64,000 nt of DNA from Lobulomyces angularis (lineage: Eukaryota; Chytridiomycota; Chytridiomycetes; Lobulomycetales; Lobulomycetaceae), in NCBI GenBank assembly GCA_027604685.1, contig JADHYX010000041.1:348-64347 (forward strand). The letters are read 5' to 3'. Each line of letters opens with the position of its first letter. Position 1 is the first letter of the stretch. This document shows positions 1 to 64,000 of the stretch, piece by piece. Under the pieces are notes generated by a model. It was given only the letters and a program-made list of their open reading frames with translations. It ran no database searches and was not told where the DNA came from. The position numbers and the translations under genes are program-made.

Positions 1-2562
1 GACGCAGAAAACAGATTTTCAATAACTGAAGAACAAGAAACGTTTTATTATTTTATTTTGATTCCCTTGACTCTGCTAGTAATTATTTTGGTTGATAGAT
101 ATCATAATAAGAATCCTGTAAAATCACTCAATAATCCAAATGTATTAGAAGCGCAAGACAAAGTTATTATTGTTTATTCAACCTATTTAAATAATACTTT
201 CAAAGTAGCTAATAAATTATCAAAGAATATACTTCAAAAATCTGAGGTAGTTTCAATTGCGAATTTGGATTTGGACTCAATAGCTAAAAATCCTTCAAAG
301 AATGCCACTTTCGTATTTTTATTACCAACTCACACTGATGGACAGCCATGCCCAGATTCATTAATATTTTTTAATTGGTATTTTACTTTGCTGGTATAAT
401 TTAGTAATTTCTTTTTAGGCTGGAAGACTTGAAGAATGATCATAGAGTGGGCAAAGGGACCTATTTTAAATGGATTAAAAGAATTATAATTTTTGGTATG
501 TCAAAAATAAATTTCAATATTGTGAATACCTTTATTTTTGAATATGAAGGCATAGGTGACAGTAATTACGGTGGCGATAGATTTTGTTTAAATTCTCGTA
601 ATGTACATAAATGGTTTAGATATCTTGGAGCTGGTGAGGAAACGGAGAGTTTAATTTTAGGAGACACTTCAACCAATGATGAAGGTAAAATTTTTGAATT
701 CCAGTTTTTTTTAAAAATTTTGATTATGTAGATTTTGTTGATGTTAAATTAAATTTATTGATTGAATATTTCAATGAGCAAGCCATTACTGCAAAAGAGG
801 AAATTCTTCGAGTTCTTGAGCATGATCCATTTGCAAGTAATGAAGTTGAATCGCAAGAAGATGACGACGATGAAGAAGAAGAATTTAGTGACGAAGAAGA
901 AAAAGAATCTGAAAATGTAGTGGATTTAGAGGATATGGGAAAAGTTGCTAAAACCTTAAACGATAATAAAATTAAAGTTGAAGAAGAAGATACTGATGGC
1001 GTTGTGATTGTTCGCTCAAAGGGAAGAAAATCCACTGCAACTGAAGGAAAGGTTTTTAAAGAAATGGTTACACCTACTATAAGGTATTTAAAAAATTGGA
1101 TTTTAGAAAAATTTTAGTGTTATTTTTAGGGGAAATCTGGAAAAGCAAGGATATAAAATTGTTGGATCGCATAGCGGAGTAAAAATATGTCGTTGGACGA
1201 AAGCAATGTTACGAGGTAGAGGTGGGTGTTATAAACATACCTTTTATGGTATTGATTCACATCGATGTATGGAAAGTACACCTAGGTATAAATTTCCATC
1301 AAATTCTCTCATAATGCTGATACACATAATAGTTTAGCTTGTGCAAATAAGTGTGTATTTTGCTGGAGACACGGTACAAATCCTGTGGGAACTGAATGGA
1401 AGTGGCAGACTGATGAACGTACTATTTATTAAAATTTGATTATTAATTTTTTTAATTAAACAGCGGAATTAATATATGATGGCATTACCAAAAATCATTA
1501 CAAGATGATAAAAACGTTGAAAGGGCTTCCTGGGTTAGTTGCAGAAAGATTTGAGGAGGCCAAAAAAATCAAACATGCCGCACTTTCTCTTGTTGGAGGT
1601 ATTACCAATTTAAAATAATATGTATAATTTTGTTTTAAAATTTTTTGCAGAACCTATTATGTATCCTAGAATTAACGAATTGTTGAATTTAATGCATCAA
1701 GACGAAGTTTCTACATTTATGGTTTACAACCCCATTCATAGACTTTTTTTATTAAATATTTTTTTTTTGTAGGTAACAAATGCACAATTTCCCGATGCCA
1801 TCAGAAATTTAATACCAGTCACTCAGTTATACGTTTCCATTGATGCGGCAACTAAAGATTCTTTGAAAAAAGTTGATAAACCGCTATTTAGAGATTTTTG
1901 GGAAAGGTTCATTTTATCTCTCCAAGCGATGGGAGAGAGAAAGGAGCGGACCGTTTATAGATTTACACTAGTGAAGGAGTACAATACAGAAGAGATTGAT
2001 CAATATGTAGAGTTAGTCAAGATTGGTAAACCAGATTTTATAGAAGTTAAAGGGTTTGTATATAAATTTATTCAACTATGTACTAATTTAAATTTTAGTG
2101 TTACCTTTTGCGGAGTTGGTAGTAAAATAAGGATGTCAAACGTTCCCTATTATCAAGAAGTTGTATCTTTTGTCTCAAAAATGTGTGAAAAATTAGGAGA
2201 TGAATATGAAATTTCTTGTCAACATGGTAAAGCTTAATTTAATGTAAAATTTAATTCTGGAAAAAAAATTATTAGAACATTCGATTTCGGTATTAGTTAC
2301 CCATAAGAAATATAAAATAAATGGCAAATGGCATACATGGATTGATTACAAAAAATTCAACGAATTGGCACTCAGCGGAAAAGAATTCACAGGATTAGGT
2401 AAACTTGGATAGGAAACTATGAAAATTAATATTTCTTGTTGCAATTTAGATTATTGTGTAGAAACCCCCGAATTCGCAATTTTTGGTGCAAAAGAAAGCG
2501 GATTTTCACCAAAGGATACAAGATGGTTTAGAAAACAAAAACAGGTTGGGAGTGAGGAGTAA
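1..2562 (+). CDS. TYW1: tRNA wybutosine-synthesis enzyme TYW1 (5' partial)
   Basis: TYW1 condenses N1-methylguanosine-37 of tRNA-Phe with a pyruvate-derived unit to form the tricyclic core of wybutosine. The reading frame is open from base 1, so the start lies outside the window. In order one sees a hydrophobic segment (FYYFILIPLTLLVIILVDRY, bases about 31-105), as in fungal TYW1 proteins with an N-terminal membrane anchor; a flavodoxin-like domain (VIIVYSTYLNNT, then PTHTDGQP and GIGDSNYGG); an Asp/Glu-rich linker (about 845-920); and a radical-SAM domain with the cluster motif CANKCVFCWRH (about 1340-1375) followed by NPVGTEW. The C-terminal part (TPEFAIFGAKESGF) is also family-typical. Several short introns interrupt it, for example about 1286-1331, whose removal joins MESTPS to LACANKC. 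The stop is TAA at 2560-2562. Identity is very secure; individual exon ends are inferred. Confidence 0.95.
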
Positions 2563-3044
2563 TAAGCTTATGAGTTTGATTTTTATTTTAGAGTGTTAAT
2601 TAGTTGTAAAAAAAAGAACATTAATTATAAAAATTTTGCAAATACATAGAGTATAAGTTATCGGTTAAGATTATACATATCTGACGAAAATCCACTTCCA
2701 TTTTAAACAAGCCTTACACGAAGAACCTTGGAAATTTCTACAATTTTAGGTTATGATAAGTTTTTTGGTAAAAAATGAAAAGTTTTTGGTGGTAATATGT
2801 TTCTTATTTTTAAGTTATATAGTAAAATCTTCCATTTTAAAAGTGAGGGTTCCAAATTTTTTAATATATTTTGAACTTCAACAAGACATAAATACAGAGA
2901 ATTATAACGAAGATTAATTACGCTTGCAAATGTTGTTTTTGGTAATTAATTGAGTTTATATATAGAAACATAGATTATTTTTAAATTTTTTTTTTTTTTT
3001 TTTTAAACGTTTGAAGAGATCTTCTTAGTTCTCTGAAATCTAAA
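2563..3044. other. intergenic region TYW1 / GlyRS
   Basis: This is AT-rich spacer between two plus-strand genes. It must hold the TYW1 3' end and the GlyRS promoter and 5' leader. A T-rich tract ends near 3005, about 40 bases before the upstream GlyRS ATG. No open frame of note, tRNA or repeat was seen. Confidence 0.6.
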
Positions 3045-6000
3045 ATGATCTGTAAAAATTGCTTCATTCAAAAATTGCTAAAAGCAAAATCACTTTCAAC
3101 AAATTATAGTTATTTTTCGAGTACCACAAATAAATTTTACAGAAAGAATTTAAATTTGAAGACGATTATATATCATGAATCTTATTTAAAAATTAATTAT
3201 ATAAAAAGTAAAAGTTTGATAAGTTCAGTAGTCAATTTTTCAAGAGGACTTAGCACAATAATTTATGATCAGTCATCAAATTTTAGTAATAAAAAAATTT
3301 ACATATTTTGGGCTTAATTTTCTTCAAAATAAAAAAATTGTATTTTCTAAAAAGAAATGAGTGACGAGTTAAACGCGTTAGATCTATTAATAACCGAACA
3401 AGGTGATAAAGTTAGATCATTAAAAGCTCAAAAGATAACCAAAGCAGAATTACAACCCGAATTAGATAAGCTGAAGCAATTGAAATCTGAAAGAGACATT
3501 GTTGCTGAAAAATTGACAACTAAAGAACGAAAGTTTGATAGGAATACCTTAGAAGCATTGCTATCCAGAAGATTTTTCATAGCTCCTTCATTTCAAATTT
3601 ATGGTGGTACGCATTTTTAAGTTTTTCAGTCACACTTTTAAATTTTATATATTACTTATGGCTAATTTAACTGATTTTTGATCTAAGGTGTCTCTGGTCT
3701 CTATGATTACGGTCCACCAATGTGTGGTCTTCAGAACAATTTTCTTTCCCTTTGGCGTCAACACTTTGTTTTAGAGGAGGATATGCTAGAGTTAGAATGC
3801 ACTAATTTGTCTCCGGAAGAAGTTCTTAAGGTGAGAAAAAATAAAAAATTTCTAATACACAAATTTCAAGATGTTAGTCATATGAGTTAATTTAAACTTT
3901 TTTTGCCCTTTAAGACTTCTGGCCATGTGGAAAGATTTACAGATGATATGGTAAAAGATTTGGTTACTGGTGATATTTTTAGAGCTGATCATTTGGTGAA
4001 AGCTGTATTAAATCAAAGGCTAGAGGACGATGAAACTTTAAGAAAGAAGCCTGGCGCTCCAGACAGCAAAAAAAAAAAAAAACTGGAAAAATTAGAAGAT
4101 AGCGTAAGAGAAGAATATTTGAATATTTTGGAAACTGTAAGCTGAATGCAAAGTTTTTTTTTATTAACAAATTCGGTTATCCGTACAGCTGGACAATTAC
4201 CAAGGACCAGAGTTAGCGAAATTAATAAGGCACTTGAATATTAAAGCTCCAGAAACACAAAATGAATTAAGTGAGCCTGTTAGATTCAACTTGATGTTTG
4301 ACACTCAAATCGGTCCAACTGGTCAGTTAAAAGGATACCTTAGACCTGAAACAGCACAAGGTCACTTTGTTAATTTTAAAAAACTCTTAGAATTTAATAC
4401 CGGTCAGATCCCTTTTGCTTCCGCCTCTATTGGTAAAAGTTTTAGAAATGAAATATCCCCAAAGCAAGGCTTATTACGTGTTAGAGAGTTTACCATGGCG
4501 GAAATCGAGCATTACGTAGATCCTGAAAATAAAAAGCACCCAAAATTTGTGGAAGTGGAAAACGAAATTTTGTCGTTTTATTCTGCAGAAAATCAGTTGA
4601 AAGCAGCTGGCCCAGTCCAAATGACAATTGGTGAAGCCGTTAAAAAGGTTGAATTAGGATTTTCGGTGTTAGAAATTAATATTTTTTTTATATAGGGAAT
4701 TGTTAACAACCAAACGTTAGGTTATTTTGTTGCTAGAATCTATCTATTTTTGGTAAAAATTGGTATTGATCCAAAGAGACTTCGCTTTAGACAACATATG
4801 AAAAATGAAATGGCCCATTATGCATGTGATTGTTGGGACGCCGAAATTGAATCTTCGTATGGATGGATAGAGAGTGTTGGATGTGCTGACCGTTCTGCGT
4901 TTGATTTAACTTGTCACAGCAAAAAAACTGGAGAAAAATTAGTTGTTCGTGAAGCGTTGGCTAAGCCAATTATAAAAGATTGTTTAGTACTGGAATTCAA
5001 TAAGAAAGTGTTGGGGCCAGCTTTTAGAAAAAATGCAAAATTTGTAGAAGAGGGCTTGGAATCAATGAAATTAGATGAAGAGGAATTTAAGCAAGACGAA
5101 TTAGAGAAGTTGAAAAAGCAATTTGATTCTAATGGAGGTATCGCTAAAATTATTGGTTCTGATGGAAATGAATACGAAATTAGCGACAAAATGATTCAAG
5201 TGGTTAAAAAAACTATTAAGAAATCTAGTAAGTACCGTATTTAATTAAGTGTAAGAGTTGTTTTAGAGAGAAAAGTTGGAAAACGCACATTCTTTAGATC
5301 CCATTACATAGAAAGTTGTAACTTTCTCTCTGCCTTTTCGCAGTGTTAGTTGTTTTGGAATGAGTCATTAGTGTGCTACATTAAACGAATCATCCAAAAT
5401 TTGAAGGTTTTCTTCTTATGTGGATTTCTTTTTATAATTTTTACACTTCAATTTTTTCTTACGTTATTTCTTTTATCAGTTATCTTTTTATTATTTTACT
5501 CTTTTTTGAGTATTATATGTAAGAGTTTAACGGATGATTGAAAGTATATCTTTTTTTTGAGAAATGAATTAATTAATAAAATTATAAAGAATATTTTTAT
5601 TTTTTATATTTTTTTTTACAAAAAAAAATCGGGATTTATTAATGTTTTTTTTTTATAGTTCGCGAATATGTACCCAATGTCATCGAACCGTCTTTTGGTA
5701 TTGGTAGAATACTCTATGCTCTTTTAGAGCATAGATTTAATATTAGAGAAGGTGACGAAGCAAGACATGTCTTATCTTTTCCAGCATCCATAGCCCCTTT
5801 TAAGGCATTAATAGTTCCAATTAGTCATAACGATGCGTTTTTACCATTTATTAAACAAATTTGTATGTATTTAATTTTTGTTTTGTTTTAATTTTTTTTC
5901 TTTAAGCTGTTGGACTTCGAAAACGTGGAATGAGCAACAAAATTGATGACAGTGCAAGTAGTTTAGGTAAAAGATATGCTAGAAATGACGAATTGGGCAC

Positions 6001-6245
6001 GCCATTTGCAGTTACTGTAGATTTTGAAACTGAGAAAGATGGAACGGTAACATTAAGGGAAAGGGATTCCATGAAACAAATTCGTCAACCGGTATAATTT
6101 TTTTTAAATTTTTACCGTCTTTTATTTTAAAAACTTTCTCCAGATAAATGTCATCTGTGACTTAATTAAGGATTTGGTGGATGGGGAAACAACTTGGCAT
6201 GAAGTTACAAAAAAGTATCCAATATTTCAAAGCAACAATGAGTAA
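3045..6245 (+). CDS. GRS1: glycine-tRNA ligase (cytosolic, with optional mitochondrial leader)
   Basis: Class II aminoacyl-tRNA synthetase charging tRNA-Gly. The core starts at ATG 3357 ([11 protein letters not shown]). Residues about 8-50 ([13 protein letters not shown]) look like a WHEP domain, as in animal GlyRS and unlike budding-yeast Grs1. Catalytic blocks follow: [24 protein letters not shown], class II motif 2 (RNEISPKQG then RVREF) and motif 3 (EPSFGIGRI), then the anticodon-binding domain ([14 protein letters not shown]). Introns include 4648-4695 and an unusually long one at 5228-5658. An upstream ATG at 3045 opens an 80-residue basic, acid-poor leader. Removing 3286-3354 (69 nt, GT...AG) fuses it in frame to ATG 3357 through one Lys codon; left unspliced, that frame stops at 3315. 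This suggests one gene makes mitochondrial and cytosolic enzymes. The stop is TAA at 6243-6245. Enzyme identity is secure; the leader is inferred. Confidence 0.95.
3286..3354 (+). promoter_or_regulatory. frame-preserving optional intron joining a mitochondrial leader to GlyRS
   Basis: The candidate intron starts GTAATA and ends CTAAAAAG and is 69 nt (23 codons) long. The upstream exon from ATG 3045 contributes 80 codons plus one base (A3285). The downstream exon adds AA (3355-3356), giving an AAA lysine codon directly before ATG 3357. When retained, it carries an in-frame TAA at 3315-3317, so translation from 3045 would end and only initiation at 3357 would yield the synthetase. Splicing or start-site choice could therefore set the mitochondrial to cytosolic ratio. 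This is read directly from the sequence; no transcript data were available. Confidence 0.6.
5228..5658 (+). other. long GlyRS intron with an inverted repeat
   Basis: At 431 nt this intron is several times longer than most others in the window. It begins GTAAGT and ends TTTATAG, joining the exon ending KKS to the exon reading REYVPNV. Within it, AGAGAGAAAAGTT (5265-5277) is complementary, with one bulge, to AACTTTCTCTCT (5320-5331), and AGAAAGTTGTAACTTTCT (5310-5327) is itself an inverted repeat that would compete for the same arm. A second good acceptor (TTTTCGCAG, ending 5343) would lead within seven codons to a stop. No snoRNA boxes were recognised. The intron call is firm; any function for the structure is speculation. 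Confidence 0.65.
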
Positions 6246-6467
6246 AAAACTAAGTATTAGAATGGCTTTCAACAGTATTTTAGAAAATATTTTTTTTAGT
6301 TTAAATGCAGATAAAAAAAATTTTAAATATTTTGCATTGTTAATAAAAAAAAAATAGTAGCTTTTTAACTTTTGATTAAGTAAAAAATTTTTTCAAAAGA
6401 ATTTAGATTTATTTAGATTTATTTATTTGTGTAACTAAGCTGAAGAAATTTTTTTTTTATTAACACA

Positions 6468-7155
6468 ATGGAATCTAAAAAACAATCAAAACAAGTGTGT
6501 TTTGCACTTGATGAATCGAAACATTCCGTCCATGCGTTAAGCTGGGTCTTTGTGAATCTGCTGAAGCCTGGAGATAAGTTAAATACCATCGTAATCGTTG
6601 ATCATGAGGAAGATGTTGAACCAACAAAAAGTAGAGCAAAAACACTTTTAAGGGCAGTTTGGGAAAGTCATGTAGTCGACGTATACATGTCACTCACTGT
6701 CTTAACTGGAAAACCTGGAAAACAAATTTGCAATTATGTTAAGGAAGTTTCCCCTGACACTTTAGGTACTTTTTGAAAAAATAAAATATGTAAAATATGG
6801 ATAAATCAATTTTTAATTAAATTACGATTCTTTAAGTTATTTATTATTAATGATTACTTATTTTAACTTTTTTTTTTTCGTTAGTACTTGGATCGGCCGG
6901 AAAGACCCATGTAGAAGGATTGATGGTTGGTTCTGTATCAAATTATTGCATTGCCAATGCTAGTTGCGCAGGTTTTTTTTTTTTTTTTTTTTTGGTTAAT
7001 GCTGTTTTGCGAATTTTTTAACTTTAAAAGTTGTTGTTGTTAGGCTAACAGAAAAGGTTGAACATAGAGGTAGAGAATTAACTGTTGAAGAGAGCGACAG
7101 AATTGCGAAAAGATCATGCAGTCCATACTGGTTTGATGAAAAACATAAAGTGTGA
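6468..7155 (+). CDS. universal stress protein (UspA-like) domain protein
   Basis: A small single-domain protein of the UspA superfamily, nucleotide-binding alpha/beta proteins linked to stress responses; the exact substrate and role here are unknown. Three exons join cleanly. The first (from ATG 6468) has the beta-1 strand and acidic residue CFALDESKHS, and KPGDKLNTIVIVDH. The second begins at 6884 and gives VLGSAGKTHVEGLMVGSVS, the glycine-rich nucleotide-binding loop; the third gives VVVVRLTEKVE. The second intron opens with a long run of T (about 6971-6993), which could hamper sequencing. A short C-terminal tail after the core ends in TGA at 7153-7155. There is no signal peptide or membrane segment, so a soluble cytosolic or nuclear protein is likely. 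Confidence 0.85.
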
Positions 7156-7844
7156 TGATGGTGTTTAAAAATAAAATTTTTTTTAAATAACAATTTGTTT
7201 GTAGAAAATTATCTTTATACAAATAAAATTTTTATGTTGAATTTGCAATAATACTAAGACATGACCAGAAATTTTTTTTTCATAATAATTTAACTTGGTT
7301 AATGGCTAAATTTCAGATTGAAAATAAAAAGACACCAAAATTCAATTTCTCAACCTAGTTATTTACTTTAAATTTTTATTGGAAAGCAAGAATTAAGTTT
7401 GATAAAGTTCTATTATCAGTTTGCCAATTCAAAAGTTTAAACAAAAAGTCTTTGATGAACAGTCAGAGTAGTTTGATAAAGTAGTTTGATAAAGAAGTAA
7501 CTATCCATTGATGCTGAGCTAACTATGATCATAAATTAAACTCCCTTACGTTTTGCTATAAGTAAAAGGGTTTTAGGTTTTTTGATGAGAATCAATTTTA
7601 ATATTGGTGTAACAGATGAAAATAGAATGAATTTGCATTTTGTGAAAACCCTTGTCCCTAGAGATTCATCATCGATTTTAAATTTAATTTGTAATGGAGG
7701 CTCCAACAGTTTGTTTTTTTTTTTTAAACATTAAAAAAAAAACTCAAAATTTATACTATCTGTATCATTTGATTTAAATTTTTCTTTTTACTATCCATCA
7801 GTTAAAAAATCTAAAATATTTTCTTAAGTCAAGAACAACGAATA
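7156..7844. other. intergenic region UspA-like / bZIP
   Basis: About 690 bases of AT-rich DNA between two plus-strand genes. A perfect short duplication is seen near 7468-7494, where AGTTTGATAAAG is repeated. No open frame, RNA gene or transposon was recognised. The segment just before 7845 should contain the bZIP gene's promoter. Confidence 0.6.
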
Positions 7845-9506
7845 ATGACTGTAGATAATAATAACGAATACTTTAATTTTGATACTTTTCTTAACTCTCA
7901 ACAACAAGAGGATGCTGAAAACCTTTTTAACGAAATTTTTGACTTTGAATTTAGCAGTGAATCGGAGCCAAATCATTCACTTTCCGAACAATCTAACGAA
8001 AATTCCTTAGATTTTTTATCACTTCAACCAAACAGCCTAAATCAACCTATTATAAATCAAGCCAATTCGACAAATCCCTCTTCTTTAAATTTTTCTACAA
8101 TACCACAGTTTTTTGATGCAAGTACCACTTTGTATGACTGGTCTCCTGGAACTGCAGTTGATCCTACTTTATTACAAGAAAAAACTTTTGCAGCTCCTCA
8201 AGATATTTTTCCAAATGCTTCTGAGGACGACGCCATGTCTGGAATTGAAAGTGATTTAGAAAAAAAAAACGGTGATGTTGAAAAAAAAAATGCATATGGT
8301 ACTATTAGACCAAGAAAGTACAGCAAAATTAACGAAGTAGATGATTTGAGTGATTTAAAGGAGCGAAGTGGATTGGTAGAGGGAACGGAGGATATTCAGA
8401 TTGATGACAAAAATTTAACTTCAAAGGAACGCCGTCAAATTAGAAATAAAATTAGTGCAAGAAACTTTAGATTACGTAGAAAGGAATATATTTCTACCTT
8501 AGAAGATGAAGTTCGAAAGCAAAGGTCAGAAACTGAGTTTTTGAAGTTGGAAATGGAAAAAATTTTGGAAGAAAGCAACAAGTTAAAAAAAAATTTTAAA
8601 GCTTTAAAAGCCAAGTTTTTAGCTATTAGTTTAGAAAAAGAAGAAGAAAATAAAAAAGCTGAACTACAGCGGCAAACAGCAATTTACTTCAGTAGCGTTA
8701 AACCTTCCACTAGGTTACTTCCTCAGGTTATTAAAGCAAATGCAGAATCTAACAAGGAAGCTACTCTGCCTGATTGTAAAGCTTCAAGTTATAAACAAAA
8801 ATCCAGTGTAGTCCAAAACACAACGAAAACTGATTCATTGAAGAAGAACTCATTATTTGAAACTCCTAATCCCCACTCTACACTATTTCAAATTCAAGCT
8901 TTAAAGCGTAAAAGGGATTTGGATTTAATTTTAAAAAAGATTTCCTCTACTCCAGGTAATTTTTAAAACATATACTAGATTAATTTTAATATTTTCTTTT
9001 AGCGTTGGAAAATGCACCAAATGTTTCCACTAACTCGAATGAAATGTCTATTACTTCGACAACAACTAAGAATCTTGACATTTCAACTATATTACCTTCA
9101 AAAACCCCCTCAACCAATATTCCTGTTAGAATTGCAACTGGCTCACCTCAATTTCTTACGAATAAAGCGTCCTCCAAATCTGACAGTAATTGGTTAAATT
9201 CCAGACTTAAAGTCTACAGGTAATATTATTTTAATTTTTTTTTTTTTTATATTCGAATTTCAATATAGTATATTTCAAAGTGAAGATTATCATAAAAAGT
9301 TTTTGAATATGTATCGAAACCCTCAGTTTACCAAAAATGATGTAAAGATCAATAAACAAGATTATTATTTTTTGGAGAGTTTAGTTAACAGTCCCCATAA
9401 TACAACAGAAGAAAATAATTTAGCAATGTTCAAGGATGATTTGCTAAAAAAATTCCTATTTTTGATAATGGTTTCTTTGGATGTTAAAGTTAAAGTTAAA
9501 GTTTAA
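7845..9506 (+). CDS. bZIP transcription factor
   Basis: A nuclear DNA-binding regulator. The first exon codes about 370 residues from ATG 7845. The N-terminus is acidic and rich in Asn, Ser and Gln (likely activation region, about residues 1-150). A basic region RNKISARNFRLRRKEY (about residues 203-218) fits the N-x7-R bZIP consensus and is followed by a heptad coiled coil (LEDEVRKQRSETEFLKLEME). The ISARNFRxRRKEYI wording resembles a fungal bZIP class. Two further exons (about 9004-9221 and 9267-9506) code a Ser/Thr/Asn-rich tail ending DVKVKVKV, from GTTAAA hexamers repeated in the DNA. Stop TAA at 9504-9506. Target genes cannot be told. It converges with the membrane-protein gene ending at 9812. 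Confidence 0.9.
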
Positions 9507-9811
9507 AAGCATTCACTTTTGAATATTATTTTCCTTTTTACTTTTTTTTTTTGAAAAAAATGTTGTAATATATTAAAATATTGAATTTAGAAAATTGAGA
9601 TACCAGCTTTTGTTAAAAATAAATTTGTCTCTAACTTACCTTTTGTAAAAATACTGCATTGATAAAAGTATTCCATAAAATTTCATTAACAGGAATTTAT
9701 TTAAATTAATGAATAAAAAAAATAATTTTTATGGAAATTGAAAATTTAATTAAAAGATCCTACATGGCGAGGAGGTAACATTGTTTTACTTTTTAAGGTT
9801 CTGATTGTTTT
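9507..9811. other. convergent intergenic region
   Basis: A 305-base AT-rich spacer between the 3' ends of the bZIP gene (plus) and the prominin-like gene (minus). It should carry both polyadenylation regions. Nothing else was seen. Confidence 0.6.
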
Positions 9812-12800
9812 TTAAAAATACAGATTTAGAATTTTTCTGATAATTAATATCTTGCCTGATTCACGGTCCTGTTTGCTATCTCTAATGCTTGATCCCTGTG
9901 TTTGGGGAATTCCAACTTCACTTTCTTGTGAATGAGGAGCTCTAACTTCACTTGCTCTTTGTGAACGGGGTACACTAACAACAATATCATATTTTGGGAG
10001 CCCGGTCATTGGAGTTGATTCGTGTGATGCATATGCTGGTACTGGAGTTGGGCTATCTGCAATCTATAAAATTCAGAATTTTAAATATTTTCAATTTTTT
10101 ATATATAAAAAACTTACTCTGTTCCCATCATCAAATGTAATATGAATTTTTAAAGTATTCTCGTTATCTTTTGGTGAAGATTTCTGTATTAAATTTTCTC
10201 TTTCTTCCTTATCTATAACTTTTTCTTCTTCGTCCTTTCTTGCATTTTGCTGTTCTAAAGCTAGAATTTCCACTTTATTGTATCCCAATCGATTGGCTGC
10301 AATAATCATTACTGGAACTGAGAATAAAAAGGTTAGACCTAAGACAATGCATGATAACCAAGTGCCATCTAATCCGGATCTGCAATGTTGAATATTCAAT
10401 TAGTCATAAAAGAAAAACTTCTACTTACAAGGTGACTTCACATATGGAATTTTCCATGGCATATAAATCTAACGCAAAGGACCTACACTCTAACTTTTCT
10501 TTAGCTAACTTTTGTAATGCTTCGACTGTATCAAAAATTAGATTTTCAAATACTGGAACACTGTTTGAAATCTTTATGGCAATACGATAAATAAAAAGAA
10601 TATTTTTGATTATTTAATTTTTTATTTCAAATATTATTGCATTTAAATACCAAGTTAGGAATATTTTCAATTTCTATGTTGACCTTGTTGATATTAGATT
10701 TAAATTGATCTAAAGTTGCATCAAAAATATTCTAAAAAAAACAACAAATTAAAAAAAAAAAAGAAAAAGTAGTAGAAATAAAATAAATAAAAAAAAAAAT
10801 AAAAAAAAAAGAAACGTAGAAAAAATTTTTAAAATAATCAATAAATACCTTGAGAACATCTAGTTGCATTTGAAGCTTCTCTACTTTCGCTAAAAAAATT
10901 TCTCTTTCATATGAGATTTGTGCAGAAACAGAATTTCTTTTTCCAATAAATTTTTCGATATCTAATTTTAAGTTTTTACTTTGTTCGAAGTTAATTTTTT
11001 GTATCAAATCGGGGATGGATGAATTAAGTGTTGGTGCTGATACTGGATTATAGATATAATCTGACTTCGGATCTAAATTCCATTGTTTATTCTCTAAGTT
11101 TTTAATAAAATTTTGAACCGTTTCGAAGCTATCGAGAATTGGTATTTCGATGTTAATAGCAGGATGATTTTTCAATTCATTGATGCTTTCGATTAAATTT
11201 TTATCCTGTAAAGAATCTGAAGCTTTACTGTAATCTGGGAAATTCACAGTATTTCTAAAAATAATAAATTTTTTTTTAAAAAAACTACGTGTAATCTCCA
11301 TTACATATTAATATTGGATAATAGTTGAGATATGAAATCATCAACGTTCAGAAACTTTTCTAATTGGGCATGCATATCTAGATCATTAGGTGAAAGTCCT
11401 GTGATATTGATGAACTTCCAGGTTTGGCTAGATTGTTAAAAAATTTTAGATGTTATTTACAACAAGAATTGCTTTTCCTTACAGCATTGTAATTAAATCT
11501 TTATTTTGATAACAGGAAGTTTGAAAATGAGGAAGAAAGTCCTGTACCATAGAAACTATATTGTCTATACTCAAATTAGATTTTGAAATTACACTGGTTT
11601 CTATATTATATTGTATAGCGGACTGCGGAGGATTTGAAGGATTAATTAAGTCGCAAGATTCTCCCACAACTGTAGCAAAAATAAATTGCAATAATCCAAA
11701 CAGCAACAGCAACAACCAAGATAATGTTATTACTTTGGATTTTACTGACCTTAGTAATATTTATAAAAAAAAAAAACTATTTATTGAAATTACCCTTGTA
11801 ATGAAAGAGGCTTTTCAGTATAAAGAAGTAAAATATACAGCGATCCTTGTAAGAACGCTATGAAAAATAAACAATAAAATAATATTTTTGATGTAGTTCC
11901 AAGAAATCTTAGGGCAGCGATCCCCATATTTAATACAGGTTCTGAAGAATCTACCATCGTAAAAACTATAATTTAAAATAAGTACAAAATTTAACATTTT
12001 TTTAAAGTTTTTACTAGTATTTTTTGCGTCATCTATAAAGAGCTTTCCGGTTTCTAAACATTAAAAACATCAATTTAGAGGGAAAAAAATATATGGAATG
12101 TACCAATTAATGCGTTTGTCTGATTGGTAACTTTTGATGAGAAAGCTAATAATAATTCAGATATTATATAAAATAAAGAAAAAATTTATACAAAATTCAA
12201 AATCGGAAATAGTGTTTTCCATAAAACTAAATCCGTACTCAGAACCAAAGGTTTTGGAAATCTCTCCAAAATCTGGAAAATTTTCCTGCATTTCACCAAA
12301 CATCGATGGAACATTAGGTAAATTTTCTTTTTAAGAGTAAAAATTTTTTTTTTTAATATAAATTTTTACCCAATGCTTCGTTTGGTACCAAATTTCTTAA
12401 TGCTTCTAACAACTCTGTACCGTCAACTGGTGTCTTTAGTTGAAACTCAACAACACCATTCAAATCTTGAACCGAATTCAAAATTTGAAGTTTGCCTTCG
12501 ACTGAAGGTTCAACTAAAATTAAGTATAGATTATAAATAAAAAATTTAGAAAAAGAAAATTTTTATTCTCAGTATTACCATCATTTTTTAAAGAGGTTGC
12601 AAGTTTTTCAATCTGATGATATTTTTTGAAGAAAAATTAATTTTAAAAAAAATCAGCCATCACCTTTTTACCTTTGAAAGCTGATTTTGACATTCTTCGG
12701 CACTTTGTAGTAATAAACTAAGATTTCCGCTGATAAAGCTCAATTTTTCTGAGATAATCAATTCATCTGCTTTTAAAAATTCAAAGTTTGATTTCACTTC

Positions 12801-13553
12801 GTGAGTAAAATTAAAAAAAGTTTCATGTAAGTTATTCAAAATTATTTTTCTCCCATCATTTATGATACTGTATGGAGCAACCGAAGTAAATAACTGAATA
12901 TCAGATTTCAAAGACACCACTGAGCTAGTGAAGTGCTCTGTTCCAAGTTGAACCGCAGAAGTAGATGTAAATCCAAGGATGGAAGAAAAAATGATAATCT
13001 AAAAAATTAAGTTAAATAGAAAATAAATTTTTTTATCTATACAGCTACGCTGATGCAGAAGAAGACGGCAGAAATCACCAACTGACGGGATTTGTAACCC
13101 TTAACATTTCTTCTTGAACATCTACCACAGCATTTAGCAAAAAGAATCATGTATAATAAGCATATTACTATAAAGCATACTATAATTCCGACGAAAACTA
13201 ATGAAGGCTAAAAAAGATAAAATGTATTGAATATTTGTTGTTTTTAACTTTATGTGCATTACGAAAAAATATTTCATTGAATAAGAACCATTTGTAAAGG
13301 ATTGTACATTGAATACCGATCCACTTTTCAAAGTAGATCTAAATCTCTCTGCTGATGATGACCATGCAGTTTTTCCAAAAGCATAATTATTACTAGCTAA
13401 ATTTTCTTTCATTTCTATGGATAATTCTGCATAACGATTTTTACTTTCTATACAAAAATATAATAAAATTTATCAGTCTGAAATAAATTTTAAACCTGAG
13501 GAAGCTAACAAAATTATCAAGAAGTAAGCAATTAAGTTAAAATGAAAACCCAT
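9812..13553 (-). CDS. prominin-like five-span membrane protein
   Basis: Starts at ATG 13553 with a clear signal peptide (MGFHFNLIAYFLIILLASS). Ordered topology: short ectodomain; TM1 (LVFVGIIVCFIVICLLYMIL) followed by a Cys-rich cytoplasmic turn (FAKCCGRCSRRN); TM2 (ISAVFFCISVAIIIFSSILG); a large extracellular loop with NFT and NLS glycosylation sites; TM3 (ILFYCLFFIAFLQGSLYI); TM4 (SWLLLLLFGLLQFIFATVV); a second large loop with Cys residues; TM5 (GTWLSCIVLGLTFLFSVPVM) and a charged cytoplasmic tail (about 9812-10290). Signal peptide plus five spans, two big ectoloops and a Cys-rich TM1-TM2 loop is the prominin (CD133) plan, a family of membrane-protrusion and cilium-associated proteins. The fungal fusion protein Prm1 is an alternative. 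Many short introns; some internal exon ends are uncertain. Topology is more secure than family. Confidence 0.6.
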
Positions 13554-14051
13554 TGAAAAAACAGTTTCGAGGAATATACAGGATATTTTATATTTAATTT
13601 TTAAAAAAATATATTTATCTTTCAATTTTTTTAAAAAATCTGTAAAAATGATTGGTTAATGATTTTGAAAAAAAAAAATGAAGTTTATTTTTTACTACAG
13701 TTTGCAATTTAACATCGCTAGAATTTACATCTAATTTATCAGCATTTAAATTATTCAAAGTGCTAATTTTGTTTAGCAATTAAAGAAACCATACACTTCC
13801 AACCACTACTCCTGTATGCTACAGCACTTCACAAACATAACTTATTAAACATCAGGGTTATAAAAAAATAATTTCAAATACTAATTTAAGATATCACTTT
13901 GTGTTAAATGTCTCATTTTGTTTATTAAAAGCTTTAATTATTTTATACAGTGGAAATTTTTGTCCCTTCAAAATTATTACATTAGTGTTTTACAATACAA
14001 TTGAAATTAATAAAGAAAAATATATTTTAAAAAGACATTGACTGTAAAATG
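13554..14051. other. intergenic region prominin-like / IFT144
   Basis: About 500 bases of AT-rich sequence upstream of the prominin-like gene and downstream of IFT144, both on minus. It should hold the promoter of the former. No extra gene was seen. Confidence 0.6.
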
Positions 14052-17000
14052 TCAAACATTTATATAAGTGGCACAGTTCATATTTGCGGTTGCAGCCGGT
14101 GCTATCTGAATACCAGAATTACCACCGATATCATTTTGCTTGGTAATTCCTTTCATTACTTTAACTTCCAGGTTACCCGTATTTTTTACGAAACCTCCTG
14201 TTTCTTCCAACCCTTTTTCTTCCAGGTCTTTTTCTTCTTTTTTTCCCCGTAAATGTTCTGTGGGATCCTTAACAAAAACTAACTGTTCCAATTTCAGGCT
14301 TTTGGAGCACATTGGACATTGTTGGTTCTTCTGCACAACAACTTTTAAGTGCGAGTATAGTGCAGGGAACTCACAATGCGGGCACTGCGTCCAGTCGTCA
14401 AATAACATATGTCGTCCCTAAAAATATAAAATTCAAACTTTATAAAGATAAATTACTGTCGCAATGCAATATGGTAATTGATTTTTACATTCAGGACAAT
14501 CTAACAAACTATCTGGAATATTTGAATTACAAAAAGGGCAGGGAGACTTATTTTCAGATTCAACAACTTGGTCTTTATCAGGTCGCCTTTTTCAATAACT
14601 TAAACTAAAATTTAGTATTTATTTAGCTTACCTAACAATTTGTTCTATTTTTTTTTTGTATTTTGCATCAACTTTATTTCTATATTCTGGTCTCATTAAC
14701 ATGGCAGCAAAATCTAGAGCATGTCTTTTTAATCCTGCTCGCTGACATTCAATAACTGTTGAAGTTAATATTGGTACAATATGGGAAGGAAATTTAGAAA
14801 TGCTATTTGAAACTCTTATTAACATTTGTGCTCCTTTTTCATGATCGTCTAGTCTTATTAGAACCTAGAAATTTCAGTTATAATTTAACTTTTCAGTGTA
14901 AAATATTGCTTACCTTTACTAAAATGTAACTATGCAGCAGCATTAACATTTTCGCTAACTCAGAAGGAACTTTTGCTTTCATATTTCTTAGTTGACAATA
15001 ATTATCGAGTAATAAGTCATGTGCCGCTCTGTAGTTTCCAAGCATCTGCTCCTCTCTCGCAATTATTATCGCAGTTCTTGCAGCTTCCTTATACTGTTTA
15101 AGTGACATGTGTAATCTAAAAATATATTTTGCTTCCTAAAAAAATGATGTTTTTTATCAGTATGTGAAGGGTACTTTTGCTTACCTTTGCAACCCCATCT
15201 CGTTCTCCCATTAAGAAATCTATTAATTCATGCGTTAACCCATCATTATTGGCTAACCCCACCGTTTCAATTGCCAAATCTATCGCAGCAGAATTTTCTG
15301 TCGGACATTGTAGTAACATATGTAAGGCTTTAGAGTACTGGCCGCACTGTAGCAAATATTTTCCAGCCAAGAAAAATTGCTTTTTATTCTCGAAATAATT
15401 AGATATGTTCAACACTAATAATTCAAAATTACTTTAAATTTTAATTAATTTCTTACACATTTCTGTGCTAGTTTCATCTTTGATTATTTCCGCAAAGTGT
15501 TCAACTACGTCGTTTTGCTAATATAAAAATTGAAAATTGGAATAAATTATCATCATTCTTACCGTTGCAATCTCAAAAGCTTCATCAATTATACCAGCCA
15601 TAACGTAAAATTCGATGACAGATTTGTAATCCTTGATTGATTGAAAAAATTTTGAAACCAATTTTGCAGATTTCCGACACTGAGTTTTGCGCACTATGGC
15701 AACAGCCTGAAGAAAAAGTATTTGGAAATTATTTAAAAACAAATTTAACTTTACCGCATCAATATTTTTCAAATGGTCAACATAAATCCTAACTAAACTA
15801 AAATAATCTCTACCTTTTTCATAAGCCAGGGCTGCATCTTGATACAGCTTTTCTGCTTCACGATTCTTTCCGTATTGCACAATAATTTTTGAATTATTTA
15901 TTAATGGTATCAATGAACCAACCTTTGTCCAATTTTTCGCTAAAATGATTCAATAAGTTATATCTGGTACAACTAGTCAAATTTCTTACCTTTTATGTAA
16001 GATTCAGCTGCTCTTTCCCACTTCTCTGCCCTTTCAAACAAGGAACCACTTTCTGGATATTGCTTTAAACCTATATTCAAATTTAAATAGATGTCATTTG
16101 CAAATATTTTTACTTTCTAATATTGAGCCACACTCGGAAAGCAACTGCTTATCCGTACAACCGTTTAACATTTTCATTCCCCTTGCAATATCTCCCATTC
16201 GGCAAGTCATTCGAGTTAATCCTAAGTAACAACTAAAATTAGTATAATAAAATTTATTTTAAAAACCTCCTGAACACGCGATTTGATGATCAATCAATTG
16301 ATCTTCATGGCCAGTATGTGTTGAAGATGTGGACAGCGCTTTTTCATACATTGCAAAAGCTTCAGAATACTTAGCTAATTTAAAAAATGTACTTAAAAGC
16401 TGTGAGAAAAATATTATACCATCAAATTCTAATTGATGTGCATACTCTTTTGCTATTATGGTAACTTCTTGAGGGGCTAGAGTTTGCGCTAAGTTTAAAG
16501 CTTGTTCCCAATGCATTAAATCCCTCCTTAGTTCAAGGATGGCAATTGGATTTGAGCTTTTCAAAAAAAAGTCCTTTTTTTTAATTAGAATTTAGAATTT
16601 ACAATTAGTTGTATACTTGTGCTAAAGAAATGTTTCCTAAGATAGAAGACACATGACCAGCAATTAAATTTCTATCGTCAATCCATTCCAAATCTTCTAA
16701 TGTTAATACCATACCAACATTCCCTAAAATCTGACGATAAATTCTCTTTGCAGTTAAAATGTCTAAAACATGTAAGGCTTGTTCTACTAACGTCAACCAC
16801 GGTTTTGTGGTTTTTATAATAGGGATCAAATTCCAGATTTCTGCAAATAACATAAATATATTGAATGTTAAAGTATACCTTTCATTTGTCCAAGAGAATA
16901 ATATAATTGCAATATTCTGCCTTGTTCGATTTCGTTCTTAGTCTCAACTTCAGAACTCAATTTTGGTACATAAAGCATGGTACCTGTGCGATTAGATTCC

Positions 17001-19724
17001 TTTATCTCTTCATTAGATATTAGTGGAACCAAGGATAATTTTCCACTTGCAGTCTGATGATCAAATTTAATGTTAACTTCCGTTTTTTATCATACCAAAC
17101 ACGTTAATACACCATTTATAGCAGTTATTGGAATCATACCATGAGGTAGCCTAGTTGCACCTAACAATACACATTCAGCTCCTCTTGTTGTAAATGGTTG
17201 ATAAGAAAAGGTGTTAATAGAATTATTATTCCAAGATACAAAAATATTTCTGTGGCTTTGATTTTGAGCTGGACTATTTATTATTTTGTTCCAAATCATT
17301 CCACTAGAATTAGCTGAAAAAATTTAAATATTAAAATCTTTTGTTAATCATACGTAACCCCCCAACAATTCTTAACATAGTGTTAGACGCAGGATTGCAC
17401 AAATACGCCTCATTCTTATCGTCGATAAAAGTAAATTTGACACCTTTTTCATTTACTGCTAAATTTCGAATTCCATACTAGATAAAGAAGTCAAAATTTT
17501 AGAACAATTTACATCGTTATAATCACCTTATGCTTAATCTCATTAACCAAAACCCACTCTTTTAAAACGTAGTGGTGAATTAGACCGTTTGAGGTACCAT
17601 ATATAAGAAATTCGTTTGTTAATTCAACACAGGTCACCTTAAAGTCTTTTCCAGGTTTTATTTTCAATAAAATATCTTTTTCCGGAAAAACTTTTTGAAA
17701 TTGCTTTGCTATTATATTTTAAAATTAGTTAAAATTTTTTTGATAATTAAGGTAACATTTTTCAATAGTGTTTTGCTCTTGTTCTTCAATTGAGTTTAAG
17801 TATAGTTTTCCGTCGGCCAACAATACAGAAGAGAATTGTGCATTTAATGAAATTGATACAATATTGGCAACAAAACTCTATATTTCAATATTATTAGAAA
17901 AAGATTATTAATTAATGATGAGAACTTTTTTAAAGGCTAGACTATTGAAATCTGAAGTTGAAGGCAGTAACCTGGACACTGCAGACTGCCTTTTTACTAA
18001 TGGTTTATCTTTTTTTGGTCCTCTTATCGAATAAAACCATGCATTGTTATCTAAGCCGATTACAAACTATAAAAATCTAAAGTAAGTAATTGTCATGTAG
18101 AAAAACGTATCACATGTGTCGGACCCAACCCTACAATAGTTGGCTCAATCTCCACGCTTCTTTTTATTAAATCTGGGGATGTTGCAACAATACTTGAAAT
18201 TTTTTGGTCAACTAATGCTTGGTCAGAAATAGTCATTTCTTTTAAGGAAGAGAGGAATATCTGTAAGCATAAAATGATAAACCAAATGATAATAAAATTT
18301 ATATTGAAATACCACATTGCTGTCAAAATTTGCATATATCATGGGGAGTTTCATTAAATATGTAAAAATTGACCCTCTGCAAATTTTAAATTGGAAGTAA
18401 AATAAAAAGAAAGCATTATTTTCAATATTACTCTTTGGTGCTAATAGTTAAAAACTGCCCATCTTCCGACCATCCAATTTCATCTAATTTACATCTTTCA
18501 TCATCCAAATTTATAATCGCCCAAACGTCCTACATTCTAAAATTAGAGGAAGAAAGCAAAAGATTACCTGCATGTCAGATAAATCATGAATTTTTATACA
18601 AGTATCTCCGCAAGTTGCCACTTTGTTTAAAGCTAAGGAGATCGATACATCTGTTAATACATCCTTGTGATCCCTAGACTGAAATATCTCCTGCCCAATT
18701 TCATTTTTTTCTAAAAAAATTAATAAAATTTATTCGATATAATTCATAATTACTAGTGGAAATAACAATCAGATAACCTAATGAAAAGCCAATGATAATA
18801 GAACTTTCTCCAAACCACTCATAATTAACAATGTTTCCATATTTAGTTTGAAACGACAACTCTATAGGAGAATTTGAATCATTGGTGTTGTAAAAAAAGA
18901 GAGATCTTTCATTTAAAACAATAGAAAGTAAAGATTCTGATTTATTATCTTTGTTTGTGTTCTTGTTCCACTAGAAAGTTAAATAGTTAAATATGAGGGT
19001 GTGGTAAATAAGAACTGCTCTACCTGTATCTGTGAAGGATCTCCTTTTATTGGCATTTGAAAAAGGGTGTCTCCTGCTGTATTAGATATTGAAAACTAAA
19101 ATGTTTAATTTAAGGAACAAAGTAATACCGTTTGATCATCAGATGCGCAAGCAAAACAATCATCACTATTCCATGCCCCACAAACAATTGACTTGGTATG
19201 TTTTCCCATAACAGGAATTTTTTTCCCACTCCTTCTATCTAAAATAAAAAGGTTTCCTTTTGCAGTGCCAATGGAAAGCTTAATATAAATTTTTTTAAGG
19301 AATAAATTAATAGTTTGTAAGATAACCTTGTCGCCATTTTCTGACCATTTCAGAAGACGTAAACTTTTCATATTCGTATCAAGTTGAAGGGAAATTTTTT
19401 TGGAATTGGCATCCCAGAGAAGAAGTAAACTTGATTTTTCTTGAATTAAAGCTAATGTTTCACCATCTGGGCTCCACTCTAAATTAATGCACTGTCTATT
19501 GGAGTGTAGACAAATTAGTTTCGTTCAATGATAAAATACAAATACGCAGATAATAGAAAGTTGTCAATTTGATCTGAGTGTTTGTCGTAAATATGAACTG
19601 AAAGATTAGATCTTGGTTTTAAAACAATAAAATTAATTTTATATTGGGAAATCAGATTACCCAACCACTGCCAAAAAAGTGGAATACTTAGGCTGCCATT
19701 TAAATAATAGTTTTCCTCTACCAT
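14052..19724 (-). CDS. WDR19: intraflagellar transport protein IFT144 / WDR19 (IFT-A)
   Basis: IFT-A complex subunit for retrograde transport and import of membrane proteins in cilia. From ATG 19724 the N-terminus carries WD40 propellers: [62 protein letters not shown], and [16 protein letters not shown]. These align in order with the start of vertebrate WDR19. From about 17 kb onward the protein becomes helical TPR-like repeats (for example [39 protein letters not shown]). The C-terminus has two Cys-pair zinc-ribbon modules, CPFC..CPEC (about 14485-14560) and CPHC..CPMC (about 14290-14385), as in WDR19. A charged extension of about 60 residues follows. Over twenty short introns. Its presence implies a flagellated life stage. 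Start codon and a few exon edges are inferred. Confidence 0.93.
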
Positions 19725-20365
19725 AAGAGTTATTTTCAAAAATTCGCTATTGAACTTAACATTTAAAACATTCTATTAATATATGTCAAACCTTCATATT
19801 AAATTTTTTTTTTCATTCTCCGCTGTTGATTTTTCAGAATGGAATAATGCAACATTAAATTTAACTCATTTAAAAACTGGGTTAATTGACGCACTTTATT
19901 GAAAAATTCTATTCGATCTTTGGCACAATTGAAGCTTATTTTACATTTATTGATGGTAACAATATTTGTTGATATCAGAAATATTTTCCATATTCGCTAC
20001 GGGTTCTAATGTGAAGTCTTAAATTTATTTAGTTACTTTGAGTATCTCGAACTGATGTGGTCTCCATTTAGATGTACTTTCCATATTTCCTGTTTGATTT
20101 GTATTCCTAATTGAAGTAACTCTTTAAGTTTCCTAATCATTTAAACCCACAAAAATGTACTTTTATTTTTGCCTTTCTTAATCTGAAGAGAGTTTTATAA
20201 TATTAATAAGTTTCAAGTCTCTATATTTAATTTACTACAAAGTAACCACTTCCTTTGTTTACTTATTAAATTTTAAAGTTGACAAACTTAGAAAAATTAA
20301 TGTAAAGAAAAAAAATAAATAAGCCAATCCTATTTTTTTACTTTTCTTTTGAATTTTGTAGGAAA
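19725..20365. other. intergenic region upstream of IFT144
   Basis: About 640 bases containing the IFT144 promoter on minus. Stops occur in all frames at short intervals, and no convincing exon or RNA gene was found. Confidence 0.5.
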
Positions 20366-20479
20366 ATGAGTTGTGCATCTAAGTATTACTCTACTCCAAT
20401 TCAAACTCCCAAATTGCTATCTCAAGACTATGCCGTATTTTTGATTCGTAAACCAAATTACCCATTCATAACCAAGTAA
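20366..20479 (+). CDS. short open frame, unknown (37 codons)
   Basis: An ATG at 20366 opens 37 codons ending in TAA at 20477-20479. The peptide begins MSCASKYYSTPIQTPK and ends PNYPFITK; it is basic, Pro- and Tyr-rich and not low complexity. It directly follows TTTTGTAG, which would be a good splice acceptor, so it may be the last exon of a slightly longer small gene whose first exon was not identified. Its position between two minus-strand genes leaves room for a separate transcript. No family was recognised, and chance is a real possibility. Confidence 0.25.
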   Translation: MSCASKYYSTPIQTPKLLSQDYAVFLIRKPNYPFITK

Positions 20480-20706
20480 AACCATGTACCGTGAAATTGT
20501 TTATTGTTGTTATTCTGCAATCTAAAAAAAGTTCAATTTTATGGTTTAAATGGTAAAAGAAATAAAGGATTAATTAATTGCCAAGTTTGTATAAGATTTT
20601 TAATTTGAAAATTTATTTATTAATAAATAAACATTCCATGTTTAAATAATAACTAAAACTCAACTGACAGTAAAATTTTAATTAGTAACAATAGTAAATA
20701 CTCCTT

Positions 20707-21556
20707 CTAAGCTTTCTTGGTCAATTGCTCAACATCTGCCAAAGTTTGAGCCAAAATTTGATCATACTTAAAAAAAAACTTAGTGAGTTTCATAAAAAAC
20801 GATTATTTACCATTCTTGGGGTTCTTAATTTAGCTGTAACACTTTCAATAACACTCGCAGCTAGTAATTGTTGTTGTTTTTCTCTAACTGATTGTTCATG
20901 ACGAACCCAGGAATCTAAAGTAGATTTAACCTCTTGCTGAAAATTGACACGTTGTTTTAATTCAAAAATTTCTGCTTCCATTTTAGCAAGTTCCTAAAAC
21001 AACATTGTATTAAGACTATATGTATATAAAACAAAAAAATACTTTTGACATGCCATAAAGATTTTCCGTGACTTCAACAACGTCAGATAATTTCCCGATA
21101 TGATTCATTCTTTCCTGAACCACTGCTTGGTGATCATTCCTAGCCTCATTTAACACACGTCTTACATTCTAGTAACAATAAAAATTTAAAGAATTTAAAA
21201 TTATATATAAAGATGCAAATAGTTTATACTTCTTTTCTTTCTCTAAGGTATTCTTTAGCAGCTTCACCAAAAGCTTTGTACCAAACAAAGTATGCACCAA
21301 AAATGCACCACATTTCTAAAAATTCAGCATCAATAATATAAATCTCCTTTGAAATTGCAAACGCGGCAATAGAACTCGCAGCTAAAATTGAACTAGTTTT
21401 TGCGACCATGTTTTTACCAGGAAACATATTAATTAAGTTGAGAGCAGTTTCTTTAGGATCCTTTTCAGATGAATATGGTCGAACTAAGTTTTTCAATAAA
21501 CTATTATTTGAAGCAGTTAATCCATTTTTTCTAATTAAACTTGGAAATCTAATCAT
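20707..21556 (-). CDS. ATP4: mitochondrial F1Fo ATP synthase subunit b (subunit 4)
   Basis: Peripheral-stalk subunit that holds the F1 head against rotation in the inner mitochondrial membrane. Start ATG 21556. The N-terminus is a basic presequence (MIRFPSLIRKNGLTASNN, then RPYSSEK). Next come two hydrophobic stretches (SSILAASSIAAFAISKEIYI and EMWCIFGAYFVWYKAFGEA) and a long charged helix (KEYLRERKE, VRRVLNEARNDHQAVVQERM, ELKQRVNFQQEVKSTLDSWV) ending QLTKKA. This order and the KEIYIIDAEF wording match fungal Atp4. Short introns lie at about 20767-20810, 20997-21042 and 21172-21228. Stop TAG at 20707-20709. The next gene upstream (uL4m) is also mitochondrial; shared regulation cannot be seen. 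Confidence 0.93.
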
Positions 21557-21675
21557 CGTAAAAAATTCAATTTAAAAACAAGGTAAAGTTCGTGTAACAA
21601 AAAAAAAAAAAAAACTTTCATATATAAATTGTCTAATTTTTTCCAAAGGTTCTTAATTAATTAATTCTTCAAAAC

Positions 21676-22692
21676 TTATGCAACATTATACATCTGCTCT
21701 AAAACTTCTACAGCTAACTTATCTAAAACTAAAATTTCGAAGTCTAGCAAAGGGCCAACACTGACATTGCGAGCACTCGTTACCAATATAGGTTTTTCTC
21801 CATTCACTAATTTTGGGTTATCAACGTCTATAAATAAAAATAATTTTTGTAAACCCTTGTTATAAGAATATTGTTGTTTTTACCAGGTTTTTTATAGATA
21901 AATTGATTTGAACTTCTAATTAAAAATTTTTCTGGTTCTTCATTTCCATAAATAAAGTAAATTTTTCTCCCTTCTAGCCCAAAAGTCTTAATTAAACTTC
22001 TCAGTGAAGACTTATCATCATTTTCAAGGGTAAGATCGTTTAAAATTATAACTTGTGATTGCTGAAATTTTGCAGATAGCGCAGCTCTAATTGCTGCGTC
22101 ATAGACTTTTTTTTGTATATTGATTTTTTTATTGTGTGGTCTATCTCCGTGTACATTGTAACCTCCTTTAAAATTTGGAGCTCTGAGAGTACCAACACGA
22201 GCTTTACCCCTCCCTTTCTGTGGAAAAGGCTATTTCCATTAAAATAAAACATTTAATTAATAAATAGTTAATTAAAAGAGAAAGTGTAGGGTAGTTTGCA
22301 CATTCATAAATTTAGTACCTTTCTTGTGGATCCTCTCACTTGACCTAAATTTTTGGTCGATTCGGTACCTTGTTCCATCCAGCTTTTTTCATACATTAAA
22401 CTTCGTTTGATCAAATCTTGTCTAATCGGAAGATTATAAAAAATTTTTTTATTCAACTCAATAATGCCTAAAGGATTTGCATCAGCTTTATTTAATAGCC
22501 AAGCCTGTACACTTGATTGCCAAGGTAAACCTAGAAATTAAGTTACAGTTAAAAAACTGCCAATTTCGAAGTGAAAAAATATAGACTGCAAATTCAATAA
22601 AGCTTCATACTTGTTAAGTTCCGCCGACTGTTGAAAATTGAATTTATGCAATTTCTTGTAACTAATTTTCCAAATATACAAATTTTTTTCAT
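21676..22692 (-). CDS. MRPL4: mitochondrial large ribosomal subunit protein uL4m
   Basis: Ribosomal protein L4 family member of the mitoribosome. Start ATG 22692: a basic presequence (MKKICIFGKLVTRNCINSIF, then NSRRNLTS) is joined by removal of an intron to LPWQSSVQAWLLNK. The family-typical block follows: TKNLGQVRGSTRKV, PFPQKGRGKARVGTLRAPNF, KGGYNVHGDRPHNKKIN, then AAIRAALSAKF and the nucleotide-fold part (VIILNDLTLE, ILVTSARNVSVGPLLDFEIL). The KGxGxARxGxxRAPxxxGG signature is diagnostic of L4. Stop TAA at 21676-21678. Three to four short introns. The presequence and organelle-style signature favour the mitochondrial over the cytosolic form. Confidence 0.93.
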
Positions 22693-23010
22693 TATTTTTT
22701 TTTTTTTTTTTTTTGTATGGTTTTTTCACTTTCCTGTTGTTACACTAAAACAAAAGTTAGTTTTAAAAAAACTGCCATCCTTCCCTTAGTTCAGGAATTT
22801 TCAATAATTAAGTTCGCTGAAGTCAAATAAAAATAAAAATACATTTTCAAATTTCTGATTCATATTGTAGACTATTTTAATATTTACAGCTCTGCACAAC
22901 TGTACTATGAATAAATTACTTAAGTAACAAAATATTGGTTAAACACTATCAACAGAACATAGCTCTCCACGAAAAGGTTAATTTCAATAATTTCATTTGC
23001 AAGTAAGTGT
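22693..23010. other. intergenic region
   Basis: AT-rich spacer of about 320 bases that includes the uL4m promoter and the 3' end of the next minus-strand gene. No feature recognised. Confidence 0.55.
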
Positions 23011-23780
23011 TCAACTTTTATTAATAATGGGATTTTCTTTAACTTTCAGAATGCTCTTCAAATTAGCATCTCCTGTTGGATGGAGTTTCTCTTTAACAGC
23101 ATGTTTGCCAATTTCACTATTTTTTTTTTCTTCTATTTCATCATAAAATTCATGTATACCACTTTCTACAACAAAAAAAAGTAAATTATAACGCACTTTT
23201 TAGAATATAAATATTTACTTCTACTCGAAATAACACTTTTCCATCTAATTTTGGTATTTTCCTTTATTTCAAAACTACTCGCTGAGCTTTTTGAAATGGA
23301 ACAGTTGCTCCGTTGTTGTAATTGTTGTTCATGCAACATCTCTAAAATTTTCAAATTTTTTCTCTGCTTTAGCTTTCTTTTAAACATACAATAAGTAAAT
23401 AACAAAGCTATCAACATGAAAACCGCAAAGAGTGGCAAAGATATTTCTAAAAAAAGGCAATTTTCGTTAGGAATATTTTTGCATACAACAAAATAAAATA
23501 ATATCAATTATTAAGTCAAACCTAATATTCTTTTCAACAAATTGTTGATCTGATACTTGCTAGCGAGAGGCTCGTTGTCGTTATCATTGTAGGTATTTGG
23601 AATAAAAGTCGGATTTGCATAAATTGAGGTGCTAGTAAGAGAAATAGGTAACGAAAGAGTTGGATTGATGAGAGCATTACTGATGGATGCAGTATTTGTT
23701 GAGGGAAATGTAGTATGAGTAATTGTTAAGGTGAATAAAGGTTTCTCCTTTTTCCTTTTCGATAATTCAATAATTTTCAT
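23011..23780 (-). CDS. unknown single-pass membrane protein
   Basis: Not recognised. From ATG 23780 three exons join: an N-terminal Ser/Thr/Asn/Pro-rich region of about 80 residues (for example SISNALINPTLSLPISLTST), one transmembrane helix (ISLPLFAVFMLIALLFTYCM, about 23400-23455), a strongly basic juxtamembrane stretch (FKRKLKQRKNLK) and a charged tail (ESGIHEFYDEIEEKKNSEIG) ending NPIINKS at TGA 23011-23013. The basic residues after the helix favour a cytoplasmic C-terminus, making the Ser/Thr-rich part extracellular or lumenal. No signal peptide is seen at this start, so an upstream exon may be missing or the helix acts as a signal anchor. A small surface sensor or adhesin is one guess; function is unknown. 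Confidence 0.6.
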
Positions 23781-24666
23781 AATATTTTGTTCCAACTATT
23801 ATATTGTAAGAAAAATTAATAGTGGATATTGATAAAAATATCAAAGAACAAATTATTTTCACTTTGTTTTTATGAGGACTATTTTTTCCACAAAAAAAAA
23901 ATTTTGACAAAACAATTTTGACAACTTCTGATTTGTTATCTCTGTATGAAATTACAAAAGAAGGTGTTCACTTATGTTGGAATTCTGTAGTAAACTGAAA
24001 TTTACACTATTCACTTATAGCGAGATGAACCTCTACCTGAAGCAGGATTTTTTAGTTTTTTAAATTAATTCAATTGGAAATTTTTTTTTTAATATTTTTC
24101 TGGTTTACTTATATGATATAAAAATAATAACTCAGATATATAATATTTTTTTTTTATGAAATTATAATCTTTAATATTTTTTTAAAATGCATTTTATTTC
24201 CTGTTAAGCAATTTTTTTTTGATGTAAATTGCATCTTTTACACATTCGTTTAATTTAATTTCTTTAGAATTATGAATTAACACTTTCATTTTCACTTTCA
24301 TTGTAAAGTGGTAAAAAATCAAATTTTAATATTTGTATTGTTTTTTTCATATTTACATCAGATTATCCGTTCAGCAAAATCTCCATTCATTATAGGTTAA
24401 ATAATTTCCACTATTTTAAATTAGAGTCAATATATAATATTTCAACAACATACACTAAGATTCTCTTTCATGTATTTCAGGCTACCCATTTCAGTAAAAT
24501 ATTCCATTCAATAACATACGCCATTCAAGAAAAATTCTTTCAATTAAATGTACTTTTTAACAATATATGCCATAAAAAATAATACTTCTCAATTATATTA
24601 AAATTTCAACCAACAAAATTCCAATTTTTAGGGTTTTAATTAAAAATTTGTTCAAAGGATTATTAA
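23781..24666. other. divergent intergenic region
   Basis: About 890 bases between divergent genes (membrane protein on minus, APC13 on plus), so both promoters should lie here. Short similar phrases built on CCATTCA recur (about 24382, 24509, 24530), a weak degenerate repeat. No open frame or RNA gene was found. Confidence 0.5.
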
Positions 24667-24910
24667 ATGCGATCCAGAGGAAGGTTGATAGATGTGGTTG
24701 ATGATGAGTGGAGAAAGGATAAATTGGAAAGCGGTGACATTGAAATAAACGTAAAGGAAGAGTACCTATTACCTGAGGAAAAGGAGGATGGTAAAAGAGA
24801 AATTCTTTTTAACATTTACGAATTTAAGTTTAGATTGGTCACTTGTCAATAAAATTGATACTGACTGGATCGATCTAGGTTTTGATCAGTTTTTGCAGTC
24901 ATTAAATTAG
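24667..24910 (+). CDS. APC13: anaphase-promoting complex subunit 13
   Basis: A 66-residue protein in two exons split by a 43-nt intron (24791-24833, GTAAAA...TTTAG). The first exon reads MRSRGRLIDVVDDEWRKDKL followed by an acidic LPEE segment; the second gives DWSLVNKIDTDWIDLGF and ends at TAG 24908-24910. The pattern Gly-Arg-x-x-Asp-x-(V/I)-Asp-Asp-Glu-Trp-Arg-x-Asp-Lys-Leu, then acidic residues, then a Trp-x-Asp-Leu-(A/G) helix, is that of APC13 (Swm1 in yeast), which stabilises TPR subunits of the APC/C ubiquitin ligase. Length fits the family (about 70-75 residues). The intron hides the gene from simple open-frame searches. It lies 170 bases before VPS37 on the same strand. Confidence 0.85.
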
Positions 24911-25082
24911 TATTAATTATTACCAGTTTCTCTTATACGCCTATTTTCACTGTAATTTTTTGTTGGATAATTAAAAAGAGAGTTTTTATAGCAATAAAAT
25001 GTATTTTTCTTCAGGATATTTCTGGATTAACTTTTCTAAAATTGTAAAAAATTTGTAGTTTTAAAATTTATTGAAATTTTAT

Positions 25083-26256
25083 ATGGCAAATTCGTCTCCC
25101 TTTTTAGAGTTAAAGAATAAGCAAATATCAACGTTATTTAAAGAAATTCCAACTTTAGAACAAATAGAATTGAATTCTAGCTATAAAGTGAAGCTAAAAA
25201 ATTCCCATTTCTATTTAGTCATTAGCCTACCTACAAATTTTCCTCAAAGCTCACCAATTTTATCACTAAATCCAAGTCAAACTGCTTTCCATGAAATGAT
25301 TGATCAATGTGGCCATATAAAAAGTCAAAAACTTAATAATGGTTGGAGACAGCACTATAGCTTGGGAAAGACTTGTGCTGAAATTTTAACATTATTGAAT
25401 CAAAACCCTCCTACCTTAAATATTTCGCTCCAGCAACAAATTGCAATTGAAACTAATAATCCTGCTAATAATAGGTAATATTTTTTTTATAATCTTTAAA
25501 CTTTATTTTTGAGAAAGAAGTACTCCTCCACCAATACCACTGAAACAGTTTCAAAGTTCACCAATATCTCAACCGCAGTCACAGCCATATCAGCTGTTTC
25601 AGTATGATTTTTTGACAGATCTGAGAAAGAAAACGTAAGTTAACTAAAAGTTTTTTTTTTTTTTTTTTTTTTAGTAAGATAAAAAAAAGAAAAAAAAATA
25701 GTAATAAAAGAAAGTTAACGTTGTTGTTTTATTTTTTGATGCGATTTATGCAGTATTGAAGAATTAGAAGAATTAATTCTTGATGACAACGCATTTAAGG
25801 TGTACTTTAATGATATTACCCAAGTAAAAAACTTAAAGTTTAGTAGAGATGAAATTCAAATTCAAAATGAAACCTTATCTAAGGAAAATTTAGAAAAAGA
25901 AGAAAACTTGACTAGGATAAAAAACAATATGCTTTCTTTAATGGAAGAATACAGCATTGCTAGGGCCGAGTATGCCTCTGTTTTCGATGAGCTTTTAAAA
26001 GCTCAAGAGGTTTTTTACTTTTCATAAAAATATTTGTTTTTACCTTTATTCTTTGAAGAGGTTTTCCAATGATTCTATGATATCAATTTTAAAGAAACAT
26101 ATTGAAACTTATGAATCAAGTTCTGAGCTGTTACAAGCAAAATATTTCGAGCTGAAAGATTCTAATCTGAACGCTGATGACTTCTTAAAAAGCTTTTTGG
26201 AAGATAGAAAAAATTTTCACTTATACACATCAAAATTAGATAATTTTAAAAACTGA
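25083..26256 (+). CDS. VPS37: ESCRT-I subunit VPS37-like
   Basis: ESCRT-I sorts ubiquitinated cargo into multivesicular bodies. Start ATG 25083 (MANSSPFLELKNKQIS). Residues about 1-115 look like a UEV-type fold (YKVKLKNSHFYLVISLPTNF, PQSSPILSLNPSQ), as in the VPS37A branch. A Pro/Gln-rich linker follows (TPPPIPLKQFQSSPISQPQ). Then comes the helical Mod(r) domain (EELEELILDDNAFKVYFNDI, SRDEIQIQNETLSKENLEKE, EEYSIARAEYASVFDELLKA) and a last exon (FSNDSMISILKKHIETYESS, NADDFLKSFLEDRKNFH). Asp-Asn/Gly-x-Ala-Phe/Leu and the late FLxxFLxxRKxxHL phrase are typical of VPS37. Introns are at about 25476-25520, 25635-25753 (containing a T run of over 20) and 26010-26059. Stop TGA at 26254-26256. Confidence 0.88.
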
Positions 26257-26394
26257 CTGCCTAATTATTTTAAAATGAAACTATTTGGTTTATGAAAAAA
26301 CATGTAAAATTTATTTTCTAATTTAATATATATTAAAGATAATCAAACAATACAGAATTTAGTTTTAGGTGGTATAATCTTGACATTTTAAGAT

Positions 26395-26766
26395 TTATTT
26401 ACTTTCTTTTTTTCTTGGTCTTCCGACTTTTTTTTTAAAGTTAATAATTTTATTGTTATTGATTCCTCTCTCACTGTTATGAATACTTTCCTCAGAACTG
26501 TGCTGATTTTTTAATTTCTGAAAGTAAATTTTTTTAAAATTGTTGTTGTTTTTACTGAACTCCAAGTAGTTATTAAATCTTTGTAGTGAAAATGAACCTA
26601 CCGCTTTTATAATTTTATTATCTTTACTTCCATGCCTAAGTTTAAATACAATCCCTTTTTTTATATTTTTTTAAAAGTTGATTACATATTCAAAGTAATT
26701 ATTACCTGGTGAATTATCATCTTTTGAAACGGATTTTTTAGGATATTTCGATTTTCGTTTTACCAT
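26395..26766 (-). CDS. small basic protein with AT-hook-like motif, unknown
   Basis: Not recognised as a family. From ATG 26766 the protein starts MVKRKSKYPKKSVSKDDNSP and, after an intron (about 26652-26705), continues GIVFKLRHGSKDNKIIK. A further intron (about 26523-26606, GTAGGT...TTTCAG) probably joins to KLKNQHSSEESIHNSERG and ends KKKVGRPRKKESK at TAA 26395-26397. The final GRP core flanked by Lys/Arg is an AT-hook, which binds the minor groove of AT-rich DNA. Lysine richness at both ends suggests a nuclear, chromatin-associated protein. If the second intron is not used, about 28 residues are added in frame. Divergent from the gene at 27141. Confidence 0.5.
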
Positions 26767-27140
26767 TTATTTTTCATTAATATTTTTTGTTAGAATAAAA
26801 ATTTAATCAAAAAATTTTTTTGATATTTGGTAAATTTGATTGGTTAACGGATAATTGTACAAATAGAAAATAGCCACTGGTATCAATGATTTCAAGAAAC
26901 AAAGATGAATTTCTAAGTTTAAATTTTGTTAACATAATTTTTTATAGATTTTTTTTTTTTCTAAAATTAAAAAATGACATTTATGGCATACTTAATTTTT
27001 AGATTTATTAAATAAAATACAAACTAATTCAAATTTTTGAAAGGAAGAAAATTATATACGTTTAAGAGAACATTAATAGTTTGTTAAAAAAATAATATTT
27101 AACAATTTTTAATTTTTGAATTCAAAAAAAAAACCAAAAA
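26767..27140. other. divergent intergenic region
   Basis: About 370 bases between divergent small genes; a shared promoter region is expected. T- and A-runs only; nothing else recognised. Confidence 0.5.
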
Positions 27141-27617
27141 ATGATATCAAATATTAAATTTTCTGCGACTGTAAACTTAGGAAAAAGAAATTTCTTTACA
27201 GTTAATTTCAATACGTACTCGAAAAATGCGGAATTGTTCAACTGTAGGAAGAGATTTTCTTCAAATTTAGTAAAAAAAAATAGTAACAAGGTATTTTAAT
27301 TGAATTTTATCTGAAACAACTTTTTGTCTTTTTAATTTTTATGACTCTTCATAGGTGGAAGTAAGAAAAAATATTTTCAATGATCCATCAATAACAAAAT
27401 TAAATACTGTGGATGACTTAAAACAAGTAAAAAAAAAATTTCATGCGTAACTACTTTTTTAATGTTATTTTAACCCCAGAGTAAGCAGGAAAAATTGGCT
27501 CTTATCAGGGAAAAAAGAAATCTTCGAAAAAAAAATCAAAGACCTCCTGGTGATTTATTTGTTAAAGTTTGTGTTGCTGGAACTGTTTTATTTTTTATCT
27601 TTGGAATTGTTTTATAA
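27141..27617 (+). CDS. small mitochondrial-type single-pass membrane protein, unknown
   Basis: Three exons starting at ATG 27141 give about 120 residues. The N-terminus (MISNIKFSATVNLGKRNFFT, then CRKRFSSNLVKK) has many basic and hydroxylated residues, no early acids and an R-F-S-S processing-like site, as expected of a mitochondrial presequence. The middle is charged (EKLALIREKRNLRKKNQRPP), and the protein ends in one helix (LFVKVCVAGTVLFFIFGIVL) immediately before TAA at 27615-27617. The layout resembles small inner-membrane or respiratory assembly proteins, but no specific family was recognised. Introns are at about 27291-27354 and 27427-27480; both are frame-preserving in the joined product. 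Confidence 0.6.
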
Positions 27618-27837
27618 TGTTTCTTACTGATAATATTGTTAAAAGTCTGAAGCGTTTTGTGAAAGCTTTCAGATTTATGTTACCCAAATTTTTCTTACTT
27701 TTCTTTTTTAATTTTGACAAATGTTAAAAAATAATGTTATATATCATCACAGTCTTTCTCGTTAAAAATACTTTTCTCATCTTTATTAATTCGATCAGTC
27801 ACGACTAGGTAGCAAACGAAAAAATAAAAAATTTTTT

Positions 27838-28979
27838 TTATACAAGCATAATACCATTTGAAACAATATCTTCATCATCTGAGTCAATTTCAAACTTTTT
27901 CATTTTTAATTTTTTCCCCTTGCTGCCGTGGAATGTTGAGCAACTTACTTCTTCAATCAATGGCTTTGATTGTTCCGTTTTTACAGGTTTCAGTGAAACA
28001 CCAGTTTCTTGTTTATCCACATCGCAACCTCCTGATTTTATAATATTTATTATTTCATCCACATTAGCAACTTCTTTCTCAGAATTATAACGCTTTTTAA
28101 AATCTTCTTCTTGCTGTTCATCTAACTTTTTGGCAGCTTTCACTTCTTCCAGAGAATTTACCTAATAAACTTAACATTAAAAATTTGATTATACTGCAAG
28201 AATTTTTACTTTAATAGGAATGCCATTATTGCTCCAACCAAATGGTCCTACAAATAAAAATTTTGTTAATGTTATGAATCAAAGAAACTCACCATGATAA
28301 TAATTCTTTATCAACGCATGTTGCCGTAATTCTAAAGAAAAAAAAACATATTTTTTTTATTGAATAAATTTCCACACATTATACGTTACTTGTTGCTGGT
28401 AAAACAACTTCAAAAGTTTCTTTTATACATCCAAATGCCAAATCAATAATATCGTTTTTGAAGCTTTCATTGTTTTCAACTTTTTTAATTGTTTCAAAAG
28501 AGAATATGCAGTCTGATACCAAATATGGTCCAACTAAATCCTTGTATTAGTATCATCAATACAAATAAATTAAACATTTTTACATTCATCTTCTCCAACT
28601 CGCAGTTCACTTAAAATTATAGGTATGTCAAGTTCATCATTCGGCTTTTTTATATCAGCTGTTTTACAAAAATTTATATAATGTTTTGTTATGTTTTTAT
28701 ATTTATTTTGAGCTGTGGTTTTTACTGAAAACACTTTTATTATTTTATCTTTTTTATTTGGTTGAACTTTACTTAAACTAAAAAAAAAAAATTAAAAATA
28801 GGAAAGTAAATAGTTAGTATTTGCTAATTTGATCTTTTTTTTTACATATTATCAAAAGTTTTTTTTAACGATGGATTAGAATTCAAAGCATTTTTCATTA
28901 GCATTTCAAAATCCTACATATTAGAAACTGCACATTTGCATATTAGACTTACATCATTTTTAGGAAGATGACAATTCAT
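27838..28979 (-). CDS. PIH1-domain protein (dynein-assembly / R2TP type)
   Basis: Start ATG 28979 (MNCHLPKND, then FEMLMKNALNSNPSLKKTFD). The central part (VFSVKTTAQNKYKNITKHYI, NFCKTADIKKP, IPIILSELRVGEDE, GPYLVSDCIFSFETI, IDLAFGCIKETFEV) follows the PIH1-domain order: a KT..N.K.FIN.C. strand, an IP..L acidic loop, and a Y.V.D..F strand followed by a helix. It then reads YYHGPFGWSNNGIPIK and a charged, Glu/Lys-rich tail ending SNGIMLV. PIH1 proteins work with HSP90 and R2TP in preassembly of axonemal dyneins (DNAAF/PIH1D2 types) or of snoRNPs. With IFT144 and a WDR49-like gene nearby, an axonemal role is plausible but unproven. About six short introns. Subfamily not assigned. Confidence 0.65.
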
Positions 28980-29155
28980 AATTAACGCTATCGTATCTAT
29001 CTTAAGTGTTTTAAATTGTATATGCCTGCTTATCTGAGTTTGAAAAAATGGAAAATTAGTTACAGAAATATAATGGGAAATTAATAAACCAAAATATATA
29101 AACTACAACCATACAAAAAAACTTAGTTTTAAAAAATAAAAATTTAAAAGTTTTC

Positions 29156-32100
29156 TTATATGCCCTGCATTTGCCTGTTAACCAATTTCTTATATTTTCC
29201 ATTTTCATCTCTTCCCATTAATTCTTTATGTTTACCTTAACAATATGTTCAAGCTTGAATATAATTTATTTCAAAAAAAATACCTGACTCCACAACAACA
29301 CCATTTTCTATCAAAGCAATTTTGTCAGCATTAACAACTGTTGATAATCTATGCGCTATTACTACAACCGTTCTTCCTATCATAGCCCTGTCAATAGCTT
29401 CTTGAACAAGATGTTCTGACTAATAAAACACTTCAACACTTATCCTATAATATAACCATACCTCAGCATCTAAAGCACTAGTAGCTTCGTCAAGTAATAA
29501 AATTTTGGGATTCAGCAGAAATGCTCTTGAGATAGCTAATCTTTGTTTTTGTCCTCCACTAAAATTATTATAATTAAAAGTGCAGATTTATTATATTTCC
29601 TTACCTTAACCGAACTCCTCTCTCGCCAACTATAGTGTTATAACCTAACAAAAAAAAAAATTGATTCCAATGTGATGATTCAAGTGTAAATTACCTTCCG
29701 GAAAGGCTTGTACAAATTCATGAGCATTTGCTTTTTTGGCAGCTTCAAAAATTTCTTCATCCAATGGTAGTCTATCTTTTCTATTCCATCCATAAGCAAT
29801 ATTTTCCCTTATAGTTCCACTAAACAATACAGGTTCTTGTGAAACTAAACCAATTTCTCCTCTATACCACTCTAAATCAGTATTTCTTAAATTCAATCTA
29901 TCATCAAGTAAAATATCTCCTTCAACTGGATCATAAAATCGAAGGATTAAACTCATCACTGTAGATTTCCCTTGACCTGATGGTCCTACCAGTGCAAGGA
30001 TTTTTCCAGGCTCCAAATCAAGATTTAGGCCTACCATATTGTTATAAATTTAGAAATGAAATAAAAAAAGTTAAAATAATTTATTTCCAAATTGTAAGTT
30101 AGCAAACCTTTTAAAACAGGAGCATCTTTTCTAGTTGGATAAACAAAGGAAACATTTTTAAAACTAATTTTCCCTTTAAAGTTGGTCAATGTTATACCAC
30201 CTAAATTCACACATAGTTAAGATTTACAGAAATGAAATAAGATTATAATAACCAGAAGTTCCAATTTTGGGAATTTTGTCATCGATTAATTCAAAGATTC
30301 TTTGAGATGAACCAATGCATTGCATAAAATCCCCCCAAAGTGAACTAAAAAAAAATAGACCAGTTATACTATCTAATACAGCAAATAAGTAACCTCAATG
30401 CACCGAAACATATTGCCAAACTTAAAGTATACATCAAAAAGGAAGTAAGTAATCCACCTGTAATCTCATTTCGCATAACTAAAATACCTCCATAATACAA
30501 TACTAAGGCTAATGCAGCTTGGGGGAAAAATCCTACTGCTCCCATGAATATGGCGGATAATTTAGCGATTCTTTGAATTTTCTGTTAATTAAGTAAATGT
30601 AAAAAAATACCTGATTCCGATATTATGCGTAACTGCAATTTCTTTAGTGTACTGAGTTAGTGAATACTGTTCTTTTGCAAAGGAACGGACAGTTCTGATT
30701 TGAGAAATCACTTCTTGGGCTTTTAAAAAATAAAAATAAAATTAACCTCTTTTAAAGTTCAATTACCTAAAGACGATGAATCAGCCAATTTATTCTGGAA
30801 TAATTCTTGCAAATCAGAAACATAATTTCCATATAATACGGCAATTATCACAACTAAGGGAACAGCTAGAAACAAATTTATTAATTCTCAAAAAAAAAAT
30901 TCTAAGCAATACTTGAAAACATCAGCAGTGTCAATTTCCACGATAAGAAAACCATTATTACAAAACAGCCAATACCTTGTGTCAGATTGCGCAATAATAC
31001 TGATATATTTACAGTTAATCCTGACTGCATAGCTTGAGTGTCCGATGATAACCTTTATTTTTGTGTTAAAGAGTTATCATTGATACTTATCAATGCATGT
31101 TACCTAGAAAGCAAATCTCCCTAAATATATATTACTAAAATGTATATCTTAATTAAATTACAGTTTTTGTTTCATCAAAAAACTCCACATCCTGTAAAAT
31201 AATAGCTCTGAATACATCGCAGCGCAACCTCTTAACGATACAATACCCAGAAAGAGTAAAAGCATAACTTCTTATGTATCCTGAAACTCCCCCAATAATA
31301 AACACTAGAAATAAAGTACTAACGACGTTGGTAAGGTGTTCCGCCGTTGTGTTCTCGTCACTTTTTGATACTGAATCCACCACTTCTCCAAAGTAGTAAG
31401 GTATCGCTAACTGATTTGAAATTAAAAAACAAAAATTAGATTTTTTCTAGCACCTGAGTTGCGCTATTTACCTATCAATGATAATAGGTATTTAATCAAA
31501 CCAATATGTAATACTTACAAAGAGAGCAATCATTCCTATGATAATAACTTTCCAGTCTGGTTTCAACAATAGAAATAGTCTTTTATATGAAATTTTGTGC
31601 TTAGATTTTACTTCTGTTTCAATTTCTGGTGTATCATTTACCGGTGAAGTAGGAACATCAACGTAATCAAGGTTTTTAATCCAATCGTTCAATTTAAAAC
31701 ACGCGGCAAAGAATTGTAAGCCACTTAATTTTTACATCAGTAAGTTAATATAATTTAAAAATAGTAGTAACCTCAACATTCCAGAAACAAAAATCATTGA
31801 ATATACAAAGAAGGAATAAACGAAAAATTGTTGAAGTCCGTAGGATTTTATGCAATATAATTTGTAGATCAGGTATAGGAAATTTAAAGTTGCAAATAAT
31901 ATAATCAAAAACTTCCCAAAGTTTAAATGAACTGGGTTATGATGAAACTTTTGAACATAGCTAGCCGCAAAAAAAGTAAGGACTGAGCTTGCAACTGAAA
32001 AAATTGGTAGATCTAATAGGGTTTTTTCCGGTTCAAATAATGAACTCTACTAAAAATTAAAGATATAAACTGATATTTAATATACTTACAAAAGATTTTT

Positions 32101-32251
32101 TTACTAAATCAAAAAAGGTAACATCATTGTTCTTGATGCCTACTACACTGATACAAAAGAAAAACAAATGCGCAACAGCTGATAGGAAAATGAAAGGTAG
32201 CAATTGCTTATTAGTTGACTTCTTCAATTTACTTCCAGACTCAACATCCAT
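29156..32251 (-). CDS. ABCB-type half transporter with N-terminal TMD0 (TAPL/ABCB9-like)
   Basis: ATP-driven membrane exporter. From ATG 32251 there is an extra domain of about four helices before the core ([78 protein letters not shown]), then a six-helix ABC domain (starting [62 protein letters not shown]). The nucleotide-binding domain is complete: Walker [11 protein letters not shown]-loop [10 protein letters not shown], signature LSGGQKQRL, Walker [14 protein letters not shown]-loop IAHRLS. It ends NRQMQGI at TAA 29156-29158. A TMD0 on a peptide-transporter-like core is the plan of TAPL/ABCB9 (lysosomal peptide export). ABCB8/10 mitochondrial types are the alternative, but no presequence is seen. 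Confidence 0.85.
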
Positions 32252-32550
32252 TTTTTTTTTTCTGATCTTAAAAATTTTTTTTGGAGGAGGCCTCCCATTA
32301 TCAAAAAGTTCAGTACGGAAGTATGAAAAATTTCAAAGGATTGGCTATATTCTAATATTGGACAGATTTAACATAAAAAAAAAATTTAGTTTATTTACAG
32401 CTCAAAGGTCTAGTTTTAAATATGAATACACATCTCAAATACTATTGCAAATTATAAAACTTAAACTAAAAAACACAGTATTAAAATGAAATTTACAGCG
32501 ATCCACGCTTTGCTTTCCATTACTATCTACTTTTCGTTTTCCATTACTTT

Positions 32551-32994
32551 CTACCTTTTTTTAGGAGGATTTCCATCCTCACCATTTATAGCTGCACGCA
32601 GATAAGTTAATACGGCAAAAAATTGACACATAGCACCTGTCATTGTAGGAGCATTAAGTAATGCAGGAGCAATTCCAAGTGATAGTAGAAAGCTTCTGAT
32701 GTAGTAATTTGTCGACAAAACCCCAAGTTTTATCTTTTGATATTCTAACAGTAAGAAGATAATTGGTATAATACTAGTTAAAAAATTATTAATTACTTAA
32801 TTGGAAAATAAAAATAAAGAAACCTACATATTTATTATTGCAGAGATGTTCACAGGTAAACTAGGCATCAACGTATTAGGATACCATAAACTAATCAAAC
32901 CACCAGTTAATATAAAAAAATTTGATGAACAAGATTGATTTGATGCCCAACCTCCCCATAAAAACCGAGAATTTTTTCCTAGTTGTTTTGACAT
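32551..32994 (-). CDS. cytochrome b-245 light chain (p22phox / NoxD-like)
   Basis: Small integral membrane partner that stabilises NADPH oxidase flavocytochromes. Start ATG 32994. Two exons give about 125 residues: MSKQLGKNSRFLWGGWASNQ, then ILTGGLISLWYP, IIPIIFLLLEYQKIKLGVLS, TNYYIRSFLLSLGIAPALLN and FFAVLTYLRAAINGED. Against vertebrate p22phox the order W..WAN.Q, (L)ITGG, LLEYPR.KR, TRNYYVRA, then Y.LAA.RGE is matched. The proline-rich regulatory C-terminal tail of animal p22phox is absent; the protein stops 11 residues later at NGEDGNPPKKR (TAG 32551-32553), as in fungal NoxD proteins. No NOX catalytic gene is in the window. It lies 300 bases upstream of the ABC transporter on the same strand. 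Confidence 0.85.
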
Positions 32995-34447
32995 TTTGCT
33001 GGTAAATTATTCTGCAATTAATTAAAATGTGAAACAACTTTTATTGTTACTTGCAGTTATTTTTATATTATCCATTATGAAGCTTTTTATTAAATATAAT
33101 GGAAGCCCCTCAGTTTTGCCCAAAATTAAATTTTAGTAATTTAGAGGAAAAACTGTATTATTTTTAGGGTTGGTGGCAGGAAAAAATTAGCCAGACGCTA
33201 GCCAAAGGCTCGCCAAATTGGCTCTCCTAGCTACTTTTTTTTTGGAAATTAGCTTCATTTTGACTTTCTCAAAAACACTCAAAATTTCATTTAGGAAGAA
33301 GAGTTATATGTAAGATGACGATAGCAAGCAGGAAATGGCGTTGAATTAAGTAGTTTTGAAATAAATGAGTGAGGTAAGCAGATAGGTTAATCTGGTGTTA
33401 GGTTTTAGGGTATTTGATTAACTATTTTAGGAAAAAACAAAAACCCCAAATCCTAAACTCTAAACGAGAAAGCAACACAAATTGCTCCAGAACTTGTGAA
33501 ACAACAGGTTTTATACTGTAAAAATTTTATTAAATGACTAATTTTTTTCTTCGGTACATACAGGTTCGACTAAAAAAAGTATAATCAAACTTATGACAAA
33601 TATATATTATTACTAGTGGACAAAACATAAAAGTTTTTTTCCGATAGTAGGAATTTTTTCTCTAGAATTTGCCACAAAAGTCACTTTAAAAGACTCCAAT
33701 TCTCCACATTTATTATTTAATAATCATTTATTAATTTTTGTTTATTCATGAAATTTTTAAATGTAACAGTTATAAATTGATGCATTTTCTATTCAATATT
33801 CAAGAATAAACAACTTAAAATTAAATATACAAAAACTATTCTATAATTGATATAATTAAATAAATAAAAAATTAATAAAATTAATAAAAATTATATATAA
33901 ATTGTATGATAGTGACATAAAACCAGAACCACCTTATCCTTGTAGATTTAATCTATTATACCCTTTGCTTATCTGCATAAAATAAATGTTCACCAATCCT
34001 TATAAGGTTTCCTACCCTACAAATTAATTTTTGAATAACAATCTTCTCTCTATAATTACAATAGAATATTGAGCTCAATTGCGATTATTTTAGATTATTT
34101 CTTGCAAGTAATTTTCAAAGCAAACAAACAGACAAATAATTTCTAAATTCAAAAATTGGAATCAATTGATAATTTGATATCCTGCAATAAATCCTTACAA
34201 ACTTAAAAGTGGTTTATAAATTGTGATGAATTATCTATTTAGGGAGTTAAACTCAAGTTAATTTTATTTGCATGAATTGAAAATCCTTTTTCAAGTGCGG
34301 AAGATAATGATATGGAAGCATTTTAACAGAAGTGAAGCAATTATAAAAACTTAAATGTATTGGAGAAAGCAATTTTCTAATATAACTGTATTTTTTAAAT
34401 CTAGTTAAAACATCTAAAGTAATCTATTTTTTTTAACTATCCACAAC
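32995..34447. other. long intergenic region with a small GC-richer patch
   Basis: About 1.45 kb without a recognisable gene. Near 33188-33232 lies a GC-richer patch with overlapping short inverted repeats (GCTAGC at about 33197 and GCCAAATTGGC at 33212-33222). Phrases such as GGTTTTAGGGTATTT follow. Frames are closed on both strands, and no tRNA fold was recognised. The rest is AT-rich, including the promoter of p22phox and the 3' region of the b561 gene. Confidence 0.5.
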
Positions 34448-37253
34448 CTAATGCCTTCTCTGGGGAATAATAGGACCACTCCTATAATCACTATTGACAC
34501 TAGCATTTCTAACTATGCTAGAGTGATATCCACTATCTGCTTGACTATTTTGGGTTAAGTTTCTTTTTGGAATATTGGGATAAAGTGAGGGAAGTGAATT
34601 CTGCTCAGAAAAGGATATAGAATTTGCAGATACACTCTTTTTAAAAGAAGGCTTAGTATTGAAATTATAAATCTCATCGCTTTCTATCGATAAATGATTA
34701 TTGGATGCTAATTCCGAAGTGAGTGACTGTAAAGGTTGTCGCTCTACCGCGTAGATTTGCTTTATTTCCGGCTGAAATCTCCTTTCTACTGATCTTTGCC
34801 GCGAAACCGAGCTTTTTCCTTCCAAAGTTCGTTGACGATTTGGTCTCTCAATGGATCGTTGTCGCATCGGGGTAGGAGAGGATGCTGTGATGCGATCGCT
34901 TAAATTAGAATATCCGCCATTTTTTTTATAATGCGTCTGATCTCGTGAATCTTGTTGTGCACTTACTGAACTACTATTAACCACTGACGGAACCGGTGGC
35001 TGATATTCTATTACAGATTGATTTGGTACAGGTGATCTAGATTTTAGAGCAGATTTTAGGGGACCAGGAGACTTGCTTCGAGGATTGGGCGACTTGCTAC
35101 GTGGATTTGGGGACTTGCTACGAGGATTGGGTGAACTATTTTTAAAATTGTTTAGACTAATTGTAATTTCCTCTAACGCTTCATCAACCCCGTAATTTTG
35201 GAAACTTATATCTTCCTTTACGGAATTATTTATTACAGGGGAAGGAGAATGTGCAGCAATGGAGCGATAATTGAGATTGGCTTTCCCAGATTTTGCAGAA
35301 TTTCCACTATCTGCAGTGTAGCTAGGACTTAAAGAATCGTAATCTCGTGAATAATTGCTATTTGCTGTATTTGAGCGACTATGCAAGTAATTTGGAGATA
35401 TGGAACGTTGTGAATTAATTGGTGCAACCAAACCTTGCTCAAATTGTCCATAGAACTCCTTCCCAGAGTGCTGAGGCTGTATGTCATGAATCACGCTGTC
35501 ATACGATATGTGATTGTTATTCAAATCCATATTCGCATTTGATACATCCATAAAAGGTTTTTTTGCTTCTATTTCAAACGATTTTCTGGAATAATTACTT
35601 CGAGCAGTATTTTTCGGTGTTAAATCATACTGGCGCGAAGAGTTATTTACCAAAGGTGAAATAGCATTTCTAGCAGGTTGAATTCCAGCTGGTTGTACTA
35701 AAAAAAATAAAATTTAAATAAAATTCTCAGTGACTCGTACCTGTGTTAAATGGCAGTGAAATATCGGATTTTACAGAAATATTGCTTCTTCTTTTTACTT
35801 TATTATTATCCTCATTTTCTGTGTTTTTATTAAAATCAATTTTAAAATCTGGGCTCTTCGAATTGTACATGCTAAATGAATTTTCCAAGTTTTTATCCTC
35901 CATTTTCATGTGATTTACTTGACCAAAAAAAAATTGACCGGCAGTTAAACTGATGAATCCAAAAAATATCACCAAAAAAAAAAGTACTTCGTATATCAAA
36001 TAACTGTTTTCAGGATATCTAGATTCATACAGTTTTAAACCCAAAAAACAAGTGACTATCCCTAAAACAAAAGAACTTCTTCCCAAATACCAGTGAGCTT
36101 TGTCCCACCAAGGGATTTTTTCCCTTTCCATTGAAAATAGATAGTTGGAAACAAATCCCAATATTATTTGAATAACCAAAATACAAATAACTAAAAGACC
36201 CAGAATCTTAATAATAGTAAGAAAATTAAATTTTTTTGATGAATCGGTGTTGATTTCAAAAAATTACCTTGTGTTTATAATCGTCATTAGAAAAATGAGG
36301 TGGAGCAGAATACAAAATTATCAGCATCATTGCAACAATGCTACCGAAACCAGTCACTACTAACATAATTCCCAAATGTAGCAAGTACCAAGTATGGCCT
36401 AATTTGTCTTTTAAAAATCTAGCAATGAATACACTAAAAAGAGTTAAAAAGAATACTCCATTTATCATACCCAACGAATGGCGCAACACACCATGCGATG
36501 AACATTAGTATTCCATGAGCCAGTAATACACTATTCATATCTGATGTGTTTAATATAGCGGAAGGAGCTTCTACAACATTAACAACAGTATTAGGAACAA
36601 CATCTTTACTAACTGAAAAGTCCACTCCATTGAATATACCACAGGAGTCTGAGCCAAAACTATGCATTTCAATATTAGATTTTTCATCATTAAGGTTGCT
36701 AGCAGGAGTGGCACTTAAAGCCCAAATGTAATTTATATCTGAAGCAATTGAAACAAGTGCAGTTTTAATTGGCCTGGAGAAAGTAAATTTAATTGCTGGA
36801 TTGGGGATTGCAGGAAAACTAATATTAGAATTTAATTCCAATAACTCAAATTCTTGTACTGCAACAACTTGTGGCATCGAATCACTTTTTGCAAATCTTT
36901 GCGATAAAACTGGTTTTCCATTTGGATTATTCCAAGCAACATATATATCACAATTAGCCATTGAAGAAGATTTCTTCCCGCTAAATTTAATATGTTATAA
37001 AAAAATTATAAAAAAAAAGTCATTAAAAAATTACCTTCCTCCAATACCAAAACCGACCCACCTATATTAGAGCTAAATTAAATTTGAAAGGAAAATTAGT
37101 TGTTGGTTACCCAGTAGCAGTTGAATGTATAGTGAAATCAACTGCAGTACCAGCCAGGTTTTTTCCTCCAGATATACATATTTTATTATTGGAACAATAC
37201 ACATTTGCCGAATAAACTATAGGGAATAATGCCAACAACAGTAGCATTATCAT
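34448..37253 (-). CDS. DOMON-cytochrome b561 membrane protein with long repeat-bearing tail
   Basis: Secreted-type haem/redox protein. Start ATG 37253 with a signal peptide (MIMLLLLALFPIVYSANVYC). Two short introns join to a DOMON domain (TGWVGFGIGG, MANCDIYVAW, AVQEFELLEL, IKFTFSRPI, ALSATPAS). A cytochrome b561 domain follows with helices and the expected haem histidines (LAHGILMFIAW; HTWYLLHLGIM; DYKHKILGLL; WDKAHWYLGRSS). The correct helix is recovered by removing an intron of about 43 nt near 36449 (GTATGA...TTTTTAG), giving VAPFVGVFIARFLKD. After the fifth helix (YLIYEVLFFLVIFFGFISLT) comes a cytoplasmic Ser/Asn/Arg-rich tail of over 450 residues with three SPNPRSK-type repeats and several RQRSxER motifs. 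Transmembrane electron transfer (ascorbate or quinol to ferric or extracellular acceptor) is the family role. The long tail is unusual. Confidence 0.88.
35067..35137 (-). repeat. three 21-bp tandem repeats coding SPNPRSK
   Basis: Units at 35067-35087, 35088-35108 and 35109-35129, plus a partial unit, differ at a few bases and code on the minus strand for SPNPRSKSPNPRSK-type heptads in the b561 tail. The repeats are in frame and lie just before RSPVP, another SP site. They would be phosphorylation sites for proline-directed or basophilic kinases. Unit-number variation between strains is expected. Confidence 0.85.
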
Positions 37254-37478
37254 TTCTTGTCTAGTCTATTAAGTAGCTAGTAAAAAACTAAGAAATTGAA
37301 TTTCTTGAGCTTTTTTTTTTATGAAAACAGAAAAAGGGGCTCATTGCATACCATTAACAATCCTCATTGTCAGTGGCAAATGCTGAAAAATTTTAATCAG
37401 GGAAACTATACATTTAAAAAATAACTTAATTTACTATATTTTAACTTCAATTAAGACTTCGTTTTTAAAAATGCCTTC

Positions 37479-39761
37479 TTATAATTTAGAAGACCGCAAA
37501 ACACCATTCTTTTGGTACAGTCCTGTAGTTGGGTCAAACGTAACCATTTTCACCAATTTACCTACATTTTTTTTCTAGTTTTACAATTTTTCGGAATTTA
37601 AAACATACCTGCAGGATCAAACAGATTATTTGAGCTGTTGAAGTTTATTAACTTTTCTACGCTGCTTTCATCAGTAATCGATTTAAAAAAATCAAAAGCT
37701 CTGTTCATAGCTAAATAAATAAAAACACAGTAAATAAGTATTATAACTTATAAAACTGGAAGTCTCATTAGTTTTACCTGTTACACTACATGGCAAAAAA
37801 TGAAAAATTTGAAAAACATGAACTTGATCTTCATATATTTCAAACTGAACTTTAGTATGATCAAATATGTCATAATCACTGTTGTTTTTAAGGAAGGAAG
37901 TAGAGGCCCTAGTGGCAAATAACACACATTCGTCTCGTAATCTTTCCACAGATCCAACCTGAATTAATATCGGAGGTAAGCCTCTTAAGCTTTTGGCGAA
38001 TAACCTAAAACATTAAAAAAATTTTTTATTTAAAACATACGGTGAAACATATGGATTTCGAAGCTCTTTATTCTCTGCATAATAATGTAATCTGTCACCA
38101 AGTTTCAAATCTCTCGCTTGGGAAGGAAGGTAGTCCTTGGAATCAATAAAAGTTTTTAAAAACATTGTCCAAATATAGTTTGTTTAATATTACCGTTTTT
38201 CCAGATAGTCGAAAACTTGGCAAGGAATTTGTCAAATCAACCCAAGGGGAAAAACAAATTGCACCTGCAGGACTGGAAAAACCACCATCTCTTAATACCA
38301 AAAGTGTAGATAAAGCTAAGCCACCTAAGGTGAAAAAAAAAGTCAATTTTTTATTAAAAGTTTAAAAGATAGTCACCTCCTGCAGAATCACCACTAAAAA
38401 CAATTTGATTTGCGGAAAACCCCTCATCCAACAAGTAAAAATAAACAGACAATGCGTCAATCACAGCGCAAGGAAAAGGATTTTGAGGCGCTAATCTGTA
38501 ATTCACAGCTATTTAAAAAAGAATAAATATAAAACCATGCAATACGAAATACCTAAAACCCGACACTCTGCACCTTCTGAATACTGTGAGCAAAGTCTCC
38601 TGTACACTTCTTTGCTTCCAAATACATATGCCCCACCATGTAGATAAATAATAACCTTTTTAGAGTCTTCTAATCCTGCATGGAAGAAAAATCAACAATA
38701 TTAAATCAGCAAAATAAACAATGAAAAATCCACTTTTCATTGTCAAATTCTAATATTAATATTGTTATTCACCATTTTTAAATATCCAATCACAATCTAC
38801 ACCTAATTGTGAAAGAAAAAAAAAATTTTTTAAAATAAGACTTACTTTATCTCATTTAAAATTAAGTTGCGAATAAAATTATTATTACCAGGTCCCGCAA
38901 AACCATTGTTCTTTTCTCTAGTAAGTTCTTCGTCAAATTCAAAATTTTTCAACTCCGCCTCTTTAGGAAATTTGCTAAATAACATCCCACCATTTTTAAA
39001 AAAATTAACTGCTTTTATTGACCTTTTTACTTTTATTGGTTTTAAAATGAATCCTATTGGTAAGGCTTGCTTTAACTTTGTAAAACTTTGCAACTGATAG
39101 GGAGTAGAGGTTTCGTTATTTGCAATTTTCGAAAACCGTTTTATCTAAAATGAAGAAAATAGTGTTAAATCATAATTATTGTTATTTATTGTGATTTATA
39201 AAAATAAGCGCACCAAAACAGCGCGCTAAGCTAGCTACACTTATGGATAACGAAGCAACAAAATTTTAAGAACAGTGGATAAAACGTTCAACTAACAAGT
39301 GAGTTATACATCTTCAAAATGTTTTCAATTTGGAAACTTACTACATTTATCAAGACATGTAGCTGAAGTGGCCACGATTTTACAGCTGGACCACGTAGAT
39401 AATATTGTGGAACAGAATATAAAGCAGTTGGTAAATACGGCATTATAAATCTTAAAGTTTTCAAATGTTGTTGGAACTTAGAATCTTTTTTGGTTATAGG
39501 CTCATTGCTAAGAACAAATAGTATTATTAAAGAATGTAAAAGATTATGACATATCTAACATTAAAAAAAAATTTAATCAAGTTAATAAAAAAGGAATAAT
39601 TAAGTTGGAAACCTATGGCAAACGAGCTTTCAAAATGTTGATAAATTAATTTTTTGAATTCAAAAGCTCTCTTATGCTATCAAATTAATTGATGTTAGAT
39701 CTTACCGTAACGTAGAGTGTAAAGAGACAGCAAGTTCCAAATCCACTTCTTCATTATTCAT
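37479..39761 (-). CDS. alpha/beta hydrolase of the hormone-sensitive lipase type
   Basis: Esterase/lipase family. Start ATG 39761 (MNNEEVDLELAVSLHSTLR). The catalytic core contains the oxyanion motif HGGAYVFGS (about 38620-38645), nucleophile elbow GDSAGGG (about 38383), AICFSPWVDLTNS, NPYVSPLFA with LRGLPPILIQVGSVERLRDE, and the acid/histidine pair in YEDQVHVFQIF. All three catalytic residues are present. The C-terminus (INFNSSNNLFDPA, then after an intron GKLVKMVTFDPTTGLYQKNG) ends RSSKL at TAA 37479-37481. The final -SKL is a canonical peroxisomal targeting signal (PTS1). The N-terminal 150 residues (TKLKQALPIGFILKPIKV) are a lid-like extension. The natural substrate (steryl or acylglycerol ester) cannot be told. 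Confidence 0.85.
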
Positions 39762-39959
39762 TTGATAAATTTTTTTAAAATAAAATTTAAAAGTGGATAA
39801 TTAATTTTTCCCAAGAAAAGATGTTAAAAAAACTATTATTTAAAGTAATTTTCTAAAATTAACAACAATCTACGTACCAGGAATATAAATACAAATATTT
39901 AAATAGTTTACTATAAATTAAGATAAAAATTAATAAATATTAAAAAAATATATAAAAAT

Positions 39960-41708
39960 CTAAATTTCTTTTTCTAAGTTGGTTTCTTTTGAAGCTTCAG
40001 ATATATCACTACATTGTCTCCCCAAATATGAGTCAATACAATTTTGAAATTTGTTTTCATTAAATTGCTTTTCAATCTCATCTTGACCAGTGGAAGAATG
40101 AGTCGTATGATTGTTGTTTTCCTTTTCCTTGTACTTCACAGTTGATAAAATCTCGGTCCTTTCACTTACAATTTCATACTGCTCGTTTTGTGTTATGATT
40201 TCCAAATTAATATTCCTTTCTTCTGTTTCTATAGTTGTTTCATGATATGGCAAAACCTTAATCTTACTCAGCTTTTTATCATTTCTATACAAATAAAATT
40301 GAAAAACTATAAATGCATCAAAAATTATGGCAAAACTTGACATTAAAATCCATGGTAAGTTATGGAAGAGGTAATAAAATTGAACTGAATAAAATAGTAT
40401 TGACTTTTAAACAAAAGAAATTTGTAGTTATTAATTTTTTTCTTCTTAACGTTATTTTTTTTTTTTTTATTTTTTTACCATTATGCTGAGAAAATTGGCA
40501 ATCAAACTGAAAAAAAACATTTTGAAATTCAGTCCATTCACAGATTTTCTCCTAAAATTTAGATAAATTTGCGGTATTCTACCTCCAAAGCCTAAAAATT
40601 AAAGAAATGGAAAAATAATCGTTACAAACATATCGATAAAAGTTTGAGTTTTATTTAAAACTCACTATAGAGTATCATAGAAATGTAACCAAATATTTCG
40701 GCCAATAGTTGCCTATCTTTAAAACCACTTTCTGTGTTAACATCAGAACTTTCCATCAAATTAGAACCTCTGGAAAATATTCTCGATTGATTACTTTCTG
40801 ATAATAGGTTTTGGTGCCAAAAATTTGTTAGGGAAGTTGAGAAAAAAACCATGATTCCTATAATATACAAACTTCTTGTTGTTTTAAATGATGGTTTAGG
40901 ATTTAACTTGTTATTTTGCGCACTGTTAAACGACAAATTTAATCGCCGTGACATATAATGCAGCTCAGGGCTTAGGGGAGGAGAAAATAGAGGTGAGCCA
41001 TACATGGAGGGCCTATGCTCACACATACTGGGAACGCTTTGCATAGATGGGGATGGTAGTGTGATATCCACAGTTTCGATACTTCGGATGCTAAGAGAGC
41101 TATTTCTAGATACTTTTGAGTTGCTTCTCAAACTCTTGAAAGAGCCATACACACTTTCATGAAATTGTGGCCCTTGATAAAACAAATATGAACCGTGAAA
41201 TGATGTTTCTAGTGGGTTTTCATTAACTTTTTTAGGTGAATCTACAGATTTTGCAGATTTTGAGTCATTGTTGTGCAAATGAATTATTGATTCAATGTCT
41301 CCAGCTGATTCCACTCTCTTATTTTTTCTTCCATAATAAAAATGTTGAGATAAAAACAAACCATCCAATAAAAAAAACAGCACCGATTGCAGTATAACAG
41401 TAAAAATAGACTAACAAAAAGAAGGAACACTTTTAATTTCCATAAAAATAATTATTACCAAATTTAAAACTGCTCCTGTTATACTAAAGATGTCACCGAT
41501 TAACCAACAAAATGGCATATACAGTGAAATTCCTGCCTGAAAATGTTACAAAAAGCATTTTTTTATCAAATTATTTAATTTAAAATTTTTTTTAACTTAC
41601 CATTGACTTCAACTGATAATTTCTTAATAGTGTCGGTATATATAAAACAAAAAAAAATACAAGCGAGATATAACCAAATACTTGACTAAATATTTGAAGC
41701 AACTCCAT
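39960..41708 (-). CDS. PQ-loop membrane protein (lysosomal/vacuolar cationic amino-acid transporter type)
   Basis: Seven-helix transporter of the SLC66A1/Ypq family. Start ATG 41708 (MELLQIFSQVFGYISLVFFF). The first PQ-type motif is degenerate (VLYIPTLLRNYQLKS, Pro-Thr), followed by LYMPFCWLIGDIFSITGAVL. The second is intact (GRIPQIYLNFRRKSVNGLN). Further helices are VILQSVLFFLLDGLFL, SLYIIGIMVFFSTSLTNFW and SFAIIFDAFIVFQFYLY. Between the motifs lies a Ser/Pro-rich loop of about 120 residues (VDITLPSPSMQSVPS, YGSPLFSPPLSPEL) with many SP sites, as in yeast Ypq proteins. A charged tail ends NLEKEI at TAG 39960-39962. The likely role is export of Lys/Arg from the vacuole. Short introns; exon edges inferred. 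Confidence 0.8.
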
Positions 41709-42100
41709 TTAAAAACGTAGCATTAATTAATGAGTTTTTAAAAGAAAGAAAACAGGTAGACTTTGATTTTGGTCGCCGGCACTTTTGAAGAACTTGACAA
41801 ATCAATTTTCTTTTTAATCTGATCCTTTCTTTCTAATGTTATTTTATATTTTCTCTAAAAACAAAAAGGTAATTTTTATTTTCATTATTTAAGATAAAAG
41901 AAAAAAAATAAAAAAAAAATTAACTATTTAATACCTTAGAAATTATAAATTAGTTTACTGTAAACTTTATCTAAAATAAAGTTTTCCATTTACGTCTTTT
42001 GTTGAAGGACAGAGACTAGTGCCAATCACAATTAACCAATCAGCAGAACCAATTTTTTTATTAAAACAAAAAAAGTTTTAACACTTTTTTTTTTTTTTTT
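41709..42100. other. intergenic region upstream of the PQ-loop gene
   Basis: About 390 bases with A- and T-runs; it contains the promoter of the minus-strand PQ-loop gene and leads into the Fanzor-like remnant. A T-run ends at 42100. Confidence 0.5.
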
Positions 42101-42396
42101 CATTTACTTCAACTGGCGGGTATTCCTAAAGCTGAAACCAATTCTGTGCTATTTGTATTTGGAGATGCTGAATTCAGTACATTCAAAGGACTTCCTTTAG
42201 CTTACACTGTCTTCCAAAATATTTTTATAAAAAAGCAAGAGCTAGTTACGATGAATATTTTACTTCTCAAACATGCCCAAGGTGTCTGGAGCAACTTTCA
42301 CAGATTCTCATAAGAGTAAAATATTGTGAAAATGTTTAGTATATTTTCATTGGTAGTAAGAGATTGTATGGCTTTCTTGCTAGAAGTGTTTTGATT
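42101..42396 (+). pseudogene. decayed Fanzor / TnpB-like nuclease C-terminal fragment
   Basis: Three short phrases in three frames follow the order seen in the C-terminal half of Fanzor (eukaryotic TnpB-related) proteins. First, 42101-42230: VLFVFGDAEFSTFKGLPL, resembling the GDAxFS..xKG.P block. Second, after a frame change near 42232: ARASYDEYFTSQTCPRCLEQ (to about 42297), matching the DEYxTSxxCxxC zinc-ribbon entry, then VKYCEN and a stop. Third, 42351-42392 in another frame: VVRDCMAFLLEVF, like the RDxNA block bearing the third RuvC acidic residue. No ATG opens the first frame, and the upstream RuvC-I half is absent. Frame breaks mean it cannot make an active enzyme. The identification rests on motif order only; an unrelated chance match is possible. 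Confidence 0.5.
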
Positions 42397-43121
42397 ATTA
42401 ATTGTAGGCTAAATAGATTTGGATGATAAGAATTACACTAAAAGCTTTATTTTTGTAACTTAAAATTGTTTCTTTTTTTTTGTATATTTAGACCACCTCA
42501 TCCACTTTGTTGCACCTACTCAATCACCAAAACTTCCAGATCGTGGTTCAGTTTCTATGAACTTTTCAGCAGTTTTTTCCTAATGACATATCGGCAGTCG
42601 TTAACACCAATACCTCCAATGTAATTTAAACAATTAACTTTTTTTGTGTGAAGTGTTAATTCTGTTGTATTATACAACAAGAACACTTTTATTGTTTTAG
42701 GAAAACTAGTAAACTATTTTGACTATTCTAAATCAGTCAATTAACTGTAAAAAAAGTCAACCAACTGAATTATTTAAGTTGAGCGTTGTAATAAAACGTT
42801 CATATTTTATTTGTTTCGGCCATTTGGACCTCTCAAATAACTTTATTGCAATATAAGTATAAATAGAGGAATTAAATTCAAGACCAACTCAGATCAGAAA
42901 TTATTGCTTTTAAAACTTAATGGATAATTAATTAAAGAGAAACTTCGATGCTTCAAAATTTCTCAGAAAAATAAACGTTTAATACTGAGAGGAAATAAAA
43001 AAAAAGTAAAATTGTAATGCAAAATGAGTGTGTATATTAAAAATTGTTATAAATATAATTTTTATGATAGTTTTTTCCAAAAATTCCTAAAACTGATGAT
43101 GAAATATTTTTTTGAAAAATT
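42397..43121. other. intergenic region, possible element remainder
   Basis: About 720 bases. A segment at 42481-42582 (after TATATTTAG) reads open for about 30 codons on plus (HFVAPTQSPKLPDRGSVSMN) and may belong to the same decayed element. No terminal inverted repeats or target-site duplication could be made out. The rest is AT-rich, downstream of the MYST gene. Confidence 0.4.
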
Positions 43122-45784
<2,663 letters not shown>

Positions 45785-46267
45785 TAAAGTATAATTTTAT
45801 ACTCTTACTTTTTTTCGATATATTTGCACGAATTGATTCAATATTTTTTGAATGTCAAGAATTTGAAATGATTTATTCCTTATAATCAATGGAAATTAGT
45901 TTCAAATTCTGCAATTTAAAATCCCCTCATTCCATGGAAATGCTTCATTAATTACATTGGCCCTACAATTTATGTAGCAAACTAAAAATATATGCAAACT
46001 CAAGCTGAAGTTCATGTGCTAATTTTAAGAACAATGTTTTAATAACTTTAATTTTGTCTCTGGGAAAATCAATTCAAAATTTTGAAGTAATAGTATAGTG
46101 AACAATTGGGTTCTTATCGTGCTGCAATATATCATTTTAAACGAGATAGTCTGAAAACATGCTTTATAGAATAATGCTAAAATAAATAAAAATTACTAAT
46201 TAATGTCTAAAAACTATTATACAATTCTAATATCTATAACACACGGTAAGCAAATTCTGCAAGGCAA
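45785..46267. other. intergenic region
   Basis: About 480 AT-rich bases containing the MYST gene promoter and the 3' end of the WD40 gene, both on minus. No additional feature. Confidence 0.55.
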
Positions 46268-49200
46268 TTAATTTCTTTTCCCTTTAACATTTTTTAATTT
46301 GCTGTCAAGCTGAAAGTTTCGATTTGTCCCGCTGTTGGCACCTCCTATATCCATTGATAACAGATTAAAATTATTTTTGACAAATTTATTTCCAGAAAAA
46401 TTGTTTTTATTTAGGCTCAAGCTTGCAGGAGGTTGGTAAGTTGGTATATCTTCCAAGTCTTTTACCTTCAATTTACTGTAAACTGCGTCATAAGAAACTT
46501 TTATTTGCCCCCTAACTTTTTTTTTGGAAGTAGCATGATCTAAAGTAAAGAATTGCTTTTTTTTTTTATTTTAAGTTTAGGAGGTTATTAACTTGCTTTA
46601 CCTTTTTATTCTTCAAGTTCAATAATTCAGGAGAAATTTCCCATTCTAATGAACTCTTTTTTTTAAAACAAAAATCTTAAAATAAAGTTTGTTATTAAAA
46701 GCACGATATATTTTGCATACCATTCCATTTTTGAATTACGTGAGTTTGCAGATTTCTTTTTCTTAGGGCCATGAGTCTAGCGTTCATTTCCTCCGCTGTT
46801 TCCTCGTTTTTTCCATTGTTCTTAGTGGAGCCTCCTAGTTCAACAGCAATGCCACGCCAATTGTTGATAACATTTTTTTTTATACTTTCGTTTTGTTTTT
46901 CCAGCAATTGATTTCGCTGCTTAATTAGTTCCGCTTCCATTCTGAGATCTTCAGGGACATGAGCATAAGTAGAGGGATCATCAATGTACCACGAAACATC
47001 CCCTCCAAAAACTCCTATATGATTTCCATTAATTGTCCAAACTCTAATTGTCGAATCACGAGATGCAGTTATGACAAGTTCTTGTGAATTTGCATATCCT
47101 AAACTTTAAACAATGTTATTTTGACCAACCAATATTATAATTACCTTGCAATACTCCAGACGTGTGCTCTCCAATAACTCTTCAATACACACCCCGTACT
47201 GTAATCTTTCTTCATGTCAACACTAAAACTTCGAACATCATACACACGAATATAACCTTTTGAGCCTCCTACGATTAATATTGTCGCATCAATATCAGTG
47301 ATCATAGTATTCATTCCTTCTTCTTCATTGCCTCTACTGCAATTAAGCTACAGAATACGTTAACAAATAGATACAAATATTATTTTTTCCAACCTCACAA
47401 ATTAAGTTTCCTTCTTGAATTTCCCAAAATCTGATATGACCGTCTGCATGAGAAGATATTAAAGGAACCCTTGGCCACGAAGAAAGTTGATAATTCTGAA
47501 ACATGTCCTGCTTTATTAAAAAGAGGACCTTCTCAACTGCCTTCTCATCTCTTGCTCTAAGATCCAGAAAAGGATCTCTCAATGTCAGTTTGATGTAACC
47601 CGATTCTATATTCCAAAGGACTATAGCCCCATCAACACTTAATAAAAAATTAAGAATATTCAATTTCTTCAATAATACCTGCTTGTGGCAACGATGTTAG
47701 GAGGGCAAAAGGAAACAGATGACAAATCGTCTTCATGCCTTATTGTAAATTCATATTAGTCTTACTACTTTATATGCATACCCTCTATGGGTAAGAGTGC
47801 CCTTTCCATTCAAAACTCTGGCAGGTCCACATTCAAATTTGTCAATATCATCAATAAAAATGTAAATTTTATTATCCCATCCTATTGCTATTATGTATTT
47901 GTTAGATCCCTATTATAAAAACAAAGTTCCTTAAAATCGCCAATTATTTACTAATTTACCATTTCCACATACATTAACCCAGTACATTCATCCATAGTTT
48001 CTTTCTGCATTTTTTTTAAAATCATTCCATTGTTAAAATTCCACATTTTAATAATTCCGTCTCTACTTCCAGTAATTAACCGTCTGCCTGATTTATCAAA
48101 ACACATAGCTGTTAATTCGTAACTCTACAATTAGATTAGTTTTGTATTTTTTTTTAAAAATTTACATCATGGGCATTGTGAAACTGAAAAATTTTTTCTC
48201 CGCTTTCCAAATCCCAAATAGTTATACTGCCACTTTGTGTACCGCTGACAACCTTTTTAAATTAGTAATAAAAGACAAATTTACGTGGTTAGTATATACC
48301 TGCCTAAAATTTTCGTTGTATATGGCAGAGACAACACTAGAATCTTCCATCTGAGTATCAGACCGCCTTAAATTTTTGTATAACTACACAAAATTATTCA
48401 ATTAAATAATATTTTTGATTAATTACTGGCCAAGGCTCTAGCTTACTGCTCCCGGTGATTAATTGTTGGTTTTGATGGTCATAAAACATAGAGGATATAA
48501 TATTTTCAGGTCTATGTGATACTTTATCCATTAAAGTTTGAAGACAGTTTAAATTTCTAGCATTCCAAATTTTAATCACCTAATGCTGATTAATAAAGCA
48601 AATCTTTTTAAAAACTTACTTTGTCTTCCGATAGACTTATTATATGCCCCTCCTCATTATTTACCTTGATACTTACGATCGCAGAGTTATGTCCGTTAAG
48701 ACTTCCTGCAGGTTTACTTAGTACATATGGATTCCACAGTCTACTGCGGATTTTTTTTTTTTTTTTTTTGTATAAACGTGAGTCATATAACGGATTTACT
48801 TACACCACTTTATCTCTACCTCCAGTAACCAAAAAACTTGGTCTTCGACAATATTCAAAACATTTAATACCCTTAGGAACACTTACATGCCGTTCTGTTT
48901 TTCTTTCTAAATCTCCAATTGCCAAAGATCTGTTTGTTTCAGAAGAACAAGTAATAAATGCATTAATTTCATGAATGTACTGAATTTTAAGAATCCAGTC
49001 GTAATGAATTTTTCGCTAAAAATAAGTATAATAACTTTAAAACAATATTATTTTAAAAAATATACCCTGTAAAAAGAGAGGTTGTATTTTTTCATACTTT
49101 CCTCTTTGGAAAGTTTTCTCCATGTTTTTGTTTCTTTATCTTCAACTTTTGTCAATTTCGCTGCAGTTAAATGCTCATATTGAATAGTGTCTGATGTGTT

Positions 49201-50294
49201 TTCAAAAAAAGATCGCCTTAGTGTAATCACCTACAAAAAGAAAATTAAAATGGGTCATCGACGTCATTATACGTTTAAAAACCCCCCGTCATCTCCAAAG
49301 AGTATTAAATCGCTTTCTTCCTCATAATTACCTGGGCAAGTTTTTAACTAAAAGAGGTTGGGATTACTTACTTGCATGAGCCAGGCATAGCGGATTGTGT
49401 TCTAATTGAGAAATTGCACAAAGCAGTCTAGGTTTAATCGATAAAATATCGTATATACATAATCTAAAATGAAATCAGCTACATTGTAAAAAAAATTGAC
49501 TTACTGTCTATTATCGGTAACTATAATTAGCTTATTAAATTCTTGCACAAATAAAGCATCTGCTACCCATGACATTTGTGGAAAGAAATCTTTTGTGTAC
49601 ATAACTTTTTGCAATTTCAGATTTTGATTCCACAGACAGATAGTACCATCTCGACTAAAAACTTTCTTACAAAACTTGATTTGTATTAACTTACCCAACA
49701 CTTAAGTACTTTCTTTCTTTAAAAATAAAATCTATTATTTTAATCATATCTCTGTGAGGACTTCCTAAAAGTCGTTTTACACGGTCGTCAAATATCAAAG
49801 CCTATAGATTATAAATATACTTTAAGTATTAAAAATTACCAATCCATCGCTTTCCATCGAACCTGCCATCATATAACCACTAAACTCATCCCAATCCACA
49901 GTACCATCGCTATTTGCATCAATTTTCATAAATAACAACGTCATTTGATCAAAGGTGATGTTAGTATCTCCTAAAACGTTTTTAAACACTTCACGAAACT
50001 AGTAGCGCATTTTAAAAATTAATAAGTTAAATTGAGGTTAATGTGTTAAGGGACCTTATCAATGTCGAATCCAGATGAACCATCTTCATTTTTATGATTT
50101 TCAAAAGTTGATTGTAATTGTTCAAAATGATGAATGTTCATAACATGAACACCTTCCTTCTTTTTTCGATGCGCGACCACAACTTTTTCTACTTTTTGTT
50201 CCACTTCATCCTGGTCATCTTGATAAATTCCTGCAATTTTTGGAAGATTAATGTCACCAATTTTTGATATCGAACTCCAAGCTTGCTTTGACAT
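46268..50294 (-). CDS. EF-hand WD40-repeat ciliary protein (WDR49/CFAP337-like)
   Basis: Start ATG 50294 (MSKQAWSSISKIGDINLPKI). An EF-hand pair comes first: LQSTFENHKNEDGSSGFD and a canonical calcium loop DANSDGTVDWDE (D1, N3, D5, E12) before FSGYMMAGS. WD40 repeats follow over most of the protein (VGRDGTICLWNQNLKL, FVTGGRDKVVRLWNPY-type strands, HIISLSEDKVIKIWNARNLN, IITGSRDGIIKMWNFN, VDGAIVLWNIESGYIKLTL, SHADGHIRFWEIQEGN, ITASRDSTIRVWTINGN). The tail is basic and coiled (KQRNQLLEKQNESIKK) and ends LKNVKGKRN. EF-hand plus two propellers is the architecture of WDR49/WDR64, an axonemal family (CFAP337). About twenty short introns. Calcium-responsive axoneme component is the inferred role. Confidence 0.75.
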
Positions 50295-50691
50295 ATTAAG
50301 AAAACAAAAACTTGGTAGAAACCAAAATAATTTGAACTTCGGAGTTTAAAAACCCACGTTAATTTTTTAAGTTTGAGGTTAATTAAACCATCAATCAGAA
50401 TCTTTAAATTATTTTATTTGCATCATCGTGTCTATATGAGTCGTTCACAATTTGCATAAAAATCGATGATTTGTAGCAAAAAAAAAAAGTAGTGTGATCA
50501 TTTTTAATTAGCAAATGGTTTTAGAATAAAGAACCCAAATATACTAAATATCTAAAAAAATATCAATTCAGATAATTTTTTAATTTCACAGAACAAATTT
50601 GCTATGAAATCTTTTAACGGTTTCTGATTATAACTGTGACCTTGTATAGTTAAAAATTGTTTTTTCAAGGGTTTTAATTATTCAAATAGAT
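50295..50691. other. divergent intergenic promoter region
   Basis: About 400 bases between the divergent WDR49-like (minus) and FIP1 (plus) genes. AT-rich; no specific motif identified. Confidence 0.55.
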
Positions 50692-52076
50692 ATGGAAGAA
50701 GAGGAAGAAATTGATAATGATTTATATACAAAGGATACCGCGGAAGACCCAAATAAAATTGAAGGAAACTTTGTAGATACCCAACCTTCAACTGCAGCTG
50801 AATTGAATTCTCAAGAAGTGGATGAAAACGAACCAGAAAAAGTAGAGGGAAATGACAGTAGTGGTAAGTAACTTAAATTAACATTGAAGTGTAAAATTAA
50901 GACGCTAGATGAATCCAGTGATTCAGATTTTGAAGTAGTAATGGATGGGGCAAACAATCCAAATAAAGCCAATTACCCAAAACGGTAAAGTTCACTTGTA
51001 AATTTTTTGGTGTTTCTTAATTATTAAAAAATTAGTCGAAATTCACTTGTTTTAAACAACGTTTTAATTAATAATCAAAAGCCTGCTGCGTTAGTTAAGA
51101 CTGCTACAACCCAAAAGCAGAAAGAGGGTGGTGAAAAGCAAGGAACTGTTAGTCAAGGAGTTTATAATAAACCAGGCTTGGATCTTAATGCCGTCGGAGT
51201 ATTAAATGGCAAGGAAATATTCGAAGTTGATTTAGAAGGAATTGAAGATAAACCTTGGCGAGTAAAGATTATTAATTCACTTAAATATTTTATTACAAAT
51301 TTTTGTAGGAAGCAGGAGTGGATCCTACGGATTACTTTAATTACGGGTTTAATGAAATTACATGGAAAATGTACTCCCAAAGACAAAAGCAGATGAGAGG
51401 TCACGGTGGACTAAGAAATCCTGCGGTTGAATATATAAAATTTTTAATTATTTATTTCTATAGGATTGGAATACGGGTATGGATCATATGGGCATTATGG
51501 GACCTGCGTTAATGCAGATGAATCCACAAATTCAACAACAACAATTGCAACATCAATTGCAGCAGCAACAGCAACAGCAGATGATGCAGCAACAAATGAT
51601 GATGGGCCAGGTTGGTTTTAGACCCGGGGGTTTTGCAAATGCATATCAGCAACCTATGTTGGCAAATCCAATGATGGGTGGAAATGTGATGGGAGGAAAT
51701 TCTATGGCAAACAACAATATCAATCAGCAAAGAAATATCAATGCACAGGGTATTAAAATTTTTTTTCGATTTTTTTTAAAAGGATAGTTTTAGGTAAGCG
51801 GCCAAGAGAATCTACTGAGGGAGATGGTGGTGTAATTGACTTAAGTGCAAAAGGCTTAAAAGGTACAAAGTCTTCAAAAGAATCAACAGTTGATCAAGGT
51901 ATGGTGAAGATGAAGTCAATACTTATTATTTAGGTTCATTTAACTCCTCGAACAACCAACAACACCAGCATATGAATAGAGGTAATTTTTCAAGCCAATC
52001 AAAATCAAAGCAGAGCAATAGTGGAACTTTGAGAAGATTTCAAACAAAAGGTATATTTAATATTATTGACAATTAG
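50692..52076 (+). CDS. FIP1: pre-mRNA polyadenylation factor Fip1
   Basis: Fip1 bridges poly(A) polymerase to the cleavage/polyadenylation factor. Start ATG 50692 ([20 protein letters not shown]): an acidic, disordered N-terminus. The Fip1 motif is split by an intron (GIEDKPWR, then [20 protein letters not shown], followed by [10 protein letters not shown] at about 51220-51395); PW..PG.D..DYFNYGF.E.TW is diagnostic. Next comes a Gln/Met-rich stretch (51512-51610; [17 protein letters not shown]) and a Gly/Asn/Met-rich region, then [12 protein letters not shown], a nuclear-signal-like basic patch, and a Ser/Gln-rich tail. The last exon ends GIFNIIDN at TAG 52074-52076; an unseen final intron could alter these last codons. 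Seven or so short introns. It converges with the kinesin gene, whose stop is 100 bases away. Confidence 0.92.
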
Positions 52077-52175
52077 ATTAACTTAAATAAAATTTTATTT
52101 ATCTGAAACAAAATAGATTAGTGTAAAGGAATTACCAGTTTACTATGATGTGCTTTCCTTATAATGCAATAGTTT

Positions 52176-55100
52176 TTACTGTTGAGCACATTGTTCATCA
52201 TTAACTTCATTGGTTGACCTTTTTCTATGTAATTTTGTAATCTATAAGAAAAAACACATAGATTAGCAAATATACATTTAAATTTAATAAATAATATACC
52301 TGGTCAAAATTTTCTTTTCCTAAGACCTTCCTTTTCAAAATTTTTTTATCAGTCACAGAATTATTTTGCTCGCTGTAAACTTTTTTTATAGTTTCCAATT
52401 CATTTTTTTGTTCCTCAATCTTAGAATTTCTCTTCTTTAATTCGTTTTCACCGTGAATTTTCATCATTTGCCACTGCCTCTTTTCGTTTTTTAATAAATT
52501 CACTTCCGCCACCAGCTGATTCGTATATCCATTCTTCTAGTAATATTTAACAATTACAAGTAGTACTCAACATACCTCTTCCACTGTCGTATCATCAGTA
52601 TCATTTTTAATGTCGTTTATTATGTTATCAGTGCAAATTGACATTAATTCCACCAATTTTTTTATTTTGTTGCAAAGCACATCACCACCGTTCTGCCCAT
52701 CTATATGAGAAAATTTTAATTTCAGATCCTCTATATTTCCAAAAAAATTAATCCGAAGATTTTCTTTCAAAACAGAAAGGTGATCTAATATCTTTATATC
52801 AAGAGTTGATATTAAAAGGTTTAACTCCGTATTTAGTTTTGACTCGATCTAATTAAAAAGAAATTAAAATTTTATGATTCCCAATTACCGTTTCAAAATT
52901 CAAATTGGAATCCGATAAACAATCTTATGAGCATTTTCTCTAATTAGAAAATTAATATTATTGGAAAAAAAATACCGGAGTCCGATTTTTTGTTTTTAAT
53001 TAATTTTGGAGACTGAACGTTTTTATCTTGTATGTCAGAGTTCTTTGGAGACAAATCTTTCTTCTCAAAAGCTTTTATTTTATTAAGTTCTGCTTCAATT
53101 TCCTTATATTTTACTAAAATATTTGTATATTCGGCTCTTCCATCCTAAAAATTATTAATGAAAATACAGAAACAAAAAAAAAATACTTCTATTTTTTTCA
53201 TTAAATCCTGTATGCAATATTCCTTAGATAGCTCTAATTTTTCAATTAAAATGTCCTTTTTTTTAATTTGTGCGTCCTTTTAAAAAAAGATAAACTTGGC
53301 ATTGAGATAAAAAAGTACCTTTTCTTTGATAATCCCGGCTAGCTCTTTATTATTTGTCTTAAGACTTCTCAAAGAATTAATTTTTCCTTCAGCTTCACCT
53401 AATTTTTTTTTCAAATTTTCGCTGGTATGGAAAAATTCAGCAGTTTTAAGCCTTAATTGATATAGTTGCTAAAAGGATTCTAGAAGTTAAACAATAATAA
53501 ACAATAATAATACTCACACTCTCCAGCTTTTCATTTTTGCTTTCACTTTTCATATTGTCCTTTTTTAAAGAATAAATAATTCAAAAAGTATAAAGAGAAA
53601 TTTCACCTGCAAAACTTTTTCTAAAGATGATTTGATTTTTTCCAGTTCCCCAGAGAGTATTTCATTTTGAGTCTAAGTTAAAGTTCAACATTGGTAAAAT
53701 AAAATTGTCACACATACCTCAAATTCACACTTGATAGAATCCACTTCCAACTCCTTATTCCTGTAATTCACATCACAATTTTCAGCAACAGATAAAAGCT
53801 AATTTTTTTAAGTTGCCAGTCCATAAATTATTTTCATAATAATGTACCTTTGTGTTCGTTTGATTTAATTCAAAGTTTTTTTTTTCAATCTCTTCAATGC
53901 GAGAATATAAATTTCTATGCTCAACTTTCATCGCCATGATGGTATCGGTATGAACTACGTTTTTTTCTATTTCTGCGTTCAAGCTTAATTGATTTTGGTT
54001 GAGCTCTGATTCTAAATTAAATTTTTCCGTCAGTATCTTGGACACTGCTTCCTTTTCCTCCTAATTGCAAAGATTTATATATTTTTTTTATTAAAAATTA
54101 CAACCTTCAGTTCAGATATTAGTGCATTTTTCTTTTTTTCTAAATTCGAAATGTGTTCCTTTAATGTACCATGTACTTCATCACTGTAGTTTATACTTGC
54201 TTCACTTTCTGATAAAAGGGTTTTAAGAGTATTTACTTGCTCACTTAAATTTAAGTTTTCATTCTTAAATAAAACATTAGGAATAAAGCAGTTTTATGTA
54301 TACTTCATATTCCGAACCCAGTCTCTCTAATGCTCCATGTAAATTTTGAATTTCTTGATTATAACTCTAATTTTTTTTTTTCTTAATACAACAGTTGAAA
54401 AAATTTTTACCACATTCAGTTTGTTAAATGATAGCACCTTTGATTCAATTTCAATGGAATAATCATAAAGTGTCTGCCAAGATTTTTTTTGCTCCAGTAA
54501 CAAGTTCATCGCTGATTCACATTCACGTTTTGAAATTAGTTGGCCCTCATTCAAAATCTACAGGATAATTCAATTAAAAAAAAAAAATAAATTTGGTATT
54601 ACCCTAACTTCGTCAACAGTGTTTTCTAAAATTAATTTAAACTTTTCTAATTCTTCTTTTAGATTATTTGACACCATTTTTTCACATTGAAGTTTATTTT
54701 TACAGAGATCCAAATCATCTTGTATCTCAAAAAATTGATTTTCAAATATTTTAAATTTTTCAGCTTCTTTTTTTAATTCTGCTGATAAAACCTAATAAAA
54801 TTATTACAGGAAAAAAAAAAAACTGAAAAATTACCTCAATAGCATTATTCTTAGAATTAATTTCTGTCTAAAAGAATGTCTATTAGAACAACGTTATTAT
54901 GGAAACATTACCTTTAAAATGTCATTTTCGGTATGCTTATTTAAAATTGCAACCTTTAATTCAGATATTTCACTTTCAAACGCTTCCATTGAATTTAATT
55001 GTTCGCAGCGCAATTTTTCGCTTTTATCCTAGGCCAGAATATATGTAATTATAACAAATTTTTGCTTTACCTTAGCTTCACTAATAATTAATCTGTTTGC

Positions 55101-58100
55101 TTCATTCGCATCTTCTAATTTTTTTTGTAGTTCAATAATTACAGAGGCTTCATTGAATTCTTCTTTCGAGATTTCCATTTTTAACGTATCATTTAACTGT
55201 GTCAAACTTTCCACATCTGAATTTAATTGTGAAATGGAAGATTGGAGAAGGGAAACACTTTCTAACAATTTTGATTTTTCCAACTGATACTCTTGTTTAA
55301 CATCAATAAGCTGAGAATCCAACTTTTCAGTTAAGTTACGATACTTATAGACCTCATTACTTAAATTTTCTTTTTCAGCAGCAAAATCTTTATTTAAAGA
55401 TCCAACTATGGACTGTAAATCTATTACCATCGCTTTATTCCTTGAAATTTCACTAGCTGCATCGATTTCCTGAGTCTGTATAAACTCCTGCAAAGCAGTT
55501 AACTCATCTTTTAACAACTGAATACTTGTGAAATTATCTGTATTTTCCTTTAGAAGCAACTTTATTTGGTCTTGTGTGCATAGCCTTATGTTTTTCAACT
55601 CCAATAATAAAGATTTCACAATAGATATCTCGTCTGATTCATTTCCATCAACGAAGGATACTGACCTAAATTCGCAAATAGGGCCACTGGCGTTTTCATT
55701 ATCTCGGAATTTCGACTTTTTAAGTTTATTGAAGTCAGCACTAAAATCAATTAGTAAATTTTGCAATTCTGGAATTAATTCTGGAATTGGTTCGCTAATT
55801 TCCTCATTTAAAGCAGAAGGAGATTGTTTGCCGGTTTTCTTTAGTGAATCAAATTCGGTATTACCCAGGTTTTTTAATGTCTCCAATTGCAAAACCAATG
55901 AATTTATACTCGTTTTTAGTTCAGTATTTTCCAAACGCAAAATTGCTAATTCCTTGCAATTTTCTACTGTTTCAATGGATGTAGCTTTTTCGGTCTTATC
56001 CAATACATTTTTTTCATTAACTGGATTAGAAGCAGTGAAATTGAGGTGCTCAATATCTTCCAGTTGATTCCTTCTTCCATTATTGATTTTCATTTCAGAG
56101 CATTTCAACTCCATTTGCAGGGCTGAAACCAATGACTGATAGTCAAATGCTTCCTTAAGCAGCAGAGAATTTTCGTATTCTCTAATATAACTTTGTTGAG
56201 CTACATAACATAAAAATATATTGAATACTTGCTGTGCAAAGTTTTACCTAGAGCAGTATTTATCGCTTCTAGTTCTCTAAGTTCCAAACTATATTTCTTT
56301 TCCAATTTAATAAAATTTTCATCAAAATTATTTTCATTAGTGTTTTTGATTTTGAGCACTTCCTTATCTGCTAAAATAGGAAAAATTCATTAATTTAAAT
56401 GTTTAAACCTATACTCACACATGGCACTTTCTTCAGCAAATTCCGTATTGGATAAACGTTCATTCTCAAGATTGTTCATTGGAAAACCTTTTTTGTATTA
56501 AAATTATGTTAAAACAATATAAAAATACTCAGCGCATTGTTAGCAACATTATTGGGAACATCAAAAAACGTTGAGGTCTCGGCGTTCTTAGTGTCATTTT
56601 TCAGATTTTCTTTGGCAGCTTCTTTCAATAAAGTATTTTCTTTTAAGAGATAATTAAATTCTGTTTCTAAAATATTTATTTTCTCTATTTTTTCCAACTG
56701 TTTGCAATAAATTTTATTAGCTAATTCCTTTTCCAAATTTGCCAGCTCCTAAAGAAAATGATTAGTTTACAAATTTGACTTATTACCAAAGTTTTGACAT
56801 CGTCTACTAATATTCCTGGATCTACAAAGACAGACTTTAAATCCTTAAGAAGTTTTCCTGAGGACCAAATATCATTCATGCAAAATGATTTTAAAGTTGA
56901 TATCTCGCTAGTTTTTTCTTCGGACCAATGACATTGCTGTTCTATCTCGGAAAATTCGTGGTCTTCGATAACTTTTAACAGGTATGTAAGGGCAGAATAC
57001 CAAAATTGTTTAGTTTGAGATGATACTTCTTTTTTATTTTTAGGCGTAGTTTTATCCAACACAGCCTGTGAAATCAGTTATTTTTTATTTGGAATTTTTG
57101 CATCATATTATACTTCTCTATTACAGTCAGCTTTTCTAGTATTTCTTTTTATAGGGGAAGTAAATATATTTCTAATCTCTGGTTTTTCTTTATCTTCCAG
57201 ATATTCTATATTTTCCCCTGCTCCTGCAAACCATGTCTTTCTTCTGACAATTCTTTTCTTATAAAAACATCAATTTAACAGTTCAAAAAATTAACTTTTT
57301 ATTATTTTACCTGTGTATCAGAATTATTCGAAGTATTCGAAGCTGTGAGAATTACCCTTTTCAACTTTTCTATGTGATCTAGCAATACTAGTTTTTCATG
57401 CTCCTCTAACTTTTTATCATGATTGCTATCATCTGAAAGCGAAGACGACTTAACCTAGAGTTTGGAGTAAAAAAATAATGGTAATTGGTGTACACTTTAC
57501 TTTTTTCAGTTGGTTTTTTAATTCTTGAATTTCATTTTTGTATTTTCTTAATAAGGCTTCATCTGAGAGAACTTCATTGATTTCTGGTTTATTTCGAATT
57601 GTTTTGGCACGAGAAGCAAATTTTAAAGTCGAAAGTGTCTCTTCTACAAAGCTTGCAGCAGGAGTGATGTTACAGATAATAGCTGTATTTGCATTTCCTC
57701 CTATGAGAAAAAGATAATATTAAATTGTTTTTTAGTGTTCCTAATATAAAAGCATACCTAAAGATTGCTTTAAAATTAAAGTTAATTTTGAATCACGGTA
57801 TGGAATGTGCTTTTTATCCCCACCTTCACTCAATTTTCCAATAACTGTGCCTGAATAATCATTATAATTAAAATTGGTTAGCTTAAAAAAAATTTACCTA
57901 AAATCAACAAAGATTTATTAATGTGTGACCCTTCACGAAGTCTCAAGCCTTCGGCACCCGTTGAACCAACTCTCTCACTTCCTGCTAGATCTACTAAATT
58001 TAGCTGGCTGACCTTTACTGCACCATTAACAGACTTTCTAGTATTTTCGTCCAGTTCTCTTGATTCAATTACAATTTTAAAAATTGTGTGAGACCTAGAG

Positions 58101-58897
58101 CTATTTTCATTCATTTTTGTTTCCCCCATTTGCCGATTTGCTAGTCAAAAATAAAAAAAGATATGGATATCTGCTTGTCAAAAAAAAAAAATACCATTGC
58201 CTTTTCTCAGCAATTCCTCAGTTTCACTAGCTGATACTACAACAACTTCGCTTAAATTATCTACAAAAAATTCCCTCTTTTTTTTATTAATTAATTACTT
58301 AAAAAACACTATTTTACTTTCAAATTCTTACATTCCTGTTTTCATGTATTTTTAAATCTTTACTATCTGGCTGTAATAAATCCCGAACACTTTCATTGTA
58401 GATTTCGAGGTAACTTACACGTAAAAGAAATTCCCTTTGAGGATTCTAGAATTCATGTGCACAGTATTGAAGTTAGAAAAAAAAAAATTTGGAAGGGAAA
58501 AACAACCTGAATTATAAAATTAAATATATCTTGTATTGATAAACTAATTATTCCTTTATCTTTATGCGTTCCTTGCATTGTATAAGTTTTTCCTGAGGAA
58601 GTTTGGCCATAAGCAAAAATAGTACCTAGAAAAATCTATTAAAAATGACAACTCTGTCTTACCATTGATTCCTTCTAAACATTTCAGAATTAAATCTTTC
58701 TTAAGTAAATCATTATATAGACAATCGGTGGAAGTTTGATACACATTGTCAAAGTGAAATGGTGGTTGTGTTGGAAGCTTTAAGTATGTACCACTAATTA
58801 GCCATAATTTTTTTTCATTTTCTGATTTTTCCCTATCAGTTAATGGTCGTACTCTGATTGCTACTTTAATCTTTTCAGAGGTATTATCGGAAAGCAT
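52176..58897 (-). CDS. kinesin-7 motor, CENP-E type, with C-terminal CaaX box
   Basis: Mitotic plus-end motor for kinetochore-microtubule attachment. Start ATG 58897: [19 protein letters not shown]-loop [30 protein letters not shown], switch [12 protein letters not shown], switch [42 protein letters not shown], then the neck [20 protein letters not shown]. That neck wording (NEV.TDEALL.+Y+.EI) is CENP-E-like. Over 1,500 residues of coiled coil follow (for example [34 protein letters not shown]). The last exon, from about 52241, reads [20 protein letters not shown], then Q and TAA at 52176-52178. The C-terminal CAQQ fits a farnesylation box; animal CENP-E is farnesylated at an equivalent place. 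More than twenty short introns; coiled-coil exon edges inferred. Confidence 0.88.
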
Positions 58898-59394
58898 CCT
58901 ACAAAGTTGAGAAAAGTTGTTTGCGACAAGGGTTTTTAGGAAAGATTATTCACGAGATGGAGAATTTGGTTATTTTCAACAAGGTTTCAAATTAAAGGAT
59001 CAAAGCTTAGTTTAATATTCAAGTACCCTTTGTTCCTTTTAAAAATACCAAAAAAATTATACCTCATCAAATCCAATGACAAGAAAGAATTGGATGAAAA
59101 ATTTACAAGCTAGAGACCGGTTAGTTCAAGGAGCATAAATGCGAGCGTGGTATTAATGTTCAAATTCACACAAAAATATTATCTTCATATCCATGTTCGA
59201 ATATAACTTATTTTTCAAATGTGTCGTGTCACTGATTAAAATGTATTCTTCACTTTTCTTTTTTTTTATAGCGAAAAATCGATAAATATATGTAAAATAT
59301 ATTTATATTTTTAAAAAAATTTTCTGTGTAGTCTAAAATAAAAAATTTACTAACTGCCTTCAAAATAATTTAGGTATTTCATATATTATAATTA
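58898..59394. other. intergenic region kinesin / RAPTOR
   Basis: About 500 bases holding the kinesin promoter and the RAPTOR 3' end, both genes on minus. No further feature seen. Confidence 0.55.
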
Positions 59395-62300
59395 TTATTT
59401 TTTCAAAAACTCGGACGCAATGATAGATATTGTATTGAAATTACGTACACCCAAAACCAGATGATGTGGGTGAAAGCACACGTCTTTGTAGGTGTTGGTA
59501 GCATTACCCTGGTAAGTACTCTGACTGTTGTTTAAAGAATTTACAGTAAATGCTGAATTGCTGGAAAAATACTCGTTAGGAAAAGAAGAAAATGTCCTGG
59601 AACTATTTATATCGAGCATTTTGACGTTTTGATTTTTATATGCTCTAAAAAGGGGTTAAAAATAATTTTATTGATGAGATTTTATAAATACAATGCAATA
59701 ATTGGAGCATGGTCATGTACAGATATTGATGAAAGTTCGCCATTACTTTCAAGGGACTTTAAAGGGTGGGCGGCTTTTCTAATATCCTACAAAATAAAAG
59801 TTAAATAGCTTAAAAATTATAAAGTACCCAAATTCTTATATCACCACTAACACTTCCAGTTATCAATTCTCCATTTTGTCGAAAGTGACAAGATAAAATT
59901 TTGGAATGGTGATCTGAAAAAACGGTGGACACACTAGGTAAAGTATTAAATTGTTTACTTTTATAAATTTATTAAAACCTCTCGTTTAATTGGGTTCTTC
60001 TATCATATGATCGAACGATACCATCACTGCACCCACCAAATATTAAATTTCCTCCATATATTTCGCTCGTTAAACAAGTGACACTAGTTTCGCTACCAGT
60101 AGGAATATCCTACAATAAAAAAAAAAGTTAAGTGCAATAAAAAATAAATGTACTTGAACACAGAGTTCCCTCTCAGCATCCCACACTTTAATAACCTTGG
60201 CGGCACCGGATACAAAAAAGCATCCTAAGGTTTGCTGCCAATTTAAAACTAAACCAGTATTTTCCCCAGATACATTACTTAAATTTAACTTAGATGAGTA
60301 GCCTGGAGTTAATTCTGTCAAACCCATCCAAGAAGTCACCAACCGGACTTGATTTTTTTGCTGATACTTTTTATATATTTTCAGTACACCATCATCTGCA
60401 ACAATTAATAAATTCACCAAGACTCTTACCTGTTCCAACCACCAGCAAAGGAATATCATCTTCGTTTATAAGCGTCAGTGATTTTATTCTGCTATGCATA
60501 GGACTATTATTTGAAAAAGTATTTACTTTCATTCGATCTTCCCAGTTAAAAACGGTTATATCATCTTTATCATTGGAACACAATGCATATGGTTCATACT
60601 GACTAAAAAGTATATTATTTATTTTTCCAAATTGATCACTCTGCAACGTTCCGTAATGAGTCTCAAACTTTCCTTTTAAACAGCACATAAATACGTTAGT
60701 AATTATTAAAAACAAGATTCAAAACCTTTCTGCTGATAAGAAGCTTCCGCCTGAACTAAAACTTTTTCATTTCGCTGCCTTCTCCACTGCCTTTCTATAA
60801 ATTTCACGGAGCCAGGATCTTCAATTTCACTCACCTAAATTCTATTATGAAATTTCGTATTATTTAATAATTACTCGCATTTGCGGTTCTGCAAAGTATT
60901 CGCAGCTCAAATCAAAAAAGCTCAAACCATGTTTAGCTGTATTGGGTAAATGATGGGGTGACGACGGGGAACTGGCCGAAGATTTTCTTACTGGAGTTGA
61001 TTTTACACTGGATCTGAAATCACTTGCTAAGGTATCCGCTAAAGAAGTGTTTGAAGCTCGATTTAAATTAGGGGAATTTGGAGCCGAGATAGGCAAGAAA
61101 CCAGCTAAGCTTCTTAATGAACTGGCGAAGGAGCTAGATTTTTTAAGTGTATGCGCATTAATTGGTTTGCTTGTAGGACTGGTAACTTGTTCTTTCAGTG
61201 CAACTCTATCTCTCGAAGCACTAGGATTTTTTGAAATTTCATTTGACACCAAAACCGATTGCAGAGTGGTTGGATCTATCAAAGAAGAAGTCATCATATT
61301 CAAGTTAATCTCATCCACAATGTCTGAAGCTAAAGCTGCCACAGTTGGAAACGGATCAACAGACAAGATAAGTAAGACTTTAAGAATAGTAGTGTAAACA
61401 GAATATGGGCCCTGGGACTTGTAACCAGAACTTGATCCATTATTTTCCAATAATGGAGAAATGCCTTCCACCGACATTATCCCCTTCACCGTTCTTTCAG
61501 ACAATCCTCGTCTTCGTTCTTCCAACAATTCAAAAGAGGCAACAACAAATTTATTAGGATGCGCATCCACAATTTTTTTTAAAGTTGCCAAGAGTTCTTT
61601 TCGCACCATTGGTGAAGCGTCTGTCATTGAATTTAAGATGGACATCGCTATGTTATGAGTCATTTCCACGGTAGCATCTGTATTGTTCAAATCTCCCAAT
61701 AAAGTACTCAAAGCATAAAGGGAAGCAGTACGTACCTAAAAAATTAATTTAAATTTCTTAATAAATTAAACCTCAGGAGTTGGGTCTAACAAATACGCGA
61801 CTAATTTATCCTGCACACCCTCCCTGATACCCGCTATTCTAGCTTCAGGAAAGCCATCCCAGCATTTTCCTAAGCAAATACAGCACCATTGTCTGAAAAA
61901 AATTCATTGATTTTCGAAGGTTAAAATATCAAAATACCTCAATAAAGGATCTTGGTCTCCCATGTGTAAAATGAGAACGAGTAAAAGATCGCTTTTTAAA
62001 CAAGCCTGTTGCCCATTTTTAAAGTTGTGACAAAACACACATAAGATGAATACGCACATTGCATAGTGTTCAGAGATATTTGGAATCTGCGGAATTGGAG
62101 AGTTCACTGATAAAATATTAATAAAGTAGGTATATCCACTGTCTTTAAGCAAATCAGTTTGACAAGATCTATCAACAGCCAAAATTTTTGCCCAAATAAA
62201 GACTAATACCAATTTCAACTCTTGAGCTGGGCTCTGCAGAAGTTTTAAAATGTATGGAAAAATTCCCAAATTAAGTGCCAAGTTTACAGCCCAAGGTCCC

Positions 62301-64000
62301 AAATCCAAAAATCTAAGTTCATATTAAATAACAGCTTCAGTCAAAAAAAGAAAACCTGCTAAGTAACATCAAAGCTCGAAGTCGATAAATCTGACTTAAC
62401 AACACCTGCAAAACTATAGGTAATTGCTGTGGTGGAGTTTTTGAAATAGCTCTAAATAAAGACTAAATAAGAATTTGTTAAAAAAATTCACCCTTTTCGA
62501 AGCCAAACTTCAAAGGCAGTAAGCTGTTCGGCAAAGAATGTACTGTGACGGTATTCAATAGGTGCGTTGCCTTCCATTCCTAATAATGCAGGAAGTTGGG
62601 ATAAACTAAAAAATCATGAAAATTGTTTGAAAAAACCACATATAAAAGAGAATTTCAAATTACGATGATTCTGCAGCCAGATCCCATGCTTGCCACATTG
62701 GGTGCTGGTGAGTTGCAGGAAGTTCCGGATGAGAAACAGGATGGCATCGAAAATATCTCATTATTCGTCCTGCTAATAAAAAATTTCTAAACAGAGCCGC
62801 AACCATTAAGTCTTGTCGAAAAAATCGCTTAAATACATCTAAAAATTATTCTGGTAGGCTCTCAAAATATTGAATCATATTGTAGCTTACCACTTGGTAA
62901 AACATTCCATGCGATAGTATCTGTAATAGAAGTAAATATCCAGTTTAGTTCCCCTAACGGAGTTCTCCTATCACTTAATTTTCCGGGAATCTTGGCTATC
63001 ATTTCTTTCGTAATATTTTTTTTTAAAAGTGGATCTTGAGATACAAACCACCTCAAGGCTATTTCAATGGGAGTAGTCAAGCAACAGGTAAAAATGTCGG
63101 CAGGAAGGTCTGGATGTAAAGGTAAAATTTCATTTGCAGCACATGCTGCTAACTGAATACACTCAGACATTGGTGTAGTAGAACTATTATTCGCAGAATC
63201 TAATACGCTCTGTGATATAAAATATTATTTAAAAAACTAGAATATATAACTTTACATCTGCATTTTCTTGGCCATTTCTATGAGTATCTCGTTGAGTTGC
63301 GAATCTGTTAAATGCTTGCAAAATATTTCCTGCATTAGAGCAGTCATATACATAAATACAAGGCGATCCAAGCCACGATTGTATATCAAATATAGACACG
63401 GGTATATATTGGCTTAATAAAAAATTATTAAACAAAAATAATTCATTACTAACGTGTAATTTTTATTAAACACCCTAAAATAAAAATTAAAAAAAAAGTT
63501 AATTAAAATTAACAATAGTAATACCATATCTCTCCTCCTTGCGTTGGCTTTGGAACACCATGGCCATTGTAGTGAAATAAAATTCTTTCATCTTTTGAAT
63601 TTCTTCCTATAGTAAAAGATAAAAACGTTAGGACAGAAATAAAAATTACAATTGTTACTTAATGAGCAGCAAAGTTTTTTAGTATCATCTAGTGAAGGAT
63701 CAAGTGAAAGTCTATATTTTGCTCTTGGTTGCCAGACCTCATACTGAATTTGCAAAGTTCTACCTATTGCATCCAATCTTTATATTTTTCAATATTAATA
63801 ATTAATTTTGAGCTATTGTAGTTACGCTTTTTGTGGTGGTAAAGAAAAAGGATCTATCCAACATTCCAATTTAGCACAAGGGATAGGTTTTACGACATCA
63901 GGTGGGTCAATCCCAATATTTAAACATAACACAAGAGCCACTGAAACGGTTTTTAATTTTTCTTTCATTCTCCATTCTTTAATTGCATCTGTAGAATTTA
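59395..64000 (-). CDS. RAPTOR / Kog1, TORC1 scaffold (N-terminus cut by the window)
   Basis: Scaffold of the nutrient-sensing TORC1 kinase complex. The gene enters from the right edge. The conserved N-terminal domain is present: [70 protein letters not shown], and [20 protein letters not shown]. His and Cys of the caspase-like fold are both there. Next come [40 protein letters not shown], armadillo-type helical repeats ([30 protein letters not shown]) and a disordered Ser/Pro-rich linker ([17 protein letters not shown]). C-terminal WD40 repeats ([44 protein letters not shown]) end ASEFLKK at TAA 59395-59397. All domains are in family order. About fifteen short introns. Confidence 0.94.

What the first reader, a model, noticed from the sequence alone, without database searches (positions are those of the whole stretch)
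42101..42396. Frame-broken Fanzor/TnpB-like nuclease fossil
GDAEFSTFKG, DEYFTSQTCPRC and RDCMA occur in the order of the C-terminal RuvC and zinc-ribbon part of Fanzor proteins, but in three frames within 300 bases. Fanzors (RNA-guided eukaryotic relatives of TnpB) are known from chytrids, so a remnant here fits the host. It would mark past element activity and suggest intact copies elsewhere in the genome.
Basis: partly seen in the sequence, partly recalled or inferred. Interest (0 to 1): 0.75.

Follow-up and report, generated by a model that had tools for sequence, protein, structure and literature searches.

The report
Decayed Fanzor-like nuclease gene remnant
The stretch is the broken tail end of a jumping-gene enzyme related to CRISPR-type RNA-guided DNA cutters, one of many such remnants in the genome of a small chytrid fungus, and it belongs to an unusual branch of that enzyme family.

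Summary
The three phrases are present, but in two frames, not three, and RDCMA is not the catalytic RuvC-III "RD": it aligns with family ECMA, and the RD codons are deleted. The stretch is a 5'-truncated, frame-broken copy of a TnpB/Fanzor-type gene, homologous from about 42095 to 42646. tblastn gives 61 bits against at most 28 in shuffled windows; DNA matches siblings at 67-88%. The host is a chytrid, Lobulomyces angularis. The family has 39 protein matches on 28 contigs, window included; none covers P0002 uninterrupted. A younger subfamily has similar right ends; 13 of 39 matches start at base 1-2 of a contig, so better copies may be unassembled. Most matches keep the 3' end and start at varied 5' points. 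By the fingerprint in PMC10711439 the family has the Fanzor relocated Glu, but RuvC-I is DLG, not DPG, in 4 of 4 genomic copies where it is legible. A second family in this genome has DPG and the relocated Glu. So: TnpB/Fanzor kin, a non-DPG variant, fossil here.

The parts
42095..42262 (+). Coding remnant before the zinc ribbon (family FRDMLALADIPNN..SVLFVFGDADFSTFRG..FFIKK), frame of GDAEFSTFKG; the copy is 5'-truncated about here and RuvC-I is absent
   Evidence: tblastn P0002 residues 208-269, 51.6% id, E 5.9e-13. A looser match runs up to window 41855 (P0002 from residue 133) at 38% identity with seven stops, so the 5' limit is approximate
42199..42327 (+). Second frame: relocated RuvC-II Glu (E of DEYFTSQTC, codon 42253-42255), first zinc knuckle CPRC, start of the second knuckle (KYC)
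   Evidence: tblastn P0002 residues 248-297, 52% id, E 4.1e-9; phrase position; Glu aligned
42328..42420 (+). Decayed RuvC-III region: R-D codons deleted; RDCMA (42359-42373) corresponds to family ECMA
   Evidence: DNA alignment with six other copies
42425..42491 (+). Probable spliceosomal intron (limits approximate) ending ...tatatttag; 5' splice site not recognisable in this copy
   Evidence: Alignment with old copies, one of which (C293) reads AG|GTAAG, and a TTTAG|ACC 3' site shared with several copies; inferred by eye, no transcript data
42492..42583 (+). Last exon, Pro/Ser-rich C-terminal tail ending in TAA (42581-42583)
   Evidence: Aligned with last exons of other copies; translation
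42584..42646 (+). Right-end region of the element shared with other copies, including copies in which only the 3' end was matched; the exact terminus (GTGTAACNNAG elsewhere) is not recognisable in this copy
   Evidence: blastn and alignment

Best explanation
Window 42095 to about 42646 is a dead, 5'-truncated copy of a mobile element of the chytrid Lobulomyces angularis whose gene encoded a compact TnpB/Fanzor-type nuclease (RuvC motifs split around a zinc ribbon, with the catalytic Glu relocated to six residues before the first CxxC). By analogy with TnpB and Fanzor, the intact protein would have bound an RNA made from the element's right end and cut DNA matching its guide; this is inferred, not shown. 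New copies arose in a way that preserved the 3' end and often lost the 5' end (shown as a pattern in matches; one-ended transposition or a reverse-transcription route is inferred). The window copy then decayed by substitutions and indels.
For: Two tblastn matches and a shuffle control. PF07282 over its cut-off for the annotated relatives P0002 and P0003 and for the L005 and L003 pieces. 41 DNA matches in the genome, self included; 39 protein matches on 28 contigs, window included. P0002 fits the D{P}G..Ealt..CxxC..CxxC..D expression. Of 43 matches to the last 691 bases of the C107 copy, 34 (self included) reach its right end; 8 others touch its first 213 bases (40 of 48 candidates were scored). 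The N-terminal stretch has 3 further copies. Divergence of the window from eight old copies is similar in coding (74-80% identity), intron (71-85%) and post-stop (53-86%) DNA, with the last exon at 57-76%, which suits decay without selection.
Against: RuvC-I is DLG, not DPG. N-terminal pieces of the family match no TnpB or RuvC family in Pfam, and P0002 reaches only 30 bits against NCBIfam's TnpB cut-off of 100. PDB searches gave nothing convincing: L005, L037 (no match), profile A1 best E 0.06. No covarying RNA structure in 19 right ends and no unusual folding in six (z -1.85 to 1.21). The AlphaFold model of P0002 was poor (mean pLDDT 38.7), so the fold is untested. Helitron_like_N gave no match, but its control rang nowhere.
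Confidence: 0.88

Rival explanations
1. A Fanzor1 in the strict sense whose RuvC-I motif drifted from DPG to DLG within the Lobulomycetales; nothing else is unusual.
For: Relocated Glu, chytrid host, probable intron and element-borne gene all suit Fanzor1. The paper says near exclusively, not always, DPG, and calls Fanzor1s divergent.
Against: All four legible genomic RuvC-I sites, one of them in the diverged copy C153, and the three annotated proteins read DLG. A profile of the family matched IS605 OrfB-type chains (E about 0.06) but no chain named Fanzor in the PDB at E up to 10.
Confidence: 0.6
2. An independent eukaryotic acquisition of a bacterial DPhiG + Ealt TnpB, separate from the Fanzor lineage.
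For: P0002 fits the D{P}G + Ealt expression, and PMC10711439 describes a separate DPhiG + Ealt clade. The same genome holds a distinct DPG + Ealt family, so two lineages coexist.
Against: No relative outside the Lobulomycetales was found. These searches need shared words or family-specific peptides and limit protein length, and one search scored only part of its candidates, so this is weak. No tree was built.
Confidence: 0.22
3. A retired host gene (domesticated nuclease pseudogene) rather than a mobile-element copy.
For: The window copy lies between other open frames and is broken.
Against: Many dispersed copies with a shared right end and variable 5' starts.
Confidence: 0.03
4. Chance resemblance of short motifs in AT-rich DNA.
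For: The three phrases alone are short and one was misread.
Against: 61.2 bits against a shuffled maximum of 28.1; hundreds of aligned bases at about 70% identity with siblings.
Confidence: 0.01

Closest known systems
Fanzor1 elements of chytrids (SPu-1 / SpuFz1 of Spizellomyces punctatus)
   Same: Element-borne nuclease gene in a chytrid; many copies in which only the right-end part is matched, comparable with the 'ghost' loci reported there
   Different: RuvC-I DLG here; a probable intron, where SPu-1 has a single open frame; terminal inverted repeats could not be judged because the left end was not found; no guide RNA demonstrated
CRe-1/2/3 Fanzor1 families of Chlamydomonas (Helitron-type, one-ended)
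   Same: Frequent 5' truncation with intact 3' ends; gene with several exons
   Different: No Helitron protein match here, control uninformative; no target-site duplication was seen by eye at the few junctions printed
TnpB-like protein L79 (PDB 9b0l; mimivirus origin recalled) and Fanzor2
   Same: Same superfamily, zinc ribbon
   Different: It is the genome's second family (L001/L002) that matches L79 (E 9e-31) and has DPG; the window's family aligns to that second family only over 62 zinc-ribbon columns
Bacterial IS605 OrfB-type chains in the PDB (7wju and four others; that they are Cas12f-type is recalled)
   Same: Zinc-ribbon part, weak profile match, E about 0.06
   Different: 7wju has P where the window's family has the relocated E (alignment); eukaryotic host and probable intron here

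Membership tests
TnpB/Fanzor superfamily (motif of PMC3627910) | D-X(125,275)-[TS][TS]XX-[C4 zinc finger]-X(5,50)-RD, in the family | tested here: met
   P0002: RuvC-I D111, TSQT at 276 (164 residues between), CPIC...CVDC, 5 residues, RD; definition seen
TnpB/Fanzor superfamily (motif of PMC3627910) | Same motif in the window copy itself | tested here: not met
   The window keeps the TSQT-CPRC part only; RuvC-I D absent, second knuckle and RD destroyed: a fossil
TnpB/Fanzor superfamily | Pfam PF07282 over cut-off | tested here: met
   P0002 48.4 and P0003 27.6 bits (cut-off 26.3); the frame-joined window peptide reaches only 18.4 bits and its single frame none
TnpB (NCBIfam NF040570) | Score over curated cut-off of 100 | tested here: not met
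   P0002 30 bits, E 3.1e-7, residues 252-311 only
Fanzor (fingerprint of PMC10711439) | Relocated Glu six residues before first CxxC (Ealt) | tested here: met
   P0002 fits the expression; the Glu is kept in 12 of 19 genomic copies aligned there, the window among them, and changed or lost in 7 (counted by eye)
Fanzor (fingerprint of PMC10711439) | RuvC-I DPG (near exclusively) | tested here: not met
   DLG in P0001, P0002, P0003 and in copies C166, C219, C247 and C153; 4 other aligned copies (C152, C25, C7, C348) are too decayed to read and none shows DPG. The window itself has no RuvC-I
Fanzor | Right-end guide RNA and RNA-guided cleavage | not testable with these tools
   Only indirect: no covariation in 19 right ends
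Fanzor1 | Kinked REC2 helices / REC insertions | tested here: inconclusive
   AlphaFold model too poor (pLDDT 38.7)
Helitron-borne Fanzor1 | Helitron protein in genome; 3' hairpin; one-ended copies | tested here: inconclusive
   3'-end excess in matches; a palindrome (AATATTGAATTCAATATT) before the young right end in C107 and C247; no Helitron_like_N match but control silent
Second family (L001/L002) as Fanzor | DPG + Ealt | tested here: met
   L002 GVDPGIRD; L001 NEAYTTKTC, but GVDPRIRN at its RuvC-I; relatives P0009, P0010, P0015 fit the full expression, 3 of the 12 proteins (most are fragments)

The most novel reading that the evidence does not exclude
The Lobulomycetales carry a second, non-DPG relocated-Glu lineage of TnpB-type nucleases that entered eukaryotes independently of Fanzors, spreads by a 3'-preserving mechanism, and coexists with a true DPG Fanzor2-type family in the same genome.
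Probability: 0.2. Interest if true: 0.7.

Novelty: new variant of a known kind. Interest (0 to 1): 0.42.

Why it matters
Fanzors are described as one lineage with one molecular fingerprint, DPG plus a relocated Glu (PMC10711439, section 23 read). A eukaryotic family with the relocated Glu but a TnpB-like DLG would either widen that fingerprint or point to a second entry of TnpB into eukaryotes. The same genome offers a natural contrast: two nuclease families, with old and young subfamilies of one. The window copy itself is one fossil among many.

Tried and rejected
Guide-RNA structure: RNAalifold on 19 right ends predicted no pairs; six single folds were unremarkable. Excess conservation of the right end: not seen within the old subfamily, so I dropped an early idea that it is under constraint.

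Left end of the element: a 77-base unit upstream of the C432 and C217 fossils looked like a left end, but its 17 matches (self included) have sharp edges on both sides; 7 of the 8 on + lie within 700 bases of a contig start, and of the 9 on - the two whose contig length I know (C217, C432) lie near the end. I do not claim it. A second candidate at C219:1515 was dropped when three other copies proved to share sequence further upstream, open by eye. The left end is unknown, so terminal inverted repeats could not be tested; a scan for the young right end in the loci at hand gave in the other orientation only the palindrome's own and weak matches.

tRNA association: two tRNA-Asp genes flank the C7 fossil and a tRNA-Ser lies by the C75 copy, but only 2 of 40 loci examined (29 of them of the window's family) hold a tRNA, and the window none; dropped.

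Structure route: AlphaFold with a 3-row alignment failed, so no fold search was made. Relatives in viral and genome collections: 155 and 68 stretches matched a pattern, none confirmed.

Species label: P0005 lies on a 69,585-base L. angularis record and C78 is 69,585 bases. P0001's record (36,265) does not equal C219 (28,286), and P0002's 4,489-base record was not found here as a full match; unexplained.

Papers: PMC10432273 passages and section 7; PMC3627910 passages and section 8; PMC10711439 passages and section 23; all others only as search listings. Lobulomyces with Fanzor and with genome assembly gave 0 papers in this library; none of the 12 papers listed names the species.

Full report
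What was checked. The three phrases occur on the + strand at 42161, 42250 and 42359. The first and third share a frame, so there are two frames. Against P0002, an annotated protein of the same family, the first two phrases lie inside matches of 62 and 50 residues at about 52% identity. Of 100 shuffled windows, 97 gave some match and the best scored 28.1 bits, against 61.2. The third phrase was over-read: aligned with six other copies, RDCMA falls on ECMA, and the codons for the catalytic R-D are missing from the window copy.

What it is. A PF07282 search of the whole genome gave 7 matches, 5 over the cut-off. They fall into two families. L003 and L005 resemble the window; L001, L002, L004, L006 and L007 belong to the other. 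A 152-residue piece of L005 has 30 matches in the genome, self included; P0002 has 39 on 28 contigs, window included; the window DNA 42100-42660 has 41, self included. These are lower bounds, and one copy can give several matches. No match covers P0002 in one uninterrupted frame: the best are C219 (residues 1-217, no stop) and, for the C-terminal half, C107 (185-298, one stop). The window copy begins near residue 208 of P0002; a looser match reaches back to residue 133 (window 41855) at 38% identity with seven stops. No RuvC-I part was found.

Host. The 341-residue frame at C219 is identical over 93% of its length to HDU92_002858 of Lobulomyces angularis. The other relatives are HDU92_008514 of the same species (94% over 64%) and HK099_002501 of Clydaea vesicula (90% over 34%). 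A piece of the second family is 100% identical over 65% of its length to a protein on a 69,585-base L. angularis record, the length of contig C78. Both species are Chytridiomycota, order Lobulomycetales.

Anatomy downstream. Copies align on past the zinc ribbon through a T-rich stretch ending in TTTAG|ACC, a Pro/Ser-rich exon and a stop, to a right end. Young right ends read, for example...AATATTGAATTCAATATTTGTGTAATAG in C247 and ...TATATATGTGTAACAG in C219. Four old copies (C71, C329, C25, C182) end GTGTAAC(N)(N)AG, out of 14 old sequences aligned. The window's own terminus is not recognisable. The intron is inferred from splice-site-like signals only.

Age and spread. Young copies are 86-98% identical to each other in DNA, and the window is 69-73% identical to six loci. 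Between the window and eight old copies identity is 74-80% in coding DNA, 71-85% in the intron, 57-76% in the last exon and 53-86% after the stop, which looks like decay without selection after insertion. The young right end has 39 matches at 81-100% identity, self included; 13 of the 39 begin at base 1 or 2 of their contig, as expected if the assembler broke inside closely similar repeats. So the absence of an intact copy from the assembly is weak evidence of its absence from the genome.

A 3' bias. Of 43 matches to the last 691 bases of the C107 copy, 34 (self included) reach its right end (40 of 48 candidates were scored). Eight others touch its first 213 bases or nearly so; five of these start at base 12, and none of those five reaches the right end in the same match. 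At least four matches clear of contig ends (C114, C66, C116, C167) start at bases 381, 382, 435 and 353. The N-terminal stretch has only 3 further copies. Assembly breaks should affect both ends, so the difference suggests 5' truncation, with the caveat that the right end may simply be easier to match. PMC3627910 reports the same pattern in Chlamydomonas Fanzor1 families and reads it as one-ended rolling-circle transposition. Here the Helitron test was uninformative, and reverse transcription from the 3' end is not excluded.

Family membership. PMC10711439 gives the Fanzor fingerprint as RuvC-I DPG plus a Glu six residues before the first CxxC, and describes a separate clade with DPhiG plus that Glu. 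P0002 fits the non-DPG expression. The RuvC-I site is aligned in 8 of 25 genomic places scanned. It is legible in four, C219, C166, C247 and the more diverged C153, and all four read DLG; the other four (C152, C25, C7, C348) are too decayed and none shows DPG. The three annotated proteins also read DLG, one of them being the C219 sequence itself. The relocated Glu is kept in 12 of 19 places aligned there, the window included (counted by eye). The second family reads DPG in L002 (DPR in L001) and has the relocated Glu in L001; P0009, P0010 and P0015, 3 of its 12 database relatives, fit the DPG expression. Its profile's best PDB match is TnpB-like protein L79, E 9e-31 (mimivirus origin recalled). 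The window family's profile reached IS605 OrfB-type chains only weakly, E about 0.06; its single sequences gave nothing convincing, and N-terminal pieces match no TnpB family in Pfam. Profile comparison aligned the two families over 62 columns of the zinc-ribbon part, probability 94.9. I therefore call the window's family TnpB/Fanzor kin with the relocated Glu, non-DPG, and leave strict Fanzor status open.

How it most likely worked. Shown: nuclease-type motifs in relatives, dispersal, a 3' bias, decay. Inferred: RNA guidance from the right end, by analogy with SpuFz1, whose 75-nt scaffold lies at the right end (PMC10432273, section 7). Against it: 19 right ends gave no covarying structure, and six single folds were ordinary. 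Relatives outside the Lobulomycetales were not found, but those searches need shared words or family-specific peptides.

Verdict. The finding is real and mostly read correctly. The fossil is ordinary as such; the interesting point is the family's non-DPG motif beside a DPG family in one genome.

Noticed in passing
L001 (C78), L002 (C123), L004 (C189), L006 (C5), L007 (C102): A second TnpB/Fanzor family, Fanzor2-like (DPG in L002, relocated Glu; best PDB match TnpB-like protein L79), with 28 matches in the genome, 25 of them with stops. No match in this window better than E 0.01.
   Followed up: partly
L043 (C247): This L. angularis copy matches the Clydaea vesicula protein P0003 at 97% over 71 residues but L. 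angularis P0002 at 85% over 68: subfamilies shared across genera, or transfer.
   Followed up: no
L042:8603-8684, L050:8401-8483: A 77-base unit with 17 genome matches (83-100%, self included), 7 of 8 on + within 700 bases of a contig start; possibly subtelomeric or the edge of a repeat. Unexplained.
   Followed up: partly
L036:1560-1760: Apparent internal tandem duplication of the 'ECMAHxAWCVLNFH' segment after RuvC-III in the C167 copy, read by eye.
   Followed up: no
L048:3798-3869 and 5891-5962: Two tRNA-Asp genes on the same strand flank the C7 fossil; no general tRNA association (2 of 40 loci).
   Followed up: yes
window 45035-45415 (-): Open frame with a PHD-finger-like pattern ([12 protein letters not shown]...WFCNSC); label recalled, not tested.
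   Followed up: no
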